Virus record (IMG/VR): IMGVR_UViG_3300033141_003211
Coordinates: 1-38,747 of that record
Origin: a virus
Strand: one strand, 5' to 3'
DNA length: 38,747 bases
Shown: positions 1-38,747 of the stretch, in pieces
Layout: every line of letters starts with the position of its first letter
Numbering within the stretch: position 1 is the stretch's first letter
Notes under the pieces: model-generated
What the model was told of the DNA's origin: nothing
The model's input: the letters and a program-made list of their open reading frames with translations, nothing else
Database searches by the model: none
Made by a program: the position numbers and the translations under genes

Positions 1-114
1 ATAATAAGCACAATTGTCATCCTGTCAAGCCCCTGCGTCCATAATGATGGACTTGCCTTCCGTCCGCAGTGTGCTATACTCCACTCCTTCCGTAATCACT
101 GTCTCGCTGGTCTT
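1..114. repeat. Terminal direct repeat, left copy
   Basis: These 114 bases are identical to 38634-38747. Genes and a promoter read straight across the junction, so this is most simply the overlap left when a circular (or circularly permuted) genome was opened. The repeat carries the 3' part of the zinc-ribbon gene, the palindrome at 38-53 and the promoter at 1-28. A true short terminal repeat of packaged DNA is possible but cannot be told apart from an assembly overlap by sequence alone. Confidence 0.9.
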
Positions 115-249
115 GACACGATACCCGCACTCTGCACACTCATATAATCGCAAGCGCTCCCAGTCGTCTGGCTTGCCATCATAGGTCAAAGTGTCTACAA
201 TTTTCATTCTGCCGCCACATACTGGGCAAATGATATTGCCTTTGGACAT
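25..249 (-). CDS. Small zinc-ribbon protein
   Basis: A 74-residue protein with CPVC at about residues 8-11 and CAEC at about 38-41. This is a four-cysteine zinc ribbon of the kind seen in NrdR-like and many small phage proteins. The cysteine pattern supports metal binding; the function is unknown. The start has a good GGGAGG site. It is the last gene of the early run and lies 12 bp after the methyltransferase. Its last codons contain the 16-bp palindrome at 38-53, and its stop codon overlaps the -35 box of the promoter that drives the tRNA-like RNA. Coding and control sequence are therefore superimposed. The second copy at the right end of the window is truncated by the window edge. Confidence 0.75.
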   Translation of the reverse strand: MSKGNIICPVCGGRMKIVDTLTYDGKPDDWERLRLYECAECGYRVKTSETVITEGVEYSTLRTEGKSIIMDAGA

Positions 250-261
250 TTCGCCTCCCTG

Positions 262-1248
262 TTATAATAGCGTTCTATTGCCCTCTATTCTCTTGCTTGC
301 GATCTCGCAGTATTCGGGGTTTAACTCTATCCCTATCCAGCGCCGTCCCAGTTTTTCCGCAACAACCGCTGTAGTTCCTGCGCCCATAAACGGGTCAAGA
401 ACAAGACCATTTTCTGGGCAACCTGCCTTGATACAGATTTCGGGTATATCTGGCGGAAAAACGGCAAAATGTGCGCCCTTAAAGGGCTTCGTAGAGATAG
501 ACCAGACTGTTCTTTTGTTGCGACCTTTAGGATTATAGGTTTCTCCGAGAGTTTTTGACCCGCCCCGCCTAAAAAGTATGTTATTTGCCTTATAGTTTTT
601 ATTTCTCACCTGTTGTGTCCACTTTTCTTGCGACCAATCCCGACTATGAGGTTCAAACTGCTGCTCAAAATAATACTTTTTCTGCTTCACAAAAAAGAAA
701 ATCTTTTCAAAATCTACCGTAAACCTATCTTTGACCGACTCTGGCATAGCATTTGGCTTATACCAGACTATTTGATTGCGCAATATCCAACTTCTATCTA
801 TCATCCCGATTGCAAACCGCTCCGGTATCATATAAAGAGACTTTTGTGGCACCTTAACTCTTTTTGGTGCTTTCCTCTTCATAAAATCAACTGTTCCTCT
901 ATTAGAAAACTGTTTTCTGGATGATGAAGAAACACCACCACCTCTCCAATTTTGACCATATGTATCACCAAGATTTACCCAAACCGTTCCTGTCGGCTTC
1001 AAAATCCTATAGACCTCACTAAAAATCTGCCACAACTTCTCCAGATATTCATCAAATGTTGGTTCTAACCCTAGTTGTCCCTCAATTCCATAATCCCTTA
1101 ATGTCCAGTATGGTGGCGATGTTATCACACAATCTACATTTTCATCGGGGAATCTACGCAAAAGTGCTAAAGCATCTCCGTTATACAAAATGCCCTTGTC
1201 AGCCTCATAATATCGGTTCTCTTGCGGAAATTTAGCCTTCCAGTCCAT
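262..1248 (-). CDS. DNA methyltransferase, circularly permuted (N4-cytosine or N6-adenine)
   Basis: This enzyme should transfer a methyl group from S-adenosylmethionine to an exocyclic amino group in DNA. The catalytic motif TSPPYW lies at about residues 43-48 and the SAM-binding motif DPFMGAGT near the C terminus (about 285-292). Catalytic motif first and SAM motif last is the beta-class order. SPPY is most common in N4-cytosine enzymes, but some N6-adenine enzymes have it. I chose the ATG at 1248 because AAGGGG lies just upstream and it falls 10 bp after the previous stop. A start at 1275 would overlap the previous gene and has a weaker site. No restriction nuclease is adjacent, so this looks like an orphan methylase that shields phage DNA from host restriction. 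Confidence 0.85.
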
Positions 1249-1258
1249 TTTGCGCCCC

Positions 1259-2155
1259 TTAATATATTTCCCCATTCTCTATCCTGTGCAACCGGGCACG
1301 AAAATGCCCGCTATCGTCAAACTCCACCGTCGCAAACCCTTGCGTCCAGTTGTTAACCTTCGCATATTCCGCCTTCGCTGGGTCAGACAGGTGCCCAACA
1401 GCGCCACCCCAGAAAGTCGTGCCGTCAATCCGCTTGAATATCTTCTGTTGTTCCCGGTGCCAGTGTCCGACAATGAAGTGGTCGTGGATGTTTTTCCAAA
1501 TCACATTGGTGATATATTCTGGATTCCCGCCCCTCATCTTCTCGTGCCCGTGCAAGTGCCAAAGGGCGCCTATTCTTATCGGTCCGCTCATATACTCTAT
1601 GTTGAGACTGTCCAGATGTAATAATTGCGGCAAAAAACCATCTAAAAGGTCATACAACTTCTCTGCATTCTTCAAAATATATCGCTCCAAGCGTAGGGAA
1701 TGATTGCCTTCTAAATACACTATCTTGGCGGTTGGGAACCTTGCCCGCAAATCCTCCAGAAATTGCCGGGTCTGTTTCAATTCTCCACGCAAGTTAAATC
1801 CTCTCGGTTTGCGTATAAACGGCGAAATATCATACATATCAATCAGATCGCCAAGTATCACAATCAAGTCCGGGTGGAACTTATCACCATACGACAGCGC
1901 CGCCTCAACGGCAAGCGGGTCGTGATATGGTATGTGCAGGTCGGCAAGTATTAACTCACGGCGGGCAATTTCAAAGCGGCGAGGTTCAAACTTGATGATT
2001 GATTGATTTTCCAGCGCAAAGATAACTCCACGGGCAAGGGCTTCTGTTATGTGCAGGGCTTCGGCTAACTTCTTTCGGCTCAACTTCTCTCCACGGCGCT
2101 CAAATTCCCGGTATAATATTACTGCACGGCGCCATAGTTCTGGTGTCAGTTGCAT
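1259..2155 (-). CDS. Calcineurin-like metallophosphoesterase with N-terminal helix-turn-helix
   Basis: A 298-residue protein with the dimetal phosphoesterase signature: DLH at about 72-74, GDLID at about 102-106, GNH at 150-152, and HGH/GHWH at about 202-204 and 230-233. These would bind two metal ions and hydrolyse phosphomonoesters or phosphodiesters. The first 60 residues look like a winged-helix domain, which suggests the enzyme acts on or near nucleic acid. Phages often encode such phosphoesterases among replication genes; the substrate here is unknown. It begins one base below the stop of the membrane-protein gene and lies just upstream of the methyltransferase, so the three are probably co-translated. 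Confidence 0.8.
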
Positions 2156-2362
2156 TTATACCCCCTTGCTCTGCATTTTCTTCGCCCTGTTCTGGGCTTC
2201 GTGCACAAGCAATGATTTCCATGCCTCACGAAGCCCGTCGTAATAGCCCACATTATAGCCGTCCCAGAACCCCTTATAATACTCTAACCGGCGCCCCAGA
2301 AAATAACCAAGGGCAAAGGATAGTAAAACGCCGATTATCACTATGATGATATCCCCAAGCAT
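2156..2362 (-). CDS. Small single-pass membrane protein
   Basis: A 68-residue protein with an N-terminal hydrophobic segment (about residues 4-24, rich in Ile, Val, Leu and Gly) followed by an aromatic and basic tail. It would sit in the inner membrane with a cytoplasmic C terminus. A GAGGGGGT site supports the start, and the stop abuts the next start codon. I do not recognise a family. The predicted membrane helix is the only functional clue. Confidence 0.6.
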   Translation of the reverse strand: MLGDIIIVIIGVLLSFALGYFLGRRLEYYKGFWDGYNVGYYDGLREAWKSLLVHEAQNRAKKMQSKGV

Positions 2363-2371
2363 TATACCCCC

Positions 2372-2788
2372 TCAAAAGACCTCGTCTATCCAGTCAAATA
2401 GACTATTATAATCGGGGAAATCAAACGACTTCTCCCAGACACCGTCTTGATAATACTCCACCACAAACCCTTTCCGGGGTCTGTATCGTATCACCATAGC
2501 CTGCTCATTAAGTTCCGAAATCTGCTCCAGTATCTTGCGCTGATGTACTTTAAGACGCCCGCCTTTATATTTCAACTCCACCGCTATATTGCTCCGCCGT
2601 GTGCACAATATCCCGTCAAACGGGCGCTTGTGGGCTTCAGGGACATAATAGGTTCCTGCTTCTGTCCGGCGAGGTATCACATCGGGAATTTTGACATATA
2701 GCCAGCCCTTTAGCCATTTCGCCTGTTCGGCAAAAGACTTCTCAAACTCACGCTCATTCTGATACTTGGGTATCTCGGTTATCTCCAT
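2372..2788 (-). CDS. PD-(D/E)XK-type nuclease, VRR-NUC or resolvase-like
   Basis: A 138-residue protein with the pattern RPFDG (about 56-60), then ELK (about 71-73), then a basic helix with KVHQ (about 79-82). An Asp followed by E-x-K on adjacent strands is the active site of the PD-(D/E)XK fold, as in VRR-NUC proteins and small phage resolvases. Its place downstream of the helicase suggests a role in processing replication or recombination intermediates. An AAGGAGAT site precedes the start, which overlaps the end of the upstream small gene by 35 bp. Family membership is inferred from motif spacing only. Confidence 0.6.
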   Translation of the reverse strand: MEITEIPKYQNEREFEKSFAEQAKWLKGWLYVKIPDVIPRRTEAGTYYVPEAHKRPFDGILCTRRSNIAVELKYKGGRLKVHQRKILEQISELNEQAMVIRYRPRKGFVVEYYQDGVWEKSFDFPDYNSLFDWIDEVF

Positions 2789-2987
2789 TACTTATCTCCT
2801 TTAGCCATTCATCTATTTTTCTTTGCAACTTTTCGCTTATATCTACCACTCGGAAATGTATATCTGACCCCGCATAATCTTCAGGCTCCACTACTGTTTC
2901 ACATCCTCGCACAATAATCATCACACGCTCCCCTTCGTCTTCTATTATATAGAGTTCTGATAATGTTATATGCTCCACTATTTTCAT
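2754..2987 (-). CDS. Hypothetical protein, first gene behind an internal promoter
   Basis: A 77-residue acidic protein of unknown function. I chose the ATG at 2987 because it has a GAGAGGAG site and lies just below the promoter at 3007-3034. The longer reading frame from 3038 would begin upstream of the likely transcript start. It overlaps the nuclease gene by 35 bp. It is the first gene of a sub-operon that continues into the nuclease, membrane protein, phosphoesterase and methyltransferase genes. Confidence 0.6.
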   Translation of the reverse strand: MKIVEHITLSELYIIEDEGERVMIIVRGCETVVEPEDYAGSDIHFRVVDISEKLQRKIDEWLKEISNGDNRDTQVSE

Positions 2988-3006
2988 TTCTCTCCTCTCT
3001 ATTTTC

Positions 3007-3058
3007 AAATTACCCACATCTTGTATCCTGTCAAGCACTTTTCCACAATATCTTGTGG
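3007..3058 (-). promoter_or_regulatory. Sigma-70-type promoter with upstream A-type palindrome
   Basis: The -35 box TTGACA is at 3029-3034. A -10-like TAATTT is at 3007-3012 with a 16-bp spacer. Eight base pairs upstream of the -35 lies the perfect palindrome CCACAAGATATTGTGG at 3043-3058, which ends just before the helicase stop codon. The palindrome-to-promoter distance matches that at the other phage promoters. This makes an activator or repressor site likely. Confidence 0.65.
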
Positions 3059-4444
3059 TTAAAACGGCATATCCTGTTCCTCTGCTTCTGCGTCCTCTTT
3101 CTGCACCGGCTCATAGTCCCGGAACTCCATATAATCACCATCAAATTCCGTGATACACCGCCCCGTGTTGCCGTGTCTATTCTTTGCCAGTATCAAGATT
3201 GCCTTGCTTCCCAACTCCTCGCCTTCATATATCTGCCCGTCCATTTCCACTTTCTTCACATTTTCCTTGTCTGGGCGCCAAACAAATAGTATCTTATCTG
3301 CCCCCTGTTCTATATCGCCGCTTTCCCGCAAGTGATGTAATCTTGGCGGTTCCTTCTTTTCCACGGCGCCCCGGTTCAACTGCGCAAGCCCCAGCACACT
3401 TATCTCATACTGTTTCGCAACCTCGGACAATTGCTTGATTATTTCCCCTATCTCTTGATGACGCTTGATATTGCGGCGGCGCTCCACTGGGTTAATCAAC
3501 TGAATATAGTCCACCACCACAAGACCGCCAACCGGGTATTTCCGCCGAAATTCCCGCACCTGATTGATAATGTCTATCATATTCGTGCGGGGGTTGTCGT
3601 ATAATATCAACGGTTGCCCTTTCACTTGCTCGCTATATCGTTGTATCTGTTCCATCTCCTCGTCTTTCAACCAGCCCCCAGATAACCGGCGTCCGCCTAT
3701 CCGTAAGTCGTGCGACATCAAGCGCATAATCAATTGCGGCGAGGTCATTTCCAGCGAAACAAATAACACCGGTTCCCCACGCCGCAAATAATTAGATACC
3801 ACCTGTATTGCCAACGCCGTCTTGCCGTGTGATGTGCGCCCGGCAAGGATGTTCAAATGCCCCGGCTCCAGCCTGACTATATATCGGTCAATCTTCGTGC
3901 CTGTTATCACTGGCAATTGTTTAATCTTGCGCACCATCTCCAAGCGCTCAATCGTGTCCAGATACGCCTGATAATAGGTCTGGCTCCCGTAATATCGCTC
4001 GTTATAGACATTGCGGGTCTCCATAATAGTCTGTGCTAACTTGTCCATTTCCTCGGACATCTCCTCTACCGACTTTGACCGCAAACCCATAATTTGGGAC
4101 GCTATATTTAGCATTTTTGTTCGCAATACACTCCAACGCAACATATTCAGGGCGTCCTGTAGTTGAGCGGGTGATACAAGGGACTTATCGGCAAGCCACT
4201 CGCCTATTATGGACGCATACTCTATCGGCAGATACTCCATCACTGTTGTAGGATTGATTTCTTTGCCGTCCGCACGGCAGCGCATTATGGCGTGATATAC
4301 ACGGCGGGTCGTCGGCGTGGAGAAGTATTCAGGCGTCACGATTTGGAAAAATTCCTGTTCAAAATAGGGGTTCAGGTTTAATAACATTCCGGCAAGCACA
4401 ATTCGTTCGTTGATTAACTGCGGCGATTCCTCTTTCTTTGACAT
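3059..4444 (-). CDS. dnaB: DnaB-type replicative DNA helicase
   Basis: A 461-residue hexameric helicase that should unwind the phage replication fork in the 5'-3' direction. The N-terminal DnaB domain spans about 10-110 and a linker follows. The RecA-like core has Walker A GRTSHGKT at about 202-209 and Walker B in a VVVDYIQ run at about 309-315. A downstream LAQLNR stretch and an arginine-rich end of the core match the family. The length is typical of DnaB. It lies just downstream of the helix-turn-helix initiator, which is the usual initiator-helicase pair. An AAGGGGGAC site precedes the start. No DNA polymerase gene is visible, so the phage probably uses the host replisome. Confidence 0.92.
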   Translation of the reverse strand: MSKKEESPQLINERIVLAGMLLNLNPYFEQEFFQIVTPEYFSTPTTRRVYHAIMRCRADGKEINPTTVMEYLPIEYASIIGEWLADKSLVSPAQLQDALNMLRWSVLRTKMLNIASQIMGLRSKSVEEMSEEMDKLAQTIMETRNVYNERYYGSQTYYQAYLDTIERLEMVRKIKQLPVITGTKIDRYIVRLEPGHLNILAGRTSHGKTALAIQVVSNYLRRGEPVLFVSLEMTSPQLIMRLMSHDLRIGGRRLSGGWLKDEEMEQIQRYSEQVKGQPLILYDNPRTNMIDIINQVREFRRKYPVGGLVVVDYIQLINPVERRRNIKRHQEIGEIIKQLSEVAKQYEISVLGLAQLNRGAVEKKEPPRLHHLRESGDIEQGADKILFVWRPDKENVKKVEMDGQIYEGEELGSKAILILAKNRHGNTGRCITEFDGDYMEFRDYEPVQKEDAEAEEQDMPF

Positions 4445-4454
4445 TGCGTCCCCC

Positions 4455-5321
4455 TTATAGTTTCACGGCGTCCTCTTTCCTCTCCTGCCGGCGCTCCTCC
4501 AGATACTTGTAGGGGTTCCGGTCTGTCGGCAGGTTCATTTGCTCATATTTCCGCAGTGTCCGATAGAACCGCTCCAAGTTGAAATTCTTTGGGTCGCCAC
4601 CGTTCCGCAGGGTCGCAATCATCTCGTCCACCGCCCCTGTTATCCAGTAATCCGGCGCCGCCATATTCACAAGGCGCTCCACAACCACCGGCGAGGGCGT
4701 TGTCCCCAAGTATTTGAGATGCGCCCCGATGTATTTCAGGACGCCCGCATACCGGGGGTGGCTACGCTCCAACTGTTTTCCGTGACGCTTCCAGACCGCC
4801 CGGAAATCTTCAAGGCTCCACGATAGCCAGTCGTCAACCGTGCCTATGTCTGGCGGTAGGTCTGGTATCTTTGTAGACTGACTGTTGGCTGGGGAAGGAT
4901 TTGATGGGTTTGATTGGGGAGCGCTCTCTATAATCTTTCTCTTTTTTACTTTCTCTTTTTTACTAATATCTTTCTTACTAATGGTGTCGGGGTTCTCCGT
5001 CGACGGCTTACCCGTCGTCGGATTTTCCGTCGACGGATTTTCCGCCAAAATGTAATCATAACCTGCAAAGCGCCCTTGCTCATCCTGACAAGGCTTGCGC
5101 CGTAAATAACCGGCTTCCTCTAACTCTTGCAAACCCGACCTTATACTGTCTTTCCCGTCCTTGAAATCTTTGGCTATGCGGTCAATTGCAAAGCGCCAGC
5201 CGTCTGGTTTGCTTTGTAAATATGCCCACAGCCCCTTTGCCTTTGCGGAAAGGTCAGGATTGTTGAGGATTGACACCGGGATGGTGCCATAGCGTCCCTG
5301 AACATATAACTTGCTACTCAT
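4455..5321 (-). CDS. Helix-turn-helix replication initiator / helicase loader-like protein
   Basis: The N-terminal 90 residues match the helix-turn-helix domain common in phage replication initiators, with a SAKAKGLWAYL-like helix and a recognition helix around KDSIRSGLQEL. A Pro/Ser/Thr-rich repeat linker (about 93-112, units like STENP) and a lysine-rich stretch follow. The C-terminal 110 residues are helical and could contact DnaB. Such proteins usually bind the origin, often within their own gene, and recruit the helicase encoded next door. The gene overlaps the upstream T5orf172 gene by 4 bp (ATGA) and is 10 bp before dnaB. Initiator versus loader cannot be settled from sequence alone. 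Confidence 0.75.
   Translation of the reverse strand: MSSKLYVQGRYGTIPVSILNNPDLSAKAKGLWAYLQSKPDGWRFAIDRIAKDFKDGKDSIRSGLQELEEAGYLRRKPCQDEQGRFAGYDYILAENPSTENPTTGKPSTENPDTISKKDISKKEKVKKRKIIESAPQSNPSNPSPANSQSTKIPDLPPDIGTVDDWLSWSLEDFRAVWKRHGKQLERSHPRYAGVLKYIGAHLKYLGTTPSPVVVERLVNMAAPDYWITGAVDEMIATLRNGGDPKNFNLERFYRTLRKYEQMNLPTDRNPYKYLEERRQERKEDAVKL
4990..5042. repeat. Imperfect 15-bp tandem repeat in initiator linker
   Basis: Three to four imperfect 15-bp units containing CCGTCGACGG or CCGTCGTCGG. They encode a five-residue repeat of the STENP type in the flexible linker of the initiator. Because each unit contains a GTCGAC palindrome, the stretch could also act in DNA as iterons inside the initiator gene. 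That is inference. Confidence 0.6.
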
Positions 5322-5917
5322 AGAACAACCTCCTCTATTTCATATCCTTCTTTTTCCAACATCGCCTTGGTTGTTTCTATTTCCTGCCCCGACAATCGGA
5401 ACCACTCGCCTTTTACTCTTTTTTCCTGAAATCTGTTATGCAAATCCTTTTCCAGTTTTGCCATATCATCGGTTTTGATGGTAAATAGTAATTTAATGTT
5501 CACAGGAGACATAGTTCGCAGGTTTTCTAATCGCCTTTTATAGTCTTTACTGCGCCCGATTTTAACCAGTCCGTTCTCACCTTGAAGGAAATAGATATAA
5601 CCTGCTTCTATATGGCGTGTAGGTTTGCTTTTTTTACATAACTTTTGCTCATCCTCTTTTCTCTGGATGTATTGGAGTAGATTATACTGGTCTATTTCTT
5701 CATCGGGGTGTTGATTATAATAGCGTATAATTTCGTCCAAGAGTTTTTTGACTTCACGCCAAGGATACACAAAACCCCAACCATTCATCAAATATATCCC
5801 GTCGGTTGTTCTTACAGGTATGAAGGATAGCAAATGTAGTGTGTTTGGGTTGTTGGGGTCAATAGCAAATAGTTTCGGCGAGTAGTTTCGCCTTGCTTCA
5901 GTTTCCTCTGTTCTCAT
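5318..5917 (-). CDS. T5orf172-type GIY-YIG superfamily protein
   Basis: A 199-residue protein. Its C-terminal half carries the T5orf172 (MUG113) signature: GYIYFLQ near 107-113, VKIGRS shortly after, then RL...NL, and an LHNRFQ...GEWFRL block. This domain belongs to the GIY-YIG nuclease superfamily and is common in phages, usually of unknown role. The N-terminal 100 residues resemble nothing I know. A clear AAGGAGGG site precedes the start, which overlaps the tiny upstream frame by 4 bp. A 10-bp GC-rich inverted repeat lies just upstream and may modulate expression. Confidence 0.75.
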   Translation of the reverse strand: MRTEETEARRNYSPKLFAIDPNNPNTLHLLSFIPVRTTDGIYLMNGWGFVYPWREVKKLLDEIIRYYNQHPDEEIDQYNLLQYIQRKEDEQKLCKKSKPTRHIEAGYIYFLQGENGLVKIGRSKDYKRRLENLRTMSPVNIKLLFTIKTDDMAKLEKDLHNRFQEKRVKGEWFRLSGQEIETTKAMLEKEGYEIEEVVL

Positions 5918-6033
5918 CTTGCCCTCCTTGTGGGAGATAATAAGACCGGGGGAGAGGGCAGGTAGGGAGAGACGGCTAACTCCAACCCCCGGTCTGACTT
6001 CAATGCCAAATCTTTGTTGTTCTCGTTTCTCAT
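5914..6033 (-). CDS. Small peptide or leader frame (39 aa)
   Basis: A short frame beginning ATGAGAAACGAG and ending with a 4-bp overlap on the T5orf172 start. It is the first frame after the promoter at 6066-6093 and has a purine-rich GGGAGAG site about 8 bases upstream. The inverted repeat 5943-5952/5986-5995 lies inside it. It could be a leader peptide that couples translation to the next gene, or simply a fortuitous frame. The longer reading from 6156 would start upstream of the promoter and is unlikely. Confidence 0.4.
   Translation of the reverse strand: MRNENNKDLALKSDRGLELAVSPYLPSPPVLLSPTRRAR
5943..5995 (-). terminator. GC-rich inverted repeat, possible attenuator
   Basis: AGACCGGGGG at 5943-5952 is an exact inverted repeat of CCCCCGGTCT at 5986-5995, with a 33-base loop. 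On the minus strand the stem is followed by TTATTATC and then the ribosome-binding site of the T5orf172 gene. The weak U-run and long loop make attenuation or RNA processing more likely than full termination. Confidence 0.45.
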
Positions 6034-6065
6034 TTCCGTCTCTCCCTCTTTACCTGCCCGCCTAT

Positions 6066-6117
6066 AATATATAGCCAAATTTCGTTTTGTCAAGTCCTCC
6101 CGCCCATCACTATGGAC
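6066..6117 (-). promoter_or_regulatory. Sigma-70-type promoter with upstream B-type palindrome
   Basis: TTGACA at 6088-6093 with TATATT at 6066-6071 and a 16-bp spacer (TATTAT also fits at an 18-bp spacer). Eight base pairs upstream is GTCCATAGTGATGGGC at 6102-6117. This is a near-palindrome of the same type as at 38-53 and 38419-38434. It should drive the T5orf172, initiator and helicase genes. Confidence 0.7.
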
Positions 6118-6168
6118 GATACAACAACATCTTGCGTTTGTCAAGGAGAAATACACAATATCTTGTGG
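6116..6168 (-). promoter_or_regulatory. Second sigma-70-type promoter with A-type palindrome
   Basis: TTGACA at 6139-6144 and a weaker TATCGT at 6116-6121 (17-bp spacer). Eight base pairs upstream is CCACAAGATATTGTGT at 6153-6168, one base short of a perfect A-type palindrome. The promoter stacks directly on the one at 6066-6093 and ends at the stop codon of the gene at 6169. Confidence 0.55.
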
Positions 6169-6531
6169 TCAGTCCGCCTTGCGCTTGCCCTCAAGCAACT
6201 CCTTCTCACGGCGCAGGGTCTGTAAATCTTCTATCAGGTATTTAATTCTCGTTCCCAGCGCCGCCTTTTCGTTGTGTAGCAAGGAAACACTATCTAATAG
6301 TTCACAGTATTCCCTCACCAGTTCCCGGAACCCGTCCAGCGGCAACGATACCTCCACCGCCTGCACATAGTAGGGTTCCGACCTGATAATGCTCCAGCCC
6401 CACTTGACTACGCAGTCGTGATTGCTCATTGCCCGCACATCTTCGGGGCTATTTGACCACCGACGCCCGCACACAAGGCAATAATGCCACACCGGGTAGC
6501 GCCCCTTACTGTCTGGGTTGGTGATTCTCAT
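6169..6531 (-). CDS. Hypothetical protein with CxxC and C-terminal coiled coil
   Basis: A 120-residue protein of unknown function. The N terminus has a CLVC motif at about 18-21 and HDC near residues 38-40, consistent with a small zinc-binding domain. The last 55 residues are a heptad-like helical stretch rich in Leu, Glu, Arg and Lys. It overlaps the upstream ribbon-helix-helix gene by 4 bp, so the two are probably co-translated. A partner role to that regulator is possible but unproven. Confidence 0.6.
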   Translation of the reverse strand: MRITNPDSKGRYPVWHYCLVCGRRWSNSPEDVRAMSNHDCVVKWGWSIIRSEPYYVQAVEVSLPLDGFRELVREYCELLDSVSLLHNEKAALGTRIKYLIEDLQTLRREKELLEGKRKAD

Positions 6532-6716
6532 TTTGACGCCTCCTGTAATAGTTCCCCTGCAATATACTGCTGCACAATCGCCCGCAGCAGCGCCGATAAC
6601 GACATCTTGCGCCGCCGGGCTATGGCAAGCAACATCTTGTAGTCCTCTGTCTCGGTGTCAAAGGTTATGCGTTTAGGATTTTTCAATATCCTTTTCGCTC
6701 CTCGCTTTTCACTCAT
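6528..6716 (-). CDS. Ribbon-helix-helix DNA-binding protein
   Basis: A 62-residue basic protein. Residues about 17-55 fit the ribbon-helix-helix pattern: a short beta strand (KRITFDT), then two helices with a MSLSALLRAIV core. Dimers of this fold insert the strand into the DNA major groove and bind short palindromes, usually as repressors. It is the clearest transcription regulator in the genome and lies close to two promoters with palindromic sites. It is therefore the first candidate to bind the A- or B-type palindromes. That link is inference from position only. Confidence 0.7.
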   Translation of the reverse strand: MSEKRGAKRILKNPKRITFDTETEDYKMLLAIARRRKMSLSALLRAIVQQYIAGELLQEASK

Positions 6717-6759
6717 TGCACACCCCCTGTTGTCAACTTATACGCCACTCTTTTAGACA

Positions 6760-7182
6760 TTATTTGCCTTCCTGTAATAGTTCAGGATTCTCAAAGATAT
6801 TACCTACAACCTTAATCTCATCGCTCCAAAAGCTAGATAGGCTATTGCTCTTTAGCAAGATACCGTCTTTCTTTGTTATCTTCTCTACGCCATCTATATA
6901 ATAAGAGCCTACTGTATACTTCACCACCCCTCGTTGCCGTTCTAAATATTCCACTATATCGCCTTCATATATTTTTTGATGATAGGCGCCTTTTGCCCCC
7001 GCATACTGCATTAACACTATGTCGTCAAATTTTAATGCAGTATATTTATTACCATCTTTGATTATTATTTCCTCATTTTCAAAGTCTATCTTGGCTATAT
7101 TGTTGGGCTCTATCATCCTTTTGTTCTTCTTATCCCACGCCCGGTACTCTATGGGCGTAAATCTTAATGCGGATACCGTCAT
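6760..7182 (-). CDS. YopX family protein
   Basis: A 140-residue protein with the YopX layout found in many phages and prophages: YRAWDKKNKRMI near the start, an IVLMQYAG block, YEGDIVEY in the middle, and the ending VGNIFENPELL. The function of YopX proteins is not established. The ATG at 7182 is preceded by GGAGG at ideal spacing; the TTG just before it is not needed. It follows a 43-aa frame and precedes the ribbon-helix-helix gene. Confidence 0.85.
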   Translation of the reverse strand: MTVSALRFTPIEYRAWDKKNKRMIEPNNIAKIDFENEEIIIKDGNKYTALKFDDIVLMQYAGAKGAYHQKIYEGDIVEYLERQRGVVKYTVGSYYIDGVEKITKKDGILLKSNSLSSFWSDEIKVVGNIFENPELLQEGK

Positions 7183-7197
7183 CAAGCACCTCCTTTT

Positions 7198-7329
7198 TTA
7201 TTTGCTCTTCTGTGCATTATCTTTCTTTGATATTTTGATTGCAGTTTTCTTATCCCACTCGCCCCCGATTATTATCATCCGGGGCACCGTGGGTATCATC
7301 ATCACCGTCATTTCCAGCGTCGTCTTCAT
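7198..7329 (-). CDS. Small hypothetical protein (43 aa)
   Basis: A 43-residue frame that fills the gap between the Gp157 and YopX genes. It starts at ATG 7329 behind GAGGTGAT, one base after the Gp157 stop, and ends with TAA at 7198. The product has a Met/Ile/Val-rich first half and a lysine-rich tail. I recognise no family. The tight spacing and ribosome site support its being real. Confidence 0.5.
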   Translation of the reverse strand: MKTTLEMTVMMIPTVPRMIIIGGEWDKKTAIKISKKDNAQKSK

Positions 7330-7330
7330 A

Positions 7331-7861
7331 TCACCTCACTTTGATTACTGCGCTTTCCTTCTCTATTACCTCCGCCCCCATTATCGCCTTGCCCTGTTTC
7401 CACAACTTCAGGATTGCCGACTTAATCGGCTTGCGTTCCACTTTGATTATCGGCACGCCGTCTACCTCATCGGGCAAAGCGTCAGGGTTAATAACCTCCA
7501 CCCGTTGACTGCGCCGGGTATAGACACGATAATTGCCAGCGTCCACTTTTCCGCCTTTCTGTTTGGCAACCCGGAGTAGCACGGCTTTTAGGCGCTCTAC
7601 AACCCGCTCGTGCTCGTGGCGGCGCTTGGCAAGGGCGATTTCCTGTTCCCGCAAGCCGTTGATAAGGTGTTCCCGATTGAGGACTTCTTTGACCACATCC
7701 TCAATCAAGGTGTCCTGTTGCTCCAATAATTCCGCAAGGCGCTCCCAGACTTCGGGGTTCTCCTTGATTTCCCCGGTCTCCGGGTCAACCGTCCCCTCGG
7801 CTTGCTCCAGCAACGCCTCAATCTGGGCGCTAATTTTGTAGAGTTGATAATCCTTTGACAT
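7331..7861 (-). CDS. Siphovirus Gp157 family protein
   Basis: A 176-residue protein with the Gp157 layout. A long N-terminal coiled coil contains a PETGEI block at about 26-31. A C-terminal beta-rich part ends in VERKPIKSAILKLWKQGK followed by GAEV. Gp157 proteins are common in siphophages. They were described in Streptococcus thermophilus phages in connection with phage resistance; the biochemical role is unclear. It sits among putative recombination genes, as is usual. A GGAGG site precedes the start. Confidence 0.85.
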   Translation of the reverse strand: MSKDYQLYKISAQIEALLEQAEGTVDPETGEIKENPEVWERLAELLEQQDTLIEDVVKEVLNREHLINGLREQEIALAKRRHEHERVVERLKAVLLRVAKQKGGKVDAGNYRVYTRRSQRVEVINPDALPDEVDGVPIIKVERKPIKSAILKLWKQGKAIMGAEVIEKESAVIKVR

Positions 7862-7864
7862 CGT

Positions 7865-7969
7865 TTACCTCCTGTCTTTGCGGTTTTTCCTTATATCTTC
7901 ACAAATCATACATATCAGCATACTCCACATGCCAACAAGCAATGCTATGTGTGCGATTTTCCACCACAT
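7865..7969 (-). CDS. Tiny membrane protein (34 aa)
   Basis: A 34-residue frame from ATG 7969 to TAA 7865, preceded by GGGGGTGAT. It begins MWWKIAHIALLVGMW, so the first 24 residues form one hydrophobic helix, followed by a highly basic tail (KNRKDRR). It fits exactly between the NinB-like and Gp157 genes. A single-pass inner-membrane peptide is likely; the function is unknown. Confidence 0.5.
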   Translation of the reverse strand: MWWKIAHIALLVGMWSMLICMICEDIRKNRKDRR

Positions 7970-7980
7970 AATATCACCCC

Positions 7981-8412
7981 CTAAAACGGTATATCCTTTT
8001 TCGGCAACATATCGTCGCCGAAATCTGTTATATCATCCGGCGACGGGATAACGATATTCAACTCGTCAAGCGCCCACTTTCGGCAACGCTCTATGTAGTC
8101 GGTGAACTCCGCCGTGTTTAGCGTAGTCGTTGACCGCACCCACTCTATCACGCCGTCTGTCTGGCGCAAGAACTTATATTTGAGGTGTGTGTGCACCTCA
8201 TCGGGGTCGTGTCCAGTATAGTCCGCTATCATCTTAACGACCACGCCCCAATAATACCGGTTCTGTTGTAATGTGCGTTGCGGGAGTGCACGCTTGATTT
8301 CTACTTTCACTGGACGGGCGGGCTTGCCGTCCTTGATGTATCGGCAATAGTATCGGTATAACTCCCGGCAAGCCCGCTGGTAATCCCCTCTATTTTTGAC
8401 GATGATTTTCAT
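7981..8412 (-). CDS. NinB/Orf-like recombination protein (putative)
   Basis: A 143-residue protein with a pattern shared by many phage NinB-like proteins: LPQRTLQQNRYYWG at about 44-57, then GHDPDEVH, LKYKF, an STTTLNT helix cap, and a C-terminal IPSPDD. Lambda NinB (Orf) acts with single-strand-binding and annealing proteins in recombination. The neighbouring annealing-like gene is consistent with that role. I rely on remembered sequence pattern, so the family name is tentative. It overlaps the upstream gene by 4 bp. Confidence 0.55.
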   Translation of the reverse strand: MKIIVKNRGDYQRACRELYRYYCRYIKDGKPARPVKVEIKRALPQRTLQQNRYYWGVVVKMIADYTGHDPDEVHTHLKYKFLRQTDGVIEWVRSTTTLNTAEFTDYIERCRKWALDELNIVIPSPDDITDFGDDMLPKKDIPF

Positions 8413-8804
8413 ATCTCTATTCTAACGATTGGGGTTTTATTATCCTTAATAGTCTTGCCTATCATTTTTTTTATTATCTTTTTGCGCTTCATTTTCATTA
8501 TTTTAGTCAATCTTTTACCCGCCTCTTTCATTGCTTTTACTATAAGATTTAACTTTTCGGGCGATATATTATCACCCTTTCGAATAACGAAGTGGATATC
8601 GCAGGATATATCTACTATAAGATGTTCCGTCAAAAATTGGAAATCGTGTATCATATAGAACCGTGGAAATTTCCCCCAGTAAGAATTAGGTAATTCTAAA
8701 GGATCTGCAGCATAGAAATCTTTAACTCTATACTTTCCATTAGTTTTCTTTTCTACCTCTATCCACGCCCGCTTGATATAGGGGATTTTGCTTTCTTCTG
8801 CCAT
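8409..8804 (-). CDS. Hypothetical lysine-rich protein
   Basis: A 131-residue protein with no family I recognise. The N-terminal part is mixed alpha/beta with many aromatics (FPRFYMIHDFQFL). The last 45 residues are strongly basic, with repeated KK and MK, which suggests nucleic-acid contact. I chose ATG 8804 because GAGGTG lies at correct spacing. The longer reading from 8852 would overlap the upstream gene and has no good site. It lies between the putative annealing and NinB-like genes. Confidence 0.6.
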   Translation of the reverse strand: MAEESKIPYIKRAWIEVEKKTNGKYRVKDFYAADPLELPNSYWGKFPRFYMIHDFQFLTEHLIVDISCDIHFVIRKGDNISPEKLNLIVKAMKEAGKRLTKIMKMKRKKIIKKMIGKTIKDNKTPIVRIEI

Positions 8805-8826
8805 CTTGCACCTCTTGTTGTTTGGT

Positions 8827-9492
8827 TTACTTGCCCTTCTCCATCTTTCCAAGTTCGCCCATTAACCACTCGCCAAAGCCCCCCATATGCTTCTCCTGTT
8901 CCGCAGTCAGTTTCTCCTGTGGTGTTGCCAGCGCCTCTTTGACCTCTTTCAGGCGGGTTATTACCTTGCTTGCCTTGTTTTTATCGGCATCGGCAAGCAA
9001 TGTGGTAGCAAGTTGGTGGACTGTGTGGCTCTCCAAATCGTGATTGATATACTGCGGGGCTATTTCGGCGAGCAGTTTGCAGACCAGATTGAACTGCGGT
9101 TGGCTATAAGTGGATTTTTGGGGTTGCAATGAGGTTTCCTGTTTCTGCATAGCACCTATAACCTCATTTGCGCTGGCATATTCGCCGGAAAGAAATCCTA
9201 TACTTGCCAGCGCACGACCGATTGCCGAGGTTTCACAATTTTCAAGGGCGGATGTTTTGTTGATTTGGCTGGTGTCTCTATATTCCTCGGCAAGTCCCGA
9301 CCCCACTATAATACCGTCCGGCGTCTTTATCAGTGCCTGCACGACAACCCGGTCATCTGTCAACTCTACAATTCGGGTTTCCAGACAATAGGCATTGTCA
9401 GGGACGGGGAATTTTTCTCGCCAGCGCCGCAATCGGCTGGCAACGGTTTCATACTCCCGCCCGTGAATTTTGATTGTCTGTTTCTCGCTCAT
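8827..9492 (-). CDS. Putative single-strand annealing (ERF/Rad52-like) recombination protein
   Basis: A 221-residue protein. The block NKTSALENCETSAIGRAL at about 79-96, followed by GEYASANEV, is the conserved core of a group of phage recombination proteins related to ERF or Rad52-like annealers. Such proteins form rings on single-stranded DNA and pair complementary strands. The first 70 residues are beta-rich. A Gln/Ser-rich linker then leads to a helical C-terminal domain, which often binds a partner. A GGGAGGTAAAGT site precedes the start. The fold is suggested by motif memory, not by alignment. Confidence 0.55.
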   Translation of the reverse strand: MSEKQTIKIHGREYETVASRLRRWREKFPVPDNAYCLETRIVELTDDRVVVQALIKTPDGIIVGSGLAEEYRDTSQINKTSALENCETSAIGRALASIGFLSGEYASANEVIGAMQKQETSLQPQKSTYSQPQFNLVCKLLAEIAPQYINHDLESHTVHQLATTLLADADKNKASKVITRLKEVKEALATPQEKLTAEQEKHMGGFGEWLMGELGKMEKGK

Positions 9493-9495
9493 ACT

Positions 9496-9603
9496 TTACC
9501 TCCCGCTTGTTAGTTGTTTGATTTTCGCTCGCACCCTCCACCTATGGCACCGGGCACGCCGGCGCCAAGTGAAGCGCTTGAGTAGTCTGTTAATCTTGCT
9601 CAT
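9496..9603 (-). CDS. Tiny arginine-rich protein (35 aa)
   Basis: A 35-residue frame from ATG 9603 to TAA 9496, with AAGGGGGT upstream. It overlaps the end of the preceding gene by 14 bp and ends four bases before the annealing-protein start. About a third of the residues are Arg, including the run TWRRRARCHRW. It could bind nucleic acid. The spacing and ribosome site argue that it is real. Confidence 0.45.
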   Translation of the reverse strand: MSKINRLLKRFTWRRRARCHRWRVRAKIKQLTSGR

Positions 9604-9799
9604 TTGATACCCCCTTGCTTGTGGTTTTACGGCGCAACTCGTCCCAGTCTATAACATCATCGTCTATATCGTCAAATATATCGTCCTCCGTGTGCGTAAT
9701 CACACGGTTGACGCAATCACGCCCGTAGTTAGATAGATAACACTCCCAACAATTGTGGGCGTCGTTGCTTATGCAGTATGGTGGTCTTGGTATGCGCAT
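9590..9799 (-). CDS. Small acidic hypothetical protein
   Basis: A 69-residue protein with three cysteines near the N terminus (CISN, CWECYL) and an acidic Asp-rich stretch at about 39-53. A GGAGGATACT site precedes the start. It lies just downstream of the strong hairpin terminator at 9822-9859. It therefore depends either on read-through or on a promoter I could not identify. No family recognised. Confidence 0.55.
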   Translation of the reverse strand: MRIPRPPYCISNDAHNCWECYLSNYGRDCVNRVITHTEDDIFDDIDDDVIDWDELRRKTTSKGVSNEQD

Positions 9800-9821
9800 A
9801 GTATCCTCCTGTCTTGTGATT

Positions 9822-9859
9822 CAAAACAAAACCCCCGTGCCCTTGCTGGGCACGGGGGT
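9822..9859 (-). terminator. Rho-independent terminator
   Basis: On the minus strand CCCCCGTGCCC and GGGCACGGGGG (9832-9842 and 9848-9858) form an 11-bp perfect stem with a five-base loop. TTTTGTTTTG follows. This is a textbook intrinsic terminator. It sits inside the early gene run, so it probably tunes expression of the genes below 9.8 kb. Confidence 0.85.
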
Positions 9860-9879
9860 GGCAATTGCGAGCCCCGTCC

Positions 9880-9981
9880 TTATTTTCCCCGCCGGAGTAT
9901 CCGGATAATTGCCCGGATGAGTCCGACGAGGTGGCGCCATATTTCAGGCGCCTGCTGTTTGATAATTTTTAACTCATCCAC
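9880..9981 (-). CDS. Tiny amphipathic peptide (33 aa, GTG start)
   Basis: A 33-residue frame starting GTG at 9981 behind AGGAGGTGAGA and ending TAA at 9880. The C-terminal half alternates Ile/Leu with Arg (for example LIRAIIRILRRGK) and would form an amphipathic basic helix. It is bracketed by two hairpin terminators, at 10003-10038 and 9822-9859. Function unknown. Confidence 0.5.
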   Translation of the reverse strand: MDELKIIKQQAPEIWRHLVGLIRAIIRILRRGK

Positions 9982-10002
9982 TCTCACCTCCTGTTAGGGT
10001 TT

Positions 10003-10038
10003 GCAAATAATAACCCCTGCCCCTTGTAGGGCAGGGGT
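10003..10038 (-). terminator. Rho-independent terminator-like hairpin
   Basis: ACCCCTGCCC (10013-10022) pairs perfectly with GGGCAGGGGT (10029-10038), with a six-base loop. The minus-strand RNA continues TTATTATTTGC. The U-run is interrupted, so termination may be partial. Confidence 0.7.
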
Positions 10039-10043
10039 ATAGA

Positions 10044-10496
10044 TTAAGTAATATCCACACGCACCATACGGGCAGGGACAACTTTGTGGTCATCCAGAAA
10101 TTGCTGTGCCCGCCTGATAGCCGCAACGATACGCGGCACCTTTTCTTCAGGCACCGCCGTGACCACCTTAAATCGCCATCCCTCGGGCTCGGCGGGAAGA
10201 CAGTTAGGGGGAATGAATCTTGGCTCCTCGTTCTCCCATGTTTTGGGCTCTTTCTTCCCCCAGCGAGAATTGGGATATTCATCCCATATATCCGGTGGGT
10301 AGGGACCCTGAAACCGGTCAAATTGCTTCAGCCATCGCAAGGGGAGGGCGATGACCATCTCCACTTTCTCCCCCTCCCGGTGGGAGGGCACATAGATATA
10401 CCCCCTCAACCTCTGCTGCTTGGGGGCTTGGGCGCCCCCGCGCTTGACGATGATACGCACATCATCGTCCATAGGGATTGCGTAAATATCCACCAC
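10044..10496 (-). CDS. Hypothetical protein, proline/tryptophan-rich
   Basis: A 150-residue protein with a GTG start at 10496 behind AGGAGGTGTAAG. The middle is rich in Pro, Trp and charged residues; the ends are mixed alpha/beta, with a C-terminal helix followed by a strand (MVRVDIT). I recognise no family. It lies between GC-rich hairpins on both sides, a pattern shared by its neighbours. Confidence 0.6.
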   Translation of the reverse strand: MVDIYAIPMDDDVRIIVKRGGAQAPKQQRLRGYIYVPSHREGEKVEMVIALPLRWLKQFDRFQGPYPPDIWDEYPNSRWGKKEPKTWENEEPRFIPPNCLPAEPEGWRFKVVTAVPEEKVPRIVAAIRRAQQFLDDHKVVPARMVRVDIT

Positions 10497-10523
10497 CTTA
10501 CACCTCCTGTTTTTTTGTTTTTA

Positions 10524-10545
10524 CCCCCGCCGGCACCAGCGGGGG
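10524..10545 (-). other. GC-rich intergenic hairpin
   Basis: CCCCCGC (10524-10530) and GCGGGGG (10539-10545) form a 7-bp stem. No U-run follows on the minus strand. The next bases are TAAAAACAAAAAAACAGGAGG, leading to the next ribosome site. It could stabilise or process mRNA rather than terminate transcription. Confidence 0.5.
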
Positions 10546-10572
10546 CGGTTGCGTTAAGGGTGGTGCCACCCG

Positions 10573-10764
10573 TCAACGAATAATAATTAACGATATATCC
10601 GCGGCTTCCCAGCCGGGGTTTTCCGCCAAAAACCTGTCCCGGTCATCGGCGGTATCAAATGCCCGCCATTCAAAACCGGGTTCCCACCCCCCATCGGGGG
10701 TAGGGACATACCACGGGAATCCATAGGGTTCGTAGTTGGCGGCGTAATATGGGATGTTTCCCAT
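10573..10764 (-). CDS. Small aromatic-rich hypothetical protein
   Basis: A 63-residue acidic protein rich in Tyr, Trp, Pro and Phe (for example YEPYGFPWYVP near residues 11-21). An AGGAGGGG site precedes the start and follows directly on a UUCG-capped hairpin. No family recognised. Confidence 0.55.
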   Translation of the reverse strand: MGNIPYYAANYEPYGFPWYVPTPDGGWEPGFEWRAFDTADDRDRFLAENPGWEAADISLIIIR

Positions 10765-10781
10765 TTTTCCCCTCCTTTCTT

Positions 10782-10801
10782 GCCCCCGCCGAAGCGGGGG
10801 C
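10782..10801 (-). other. GC-rich hairpin with UUCG tetraloop
   Basis: On the minus strand GCCCCCGC-TTCG-GCGGGGGC is a perfect 8-bp stem closed by a UUCG tetraloop, an exceptionally stable RNA hairpin. No U-run follows; instead AAGAAAGGAGGGG leads into the next gene. It is more likely an mRNA-stability or processing element than a terminator. Confidence 0.6.
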
Positions 10802-10818
10802 GGGTTAAAGGTTAATTA

Positions 10819-11334
10819 TTATTGTAACTTCCCTATTTTCTTCCAAAATCGGACTGCACATCTTAACTCGGATGCTTTAATTCCCGTTTCCTTTTCCACC
10901 GCCCGCTCAAAATCCCATATATTACGCCCCTTAAATTTAGGCTTCAGTTTCAGGACTGCCGCATTCCACTTTTCCCGCCTCTTCTGGGTTTCTTCAGGCG
11001 TCCATCCTTTCTCAATCCATTCCCGTGCCTTTATCTCCTCAAGTTTCGCCTCCAGTTCTTTTTTCTCTTGCCTCAACTGGGCAACCTTTTCTTGGTCGCC
11101 CTTGAATGCACAATTCCGCCATTCAATCACACTTATTTCTGCTTTTATCTCCTCAATTCTTTTCTCTATCCGCCCTTTTGGGGTCTGCCACTCCGCCTCC
11201 ATCTTCTCCCGTTCCCGCCTTTTCAATTCCTCTTTATAGGGGTTCCAACCATCGCCCCCCTCGTTCATCTGGCGGTCATATTCCGCCGCCGCCTTTCTCA
11301 ATTCCGCCTCGGTCATCTTTTTGATGTCTTTCAT
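10819..11334 (-). CDS. Hypothetical coiled-coil protein, first early gene
   Basis: A 171-residue charged protein dominated by helices rich in Glu, Lys and Arg between about 5 and 120, likely a coiled coil. The C-terminal 50 residues contain more aromatics and may form a small domain. It has an AAAGGAGGGT site. It is the first gene after the AT-rich control region, about 30 bp below the expected start of a sigma-54-type promoter. This makes it a leading early gene. No family recognised. Confidence 0.6.
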   Translation of the reverse strand: MKDIKKMTEAELRKAAAEYDRQMNEGGDGWNPYKEELKRREREKMEAEWQTPKGRIEKRIEEIKAEISVIEWRNCAFKGDQEKVAQLRQEKKELEAKLEEIKAREWIEKGWTPEETQKRREKWNAAVLKLKPKFKGRNIWDFERAVEKETGIKASELRCAVRFWKKIGKLQ

Positions 11335-11372
11335 CTTACCCTCCTTTGGTTTCTTCCAACTTTCACTTATTT

Positions 11373-11392
11373 AGTTGCATTTCCCGTGCCAA
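11373..11392 (-). promoter_or_regulatory. Sigma-54-type promoter upstream of the first early gene
   Basis: The minus strand reads TTGGCACGGGAAATGCAACT. The invariant GG and GC doublets are 10 bp apart and the -24 half matches TTGGCACG. The -12 half is ATGC instead of the preferred TTGC. Transcription would start near 11365, about 30 bp before the start codon at 11334. Confidence 0.5.
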
Positions 11393-11523
11393 TTTTCTTG
11401 ATTTTTTATAATTTTTTCTTGATGTTTTCGCAAGCCCTTGATTTTTAAGGCGTTGCGGGGACAAAAAATTTTCAAGGTTTTTCAGACGGGGTGGGTATCA
11501 GGTGGTCAATTTACATCGTTTTC

Positions 11524-11624
11524 TTGCCATTTTGACATAGGGGTTAGGGGTGATTGCTATAACGCATTATGATTTATAGATTTACGGCGATTGTCAAAAT
11601 GACATAAAATTGTCAATTTGACAA
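11524..11624. repeat. Three related 15-bp palindromic sites
   Basis: TTGCCATTTTGACAT (11524-11538), TTGTCAAAATGACAT (11591-11605) and TTGTCAATTTGACAA (11610-11624) share the pattern TTGYCA-N3-TGACA. The last two start 19 bp apart. They look like operator or iteron sites for one dimeric DNA-binding protein, upstream of the promoter at 11373-11392. Confidence 0.5.
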
Positions 11625-11740
11625 AAAGGTAAATTTTTTGGTTATCAGGCGTTAAGTTGGCATAGTTTTTGCGTTGTAAAATTTGGCGTCTGCAAGGCTA
11701 TTTTTTGCATTTTGCAATAGCATTTTGCAAATTTTTCCCG

Positions 11741-11759
11741 GTAGCAATTTCCGTGCCAG
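11741..11759 (-). promoter_or_regulatory. Sigma-54 (RpoN) promoter, near-perfect consensus
   Basis: The minus strand reads CTGGCACGGAAATTGCTAC, which matches the RpoN consensus YTGGCACG-N4-TTGCW at every fixed position. The A-type palindrome at 11842-11857 is centred about 117 bp upstream of the expected start, a typical distance for an enhancer-binding activator site. Two GCATTTTGCAA repeats lie just downstream. Confidence 0.6.
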
Positions 11760-11841
11760 ATTTTGCGGGGGTTATTTCATCATTTTTACGATTTTTGTCA
11801 ACCCTTCAATCCCTACATCTTGGGTCTTGCGGGCAATCACA

Positions 11842-11857
11842 CCACAACATATTGTGG
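11842..11857. promoter_or_regulatory. A-type palindrome in the control region
   Basis: CCACAACATATTGTGG has the same arms (CCACAA/TTGTGG, 4-bp centre) as the sites at 3043-3058 and 6153-6168. There is no -35 box 8 bp away. Its partner may be the sigma-54-like promoter at 11741-11759. Confidence 0.55.
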
Positions 11858-12026
11858 TTGTCCCCAGATAATTACAACATATCTTTGACCGCTATCCGTA
11901 TTACGCCCCAGATTGCCCCAGATTGCGACTTTTGGGGCGGGTGAATATGTTTACCCTTGTCGCCCACAAAATTGATTGTCGTGCAAATATGGGCGTCTGA
12001 CGGCAATTTTCGGTTTTTCGGCGCCT

Positions 12027-12058
12027 TGTCAAGTATTTTAGGCGTCCATATCTTGTGG
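12027..12058 (-). promoter_or_regulatory. TTGACA box with a hybrid palindrome (weak promoter)
   Basis: TTGACA at 12027-12032 has no good -10 box (AAATTG at a 17-bp spacer). Upstream, the minus strand reads CCACAAGATATGGACG at 12043-12058. This joins one arm of the A-type palindrome (CCACAA) to one arm of the B-type (ATGGAC). It may be a weak promoter or a degenerate regulatory site. No gene follows until 11334. Confidence 0.35.
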
Positions 12059-12097
12059 TGGGCTATGCTGGACACCCCAACATATAGGGGCGCCCAG

Positions 12098-12164
12098 AAA
12101 ACAAAAACCCGCCGTTGACATCCCGGGTGCCGGTGTGCACGCCCGACCCCGGGGCAACGACGGG
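12098..12164 (-). terminator. Strong terminator at the end of the late operon
   Basis: On the minus strand CCCGTCGTTG (12155-12164) pairs with CAACGGCGGG (12108-12117), one mismatch. The 37-base loop is itself GC-rich and can form an inner hairpin around CCCGGG. TTTTTGTTTT follows at 12098-12107. This nested stem plus U-run should end late transcription from the structural and lysis genes. Confidence 0.8.
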
Positions 12165-12172
12165 GGGCTTAA

Positions 12173-12203
12173 TTTGTGTGGGGGAAACACCCCCACACAC
12201 AAA
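12173..12203 (-). other. GC-rich hairpin after the second tRNA-like RNA
   Basis: TTTGTGTGGGGG (12173-12184) pairs with CCCCCACACACAAA (12190-12203) with a two-base bulge and a five-base loop. It begins directly at the 3' end of the tRNA-like RNA. It could protect that 3' end or mark an RNase processing point. Confidence 0.5.
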
Positions 12204-12282
12204 TGGAGGCGGGGGGAATTGAACCCCCGTCCGGCTGGTGGCATTGCGCCCCTACCAGTCGTCTACCCCTACGGTCGCCCCC
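12204..12282 (-). tRNA. tRNA-like RNA 2 with enlarged anticodon loop
   Basis: The 79-base minus-strand sequence folds as a cloverleaf. Acceptor arms are GGGGGCG and CGCCTCC (7 bp, one G-U). The D arm is CGT/ACG with loop AGGGGTAG. The T arm is GGGGG/CCCCC with the canonical loop TTCAATT. The anticodon stem CTGGT/ACCAG carries a 14-base loop, AGGGGCGCAATGCC, instead of 7 bases, and inside it GGC and GCC can pair. No anticodon can be assigned. The T-arm sequence GGACGGGGGTTCAATTCC also resembles tmRNA 3' ends, but there is no tag frame. It begins 8 bp after the holin gene, so it is probably processed from the late transcript. The 3' end reads CCTCCA and no separate CCA follows. Whether it is charged is unknown. 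Confidence 0.6.
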
Positions 12283-12290
12283 AAGATTGA

Positions 12291-12677
12291 TTACTTGCCG
12301 TTGCCTGTATCCCTATCGGTATCATCACCAGTCTCTGGTGTATCCGGCGGCTCGGTGGTATCGTCAATCTGGCGGATAATTTTGTCCCAGACTATCCGCA
12401 GGACTCTGTCGTCCTCTTTGCTCGCCGTAGCCTTGACCACCGCCCGGGCAATGGTATAGGCACCGACCACGACACCTACTATAATCGCCCAAGTCTCCGG
12501 GTTAATAGTGCCCTGCAAGACCGGTATCAACATACCTATGACCGTCAGAACAGTCAACCAGAATTCACTTGTTTTGACACCTTTTCTCATCTTTCGCACC
12601 TCCCGATAAGTTTTATACGCTGTCCATACTAACTTGGCTATGCGCCAAGCCTTGCGTAGATTCGCCTTTATCTTCAT
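12291..12677 (-). CDS. Putative holin with two membrane segments
   Basis: A 128-residue protein. The first 38 residues are basic and helical. Two hydrophobic segments follow at about 41-58 and 64-82, then a charged C-terminal tail rich in Asp and Thr. Two helices plus its place after the endolysin suggest a holin that forms the membrane lesion for lysis. I chose ATG 12677, with AGGGGGTGAAT upstream; the overlapping GTG at 12683 is an alternative. It is the last protein gene of the late operon, 8 bp before the tRNA-like RNA. Confidence 0.65.
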   Translation of the reverse strand: MKIKANLRKAWRIAKLVWTAYKTYREVRKMRKGVKTSEFWLTVLTVIGMLIPVLQGTINPETWAIIVGVVVGAYTIARAVVKATASKEDDRVLRIVWDKIIRQIDDTTEPPDTPETGDDTDRDTGNGK

Positions 12678-12679
12678 AT

Positions 12680-12910
12680 TCACCCCCTATATACGCTTAT
12701 AATCCACGCAATCAAATTAAATATAGTCCCGACACCTATAACAGACACCACCCATTTCGTCAACCCTATTGCGCCCTTGACCTTCTCCAGATAACTCAAC
12801 CGCTTGTCTATTTTATCAAGGCGTTGCTTGATTTCCGCAAGGTCTTGACAGACCATTTCCAGCGTGCCTGCTAATTCACCAATTTTGTATGTAGGGTCTC
12901 CATTTGGCAT
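12680..12910 (-). CDS. XhlA-like small coiled-coil membrane protein
   Basis: A 76-residue protein with a heptad-repeat coiled coil at about 14-44, then a single C-terminal membrane helix at about 50-72. This layout matches XhlA (haemolysin-like) proteins, which act with holins in host lysis, for example in PBSX-type phages. Its position between the transglycosylase and the two-helix holin fits a lysis cassette. AAAGGGGGCG precedes the start. Confidence 0.65.
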   Translation of the reverse strand: MPNGDPTYKIGELAGTLEMVCQDLAEIKQRLDKIDKRLSYLEKVKGAIGLTKWVVSVIGVGTIFNLIAWIISVYRG

Positions 12911-12922
12911 TTTCGCCCCCTT

Positions 12923-13477
12923 TTATTCTAATTCCATATCTTGCAACATCAAATAATAATCCTCTATCCTATTGATATACTCAAAGGTCTCGTCAGGCAA
13001 CTCATTCATTGGCAGGGTCTGTTCCGCCTTGCCAAATCTTGACCACAACCCTAACCGCCAATTATATTCCGCAAATACCCATTTCATTAACTCTTGCCAC
13101 GGCAAATTCGGCATAACTTTGCGCAATCGCACATATAACCACCTATCATACGCCACACCCGCCCGGATATTATCCTCTATACGCCAGATATTTTCACATT
13201 TCGGTTCTATCGTTTCAGCAATAAATTGGAATGTTGCCGGCATCAACTGCATTATACCTATTGCCCGTCCCTGTTCAGGTATCACACGCCCGACCGCCTC
13301 GGCGTCCAGCGATGATTCCGCAATCGCTTGCGCCATTATCATTTTTGTCAACTCTGTTAGGTTGACATTACCAGATGCAACCTCTTCAACTTGCCCCCAC
13401 TCTTCATTTATAATTCGCTTAAATATCGGATAATAATATTCAATTCTTGCCTCTAACCTTGCGGGTATTTTGTCCAT
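12923..13477 (-). CDS. Endolysin: soluble lytic transglycosylase-like
   Basis: A 184-residue enzyme with the SLT domain pattern. AQAIAESSLD at about 49-58 contains the probable catalytic Glu. GRAIGIMQLMPATF is at about 69-82, NIRAGVAYD at about 102-110 and an AEYNW block further on. It should cleave the glycan strand of peptidoglycan to release progeny. There is no signal peptide, so release would depend on the neighbouring holin. AAAGGAGG precedes the start. A virion-associated role in entry is an alternative, but the lysis-cassette context favours endolysin. Confidence 0.85.
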   Translation of the reverse strand: MDKIPARLEARIEYYYPIFKRIINEEWGQVEEVASGNVNLTELTKMIMAQAIAESSLDAEAVGRVIPEQGRAIGIMQLMPATFQFIAETIEPKCENIWRIEDNIRAGVAYDRWLYVRLRKVMPNLPWQELMKWVFAEYNWRLGLWSRFGKAEQTLPMNELPDETFEYINRIEDYYLMLQDMELE

Positions 13478-13515
13478 ATAGCCTCCTTTTTAGCCAGCGA
13501 ACAACCGCCAAAATA

Positions 13516-13731
13516 TCAATCTTCACCATTAAACCCTTTGATTTCAGGCGGTTTATCATCATCTTGATTTTCCTGTTCGCTATCTTCATTAACCATAACA
13601 CCCCCCATTTGTAGCAATAGCCAGTTTTTGACTATGTCTGCATTCACCTTTACAGGCATATTATACATATCATCAGGGTCTATATCAAGTTGCACGCCCC
13701 TTAATATGATTTCCTTGACCTTTAATTTCAT
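13516..13731 (-). CDS. Small acidic hypothetical protein
   Basis: A 71-residue protein: a beta-rich first half and an acidic C terminus with many Asp and Glu. The ATG at 13731 overlaps the stop of the beta-helix gene by 4 bp (ATGA), which supports this start over the one 15 bp upstream. It sits between the last exported protein and the endolysin. No family recognised; perhaps a chaperone or tail-fibre accessory, but that is guesswork. Confidence 0.5.
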   Translation of the reverse strand: MKLKVKEIILRGVQLDIDPDDMYNMPVKVNADIVKNWLLLQMGGVMVNEDSEQENQDDDKPPEIKGFNGED

Positions 13732-15842
13732 CGGGTCACATCCCATTTGATTTTCAGTGTAGATTTCCAGATAGTTTTGACTGTTCCGTCCGACAAGATC
13801 AACTCTATATCCGCAGGATAACTCATTGGGGTTTGGTTAGTCTCTGCACTGGTCAATTCCAACCGCATTTCACCTTCGGTTGGGTTGGTTATAGTCAATT
13901 CTTTCTGTATCACATACGCCGAACTATTCTCACGGGTGCGAGCCGTGAATATCGCAGTAGCATCTGTCAAGTCCACGGGGTTCTTGTTGGCGTCCAGAAC
14001 CGTTATGTCTATCGTCAGATAATCGCCTTTATACACCTCTATGCTCCGATTGTTCTGTCCGTTAAGTGTCGCAATCAACTCGTCAGATGATAACTGGACA
14101 ATCAGGGGTTCTATGCTTGCCGTTTCCCACGACCCTTCGCCGTGATTTGCCGAGAGTTGGCTATCAATTTCCGTAATAGTTGCCCCTGACCACGAACCAG
14201 CACCGTGGGTAGAGGACAATTGACTATCAATCTCCACCACCGTTGCACCTTCCCACGACCCTTCTCCGTGCGTTGCCGATAACTGACTGTCTATCTCCAT
14301 AACCGTAGCACCTTCCCAACTTCCAGCGCCGTGCGAATCTGATAATACACTGTCAATCTCATCAGGGGTTGCTCCTTCCCAAGACCCCGTTCCGTGGCGG
14401 ACGTCAAGTGTATCGGCTATCTCGCTCGCCGTCAAACTACTACTACCACCACTGCCTTCCCACGAACCCTCTCCGTGTATACTGGACAGATAATTCTCTA
14501 CTTGCAGGACAAAGTGATTATATCCTGCGATTTCGGGGACATCACCATTATAAGCCCCCTGACAATTATTATTGTGCGTCCACGACTTGGCGCCAAGTGT
14601 CCACTGGCTATCATTGACCGCCAGACACTCGCCATTGATGTCCGTCAAGGGCGCCACAATGTGCAGACTGTCCATATCTTCCACATAGACTTCAGGCACG
14701 CCCCATATCTGGCATAGGCTATCCTGCGGAAAATAATCTATACTGTCAAGTATCGGGTCTCGCACAAGGCAATTTATGGTATCCCAGTCACATATATCGT
14801 TTTGCGGGTCAGAAGTGACGCCATATGCTGGGTCAAAGACGCAGTTGTAAAAGCGTGCAAAATAGGGTTGGTTGGCGCTGTTATATGTTATTGCCCGCCC
14901 ACCTATAAAAATACAGTTGACAAATATCAATCTAACCGAGTTGCTTGCTTTAATAGGCAGTCCATCGCCTAAAATAGTAGCATTTACAAGGATAACTGTG
15001 GAGTATGAGGGAGTATTAAAACTTTTGCTTTTATATAAATCGGCTTCAGAGTAGAAATAATTTCTGCTCTTTACTCCACCAGTGGAGTTTATTTCGTTGC
15101 CACTAAATAAAATAGGATAATTACTTATTATTTGATTAGCACTAATTTTGCAATTTTTATAGAAATTAAAATAACTACCACTACCATACAATAAATTCCC
15201 CGTCGTATGAATATAGCAACCCTCAAAGACAGAACCATAATTGTAATACATTATATAATTTCCCGAATAACTCGTCAATTCGCAATCTTTATATATAGCA
15301 GAATAAGTATAATAAAAGGGACGCTTCCCGCCCGCTATGAAGCAGTTTACAAATTTTGCTGTGCTACTTTGAATTTTATTTATCCCATCATAATTTATAT
15401 TATCAGTATAAAGCGAACAAGAGTGGAAACTTGTTAAACCGTAAATATAATACGCCGCATAATTATCTGGACTGTAAAAGGTCATATGATTAAAATCCAT
15501 ATTGGCGGTGTTTTGATTTACATTCAAAGCATATCCACTTGACCTACGCACCTGAATATACCCGCTATCAGGATACCACCAGTCTATTTTGCGCTTGTAG
15601 TAATAATTTGAAGATGGTTGCGTCACGGTTTCGTCATATATATTCCCACTTCTGTTGTCCACTATCACGACACCGCCATCGGAAAGCGCATTAAGACCCG
15701 CCATAATTGTCGCCTTTGGAGCGGACTGCGTTCCAGCGTTGGCATCATCGCCAAGACTATCCGAGACCCAGATTGTATCGTCAGGATATACGCCCCAGAT
15801 AATAGACAAGACAAGAGGCAATATTATGATGATTTTCCTCAT
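13728..15842 (-). CDS. Exported beta-helix protein with GSWEG repeats and a BppU-like domain
   Basis: A 704-residue protein. Residues 1-20 form a signal peptide (MRKIIIILPLVLSIIWG). Residues about 20-380 look like a right-handed parallel beta-helix, with short Asn/Tyr/Ser-rich coils as in phage tailspikes and pectate lyases. About 460-590 hold a tandem repeat of some 24 residues with the core HGxGSWEGAT..EIDSQLS. The last 100 residues resemble the N-terminal domain of baseplate upper protein BppU. The layout fits a receptor-binding or polysaccharide-binding spike. The signal peptide is unexpected for a virion protein. It overlaps the upstream gene by 4 bp. Confidence 0.7.
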   Translation of the reverse strand: MRKIIIILPLVLSIIWGVYPDDTIWVSDSLGDDANAGTQSAPKATIMAGLNALSDGGVVIVDNRSGNIYDETVTQPSSNYYYKRKIDWWYPDSGYIQVRRSSGYALNVNQNTANMDFNHMTFYSPDNYAAYYIYGLTSFHSCSLYTDNINYDGINKIQSSTAKFVNCFIAGGKRPFYYTYSAIYKDCELTSYSGNYIMYYNYGSVFEGCYIHTTGNLLYGSGSYFNFYKNCKISANQIISNYPILFSGNEINSTGGVKSRNYFYSEADLYKSKSFNTPSYSTVILVNATILGDGLPIKASNSVRLIFVNCIFIGGRAITYNSANQPYFARFYNCVFDPAYGVTSDPQNDICDWDTINCLVRDPILDSIDYFPQDSLCQIWGVPEVYVEDMDSLHIVAPLTDINGECLAVNDSQWTLGAKSWTHNNNCQGAYNGDVPEIAGYNHFVLQVENYLSSIHGEGSWEGSGGSSSLTASEIADTLDVRHGTGSWEGATPDEIDSVLSDSHGAGSWEGATVMEIDSQLSATHGEGSWEGATVVEIDSQLSSTHGAGSWSGATITEIDSQLSANHGEGSWETASIEPLIVQLSSDELIATLNGQNNRSIEVYKGDYLTIDITVLDANKNPVDLTDATAIFTARTRENSSAYVIQKELTITNPTEGEMRLELTSAETNQTPMSYPADIELILSDGTVKTIWKSTLKIKWDVTR
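14108..14480. repeat. About seven coding repeats of the GSWEG type
   Basis: A unit of about 70 bp encoding H-G-x-G-S-W-E-G-A-T-x-x-E-I-D-S-x-L-S recurs in tandem. The DNA copies differ at third positions, so the repeat is old and kept by protein selection. Similar GSW repeats occur in other phage tail proteins. Confidence 0.7.
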
Positions 15843-16171
15843 TTAACACCTCCATTTATACTGTCCTGAACGGCTTTATAAAGCACACTATCAACCCAAA
15901 AGGTATCATATTGCGCACACCGAGCGCCAAAGCGCCGTGAGGTTATATCCTCGCAATATCCTAACCTCTGTTTGGCTATAATCACGGTGTCCTTGTAGAA
16001 CGCTATCATCACGGGGCGTTGCCTATCACCTGCGGTTTCCCACTCTATTATCGCCGAACTATCACTATAACTGACCACCGCCGAGAATGTATCAATATCG
16101 GTCTTGACCAAACTATTTGCCCACAAAAGCAGAGCCCCGAAAAGGATGATAATTATCGTTTTTCTCCTCAT
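15839..16171 (-). CDS. Small exported hypothetical protein
   Basis: A 110-residue protein. An N-terminal signal peptide (MRRKTIIIILFGALLLWANS) is followed by a compact beta-rich domain with two cysteines that could form a disulfide outside the cytoplasm. AGGGGGTTGAG precedes the start, and the stop overlaps the next gene by 4 bp. It is the middle of three consecutive genes with near-identical leader peptides (MRR or MRK, then a run of Ile). No family recognised. Confidence 0.6.
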   Translation of the reverse strand: MRRKTIIIILFGALLLWANSLVKTDIDTFSAVVSYSDSSAIIEWETAGDRQRPVMIAFYKDTVIIAKQRLGYCEDITSRRFGARCAQYDTFWVDSVLYKAVQDSINGGVK

Positions 16172-16186
16172 CTCAACCCCCTGTTA

Positions 16187-19138
16187 TCACTTTCTCGGTG
16201 CGTAGAATGTATCAGCACCGATTATAAACCACAATGTATCACCGCTTGCGTCTATACTCCACTCTTTAATCCACGAAGCACCTTGTCCACCTATTCTGAT
16301 ACTGTCGGCTTCCAGATGCCCAACATCACTATTATAGAACCCCCACTCAATTATAATCGTGCTATCCACACTCCCCGTCACGACACCGCCAGCAACTTGC
16401 GGATTTAGACCTCGCAAATCCCTATATTTCTTACCGTCCGACAAATAGACTGTGCTGTCACCCTGTGTTGACCAGATAAACGCCGCAATTAAGAAACCAG
16501 TCCGCCTGAATTCGTCCGGTATCTGCGTGGGTATCATATGCCACTTGTCCTGTTCGCAGAGTGCTATTTGATTATATGTATGTCCACCCTCTTGCACATT
16601 AAGATATAATCGGAATTTTGAAGTATCAGTAGAAACCGCACCCCATAAGACCATCCAGAGATATTCATTGGCACCAAAGGGAGAACCGTCAGCATACTCA
16701 TATATATCACTCAAACTGTCAAAATGTGCATAATTACTATCTGCCCAGTTTATTACAATCAATTTATCCCCTTTTCTGTTATCCCTCGCTGGCACATAGA
16801 AATGCTTGTTATTCATTATTAGACCATTAGAAATCGCCACACTTTTTGCTCTTATGGTAGGTTCAATTCCGCTTATATAATCCGCTTCCTGTAGAAGATT
16901 GCAGTTGATATGTAGCAAACTCTGATTGACAGAATTCATAAAGTCGTGATAATTGAAAATCTCAACGGTATCTGCGGCTGTATCAATTCGCCCTATAATA
17001 TACTCGCCAATATAGACCACACTATCAACGACAATATAATCATCTTGAATAATGTTAGTATTCGTGTCAACCAAATCGGGTTGTCCATTGTTATAAACAT
17101 AATACACGAAATTATATGCTGGTGTATCGGTATCAGTATGGTGCAATCTTACACTATCCGGTAGGGTAATCCAAATTTGTTCGGCATCGTAGCCCTTTCC
17201 GGATTTGCTAAAGAACAATAATATACTGTCGCTTTCAAAGGCGTCATTATATAATTTCAGAAATGCGCTTGTATCGTGAACCACTATATCGGTCTTAATA
17301 GCAAATTCACTTGCCCCCGTTGCTATATTTCTAATTCGTGGCGAAAATTCATAAATGACCGTATCAATACAAGTAGAATAGCAACTATCAATGACAACCC
17401 AGCAGTATTTGTCACCTGTTATAGCACCTGAGCATATAACATTTGCTCCCATATTCGCAAAGGTTGCGGAATCTTGAGGATTTATCCGGCGCCGGTATTC
17501 AAAGCACAATGTATCCGGGCAACACGGAGGAATTATCAGGGTATCACTATTCCGCCAGACTATATCGGTAGAATCGCTCGCCATCTTAAACCCCAGCAAG
17601 ACCTGTCCACCTATATATGGCGACTGGTCGCTCCCCACACCTATATTGACCTTAATCGGGGACTTGTAATTCAGGTCAGTTGGCGCAATTTCGTAAATAT
17701 GCCATCCATAGAATTCAGAAGGAATCGTATCTAAATAGAACAATTCCCCGTTGACTGTTATGAAATGCACGAAATCATCAGCGAAAGTTGTTATAACCCA
17801 GTGTGGTTGTTCGTTATTCAGGGCTTCCAGTGTGCTTTCAGGATATATCCACGCAAAATCTATAACCTTTGAGAACAATTCCAGTTTTGCCGTCCGCCTA
17901 TCACCGTCATCGCAATTGCAGGTATTCCAATAGTCTGTTCCGGTGCAACGCTCAGTATTATAATGGCAATGGCAACCGCAAGGACGGGTAAAGACCCCAT
18001 AGGCATCCAATGTATCCCAGTCCATATAGATTGACTGCACAGCAAGAATTGTATCAGCACCATTATTGATTATTATCGTATCATCACCAAAATAATAATT
18101 GATGCTATCTTTAACCATATCTTCATAGGTATTATGTGTTGAACAGGTATTCTGCACGGCATAATATGGCTCGGTATAGCCTATTCCCGCCATATAACCA
18201 CAAGACGAAAGCGTATAATTGACCCGTTCTGACCATACATCCGGCAATAATCTATGCCAGCATACCCGCCAAGTCGTATCAATGCAGGTGAACAGGTCAA
18301 AACTATCAGTCCACACATAGACATCGCTATCATCGCAATATCGCCACCATATATCTCCGGTATGAGACCCGCCCGAAGGATGTAAATATACAGTATCATC
18401 AAGGTGGACATAATACTCATCGCCGGTCAAACTATCAACAACCCAGAAACCAGCGTTTTGAAGGACAAGACTGTCCACAAAGATTGCCGTGTCTATGTAA
18501 ATGTTCGTGTCGCAATCATAACACACCGTATATATCAGGTTTCGGCGCCCCGGTCGGTATATGTCGCAAGTATCGTTGATGTTATCAGTCAGCAGTTCCC
18601 AATATGCATAGCGTTCTATTCCCGGCGATGTCTCCGTCCTCTGCCACCAAGTTATTACCAGCACACTATCGCAGAATTTGCACCAGACTGTATCATACGG
18701 CGAGGTTGTAGTATCAATCGCCACAATAGTGCTATCGCACATATATCGGTTGATTGCCGTCCAGAACGCATTGCCCTGCTGAATATAGACAACCGTGTCG
18801 TAATTATAAACCGTTTCGGCAACAACAACCGTTTCGGTCGCCAGCCAAGAGGTGTCTATATATAGCGTTTCACTGGCAATATAGACTGTGTCGGCAAGAC
18901 TATCAAGATTAAGCACTGGCAAGCACAGTGTATCCCCGGCAATCACCACTGGGACGCAAGGCAACATCTGGACAAAGGGTTTACATCCTTCACACCCTAC
19001 ATCGGTTCTCGGTGGGTGTATCTTGTATTTCACAGCACAAATGGTGTCTGCATTATAATCGGCGGTATTGCCCCCTCGCCAACCTGTTCCAAACACTATC
19101 GCCGCCAAAAGACCTATGATTATAATCGCTCGCCTCAT
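16187..19138 (-). CDS. Large exported repetitive surface-type protein
   Basis: A 983-residue protein with a signal peptide (MRRAIIIIGLLAAIVFGTG) followed by long beta-rich sequence full of Asp, Thr, Val and Tyr (for example DTVYIASETLYIDT). It has many cysteines in small clusters, including CHCHYNTERC near residue 390. Repeated DTV and DTI segments suggest stacked beta domains with disulfides or metal sites, as in secreted adhesins. Its place after the tail-tip genes suggests a host-binding fibre. The leader argues for export by the host instead, for example to decorate the cell surface. The start follows a GGGGAGGATGAT site and overlaps the upstream gene by 4 bp. Confidence 0.6.
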   Translation of the reverse strand: MRRAIIIIGLLAAIVFGTGWRGGNTADYNADTICAVKYKIHPPRTDVGCEGCKPFVQMLPCVPVVIAGDTLCLPVLNLDSLADTVYIASETLYIDTSWLATETVVVAETVYNYDTVVYIQQGNAFWTAINRYMCDSTIVAIDTTTSPYDTVWCKFCDSVLVITWWQRTETSPGIERYAYWELLTDNINDTCDIYRPGRRNLIYTVCYDCDTNIYIDTAIFVDSLVLQNAGFWVVDSLTGDEYYVHLDDTVYLHPSGGSHTGDIWWRYCDDSDVYVWTDSFDLFTCIDTTWRVCWHRLLPDVWSERVNYTLSSCGYMAGIGYTEPYYAVQNTCSTHNTYEDMVKDSINYYFGDDTIIINNGADTILAVQSIYMDWDTLDAYGVFTRPCGCHCHYNTERCTGTDYWNTCNCDDGDRRTAKLELFSKVIDFAWIYPESTLEALNNEQPHWVITTFADDFVHFITVNGELFYLDTIPSEFYGWHIYEIAPTDLNYKSPIKVNIGVGSDQSPYIGGQVLLGFKMASDSTDIVWRNSDTLIIPPCCPDTLCFEYRRRINPQDSATFANMGANVICSGAITGDKYCWVVIDSCYSTCIDTVIYEFSPRIRNIATGASEFAIKTDIVVHDTSAFLKLYNDAFESDSILLFFSKSGKGYDAEQIWITLPDSVRLHHTDTDTPAYNFVYYVYNNGQPDLVDTNTNIIQDDYIVVDSVVYIGEYIIGRIDTAADTVEIFNYHDFMNSVNQSLLHINCNLLQEADYISGIEPTIRAKSVAISNGLIMNNKHFYVPARDNRKGDKLIVINWADSNYAHFDSLSDIYEYADGSPFGANEYLWMVLWGAVSTDTSKFRLYLNVQEGGHTYNQIALCEQDKWHMIPTQIPDEFRRTGFLIAAFIWSTQGDSTVYLSDGKKYRDLRGLNPQVAGGVVTGSVDSTIIIEWGFYNSDVGHLEADSIRIGGQGASWIKEWSIDASGDTLWFIIGADTFYAPRK

Positions 19139-19299
19139 TTATCATCCTCCCCGTTGTGTATTTTCAAAAATTCCTCAAAATCTATTTCTTTCCATCTTAC
19201 CTGCGGGTATCTATAAGGGCAATGCGCTGGCGTCCTCGCAGGCTCCGGCACCACCAATAGACAGGGTTCCTCACACTCCTCGCAGATATAGTAGTGCAT
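19135..19299 (-). CDS. Small cysteine-rich (zinc-ribbon-like) protein, 54 aa
   Basis: A 54-residue frame from ATG 19299 (site AAGGGGC) to a TGA that overlaps the start of the next gene by 4 bp. It has CEECEEPC at about 6-13 and HCPY at about 28-31, a plausible zinc-binding set. It fills the gap between the two large genes exactly. No family recognised. The tight overlap makes it likely to be translated. Confidence 0.6.
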   Translation of the reverse strand: MHYYICEECEEPCLLVVPEPARTPAHCPYRYPQVRWKEIDFEEFLKIHNGEDDK

Positions 19300-19308
19300 A
19301 TTTGCCCC

Positions 19309-20640
19309 TTATCTGATAGCATATTCAACCCTGATTCTGTAATGTCCCATATCTTTGGCGTCCAGCGTCCAGATACGCAACTCGTCCCCAGCGTCCAACT
19401 GCATACTCAACTGTCCACTATCACCATAACCGTCAGAACTGGACACTGCAAACGACCCGCTGGCGCCCGTGGTCTGGCAGTAATACTTGATGTCCACATC
19501 GCCGGTTGGGTGGTCGTCTGCGTATATCGTAATTCTGCGGATATAGACATTCTCCGGGAATCTGAACCGTATGTAATTATCATCTGGCAACCCGCCGGTC
19601 TCTCCGCTTGCCGTGGGGAATACCTCGTCGCTATCCAGATAATCGCTTGCGATTGCCGTCACGGAACCGCTACCGCCTCCCCCCGTGCAAATAGACAGAC
19701 CATTCAGCACACCGGCGAACAACTGGTTATAACTTGGGAACTCCACCTCTATGCTTTGCAAATCTGACCATACAAAATCATCATCTGCGCTCCCCTTGGC
19801 GCCGACCTTGTAATATAGCACCACATTATCATAGGGATTGACCGACAAATCTGCGTGGACTTGCTCGTATAATACCTCGTGCATATTCGTCAGCACACGC
19901 CCCTCATTCTTTAACTCGCTGTCTGTTGGCGTGCTTTCCGAAGTATGCTTGAAAACCCACTTGATTTTATATTCTATCCCCGCCACATCTTGGGCGTCCC
20001 AGCCGATTATAATACCCAGTTTGCCGTGGCGGTTATATATCCCCGTTGGCGCCGTTGCAGTGCCACCTTCCAGCGCCCGCAACCGGGATGCTAACTCGTC
20101 AAGGGCGTCCCGGACATTATCGGGGACTGTATCCCAATCGTCAGTAGTTGTCGGAGAATAGGCAACATAGGAGCCATCACCAGATGCTTTGACTACTCTA
20201 ATCCAGTTCGCAATCAAATCAAGAGCCTCACCTATATTGCTTGGTATAACCCCTACTCCACCAGTCCAATCGGGGGGGTCTGAAGGGTCATAGAGTATTT
20301 CAACCCCCTCGTGCTTGAGACTATCATCTGTCGCCAAGATATGCGCCTCTATATCTGCCGTCGCAAGCCCCAAGTCCGTGAACGGTTCTATATAACTCCA
20401 CGACGCCCCGCCGTCAGTTGACCGCACCAACTTATAGGTTCCCACCTCTACATCTGCGGTGTAATAACTGTATCCCGACGCTCCAATAGGCGTTTCCACC
20501 AAATCTATTCCTTCGGACTCATCTTGATAATCTCCCGTCTCCACATCATACTTGACCACACGCAAGAGATTGTTTGGCGGGTTTATAAGCCCCGAAACGC
20601 CCCGGTATATAAACTTGACTGTCCTACTCAAACTTGCCAT
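19309..20640 (-). CDS. Tail fibre or tail-tip protein (putative)
   Basis: A 443-residue beta-rich protein with no signal peptide. The first 120 residues form a compact domain. A helical stretch near 170-195 (RDALDELASRLRALEGG) resembles a trimerisation coil. Residues about 195-310 look like a fibronectin-type-III domain, and the C-terminal 120 residues are Gly/Ser-rich. Position after the tail-tip proteins suggests a host-facing fibre. AAGGGGGTTATAAT precedes the start. Assignment is by position and composition. Confidence 0.55.
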   Translation of the reverse strand: MASLSRTVKFIYRGVSGLINPPNNLLRVVKYDVETGDYQDESEGIDLVETPIGASGYSYYTADVEVGTYKLVRSTDGGASWSYIEPFTDLGLATADIEAHILATDDSLKHEGVEILYDPSDPPDWTGGVGVIPSNIGEALDLIANWIRVVKASGDGSYVAYSPTTTDDWDTVPDNVRDALDELASRLRALEGGTATAPTGIYNRHGKLGIIIGWDAQDVAGIEYKIKWVFKHTSESTPTDSELKNEGRVLTNMHEVLYEQVHADLSVNPYDNVVLYYKVGAKGSADDDFVWSDLQSIEVEFPSYNQLFAGVLNGLSICTGGGGSGSVTAIASDYLDSDEVFPTASGETGGLPDDNYIRFRFPENVYIRRITIYADDHPTGDVDIKYYCQTTGASGSFAVSSSDGYGDSGQLSMQLDAGDELRIWTLDAKDMGHYRIRVEYAIR

Positions 20641-20657
20641 ATTATAACCCCCTTATA

Positions 20658-21251
20658 TTATACAATCTCATCTTCAAATCCGCAACCCGCAGCGCCCATA
20701 ACTATGTCCACATCGGACGGTATCGGGTCAATAATCAACCGCACCGGCAAGACAGGATTATCATATAACTTGGCGCCAACAATCCGGAACTTGAAAGTAT
20801 AACCACGATATTTGCCGGCAAAGTAATCAAGCCCAAGTGTATTGCCCAGCGCAACATTGACTTCAATCTCCGGTCTGTGATAATCTCCGGGCGGTGCGAA
20901 ATATAACTTGTAGGTCGGGCGCAAATCATCATCAAGATGGCGTACGTTCTGCGTCAGGAACCGGGTCAACTGCGTATAATAACTCCAGCCCGCCGCCTGA
21001 ACCTCTACATCCCAATATGGCTTGTATCCTCTTATCTTCTGCACTGTTCGCCTTGTAATTGTCTCATACGGCACTATGTCATAGACTATTTCCCACTGGT
21101 GTGGAGAGACCTTGAAGTATGGGCTTTTCAAAACAAACTCCTGCCGTCCGCCAGCGCCAACTATAATCAATTTCGGCTCCAGATAATTTGCCCGGTCGTG
21201 CGAAACATTATAAAGGATGTCCTCTAATATGTGCAAAGTCGGGTCGCTCAT
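20658..21251 (-). CDS. Tail-tip hypothetical protein
   Basis: A 197-residue mixed alpha/beta protein, rich in Tyr and Pro, ending in an acidic tail. The start abuts the stop of the upstream tail protein (1-base overlap) and has AGGGGGACATA upstream. In siphophages this position usually holds a distal tail or hub component, but I see no decisive motif. Confidence 0.5.
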   Translation of the reverse strand: MSDPTLHILEDILYNVSHDRANYLEPKLIIVGAGGRQEFVLKSPYFKVSPHQWEIVYDIVPYETITRRTVQKIRGYKPYWDVEVQAAGWSYYTQLTRFLTQNVRHLDDDLRPTYKLYFAPPGDYHRPEIEVNVALGNTLGLDYFAGKYRGYTFKFRIVGAKLYDNPVLPVRLIIDPIPSDVDIVMGAAGCGFEDEIV

Positions 21252-23017
21252 TATGTCCCCCTAAAATACTCTGTCTCTATCCGCAACATTGGATAATTGC
21301 CCGCATTTTCCGGCGAGGCGGTCAAACGCCGTATAATACCAATATTGTAAGCAGTATCACCAAGTATGCCTCGCTCCAGCACCACCTTATCACCTATCTT
21401 AATGTCTTCATACCCCCCCCACCACGGGATTTTGAGTTTATATCGCACACGATTTGCCCTGTATCGTGCCAAGACAAAATCCTCATAACTCAACTTTTCT
21501 GTGTCTTTCAATTCTGCGTCTTTGCCCAAATCGGGATATTCAATTTTCGCTGTCTGTCCCCAAATATATTTGCCGTCCATAACCTCGTGGACAATATCGC
21601 CCGATAATCGCCAAGTATTATGTCCCCAGCGCCGGTGCACAACCCACAAGCGCATCAGGTCTATATGGTGATAATCATATGTGATGTAGTGCAGTGCGTC
21701 CGTGTATTTAGACAACTCTGTCAACATTTCCGCAATAGGCTTTGGCTCGCTCCAGTTCACAAAGATATAATCATCGGTGGACTTATACCCCAGCGTGCCA
21801 CCATACTGTTCAATATCAAGTAATGGTGTGCGCACTATCGGGGGCGCTGGGTCATCACTATGAGGGCGAATTAAGTCGTATATATGGCGATATATCTCCT
21901 CTATCGTAGGCATTCTGAAGATAAACGCAAATTTTTCCGGCGATGATTCCCACGCCTTGCGATAATCCCTCTGCGGTAGCCACGGTTCGCCTCTACTGTC
22001 ATCATAGGGGAACGGATATGTCTTATTCAAGCGCTGCAAATCGCCAAAATAGTCGCCAAATCTATCAAAATATGTGGTCGCACCACGGCGAGGTGGAAAC
22101 CAAACCTCATAAAACTTATACTGGCGCCCAGATAACTCACTTGCCCTGTCTATTCTCCGCCCCGTTGTATCATAACTATAAGCATCAAGATTTACGGGGG
22201 TTAGAGGGGCGTCCCCTATCCACCAGACTTGCTCATAACCAAACCCCGGCAAATACATATAGATTTGCTCATCCTTCAAACATCTATTTGTCCAGTGCGA
22301 GTCTATATCCTGTTCTACGGGCACCGCAAGGACAAACAATAAATACCAGCCCGGCTCTCCGCAAATATCAACCGGCGTTTCGTAGGTCTGCATTCCCCGA
22401 ACCCAGCCGCTATAATAAACACCAGCCCCATAGCGGTTTTGAGGCACCACAGATGATACATCTTGATATTCCCACGGCAGGAACCCTATAATCCCTCGCC
22501 GTTTCTGCAAATACTTGACACCGAAATCAAAACACTCCAATCTAACTGTTCGCAGTGGGCTTATAGTTTCTGAAAGTTCAAAGTCAAGCGCCCCCAGATA
22601 TACAGTCTTGCCCTCTTCGTTCACTATCTTAATTAGTAAGTATTCCTCAATCCAGCCCTCGTCAAACAATTTCCGCAATAATGTTATATCCTCGCTGGAC
22701 AATGTATCACGCAGAACATTATAGGGGTCAAGCGTCCCCGTGTGATTGCCATATAACGGTGTGATATAGGGGGTCATAGCCCTGTCATAGTTCTCTAACT
22801 CCAACGATACCCGCCCAGCAACCGGATGATTGAGGCGAAATCTATCCTCCAGCACAACCTCTATTTCGGGATATTTGCGCACTCTATCTGTTATATCAAC
22901 CCAATGCAGCGAGGACATATAAGAATATAGACTATCTCCGGGGTGTAAATCATACCGGGCGTTGATATATCTTGCCGGTATTATTGCCCTGCCTATGTAG
23001 ATTTTGCCGATTCTCAT
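21251..23017 (-). CDS. Large tail-tip (hub-like) protein
   Basis: A 588-residue protein directly after the tape measure. The N-terminal 200 residues have a beta-rich pattern with LELENYDRAM and LGALDFELSE. The C-terminal part has KIGDKVVLERG, typical of short beta modules in tail hubs. In siphophages the genes after the tape measure encode the distal tail protein and the tail-associated hub. This protein probably fills one or both roles. It overlaps the tape-measure stop by 4 bp. Confidence 0.6.
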   Translation of the reverse strand: MRIGKIYIGRAIIPARYINARYDLHPGDSLYSYMSSLHWVDITDRVRKYPEIEVVLEDRFRLNHPVAGRVSLELENYDRAMTPYITPLYGNHTGTLDPYNVLRDTLSSEDITLLRKLFDEGWIEEYLLIKIVNEEGKTVYLGALDFELSETISPLRTVRLECFDFGVKYLQKRRGIIGFLPWEYQDVSSVVPQNRYGAGVYYSGWVRGMQTYETPVDICGEPGWYLLFVLAVPVEQDIDSHWTNRCLKDEQIYMYLPGFGYEQVWWIGDAPLTPVNLDAYSYDTTGRRIDRASELSGRQYKFYEVWFPPRRGATTYFDRFGDYFGDLQRLNKTYPFPYDDSRGEPWLPQRDYRKAWESSPEKFAFIFRMPTIEEIYRHIYDLIRPHSDDPAPPIVRTPLLDIEQYGGTLGYKSTDDYIFVNWSEPKPIAEMLTELSKYTDALHYITYDYHHIDLMRLWVVHRRWGHNTWRLSGDIVHEVMDGKYIWGQTAKIEYPDLGKDAELKDTEKLSYEDFVLARYRANRVRYKLKIPWWGGYEDIKIGDKVVLERGILGDTAYNIGIIRRLTASPENAGNYPMLRIETEYFRGT

Positions 23018-25191
23018 TCACCAAATCTCCGATAGTATTTGGTCATCGCTGGCAAGACAGAATGTTCAAACAACTTATCGCCGTCCTCGCTTGTCCATAT
23101 GATTCGCAAAGTATCAGGGAACCCCCCGATAATACCTCGCTGTTCTAATTTAGCGTCCAGCAATCGGTCAAAATTAACCTCTGGCATAACAACTTCTGGT
23201 TGGCGCTCACCAAGCAGTGCCAGCGTCGGGCGTGTGAACATCGCACCACCAGCGGCGGCGGTTATCGTGCCCCCGGCAAGACCGCCCTCGGCAAATAATG
23301 TTAACGGTGTTGCGGCGCCCCCTGTTCCCAATGTTGTCAGCAAGGAAATCACTATCTTTTGCGCTGCCAGTTTAACCAACTCTTGCTCAATCGTTTTGAA
23401 TAATGCTTTGAAGGCGTCCCCTATATCCTGCGGTGCCATCAAAATGCGCTCCACAAAGGACTCCAACGGGCTTTGCAAACGCTCCTTAAACTCCGAACCT
23501 ATATCCTGCATTGTCTCTTTTGTGTCCTCGGCAATCTCATCGTTCACCTCTTTTACGGTTTCGGGTAGCAATCCTAATTTCTTTTTGATGTTGTCTATTT
23601 CTCGTTTAACTGCATCCGCAAAATCTTGCTTTTCCACACGACCCCGCAACTCTTCAACGCTAATACCTAACTCGCTTGCTACTTCCGCCATCGCCGCCAT
23701 CCGGGCTATTTCCCCCATAGAGATGCGTTCTACTTCCGATTTAACACCTTCCGCAACGCCCTGTCCTATTTTCTGCCCAGCCTGCAGCCCGGCGGATTTA
23801 AGGTCATCTTTGCTGTCTATAATACCACCATATATAGCTTCTGCCGCCTTTTCGCCTGCTTCCTGCGCTGGTTTAACGATATTCTCCTGAAACGACTCTT
23901 TAACTGCCTCTTTATTGCCTCGGATGATACTAACTATCTCACCTTTGGCGCCAAAAGTATCTTGGAACTGGTTTTTGACGCCATTTGTTATATTCTCCAC
24001 ATCCTCTTTAACCTTATCCCATTGCCCAGTAAAGATATGAACAAATAGACTACCAAAACTTTTAAGAACCGATTTAAGATTTCCAAAAGTATCCACGAAA
24101 AAGTCCCGGAAAACCCCTATCACACGCACCCAGCCACTTATAGAAAGACCAATAACATCACCAAGAAACCGCACCCAGCCGATAAACGATTTAACCGCTC
24201 CGATTACTACAATCATCGTCACCTTAATGACCTTAATTATCGTCTCTTTATGCTTCTGCAACCACTCCAGTGCCGACTGCACCGTCGGAAGGATATAATC
24301 TATCACATTGCTAATCACTACTTTGGCAAAGTCCCCTAACTGTTCCTTAATATCCCCTATCATCGCTTGGAACCGTGCCATCTTCCCGGCGGTTGTATTG
24401 CCCACGGCCTCGGCAAGCCCATCAAAATTCTGCGCCAGAATCTGTGTTATTAACTGCACCCGCTCCATACCTTTCGCCATCTGCAACTGCTTGCGCTGAG
24501 CGTCCGTTAGAACCACACCATATCTGGTCAGCGCACCGGCTCCCATAGTAATAGATTTGCCTACTATCGCTGCAACCTGCTGCAAATCCATATCTTTGCC
24601 AGCCTTTTTGAACGCCGCCGCCATATTCAAGATTTGCGGGGTCAATGTCTGTATTTCTTTGCCGGTCAACCCGAAAGTAGTTAGCATAGCCTGTGCGTGG
24701 ATGACTTGCTCATCGCCATAGCCCGTTAACATCTGCAACGCCGATGCCTGTTCTAATAGTGCTTGTTTGGTCTCTTCGCTGGCGTCCCCTACATTGCGCA
24801 GTCCCTGTTCTAACTTGGCGACTGCTAACTCTTGCTCGTTAGACGCCCGAATAAAGTCCCCCACAGCATTAGTTATACCCCGCACTGCCATATAGGCACC
24901 ACCAATCGCCGCACCAACCGCCGCAAATTTGCCGACCGTAGAACCCAGCGCAGACCCCAATTTGCCAAATAGACCACCGCCTTTGCCGGCAGCCTTGCCT
25001 ACATCCGATACTGACTGCTCTGCCTTACCCGCCTTTTTCCGCAACTCATCTAATTCTTTCTGGAACTGGTCAAAATTTGCCTTCGCAGTGCCGCCGAGTT
25101 TCTCCAACTCGGCAATCATCTGCTGGATTTTATCGGGCAAATTCTTTAGATTTATATCGGCTTCTATGTTTATTTTGCCGACTGTCGCCAT
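23014..25191 (-). CDS. Tail tape measure protein
   Basis: A 725-residue protein that sets tail length and passes into the host membrane at injection. The first 70 residues are coiled coil. A Gly/Ala-rich hydrophobic segment at about 85-110 and a second at about 320-352 are the usual membrane-active parts. The middle has the TAGKMARFQAMIGDIKEQLG block found in many tape measures, and the C-terminal third is helical, then Gly-rich. The length predicts a tail of roughly 110 nm if the usual relation of about 1.5 angstrom per residue holds. It overlaps the frameshift extension of the chaperone by 22 bp. Confidence 0.9.
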   Translation of the reverse strand: MATVGKINIEADINLKNLPDKIQQMIAELEKLGGTAKANFDQFQKELDELRKKAGKAEQSVSDVGKAAGKGGGLFGKLGSALGSTVGKFAAVGAAIGGAYMAVRGITNAVGDFIRASNEQELAVAKLEQGLRNVGDASEETKQALLEQASALQMLTGYGDEQVIHAQAMLTTFGLTGKEIQTLTPQILNMAAAFKKAGKDMDLQQVAAIVGKSITMGAGALTRYGVVLTDAQRKQLQMAKGMERVQLITQILAQNFDGLAEAVGNTTAGKMARFQAMIGDIKEQLGDFAKVVISNVIDYILPTVQSALEWLQKHKETIIKVIKVTMIVVIGAVKSFIGWVRFLGDVIGLSISGWVRVIGVFRDFFVDTFGNLKSVLKSFGSLFVHIFTGQWDKVKEDVENITNGVKNQFQDTFGAKGEIVSIIRGNKEAVKESFQENIVKPAQEAGEKAAEAIYGGIIDSKDDLKSAGLQAGQKIGQGVAEGVKSEVERISMGEIARMAAMAEVASELGISVEELRGRVEKQDFADAVKREIDNIKKKLGLLPETVKEVNDEIAEDTKETMQDIGSEFKERLQSPLESFVERILMAPQDIGDAFKALFKTIEQELVKLAAQKIVISLLTTLGTGGAATPLTLFAEGGLAGGTITAAAGGAMFTRPTLALLGERQPEVVMPEVNFDRLLDAKLEQRGIIGGFPDTLRIIWTSEDGDKLFEHSVLPAMTKYYRRFGE

Positions 25192-25535
25192 TTTGCAAAT
25201 ACCTCTTTTAGTCTGGCTATATACTCATCCTTATTTTGCTTCACCGCTTCGTCAAACGCTTGATATATTGCTGCCTTTTTCGTTTTTGCAAGCGCCTCGC
25301 CATATTTCTCTGCCAGTTTGTTATAGACACGCTGGAATTTTCTATACCCTTCTTTATCCCAGAACTGTATTTGCGTAATCTGGACAAATTCCGCCTTTCT
25401 ATAATGCTTGAGATATAACGCCGTTATAGTCAACGGGGTTTGATAATACGCAACCTGCCAATCCCCTATTTTACCGTCTGTGATTTCGGGGAGATATTCC
25501 CACCAGCGGAACTCTTGATTTCTCGTTGAAGTTTT
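25170..25535 (-). CDS. Tail assembly chaperone, -1 frameshift extension
   Basis: An open frame in the -1 register relative to the chaperone. It continues without a stop from about 25535 to 25170 (about 121 residues). The overlapping part reads EFRWWEYLPEI, which is much more protein-like than the end of the zero frame. There is no ATG with a ribosome site; only a TTG at 25433. Two slip points are possible: GGAAAAAC at 25531-25538, or AAAA directly before the zero-frame TAG at 25466-25468. By analogy with lambda gpG-gpT the fusion would bind the tape measure. The exact slip site is not settled. Confidence 0.6.
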   Translation of the reverse strand, partial: KTSTRNQEFRWWEYLPEITDGKIGDWQVAYYQTPLTITALYLKHYRKAEFVQITQIQFWDKEGYRKFQRVYNKLAEKYGEALAKTKKAAIYQAFDEAVKQNKDEYIARLKEVFAKWRQSAK

Positions 25536-25936
25536 TCCATCGCCTCCTTCATCGCCCCCGAGAATAATAGATGCCCAGTTAAGAACCGCAGATTGTAAGC
25601 GAAAAAATCCACTAACACCTCCTGCATAAAAGATATAGGAAGTCCTTTATACTTGGAAATGTAGTTCTCCAACTCCTTTCTAACCGCTTTCCCTTCCTCT
25701 GGCGTCCAGAACCCCACATAATTCTTGTGAACAAGTGCCACTTCCGCAAAGTCTAAAAATCTTTCCTGTAAAAATAACCCAAGTTTGCCAGCATATTTAG
25801 TAAGTAAAAGGCGTTGAAAGTCCGCTGCAGTATCAACTTGTGCCGCAGTTATTTCGGGAATTCTAAATTTTAGACGCTTTTTCCCGTCAGTTAGAGTATA
25901 GGTCTTATTCAGAATGTCTTGCACATCTTTGTCCAT
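25466..25936 (-). CDS. Tail assembly chaperone (gpG-like)
   Basis: A 156-residue helical protein between the tail tube and tape-measure genes, the standard place for the tail assembly chaperone. The ATG at 25936 has CCGGAGGGCAAT upstream; the ATG 18 bases earlier lacks a site. It should coat the tape measure before tube polymerisation. A minority of ribosomes probably shift -1 near the end to make the longer form. Confidence 0.7.
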   Translation of the reverse strand: MDKDVQDILNKTYTLTDGKKRLKFRIPEITAAQVDTAADFQRLLLTKYAGKLGLFLQERFLDFAEVALVHKNYVGFWTPEEGKAVRKELENYISKYKGLPISFMQEVLVDFFAYNLRFLTGHLLFSGAMKEAMEKLQREIKSSAGGNISPKSQTVK

Positions 25937-25958
25937 ATTGCCCTCCGGTTGCATTTAT

Positions 25959-25981
25959 GGGGGCGGGTTTATCCCGCCCCC
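25959..25981 (-). other. GC-rich hairpin after the tail tube gene
   Basis: GGGGGCGGG and CCCGCCCCC form a perfect 9-bp stem with loop ATAAA, 11 bp below the tail tube stop. The stem is followed by ATAAATG, not a U-run. It likely stabilises the abundant tube mRNA or partly terminates transcription. Confidence 0.6.
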
Positions 25982-25992
25982 CCGTTATGTCA

Positions 25993-26637
25993 TCAAGTCG
26001 TCAATGCACTATCCCAACCAGCAATGCTATACCCTTTGCCCGTTGGCGACAAGTCCGCAGTCTTGCCTGTAATATCCAGCCACAGCGCACTGGCGGGAAC
26101 TACTGTGCCAAGCACGGAATCTGTCCACTCCTCATCCTGCGCAAGCGCCTTCAGGGTAATCTTGATGGTGATAGGCGTTTTGCCGTCCAGCGTCCGGTCG
26201 TAGTGGAATATCAACGATGCTCTTGGAATCCATAGACCGTCGGCAATGTTAACATCAGACAGGTCAGACATATCTGCCATATCGGGCAGGATTATCTGAC
26301 ACTGCACCTCTCTCATATTCACATTTGCCATAATAGCGGGCGGCACATCACCAGTGTAAGACCCTTCTGGCGAGAATATCAATTCTCGCAAATCTGTATC
26401 CTCTATCTGCATCAATTCAGCCATAATAGTCAACTCGTGCTTGTCTATATATTCCCGGATTAACGATATACTATTTGCCGCCTCTATACCGCCGGTCTCT
26501 ATACCCCCAGCAACCTCTACGGACTTAACATACCCCAGATTGATAGGTGCAGTAGCACTATAAGGACGCTCCGTCTGCACTAATATAAACGGATAACCGA
26601 CGGTTGCCTTTGTTCCATCATACGGTGTGAACGCCAT
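25993..26637 (-). CDS. Major tail tube protein (putative)
   Basis: A 214-residue beta-rich protein without Cys-rich or catalytic motifs, placed between the tail terminator and the chaperone. Size, beta content and position fit the subunit that stacks into the tail tube. AAGGGGGTATATA precedes the start. The GC-rich hairpin right after its stop matches the one after the capsid gene, as expected for a highly expressed gene. Sequence motifs alone are not diagnostic. Confidence 0.7.
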   Translation of the reverse strand: MAFTPYDGTKATVGYPFILVQTERPYSATAPINLGYVKSVEVAGGIETGGIEAANSISLIREYIDKHELTIMAELMQIEDTDLRELIFSPEGSYTGDVPPAIMANVNMREVQCQIILPDMADMSDLSDVNIADGLWIPRASLIFHYDRTLDGKTPITIKITLKALAQDEEWTDSVLGTVVPASALWLDITGKTADLSPTGKGYSIAGWDSALTT

Positions 26638-26657
26638 TATATACCCCCTTGTTTAGG

Positions 26658-27116
26658 TTAATATTCTCTCACTCCGCCGACACCGACGAAATTGATTTCC
26701 ACTCCAACACCATAAGGTTTCAAAATTATGTCAATATATTGACTGCCCTCGTAGATTATAGTCCCAACCCCATAGTCTCGGAACCCTTTCCCCAGCAGTC
26801 TATTGATTATTTTCTCCTTCAGTTCAAACACCTCGCCCCGATTGATATTCACATTGCCATATGTATGCACCATCGCTGTGATAGTGAAGTATATTCTCGC
26901 CTCATATACCCGTGGCGTGTTCGCAGGATATTCCCCCGCTTCTTCACGGCGGAAACCTATCACCACCAGCGGGGAATACCGACTGTATGCCTGTTCTATC
27001 TCTTCTATATTGCCGTTGTCTATGATAATATGTTTGGCGAGGTTTCTAACCTCGTCGTCCGCCTCTAACCAGTCTTTAATTGCTCGCAAAAGGTCATTTT
27101 CATTGTTATTCGTCAT
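26658..27116 (-). CDS. Tail terminator-like protein (Mu gp37 / DUF1834-like)
   Basis: A 152-residue protein with the ordering seen in Mu-type tail terminators: an N-terminal helix, a PLVVIGFRREE strand, a YEARIYFTITAMVHTYG strand pair, and a helix with EVFELKEKIINRLLG. It should cap the tail tube and join it to the head. It overlaps the upstream gene by 4 bp. Confidence 0.6.
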   Translation of the reverse strand: MTNNNENDLLRAIKDWLEADDEVRNLAKHIIIDNGNIEEIEQAYSRYSPLVVIGFRREEAGEYPANTPRVYEARIYFTITAMVHTYGNVNINRGEVFELKEKIINRLLGKGFRDYGVGTIIYEGSQYIDIILKPYGVGVEINFVGVGGVREY

Positions 27117-27583
27117 TTGGTTCTCCCGTGTTCAATCCACTCGGCAACGATTTTGCGTATTTTGTCTTCAAATTCCGGCAACACCACCAAGAACGGGCGT
27201 GCAGGTATATGTCTCGCCGGGACACCATACTGGTGATATATACCATATTCCACATTCGTGCCCACCGCAACCTTCAGACGCCCCTCTCTTGCATCGCCTT
27301 TATAGGCAATAGACTGATACAGGCGCCCTGTTCTTATCAATGTCCGTCCCTGCAGATATACCGGCACATTAGCACCACCTTTCTCCACCGTTATGTGCTT
27401 ATATTTGCTTTCCAGCGCCCGTTTTGACGGTTTCCATTTGCGGGGGCGCCCCCCAACCTTGAAATTTTTGTGCGTCTCGTTCACCAGATACATCCCTATT
27501 GCGTGCATTAACGGGATTACTACCCGGGAACGATACATCAACTTGACCAGCCCCGTCAAATCTTGTTCTACCTTGACCGCCAT
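27113..27583 (-). CDS. Virion morphogenesis / tail completion protein (Mu gpG / HK97 gp10-like)
   Basis: A 156-residue protein with the family pattern. A basic FKVGGRPRKWKPSK stretch is at about 41-54. Next come TLIRTGRLYQSI at about 84-95 and VEYGIYHQYG, followed by ARHIPARPFL. These proteins act at the head-tail joining step. Position between the connector and tail terminator agrees. Confidence 0.8.
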   Translation of the reverse strand: MAVKVEQDLTGLVKLMYRSRVVIPLMHAIGMYLVNETHKNFKVGGRPRKWKPSKRALESKYKHITVEKGGANVPVYLQGRTLIRTGRLYQSIAYKGDAREGRLKVAVGTNVEYGIYHQYGVPARHIPARPFLVVLPEFEDKIRKIVAEWIEHGRTK

Positions 27584-27587
27584 TATA

Positions 27588-28025
27588 TCATTCCTCGCTG
27601 TCTATCTCTGGGAACACATCCGGATTAAGGCGCCAGACACTATAATCGGGATCTGTGCGACTATCACTTGCCACAGACGGCGACACGGACGCAAGGCGCC
27701 TTATAGCGTCCTCATACTCCTTTAATATCTTGTTGACCTGCTCCAGATAATCAGATAATCCTTCGGCTCCAGCGCCCCGGAAGGACAGATATATATCTCT
27801 TGCCGATTTTAGCGCCTCCCAACGCCTCGCCATCGTATATATATCACCACTGGACAGGCTATCGGGCAGGTTGAACCTCGCCTTGATTTGGCTGTGCGCC
27901 CCGTCAAGGTAATACTGCGCCTCATCGTAGGTTATGGATGCCGACTCCCGGTCGTCTCCAACAGTCAAGCGCCCATCCAGCAAGCGCAGTTCGGTCTGCA
28001 AATCCTCTATGGTTGCGTATGCCAT
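27588..28025 (-). CDS. Head-tail connector (Mu gp36 / DUF1320-like)
   Basis: A 145-residue protein beginning MAYATIEDLQTELR, with a helical core containing EAQYYLDGAHSQIKARF and a YTMARRWEALKSARDIYL helix. This is the layout of DUF1320-type adaptors that bind beneath the portal. The tail is acidic. A CGGAGGCAAG site precedes the start, just after a strong hairpin. Confidence 0.75.
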   Translation of the reverse strand: MAYATIEDLQTELRLLDGRLTVGDDRESASITYDEAQYYLDGAHSQIKARFNLPDSLSSGDIYTMARRWEALKSARDIYLSFRGAGAEGLSDYLEQVNKILKEYEDAIRRLASVSPSVASDSRTDPDYSVWRLNPDVFPEIDSEE

Positions 28026-28047
28026 CTTGCCTCCGTTTAGGGGTTTT

Positions 28048-28071
28048 GGGGCGGGGCGTTAACCCCGCCCC
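28048..28071 (-). other. GC-rich hairpin after the major capsid gene
   Basis: GGGGCGGGG and CCCCGCCCC form a perfect 9-bp stem with a six-base loop, 14 bp below the capsid stop codon. AAAACCCC follows on the minus strand, so this is not a classical terminator. It probably protects the capsid mRNA 3' end or dampens downstream expression. Confidence 0.6.
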
Positions 28072-28085
28072 ATTATATCAACCCA

Positions 28086-29057
28086 TTACGGGGTCACATC
28101 CAGCACATAGACCGCTTTCGGGCGGAACAGCACCGGCAGACCAACGCTGTGCTCCACAAGGATGGTCTTGCTCTTGGCATCCGTGATGATTTTCTCAGTG
28201 GCAAAGAACCCCGTCACGCCCTCGGCATCGTCATCGTCAATCGGTCCGGGAATCCAGCCCCACCAATCACTATTCCACTCCGGCACGAAGATAACGGTGT
28301 CGTCCGGGATATACTTATTGAACGAACCGGAACTATCTACATAGCCCTTGTCATAGACGACCACCTGCAGCCCCTCAATAGGCGGCAGTGAGCCAGAGAG
28401 CAATTTGCCACCGAACTGATATTTGGCGAGGTTCTGAATGGTGGTGTTCTTCAGGAGCCCCTGCTTGGTGGTGCTGTTCATAATCATATACGCTGGCGAC
28501 AGCCCCGAATTCTGCTCAATCGTTGCCTTGACATCGGCAATATCACCGATAATATCAGTGGACGCAGTATACCACGATGCAGATGCATCCCCAGTATTGA
28601 CGCCGAAATCAATCGTCTCACCACTGGGATAAGACAGTGTCCCGGTGCCAAGCATACCGGCGATAAGGGATTCCCAACCCCGGATAATATATCCGTGCAA
28701 GTCTTTGAGTTCCGCAGCCGCAAAGGTCGCCTTGGTTTCGGCGCTATCCAGACGCCCCAGTCTGCGCAGTTCGTCCCACATCTTGACATCAAGTGCTTTC
28801 ACACGAGACAGATAAACCCACGGGGCGGTTTTGGTCTCACGAGACATCGTCTCCATAGATTCCCACTCGCCCCGCATAACCGGATTAGCCTTATCCCGCC
28901 CGTATTCTATTACATCCCAATATGCGGTTTTTGCCACAAGGGGCGTCTTTTTCGGGATATTCGCCCAGAATATATGCTCCTTCTCGTTGACCGGGAATTT
29001 CTCTATAATTGCGGTTAATGCTGCACTGGTAAGTCCAATAGTGGTTTCTCCTGCCAT
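28086..29057 (-). CDS. Major capsid protein (lambda gpE-like)
   Basis: A 323-residue protein starting MAGETTIGLTSAALTAIIEKF, with a central AELKDLHGYIIRGWESLIAGM helix and a C-terminal AVYVLDVTP ending. Size and pattern fit the gpE branch of the HK97-fold capsids, which lack a long cleaved delta domain because a separate scaffold exists. AAGGAGGATAATA precedes the start. The hairpin after the stop and the decoration gene just upstream support the call. Confidence 0.85.
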   Translation of the reverse strand: MAGETTIGLTSAALTAIIEKFPVNEKEHIFWANIPKKTPLVAKTAYWDVIEYGRDKANPVMRGEWESMETMSRETKTAPWVYLSRVKALDVKMWDELRRLGRLDSAETKATFAAAELKDLHGYIIRGWESLIAGMLGTGTLSYPSGETIDFGVNTGDASASWYTASTDIIGDIADVKATIEQNSGLSPAYMIMNSTTKQGLLKNTTIQNLAKYQFGGKLLSGSLPPIEGLQVVVYDKGYVDSSGSFNKYIPDDTVIFVPEWNSDWWGWIPGPIDDDDAEGVTGFFATEKIITDAKSKTILVEHSVGLPVLFRPKAVYVLDVTP

Positions 29058-29091
29058 TATTATCCTCCTTGTTATCAGTTAATCGTTATTA

Positions 29092-29691
29092 TTATACAAA
29101 CACAATGTGTTTGAGGTCGCCTTTAATACGCCTGTCGGCAGACGGTTCAAGTTTGCTGCCGTCAACCACACCAGCGACCATCACACGAGCAGGATAACTC
29201 GCATTATCACCGGGCACATCTTCAAGCAGAATACCCACACACCAACCGTTAGCGTAGGTATAATCCGCCGTAATATTTTCGGTGTTGTCGGGTGCAGTCC
29301 CAAATACCAGATAATAATACCCAGAGTCGTAGTCTATATAACCCGACACACCAGTTCCCGATAGCATACCGTGTTCGTCATCGGCTATTTCAACCGATTC
29401 TCCTCCCACAGTCGCCGTGATAACCACAGTTCCCGGAACCGCTCGTTTGTTCGCCAAGAACCCTGTAAAGGTCTTGGTGGAGCCGTCACCAGTAGCAAGG
29501 ACTTCATCATCCACATCGGTTGTCGCATATTTGACATAATGGGATTCGTCATAGGCTATGACCGTCCCCGCTTCATACCCATCGCTAACACCGGTTGTGT
29601 AAATTGTGAGTGTATCCTGCACAAGCCCCACATTGGTGTAAATAAATCCCGGGAAAGATTTGCTTGTAGTCTCCAGACTTGCTCTTGCCAT
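29092..29691 (-). CDS. Head decoration protein (lambda gpD-like) with insert
   Basis: A 199-residue protein. The C-terminal part ARVMVAGVVDGSKL, and the beta-strand pattern around YEAGTVIAYD, match lambda gpD-type decoration proteins, which trimerise on the expanded capsid. The usual length is near 110, so the extra 80 residues (about 65-145, Gly/Thr/Tyr-rich) look like an inserted surface domain. GAGGAGGTATAAG precedes the start. The order protease, decoration, capsid is the lambda/Mu-type order. Confidence 0.7.
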   Translation of the reverse strand: MARASLETTSKSFPGFIYTNVGLVQDTLTIYTTGVSDGYEAGTVIAYDESHYVKYATTDVDDEVLATGDGSTKTFTGFLANKRAVPGTVVITATVGGESVEIADDEHGMLSGTGVSGYIDYDSGYYYLVFGTAPDNTENITADYTYANGWCVGILLEDVPGDNASYPARVMVAGVVDGSKLEPSADRRIKGDLKHIVFV

Positions 29692-29722
29692 CTTATACCT
29701 CCTCGTTGTTGTTTGCGGTTAA

Positions 29723-30163
29723 TTAGACTTTACCAACCTTCTCCACCGCCTTATTGATGGCGGCGTTGATGTCCTCATCGTTATCCTTCCTCGGCACTTC
29801 AAATAAGCGCTCCTCCGTAAGGCTATTGTCCACAAGCCCGGCGAGGTCTTTCAGCGCCTCAAACATAATATCGTAGGCGTTGGTCTCCACAGTCTTACCC
29901 TGCTTGCGCTCCAATGTCAGACCTTTAAGGTCGCCATTCTGCTTCAACCGCCACAGGTCATCAAGCGCAAGCATAACAGGTTCACGGAGATAAGGGTAGC
30001 GCTCAAATAGCCTCGCCAGTTCCCGTTCCCTATCCTTTCTCGCCTGTTCGTCAAGCGCCTTGCGTGCCATTTCCAACTCTTTCTTCAAGCGCTCCACTTC
30101 CTCCAGCCGGATTTCGGGCGCCTGCTCTTTGGTGTTGTTAGTATTCTGGGTCTTCTCTGCCAT
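29723..30163 (-). CDS. Nested scaffold protein (internal start)
   Basis: Within the protease gene, ATG 30163 is preceded by GAAGGAGGGAATT (30168-30176), one of the strongest ribosome sites in the genome. In-frame translation gives a 146-residue coiled-coil protein (MAEKTQNTNN...). This mirrors lambda, where scaffold Nu3 is made from an internal start inside protease gene C. Separate expression is inferred from the site. Confidence 0.65.
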   Translation of the reverse strand: MAEKTQNTNNTKEQAPEIRLEEVERLKKELEMARKALDEQARKDRERELARLFERYPYLREPVMLALDDLWRLKQNGDLKGLTLERKQGKTVETNAYDIMFEALKDLAGLVDNSLTEERLFEVPRKDNDEDINAAINKAVEKVGKV

Positions 30164-31102
30164 AATTCCCTCCTTCTGGGTGTTTTCCTTGCTATTTTGG
30201 GGCGCTGTCTTCTCCTTTCCGCCGAACAGCGCCTTGATGTCGTTATACCATCGCTCCAGCGACATCATCAAGCGCTCAAATCCCCCCTGATTGACCAGCC
30301 TTGGCGAAGTGGTCAGGGCGAGGTGGTCAATATACGGCGCCGGTATCTGCACATCCAAACCCACATAATCATCGGCAGGTATGCCTATTGACCCGCCCGT
30401 GATTTCCTCACGGTCAATCTTGCCGACCACTTCCGGGTTGCCGATATATATATCAGCATACACAGCCCCGTCGGCTTCACGATGCACATCGTAGATATAG
30501 CCCACCGCTCCAGTCGTCTCCTGCGCAGTCGTCATCGGATGCGAAGATGCCCAAGTATCGGACGGCATAACAACCGGGGGTTTGCGCCCTGCCTCTATCA
30601 TCGCTTTGGTGTTGGCTATAATGCGATTGATATAATCCTCGTCAATCTCCAGCGTTTGGTCGTCATATTTGTAGGTTCCGGGCGGCGGCAAAACCTTAAT
30701 GCGGTATTTTCCCCCCTCGGAAAGCCCCTGCACATCCTCACGGGCAAAAGATAACGACATCTGCAACTTCTCTTTGGCGAGGTCTAATAATTGCCTCGCC
30801 GCATCGGCAATATCGGGTTGCGGCGTTGCACCTCTGCCACCACTTGCCGCAGATATACACGCACGCAGACCGGCAATATAGACCTCATCGCCGATGGCGA
30901 ACGGATAACCCCAAGTCCCCTTGTTGTTAGGGTCGCCGTCTGGATTGACCGCAAGGAATCTATATTGGCAATACTCCGCCACATTATCACTCGGCACCGC
31001 AGCAACGGCTTTATTACCGTCCCACTGCCCAGTATTTATCTTGCCCGCTGCAATCTGCTTCTTTGCCCAACTCACCGCTCTACTGTTAAGTTTCCACGCC
31101 AT
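29723..31102 (-). CDS. Capsid maturation protease with C-terminal scaffold (Mu gpI-like)
   Basis: A 459-residue protein. The region about 110-270 has the beta-rich pattern of phage capsid proteases related to Mu gpI, including a likely catalytic Ser near GGSIG (about 237-241), and a HLALTTSPRLV block. Residues about 295-325 are a Gln/Asn/Lys linker. Residues from about 314 form the coiled coil typical of scaffolds. The protein would build the procapsid and then process it. AGGGGGTTGATATG marks the start. The protease assignment rests on order and pattern, not on a full motif set. Confidence 0.7.
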   Translation of the reverse strand: MAWKLNSRAVSWAKKQIAAGKINTGQWDGNKAVAAVPSDNVAEYCQYRFLAVNPDGDPNNKGTWGYPFAIGDEVYIAGLRACISAASGGRGATPQPDIADAARQLLDLAKEKLQMSLSFAREDVQGLSEGGKYRIKVLPPPGTYKYDDQTLEIDEDYINRIIANTKAMIEAGRKPPVVMPSDTWASSHPMTTAQETTGAVGYIYDVHREADGAVYADIYIGNPEVVGKIDREEITGGSIGIPADDYVGLDVQIPAPYIDHLALTTSPRLVNQGGFERLMMSLERWYNDIKALFGGKEKTAPQNSKENTQKEGIMAEKTQNTNNTKEQAPEIRLEEVERLKKELEMARKALDEQARKDRERELARLFERYPYLREPVMLALDDLWRLKQNGDLKGLTLERKQGKTVETNAYDIMFEALKDLAGLVDNSLTEERLFEVPRKDNDEDINAAINKAVEKVGKV

Positions 31103-31185
31103 ATCAACCCCCTATTTTGACATTTTCTCTCCGACTTTGTAAACTATTTCACAGGGTTTCTACCCGTTTTGTTATCATATTTTCG

Positions 31186-33408
31186 TCAATCTGGCAAATA
31201 ATTCCCCTCCAACCATCGCTTTGCCGGGTTGTGTGCAAATCCCGGGTCTGGTTGCGGCTCTTTCCCGTTGATTTTCGGCAATTCCTTGCTGGGTTCTACA
31301 TTGTCCCACTTGGACACTAATTCCAACGAGCAACGGCAGTTGTAGCCACACGGGGGAGTCCATATATCCCATATCGGGTCATCAACTGGTGCTATATGTC
31401 CGTCCATTGCGGCGTGTTCCGGACGGGTGTTAGCGTCAAGCACCGAAGTATAGCGATAATAGGGGAATATTTGCCGCACAAAGTCGTTAGTCTCCATCAC
31501 TTGCCACTTGCCGGCGTTGTAGGCTGTAGATAGGTTCGTGCGAAATACCGTCTCTATATGATACAGGTTCGTCAGTGTCAAGCCTGCCCGCTCAAATAGT
31601 TCCGTCTCCACATATCTTTGGAAAGTCTCCAGACTCCATCCTTCCTCAATCGCCTTAGTGATTGCCTGTTGCCATTTGCGCAGGGCATATTCCGACTCAT
31701 AGCCTGCCACGGTAAATGCATATTGCCCTGTGGTCTCCAATATCCGCTCAAATTCCTCTTTGGACAACGGCACCAAGCCTCGGAAATAGTCAACTGCCTC
31801 CTCCGGTGTAATATCCTGCCAGAATATAGTGTCGTATATTTTGGGCGGCAGCGGATTCGCCAGTGATAACCGTTTTCGCTTGTTCACTAACTCCGCAGCA
31901 TCCAGCATAACCTCTGCACTACCAAACAACTGGAACGCCGCAAATAGGCTGTTATAATACCGGCGCATTTTAGCCTGTATCTCCGCTGGGATTTCGTTTA
32001 CATTCTGCAACTTCTTAAATGATTTCGCTTTCCTCGCCTGCTCCACAAACCATTGCTCCAGTGGTTTATAGGCAAGATTAACCGCCGTCTTGGTCTGCAC
32101 CCGATATATCCGGTTGAGGCGCTTGTCTCGGTCAACCTGCTTCTGTCGCAATATCCTATGCACCTTATCCCCTGTGGCGAGGGTCAAACCTAACGACAAC
32201 GCTCCCTCTTGCTGTTTGGGCTCCACAGACGAGGGCGGCGTTGTCTCTTTCTCCTCTCGGGGTAAGTTCAAGCGCTCCTCTATGCCCTTGACAATATCGT
32301 CTGTAATATAACCAAGCGAAACTGCCTGCTTGTAGATTTCCTGCAGAAAGTCTCTGTCTGCGTCTGATATTGGTGCAAACTCTATCTCATACTCCGGGAA
32401 TTCGGCGCCAAAATTATATTCTGCAAACTTGTCAAGCCAGTATTTCTTCATTGCCCGCTTCAGCAATTCCCGGATGCCTTCTATATTCACCGCAAGCAAG
32501 TTCTGGCGCCCAGAATAGAGGGCATAACTGCCGTATTGACCCTCCAAAAGCACTTGGTCAGGCACCAGCAAGCCCAATAATATCCGCTTGTCCAGATAAG
32601 TCAGGAATTCCCGATAATCCGCCCCCTTGTCCTTCGTGCTGGACAGATATTCCTCAATCTGCCATATCGGGTTGCCGTTAGTATCCACCTCGTTCGGCAT
32701 TGTAATAATGCTATTGCTCCGCAGTGTCTGTCCTATCTCCTCGGCGGTATCCTGATTCTCGTCCTTGATAACATTGCCTTCATCATCCAGCACCAGGCGA
32801 GGTGGGTATTTGATAACCACATTTAACCCGCCCCACTTCTCATAGAACCGTAGGACATCCAGCATTATCGTTTCCTTCGCAATCCAGAGGCTATATATAG
32901 ACGCCGTATATGGCGTGCCGTAAAGATTGCCGTATTCGCTATTATATGCCCACACAAGCGCCTTTTCGGGCGGAATATTAACCGGGGCGCCCCAAGGGGT
33001 ATGATACCGGAAGCCCCGAAAATCACCATTATCGTTGACCAGTATCTTCACCCGCCACTGTTCCGCCTCATTCCATTTGCGGACTGACAACATACCGTCT
33101 CTATTATCCCAGACCTTCTCCAGCGCACAGAACCCATATTCCAGCGCCCGCAAAGCCTCATCCACGAACCACAGCCAAGTGCGGTTAAGTTCCTCGTCAA
33201 TTATCTCCGCAAATCCCTCATCCTCACTGGTTATTTCCCACTGGCTATTGACAATCGGGAATTTGATAACTGACAGCGCCGTCTTAACAACCGGGTCATT
33301 CGCAATCGCACGCAGTTTTTCCCACTCCAGATTGCGATATGTGGTTTCATAGCGTTGAGTATATTGCCGTATTAACTCATCCCGCAAATTTTTGAGGCTC
33401 TTGCCCAT
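31186..33408 (-). CDS. Fused portal (Mu gp29-like) and MuF minor head protein
   Basis: A 740-residue protein. Residues about 1-390 match the Mu gp29/DUF935 portal family, with RALEYGFCALEKVW, an ALVWAYNSEYGN block and FYEKWGG. Residues about 470-725 match MuF (gp30), ending with the diagnostic TRPEHAAMDG and PPCGYNCRCS stretch. In Mu these are two genes; here they form one frame without a stop. The portal part would form the 12-subunit DNA gate, and the MuF part would be carried inside the head. There is a GAGGGATAT site, 7 bp from the TerL stop. Confidence 0.85.
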   Translation of the reverse strand: MGKSLKNLRDELIRQYTQRYETTYRNLEWEKLRAIANDPVVKTALSVIKFPIVNSQWEITSEDEGFAEIIDEELNRTWLWFVDEALRALEYGFCALEKVWDNRDGMLSVRKWNEAEQWRVKILVNDNGDFRGFRYHTPWGAPVNIPPEKALVWAYNSEYGNLYGTPYTASIYSLWIAKETIMLDVLRFYEKWGGLNVVIKYPPRLVLDDEGNVIKDENQDTAEEIGQTLRSNSIITMPNEVDTNGNPIWQIEEYLSSTKDKGADYREFLTYLDKRILLGLLVPDQVLLEGQYGSYALYSGRQNLLAVNIEGIRELLKRAMKKYWLDKFAEYNFGAEFPEYEIEFAPISDADRDFLQEIYKQAVSLGYITDDIVKGIEERLNLPREEKETTPPSSVEPKQQEGALSLGLTLATGDKVHRILRQKQVDRDKRLNRIYRVQTKTAVNLAYKPLEQWFVEQARKAKSFKKLQNVNEIPAEIQAKMRRYYNSLFAAFQLFGSAEVMLDAAELVNKRKRLSLANPLPPKIYDTIFWQDITPEEAVDYFRGLVPLSKEEFERILETTGQYAFTVAGYESEYALRKWQQAITKAIEEGWSLETFQRYVETELFERAGLTLTNLYHIETVFRTNLSTAYNAGKWQVMETNDFVRQIFPYYRYTSVLDANTRPEHAAMDGHIAPVDDPIWDIWTPPCGYNCRCSLELVSKWDNVEPSKELPKINGKEPQPDPGFAHNPAKRWLEGNYLPD

Positions 33409-33415
33409 ATATCCC

Positions 33416-34615
33416 TCACAAGGTTATATTTCGCCTCGCCACACCCCGCACAGTCGCTTTGGTGGTCGCCGTGCCGGCTATTAACACCGACAGCCCATAC
33501 CTCATTGCGTCCATAGCGTGGTCATCCTGCTTGACCGGCTCATCCTTGCCCTCTTTCCAAGCATAGACGCCCAGTTCACGGATTGTATTCTCACATTCGG
33601 GCGTAATATACAACTGGCGCCCCTCAAACAATGCTTTCACTCGCTGGATTCCGAACATCACTTCACGGATTGCCGGCTGTCTGGTGGGTATTCCCGCCTT
33701 GCGCAATGCCGCCGAAAAGGTCGCAGCGCTGGGGTCATAGATAACTGCTTCTGCTCCCCCCATATTCGCACGGATATACTTGGCAACCTCATCATAGGTG
33801 CGTCCACGCTTGTAATACTCTCGGTATATGATATATTTGCCATCTGTCGTCTCACCTATCCACAGCAACGCCGTAGGATTTGTATATCCCACATCTGCAC
33901 CAATGATAATCCGGCGGAATTTCGGCAGTTTCCCTCGCCAAATATGGACAGCCGGGTCAAACTCGTCATAAACAAGCCCTTCCCAACTCACGAAGTCCGC
34001 CATATACTGCTGGCGGAAATACTTTTCGGGCATTGTGCGGCGTGCTTCCTCTACGACCGCCGAATCTATAAACGGATTTTCCGCAGTATAGACCTTGATA
34101 ACCTTTTTTATTGCGTTGACTTGCACCGCCTCATATAACCAGTTCTTACCTTTGGGCGTGGTTGTGATAAATATATGCCCCTGACCAAGCACAGGCGCAA
34201 TCCCGATACGGTCTTTGGCGATGAGAAATACTTCTTCGGGCATCTGCGCTGCCTCGTCAAGGTGAACCCAGTCCAGTGTCAATCCTTCAAGACGCTGGGG
34301 CTTATCTGCACTACGGAATAATATCTTGCTATCTGTTGCTTCTATCTCCAGCGTCATATCTCCACGCTTGAGGGTATAATCTACGCCTAATTTCCGCAAA
34401 ATCTCCTCATATTCCGGTATCACTACATCCCGCACCATAGGATATGTGGGGCTTATCACGGCACCAGTGGAGCGAGGATACCGCAAAGCATATAATATCC
34501 CCTTGACTACGCCAGCATAAGTCTTGCCCGAACGTACACCCCCCAGAAACAAGACTGGCGTCTCCTCGGCATTGACAAATAGCCGTTGCTTGCTATGTAG
34601 TGTTAGACTACTCAC
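33416..34615 (-). CDS. terL: Terminase large subunit
   Basis: A 399-residue packaging motor. The ATPase part has Walker A GGVRSGKT at about 25-32 and Walker B VHLDEA at about 117-122, followed by the TTTPKG coupling motif. The nuclease part begins with an IIGADVGYTN strand whose Asp should bind metal, and ends with a DDHAMDAMRYG block. Together they drive DNA into the head and cut the concatemer. It starts at GTG and overlaps the small subunit gene by 8 bp. About 400 residues is at the short end for the family but both domains are complete. Confidence 0.93.
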   Translation of the reverse strand: MSSLTLHSKQRLFVNAEETPVLFLGGVRSGKTYAGVVKGILYALRYPRSTGAVISPTYPMVRDVVIPEYEEILRKLGVDYTLKRGDMTLEIEATDSKILFRSADKPQRLEGLTLDWVHLDEAAQMPEEVFLIAKDRIGIAPVLGQGHIFITTTPKGKNWLYEAVQVNAIKKVIKVYTAENPFIDSAVVEEARRTMPEKYFRQQYMADFVSWEGLVYDEFDPAVHIWRGKLPKFRRIIIGADVGYTNPTALLWIGETTDGKYIIYREYYKRGRTYDEVAKYIRANMGGAEAVIYDPSAATFSAALRKAGIPTRQPAIREVMFGIQRVKALFEGRQLYITPECENTIRELGVYAWKEGKDEPVKQDDHAMDAMRYGLSVLIAGTATTKATVRGVARRNITL

Positions 34616-35033
34616 TATTATCCTCGCCGTCCACCTTGCGTATCGGTATCTCTTTTATCTCTATCGTTATATGCTTATGTTCTATTGGCTCACCTTCTTC
34701 ATCTCGGCGGCGCCATATACCCAATGCTTCAAGTATTCTCGCTGCTGCCGTCCACTGCGGAGTTTTCTCGGCGTCCCTTATTCGCTTACCCAGAGCGGCG
34801 CCCCAGATTATCTGCAATAGCCTCTCCTCGCACTTGCTGTATCCTGCGGACAGGGCATTATATACCCGCCGTAATGATTTGCTGGTGCTGTCCTTCCCCT
34901 GCGACAATGCACGGGACAGGTAACTAATATCAACCCCCACTCGCAAGGCTATACCCCGCAAAGACATACCCATCTCCGCAAGGCGCTCCATCTCCGCAAG
35001 TTTCTCATCTGTTATTTTAGACCGACTTGCCAT
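34608..35033 (-). CDS. terS: Terminase small subunit (putative)
   Basis: A 141-residue protein. The N-terminal 55 residues form a helix-turn-helix (GMSLRGIALRVGVDISYLSRAL), the DNA-recognition domain of many small terminases. The middle forms two long helices, and the C terminus is charged. It overlaps FolE by 17 bp and TerL by 8 bp. I chose ATG 35033; the longer reading from 35072 would overlap FolE further. Position before TerL is the strongest evidence. It joins the deazaguanine module to the packaging genes without a gap. Confidence 0.75.
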   Translation of the reverse strand: MASRSKITDEKLAEMERLAEMGMSLRGIALRVGVDISYLSRALSQGKDSTSKSLRRVYNALSAGYSKCEERLLQIIWGAALGKRIRDAEKTPQWTAAARILEALGIWRRRDEEGEPIEHKHITIEIKEIPIRKVDGEDNSE

Positions 35034-35595
35034 ATCCCACCATTGATAAGAATTCTTGCCGACAAGATTCATTTTCCTTAAAGCATCCCAGCATAACAGA
35101 TGTCACCATTACCGAGTTTTGTTTTGCCACCCCACGCGCTCGCATACATAAATGGACTCCTTCAACAATTACTCCGATACCTTTCGGCTCCAAGCACTCT
35201 ATTATTGCTTCTGCAATCTGTTTAGTCATACGTTCTTGTATTTGCAACCGCCGAGAATAGATTTCAACAATCCGAGCCAACTTAGAAACTCCAATAATCC
35301 GTCCATTGGGGATATAACCAATATGGACACGCCCATAAAAAGGAATCATATGATGTTCACAAGTAGAAAAAAACTCTATATCTTTCAAAATTATCATTTC
35401 ATCAATTGGGCTTTCAAATGTTTTACAAACCTTTTTGGGGTCCTGGTTATAACCGCTAAAAAGCTCACGCCAGGCATTTACAACCCTTTTAGGAGTTTCA
35501 ATCAATCCCTCACGGGTTGGATCATCCCCCAAGTATGCAATAATATCCCTTATTTTATCTTCAACATCTTGTGTATTTGTAATGACAACCGCCAT
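35017..35595 (-). CDS. folE: GTP cyclohydrolase I
   Basis: A 192-residue enzyme that converts GTP to dihydroneopterin triphosphate, the first step to preQ0. The zinc ligands are visible: C79 in FSTCEHH, H82 of the same block, and C150. The ETPKRV motif and GRIIGVSKLAR block match bacterial FolE. There is no host folate gene nearby; its neighbours are QueE, QueD, QueC and DpdA, so it serves the deazaguanine pathway. It overlaps QueE by 46 bp and TerS by 17 bp. AAGGGGTC precedes the start. Confidence 0.93.
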   Translation of the reverse strand: MAVVITNTQDVEDKIRDIIAYLGDDPTREGLIETPKRVVNAWRELFSGYNQDPKKVCKTFESPIDEMIILKDIEFFSTCEHHMIPFYGRVHIGYIPNGRIIGVSKLARIVEIYSRRLQIQERMTKQIAEAIIECLEPKGIGVIVEGVHLCMRARGVAKQNSVMVTSVMLGCFKENESCRQEFLSMVGYGKSV

Positions 35596-36116
35596 TTTGA
35601 CCCCTTTTCTAAAACCTTCTCAACTGTTTCCTTTATATTTTTCATACAACAAGGTTGTAAAAAGTAATATTCAAAATCACTATCTAAATAAATATCTAAA
35701 TCCTGTCCTTCATATACAACTTTCAACTCATCTCCTTTGCGAACCACCCATTTTTTATCAGAGTGTAAGATTTTAGGAGATACTGTTATCCAATCAATCC
35801 CCCTTTTTAATGGAATCGTCCCATTTGTCTCAATCGCTATATAATATCCAAGTTGTCTTAACCTCCGTAACAAAACAGAATCAATCTGTAAAGCAGGCTC
35901 CCCCCCCGTCAAAACAACAAAATCGGTCGGGTATTCTTTAACCGCAAATATAATATCATCAACACTCATAAACACACCTTCCCAATGGTTAGTATCACAA
36001 AATGGACACCGCAAATTACACCCCGAGAACCGAATAAATACAGCGGGGCGCCCTACCCAAAATCCTTCACCCTGCAAAGAATAGAAAATCTCATTTATCT
36101 TGTATCTCCCGCTCAT
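35550..36116 (-). CDS. queE: 7-carboxy-7-deazaguanine synthase (radical SAM)
   Basis: A 188-residue radical SAM enzyme that contracts 6-carboxy-tetrahydropterin to 7-carboxy-7-deazaguanine. The iron-sulfur motif CNLRCPFC (Cx3Cx2C) is at about 33-40. SLQGEG at about 13-18 binds substrate and TGGEP at 70-74 binds SAM. The length is on the short side of the family, but all motifs are present. It overlaps QueD by 26 bp and FolE by 46 bp, so the module is translationally coupled. Confidence 0.93.
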   Translation of the reverse strand: MSGRYKINEIFYSLQGEGFWVGRPAVFIRFSGCNLRCPFCDTNHWEGVFMSVDDIIFAVKEYPTDFVVLTGGEPALQIDSVLLRRLRQLGYYIAIETNGTIPLKRGIDWITVSPKILHSDKKWVVRKGDELKVVYEGQDLDIYLDSDFEYYFLQPCCMKNIKETVEKVLEKGSKWRLSLQIHKMLKIK

Positions 36117-36435
36117 AAATCGCTATATTCCCTTCTGATTCTTGAACTATACACTTATATGCTTGCGGAACTTGCTCTACTACCCATCTTGCCAAGTTCT
36201 CCGCCGTTGGATTAAAAGGCAAAACGTCATTCAAATTTTTATGGTCTAATTTATCGTGTATCCGTTTCTTGATCTTATTAAAATCTACTACCATTCCATT
36301 CTTATTCAATTGTTTCGCCCGACAAAAAATTGTTATTTTCCAATTATGCCCGTGTAAATTGGAGCATTTACTATTATAATCAAGTTTCAAACGATGACTA
36401 CCCGCAATCTCAAATGTTTTTATTACTTCAAACAT
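36091..36435 (-). CDS. queD: 6-carboxy-tetrahydropterin synthase
   Basis: A 114-residue enzyme that turns dihydroneopterin triphosphate into 6-carboxy-tetrahydropterin. Zinc ligands are H14 (SHRL) and H28/H30 of CSNLHGH; C24 is the catalytic cysteine. DH at 64-65 and a late Glu complete the active site. The length is typical. It follows QueC after 3 bp. The gene, like the rest of the module, looks AT-richer than the structural genes. Confidence 0.93.
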   Translation of the reverse strand: MFEVIKTFEIAGSHRLKLDYNSKCSNLHGHNWKITIFCRAKQLNKNGMVVDFNKIKKRIHDKLDHKNLNDVLPFNPTAENLARWVVEQVPQAYKCIVQESEGNIAIYEREIQDK

Positions 36436-36438
36436 TCT

Positions 36439-37089
36439 CTATACCTCATATTTAGTGGGGTCAAGTAACCCCGCATCCCTAAAAGCCTGCTTTCTTTTTA
36501 GACAAGCAGGACACACCCCACAATGTAATGCTCCTCCATCATAACAACTCCATGTGCTATTATAATCAATTCCCAAACCAACACCAATCCGTATTAAATC
36601 AGATTTTCGTTTATCACTAAAAGGAGCACTTACCTTAATACGTCTATATGTCCCTAATTGCATCGCTACCGACATTGCTTCAATAAAATCTACCTTACTA
36701 TCTGGGGATTGGTCTTCCCGATGATTGGCTATCATAACATATTGATAACCATATGACTCTGCGATTCCAGCCGCAACTGCCAAAAAGATACCATTACGAA
36801 ATGGAACATTCACTTTTTTTACTGCATCAGTATCGCTTCTATTTTTAGGTATATCTCCTCCAGATAATAGTATACTACTCCTAAAAAACCTATCAAAAAA
36901 ATCAAGATCAACTATCATATGCGCTATTCCCAACTTACTTGCATGATAAGACGCACATCTTAATTCATTGTTATTATTCTTAGAACAATAACGATACGAT
37001 ATCGCCAAACCTATCCTACTTACAAAAGCATACAAAAGTGTAATAGAATCAATCCCACCTGACAATATAATTACAGAATCCTTCTTCAT
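36439..37089 (-). CDS. queC: 7-cyano-7-deazaguanine (preQ0) synthase
   Basis: A 216-residue ATP-dependent enzyme that converts 7-carboxy-7-deazaguanine and ammonia to preQ0. The P-loop SGGIDS is at 10-15. The C-terminal zinc site has C182, C190, C193 and C196. VPFRNGIFLA in the middle is typical. It is a plain QueC, without the extra domain of Gat-QueC fusions and without QueF nearby, so the likely DNA base is preQ0 itself. It overlaps DpdA by 4 bp. Confidence 0.93.
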   Translation of the reverse strand: MKKDSVIILSGGIDSITLLYAFVSRIGLAISYRYCSKNNNNELRCASYHASKLGIAHMIVDLDFFDRFFRSSILLSGGDIPKNRSDTDAVKKVNVPFRNGIFLAVAAGIAESYGYQYVMIANHREDQSPDSKVDFIEAMSVAMQLGTYRRIKVSAPFSDKRKSDLIRIGVGLGIDYNSTWSCYDGGALHCGVCPACLKRKQAFRDAGLLDPTKYEV

Positions 37090-37877
37090 GATATATTCTC
37101 CAGATACAATTGATACCCTACCCAGGACAGATAATTATATTGCCTTAAATGAGAACCATTGATACGTCCTTTTGATTTAACTACGAACTGCGCGATTTGA
37201 CTTCCATAAAATTTACAAATCATTCTCCGATTTGCCGCTGCCAACCAAGTTTGGGAGTCAACACTATCAAATTTAAACTTAGTTAAATGCAACCCAGATG
37301 TAAATCCCAATCCGTGCACCTTCACCCCTTTTGAGTGAGCCTTATTTATCAATGTGGGTAAGATTTTTACTGGTGTTTTTTTAGTCGTCAACCCGGCAAT
37401 GGCAACATAATCATAATCCTCAAGTAAATTATCAAAAAAATCAACCCTACAACTCGGATGCCAAACCGGTATACTTCTCCATCCTACCCGCTTCTCTAAT
37501 CGTTCTCGCAATTTTATAGTTTCTTTAACTCCTATTATATCATAAACATCTACCTCAAAATAATGTCTAATCCCCAACTCCCGAACAAAATCGCCATACT
37601 TATCCACATAATCTTCCCAATCCATCCTTTTTTTACCCTTAATAAAAGTAAACCCCCCCGAGTCCAACATAAGATCCTTAAAAATACCTTTTTGATAAAA
37701 CTCAACTTGCCATTTCTTCACTGTAAGAAAACTTTCTAACACATAAATATTCATTCGAGTTACCGCTTCATATACATTTTCACTCAAGGAAATACTTTTA
37801 TCTTCAATAAATTGCCTAATCGCATCAGGATTAACCAAATCAAAATGGCTACCTAATGCTGCTATATACAACCTCAT
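37086..37877 (-). CDS. dpdA: DpdA-like DNA deazaguanine transglycosylase
   Basis: A 263-residue relative of tRNA-guanine transglycosylase. LDSGGF at 71-76 and EVDVYD at 108-113 hold the likely catalytic aspartates; GLGFT at about 189-193 lies at the barrel's base-binding end. In DpdA-carrying phages this enzyme replaces guanine by a 7-deazaguanine in DNA, which blocks many restriction enzymes. The adjacent complete preQ0 pathway strongly supports a DNA rather than tRNA substrate. It lacks the usual TGT zinc site and is shorter than bacterial TGT (about 370). It overlaps the ParB-like gene and QueC by 4 bp each. Confidence 0.85.
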   Translation of the reverse strand: MRLYIAALGSHFDLVNPDAIRQFIEDKSISLSENVYEAVTRMNIYVLESFLTVKKWQVEFYQKGIFKDLMLDSGGFTFIKGKKRMDWEDYVDKYGDFVRELGIRHYFEVDVYDIIGVKETIKLRERLEKRVGWRSIPVWHPSCRVDFFDNLLEDYDYVAIAGLTTKKTPVKILPTLINKAHSKGVKVHGLGFTSGLHLTKFKFDSVDSQTWLAAANRRMICKFYGSQIAQFVVKSKGRINGSHLRQYNYLSWVGYQLYLENIS

Positions 37878-38359
37878 ACCTCAAACTCCTTACCGCAATA
37901 AGGGCAAGTAATTTTCTTAGACCCCTTTCCCGTTGTCAGTTTAGATTCTTTAGTATCCAACAAATCATCAATATCTACATCCCCCAACATATCAAATCCT
38001 AAAAAATCCCGCCCAACATCCATATTATTTAATAGGTCTTCCAACACACCCCAATCCCAACTTGCTAACTCGGCTGACCTATTATCCAACAGTGACCGCT
38101 TAACCGACTCCATCTCGTCATCATCAACAAAAACCACCCATGCCGTTTCCCAACCTAACCGACGCATTGCTTCTAATCGCCCATTACCCACAACAACTAC
38201 ATTATCCATTTCCCTAACCACCAAAGGGGCATGCTGACCAAACAATTCTAAAGAGTTCATCACCGTTTTAATATTCCTTTCGTCGTGACGGCGTGCATTC
38301 TGGGGGTCAAATTTGAGTTTCTCCAGCGGATAGGCTTTATTCTCGCCGACAATCGCCAT
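37874..38359 (-). CDS. ParB/Srx-fold protein, possible DpdB-like partner
   Basis: A 161-residue protein with the ParB/sulfiredoxin-fold signature. NARRHDERN is at about 21-29, PLVVRE near 45-50, and GNGRLEAMRRLG at about 58-69. The C terminus adds CPYCGKEFEV with only two cysteines, like half a zinc finger, so dimerisation or further ligands may be needed. I chose ATG 38359, which has GGAGG six bases upstream and lies just below the promoter; the longer frame from 38518 would run through the promoter. In bacterial dpd islands DpdA works with DpdB, which I recall as a ParB-related ATPase. The 4-bp overlap with dpdA suggests a similar pairing. That is inference. Confidence 0.75.
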   Translation of the reverse strand: MAIVGENKAYPLEKLKFDPQNARRHDERNIKTVMNSLELFGQHAPLVVREMDNVVVVGNGRLEAMRRLGWETAWVVFVDDDEMESVKRSLLDNRSAELASWDWGVLEDLLNNMDVGRDFLGFDMLGDVDIDDLLDTKESKLTTGKGSKKITCPYCGKEFEV

Positions 38360-38382
38360 ATATTCCTCCATTTTACGTCTAT

Positions 38383-38434
38383 AATATAATAATTTTTGCG
38401 GAAAAGTCAAGAGGGAGCGTCCATAATGATGGAC
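38383..38434 (-). promoter_or_regulatory. Promoter of the ParB-DpdA-Que-Ter operon with B-type palindrome
   Basis: TTGACT at 38405-38410, TATATT at 38383-38388 (16-bp spacer; TATTAT also fits at 18). Eight base pairs upstream is the perfect palindrome GTCCATCATTATGGAC at 38419-38434. No other clear promoter lies between here and the structural genes, so it may drive the whole late run. Confidence 0.7.
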
Positions 38435-38436
38435 GG

Positions 38437-38464
38437 ATAATAATAACCCCCGATAGCACGGGGG
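38437..38464 (-). terminator. Terminator of the tRNA-like RNA unit
   Basis: CCCCCG-TGCTAT-CGGGGG (38447-38464) is a perfect 6-bp stem followed by TTATTATTATCC on the minus strand. It begins 6 bp after the tRNA-like 3' end and separates that RNA from the ParB operon promoter. Confidence 0.75.
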
Positions 38465-38470
38465 CTTGTC

Positions 38471-38586
38471 TGGTGGGAGACAGGATTTGAACCTGCAAAC
38501 CTCCGCCCCTAACCGCAAAATATATCAATATATTCTGCAGGGGCAGGCGCCCTTGGAGCCCAATTCCCCACTCTGGCACTCCCACC
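38471..38586 (-). tRNA. tRNA-like RNA 1 with a long hairpin in place of the anticodon loop
   Basis: A 116-base minus-strand element with tRNA hallmarks. The acceptor stem is GGTGGGAG/CTCCCACC (8 bp, then A). The D arm is CCAG/TTGG with loop AGTGGGGAA. The T arm is GCAGG/CCTGT with loop TTCAAAT. The middle does not form an anticodon arm. A short stem CTCC/GGAG encloses AAGGGCGCCT and then a long hairpin (GCCCCT...AGGGGC with an A/T-rich inner stem and TG loop). I could not find any seven-base loop with U33. It sits in its own promoter-terminator unit. It may be a tRNA with an insertion, a decoy, or a regulatory RNA. The structure is seen; the function is unknown. Confidence 0.6.
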
Positions 38587-38590
38587 GGGG

Positions 38591-38626
38591 GAGTCCTACT
38601 CGGTAGTCTGGCTACCTTTCGGACTC
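38591..38626 (-). ncRNA. 5' hairpin with loop-E-like internal loop
   Basis: GAGTCC/GGACTC and GGTAG/CTACC stack as one hairpin with internal loop GAAA on one side and GAGTA on the other. This combination matches the loop E (bulged-G) RNA motif. It lies at the predicted transcription start and four bases before tRNA-like RNA 1. It could protect the 5' end, guide processing, or bind protein. Confidence 0.55.
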
Positions 38627-38633
38627 TAAATAT

Positions 38634-38686
38634 ATAATAAGCACAATTGTCATCCTGTCAAGCCCCTGCGTCCATAATGATGGACT
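38634..38686 (-). promoter_or_regulatory. Promoter of tRNA-like RNA 1 with B-type palindrome
   Basis: TTGACA at 38656-38661, TATTAT at 38634-38639 (16-bp spacer), and GTCCATCATTATGGAC at 38671-38686, nine base pairs upstream. The same sequence is at 1-53 because of the terminal repeat. The predicted start falls near 38627, exactly before the 5' hairpin. Confidence 0.75.
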
Positions 38687-38747
38687 TGCCTTCCGTCCGC
38701 AGTGTGCTATACTCCACTCCTTCCGTAATCACTGTCTCGCTGGTCTT
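38634..38747. repeat. Terminal direct repeat, right copy
   Basis: Exact second copy of bases 1-114. The zinc-ribbon gene is cut off by the window end here, so the full version is at 25-249. The copy places the promoter and palindrome directly upstream of the tRNA-like RNA unit on the minus strand. Confidence 0.9.

Follow-up and report, generated by a model that had tools for sequence, protein, structure and literature searches.

A phage RNA resembling tRNA-Pro with a buried anticodon, and a candidate tmRNA domain without a tag region in the same genome

The window analysed here is an entire IMG/VR virus record, a phage genome of 38,747 bases in which a 114-base terminal repeat indicates circular assembly. 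It contains, on the minus strand, a short transcription unit whose product, RNA 1, appears from its sequence to be a derivative of tRNA-Pro with its anticodon locked in a hairpin, and which is therefore probably unable to decode. A further RNA of the same phage, RNA 2, seems to be a second non-decoding tRNA mimic, namely a tmRNA reduced to its tRNA-like domain ('TLD-only').

The RNA 1 transcription unit and its surroundings

The elements of the RNA 1 unit, and the neighbouring promoter with which it is compared, are as follows.

38670–38685, minus strand: palindrome GTCCATCATTATGGAC, 8 nt upstream of the −35 box of the RNA 1 promoter
38634–38661, minus strand: strong sigma-70-type promoter, TTGACA-16-TATTAT, with 11 of 12 matches
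38591–38626, minus strand: 5′ hairpin GAGUCC-GAAA-GGUAG-CCAGA-CUACC-GAGUA-GGACUC, 36 nt, z −4.1
38579–38586, minus strand: 5′ strand of the acceptor, GGUGGGAG, forming 8 perfect pairs with 38472–38479
38555–38578, minus strand: remainder of the 5′ half according to the Rfam alignment, i.e. U8, D arm (CCAG/UUGG, loop AGUGGGGAA), G26 and the anticodon-stem strand CUCC
38514–38554, minus strand: 41-nt insert in the anticodon stem, between tRNA positions 30 and 31
38471–38513, minus strand: tRNA-Pro-type 3′ half, i.e. loop UUAGGGG (38512–38506), stem CGGAG, variable loop GUUU, T arm (38496–38480), acceptor strand CUCCCACC and A
38445–38466, minus strand: intrinsic terminator of the unit
38381–38434, minus strand: second copy of the palindrome (38419–38434) and promoter of the ParB-like gene and the 7-deazaguanine operon

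The promoter and the terminator bear out the isolated transcription unit described in the first-pass annotation, the strand of which is corrected here to minus. The 5′ hairpin was likewise confirmed; it opens the transcript at the predicted start (approximately 38626), and is followed by CCCC and then by the body of RNA 1. Its internal loop, GAAA/GAGUA, resembles a loop E (bulged-G) motif. The unit is situated at the arbitrary point at which the circular map was cut.

Almost all of the genes of the phage lie on the minus strand, and its sigma-70 promoters, AGGAGG-type ribosome sites, DnaB-like helicase and tmRNA-type RNA give it the look of a phage of bacteria. No close relatives of its major capsid protein were found in viral contigs. 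Downstream of RNA 1, a ParB-like gene heads an operon for a queuine-tRNA-ribosyltransferase-like protein, QueC, QueD, QueE and GTP cyclohydrolase. The compact cluster at 35017–37877 (minus strand), consisting of the TGT/DpdA-like protein and these four enzymes, probably serves 7-deazaguanine DNA modification, by analogy with known clusters; the TGT-like protein itself yielded neither a close relative in viral contigs nor a Pfam match.

The palindrome, GTCCATMATKATGGAC, is found at 38419–38434 and 38670–38685, and also at 37–52 by way of the terminal repeat, with a weaker match at 6102–6117. A search allowing up to three mismatches returned 8 matches, as against 0.37 expected. Read off the sequence, its distance from the −35 box of the ParB-like gene's promoter is the same 8 nt. 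A single phage regulator probably uses the palindrome as its operator and, because the site occupies the same position at both promoters, RNA 1 and the ParB-like gene probably share that regulator. Proximity and this common palindrome were the only indications found of a tie between RNA 1 and the 7-deazaguanine enzymes.

Structure and ancestry of RNA 1

The body of RNA 1 comprises 116 nt (38586–38471, minus strand; nt 1 is window position 38586 and nt 116 is 38471), and is predicted to be stable, with a z score of −4.5 and none of 200 shuffled sequences being equally stable. It scores 32.5 bits with the Rfam tRNA family RF00005, above the gathering cut-off of 29 (E=1.3e–5 when all families were searched with 129 bases), and the match includes the acceptor, D and T arms. 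No call was made by ARAGORN at its default settings, and Rfam applied to the whole window also missed the RNA. When introns were allowed, ARAGORN made one call at this site and none in 60 dinucleotide-shuffled windows. The identity offered, a tRNA-Arg(gcg) with a 35-nt intron, was rejected on account of a stem mismatch and of the 3′ half, which is that of a tRNA-Pro. Weak Rfam matches to tRNA-Sec, manA and U12, all under the cut-off, were also set aside.

In the RF00005 alignment, the acceptor is formed by G2–G8 and C108–C114, U9 corresponds to tRNA position U8, and the D stem CCAG/UUGG, with the D loop given above, is followed by G26. The anticodon stem CUCC/GGAG is interrupted by a 50-nt insert, and is followed by the variable loop GUUU and the T arm GCAGG-UUCAAAU-CCUGU. 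U8, A14, G15, G18–G19, A21, G26 and the T-loop UUCAAAU thus occupy tRNA-like positions, and an additional pair, G1–C115, extends the acceptor to 8 bp. This alignment agrees with the earlier claim that acceptor, D and T arms are kept with standard elbow bases. For the D arm, however, the claim was not upheld by folding of the RNA on its own: nt 8–40 are rearranged (helix 8–12/36–40), the D stem has a probability of approximately 0, and the minimum free energy is −56.2 kcal/mol, as against −45.0 kcal/mol for the cloverleaf. The D arm is a prediction of the covariance model only.

The 3′ end can be read in two registers. In the Rfam register, the acceptor of 8 bp carries G−1:C73, as in tRNA-His. 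In the register given by homology to tRNA-Pro, the final ACCA is A73-CCA and is partly paired with the 5′ GGU. A histidine-type acceptor was considered, and the 8-bp helix fits it, but the ACCA and the tRNA-Pro homology provide the other reading.

The derivation from tRNA-Pro is argued chiefly from the 3′ half (nt 74–116 of the body). In a comparison with 209 called tRNAs, the best score of this half was 29 against a tRNA-Pro and 19 against any other tRNA; the score of 29 belongs to the tRNA-Pro of Streptomyces phage Alone3, which had been brought in by BLAST, and the best tRNA-Pro score without it is 23. With the insert removed, the best annotated phage matches of RNA 1 were mostly tRNA-Pro genes of unrelated phages, all of them on the 3′ part. 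Phage tRNA-Pro genes, such as those of Alone3 and Bacillus phage P59, share with RNA 1 the 3′ half from anticodon loop to acceptor strand, including the T arm GCAGGUUCAAAUCCUGU and a loop of the form UUNGGGG. RNA 1 differs from them in its 41-nt anticodon-stem insert, its 5′ half and its location outside any tRNA cluster, and its acceptor, GGUGGGAG/CUCCCACC, contrasts with their C1:G72 acceptor. The 5′ half has no tRNA relative, the 209 called tRNAs included, and is not like tRNA-Pro in sequence. Measured against bacterial tRNA-Pro, RNA 1 has the 3′-half homology but not C1:G72 together with A73: G1 pairs with C72 in the Rfam register, and A73 is present only if ACCA is the tRNA end.

A hairpin had been said to replace the anticodon loop. 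The loop is not absent, since the UUAGGGG of tRNA-Pro remains, but it is buried in a long hairpin, as that description had it. A stretch of the insert, GCCCCU (38544–38539, nt 43–48), pairs with AGGGGC (nt 77–82), which includes the anticodon, with probabilities of 0.69–1.0, and an AU-rich hairpin lies within the insert at 38538–38515. Although the letters of the loop are kept, a seven-base loop on a five-pair stem is not presented, the loop being both paired and split off by the insert. The inability of this tRNA-like RNA to present an anticodon, as first proposed, is accordingly supported by the sequence.

Deletion of nt 33–73 was the sole single deletion tried that gave a canonical anticodon arm (CUCCG-UUAGGGG-CGGAG) in which every stem pair is formed, U33 is present and position 37 holds a purine. 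An equally good arm was obtained in 4% of shuffled middles, so this result is weak by itself, and the 3′-half homology is the stronger argument. The shortened RNA is called tRNA-Pro(agg) by ARAGORN. The first-pass annotation had said that detection by Infernal of a tRNA bearing an intron and a clear anticodon would speak against it; this is in part what emerges once the 41 nt are taken out, but the acceptor is not of the bacterial tRNA-Pro type.

Two other known classes invite comparison. tRNA-Sec (RF01852) shares an 8-bp acceptor and a 5-bp T stem with RNA 1, but the match reaches 20.4 bits against a cut-off of 47, and there is no UCA anticodon. Intron-bearing tRNA genes (archaeal, with a bulge-helix-bulge, and bacterial, with group I introns) resemble RNA 1 in having an anticodon-arm insert that pairs with the anticodon loop. 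The insert of RNA 1 is too short for group I, the geometry is a 10-nt bulge, 6 pairs and a 4-nt bulge instead of 3-4-3, and the host looks bacterial.

No homologue of RNA 1 was found by DNA similarity, by four DNA patterns (the T arm; the palindrome plus −35 box; a His-type acceptor with a long insert; and the insert-loop-T-arm architecture) or in phages with related gene clusters. The last of these patterns gave two matches, an ordinary tRNA-Pro and a stretch read as the 3′ half of a tRNA-Pro. A search with GTP cyclohydrolase identified 53 phages with related clusters, and no RNA similar to RNA 1 was seen in the 50 of these that were searched. As no homologue of RNA 1 was found, it offers no covariation and hence no proof of selection.

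RNA 2 and TLD-only RNAs in other viral contigs

The second RNA lies at the end of the lysis operon.

12204–12282, minus strand: RNA 2, a tmRNA tRNA-like domain without a tag region (G3:U70, A73, GGxUxGACG, CGGACG)

RNA 2 is 79 nt long, with a 14-nt loop at the place expected for the tag region. It scored 48.8 bits with the Rfam tmRNA family RF00023 (cut-off 47), or 40.2 bits if only 106 bases were searched, and 67.2 bits with a TLD-only model, which was itself built with RNA 2 included. It thus combines G3:U70, A73 and the tmRNA signatures with the lack of a tag region, by which a TLD-only tmRNA is recognized. G3:U70 is the alanine identity pair.

A precedent exists in mycobacteriophage DS6A, for which a 'TLD only' tmRNA has been described (PMC4131195, PMC11915505), and which RNA 2 resembles in having the tRNA-like domain of tmRNA and no tag region. 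According to the work of Mao et al. 2009, as cited in PMC4131195, a DS6A-like molecule strongly inhibits tmRNA, perhaps by titration of SmpB. RNA 1 shares with the DS6A molecule only the general idea of a non-decoding tRNA upper half: it is without the tmRNA signatures (G3:U70, GACG, CGGACG), and the TLD-only model matches its T arm only, at 7.9 bits.

Viral contigs were scanned with a pattern for the short form of tmRNA. The scan returned 114 stretches, and 25 distinct sequences besides RNA 2 qualify among them as TLD-only candidates; one of these (L060) is doubtful, and L062 is a likely copy that was dropped by the filter and is absent from the alignment. The set of approximately 25 distinct sequences, of 64–91 nt, consists of RNA 2 and L062, L073, L074, L076, L080, L083, L085, L091, L102, L105, L109, L110, L112, L116, L118, L121, L127, L144, L154, L158, L162, L163, L166, L168 and L171. 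A mostly paired acceptor was demanded in their selection, and the pairing of the acceptor is, of course, no evidence in itself. G3:U70 was not a selection criterion, and it is kept in 25 of the 26 aligned sequences. The pairs neighbouring G3:U70, and helix 2, vary on both sides in a compensatory manner.

A stricter pattern, applied to 257 Gb of prokaryote genomes, gave four matches. One is a clear TLD-only RNA (L214, from a Mycobacterium MAG); two of the other three were discarded for lack of a matching acceptor strand and the third for pairing at only 6 of 7 positions. SmpB was found in none of 12 viral records bearing a TLD-only RNA, several of which are fragments, as would be expected if a host factor is used.

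Several further observations were made in these records. The phages of L154, L158, L166 and L168 also hold more than 20 tRNA-model matches each. In L121, an odd tRNA-like RNA (987–1064, minus strand), also present in L209, lies beside the TLD-only RNA (1072–1148); it has a 6-pair anticodon stem, a loop without U33 ('tRNA-???' in ARAGORN) and acceptor mismatches. An apparent partial tmRNA (34.4 bits with the TLD-only model) is located at approximately 1501–1554 of L217, a phage with a 7-deazaguanine cluster.

Possible roles of RNA 1

The explanation that we tentatively prefer, while holding it to be somewhat short of an even chance, is that RNA 1 mimics the upper half of tRNA without decoding. 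RNA 1 would be transcribed from its host-type promoter and controlled by the regulator that also acts on the adjoining ParB-like/7-deazaguanine operon; its acceptor/T-arm half would fold like that of a tRNA, while the long hairpin would keep the anticodon inaccessible. As a competitor or sponge, it might then occupy a reader of the tRNA upper half, the candidates being enzymes of tRNA processing or CCA addition, a synthetase, EF-Tu, or a defence that modifies or cleaves tRNA without reading the anticodon loop. Competition for such enzymes, one of the roles suggested at first, is possible. Least likely among those suggestions is a decoy role against anticodon nucleases, since such enzymes require an exposed anticodon loop and the loop here is hidden. 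A tRNA-targeting defence of another kind is provided by Septu, for which PMC13096335 describes cutting of the variable loop of tRNA-Tyr.

It is unlikely, though not markedly so, that RNA 1 is a relic: a gene for tRNA-Pro, or the 3′ half of one picked up at an attachment site, that was broken by insertion and is out of use. The homologous block, which spans the anticodon loop and everything 3′ of it, is of the extent typical of tRNA attachment sites, the 5′ half is unlike tRNA-Pro and no homologues were found. Nevertheless, promoter, terminator and helices are intact, and the 8-bp acceptor is perfectly paired despite differing from tRNA-Pro on both strands, which is unlike a decaying copy. A live attachment site is also disfavoured: no integrase was identified among the phage proteins scanned, and no near-exact copy of the part from anticodon loop to T arm occurs in the genomes of 84,980 species.

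We consider it distinctly improbable that RNA 1 acts as a small regulatory RNA, by antisense pairing or by binding to a protein of the phage, with tRNA-like features that serve only stability or processing. Its own promoter, the palindromic operator in common with the next operon and the stable alternative fold of nt 8–40 would suit such a role, which would, however, leave the match to the tRNA model and the homology to tRNA-Pro unneeded. More improbable still is a genuine tRNA-Pro(AGG) gene from which a short insert is removed (intron-like, or in the manner of the intervening sequences of bacterial 23S rRNA) to give a decoding or nicked tRNA: the canonical arm and ARAGORN call obtained on deletion of nt 33–73, and the position of both predicted junctions at bulges beside the insert-loop helix, are countered by an insert far below the size of group I/II introns, by bulges of 10 and 4 nt around 6 pairs in place of the archaeal 3-4-3 bulge-helix-bulge, by the bacterial look of the phage, by an acceptor without C1:G72 and by the failure to see any splicing enzyme in the phage. 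We know of no route in bacteria for removing such a 41-nt insert. Nor is a need for decoding visible, as CCU, the codon read by the buried anticodon, makes up just 18% of the proline codons of the phage and is not enriched.

The presence of a tmRNA-domain mimic in the same phage makes the mimic strategy more plausible for RNA 1, but does not prove it. The wider proposal that the phage uses both RNAs, the locked tRNA-Pro anticodon and the tag-less tmRNA domain, to tie up host factors whose recognition of tRNA is confined to the upper half (e.g. SmpB and alanyl-tRNA synthetase, RNase P, EF-Tu or a tRNA-targeting defence) is more doubtful than the reading of RNA 1 as a mimic, and is offered as speculation.

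Decoding is the usual explanation for phage tRNAs. RNA 1, with a tRNA body, a helix-locked anticodon and its own promoter, would, if the present reading is true, represent a tRNA put to a non-decoding use. RNA 2 is of broader importance, given the approximately 25 further TLD-only sequences in which the alanine identity pair is conserved. In PMC4131195 and PMC11915505, TLD-only tmRNA is named from one phage, DS6A, to which these candidate viral sequences may now be added, and with them the question of whether blocking or hijacking of ribosome rescue is common among phages can be put to the test.
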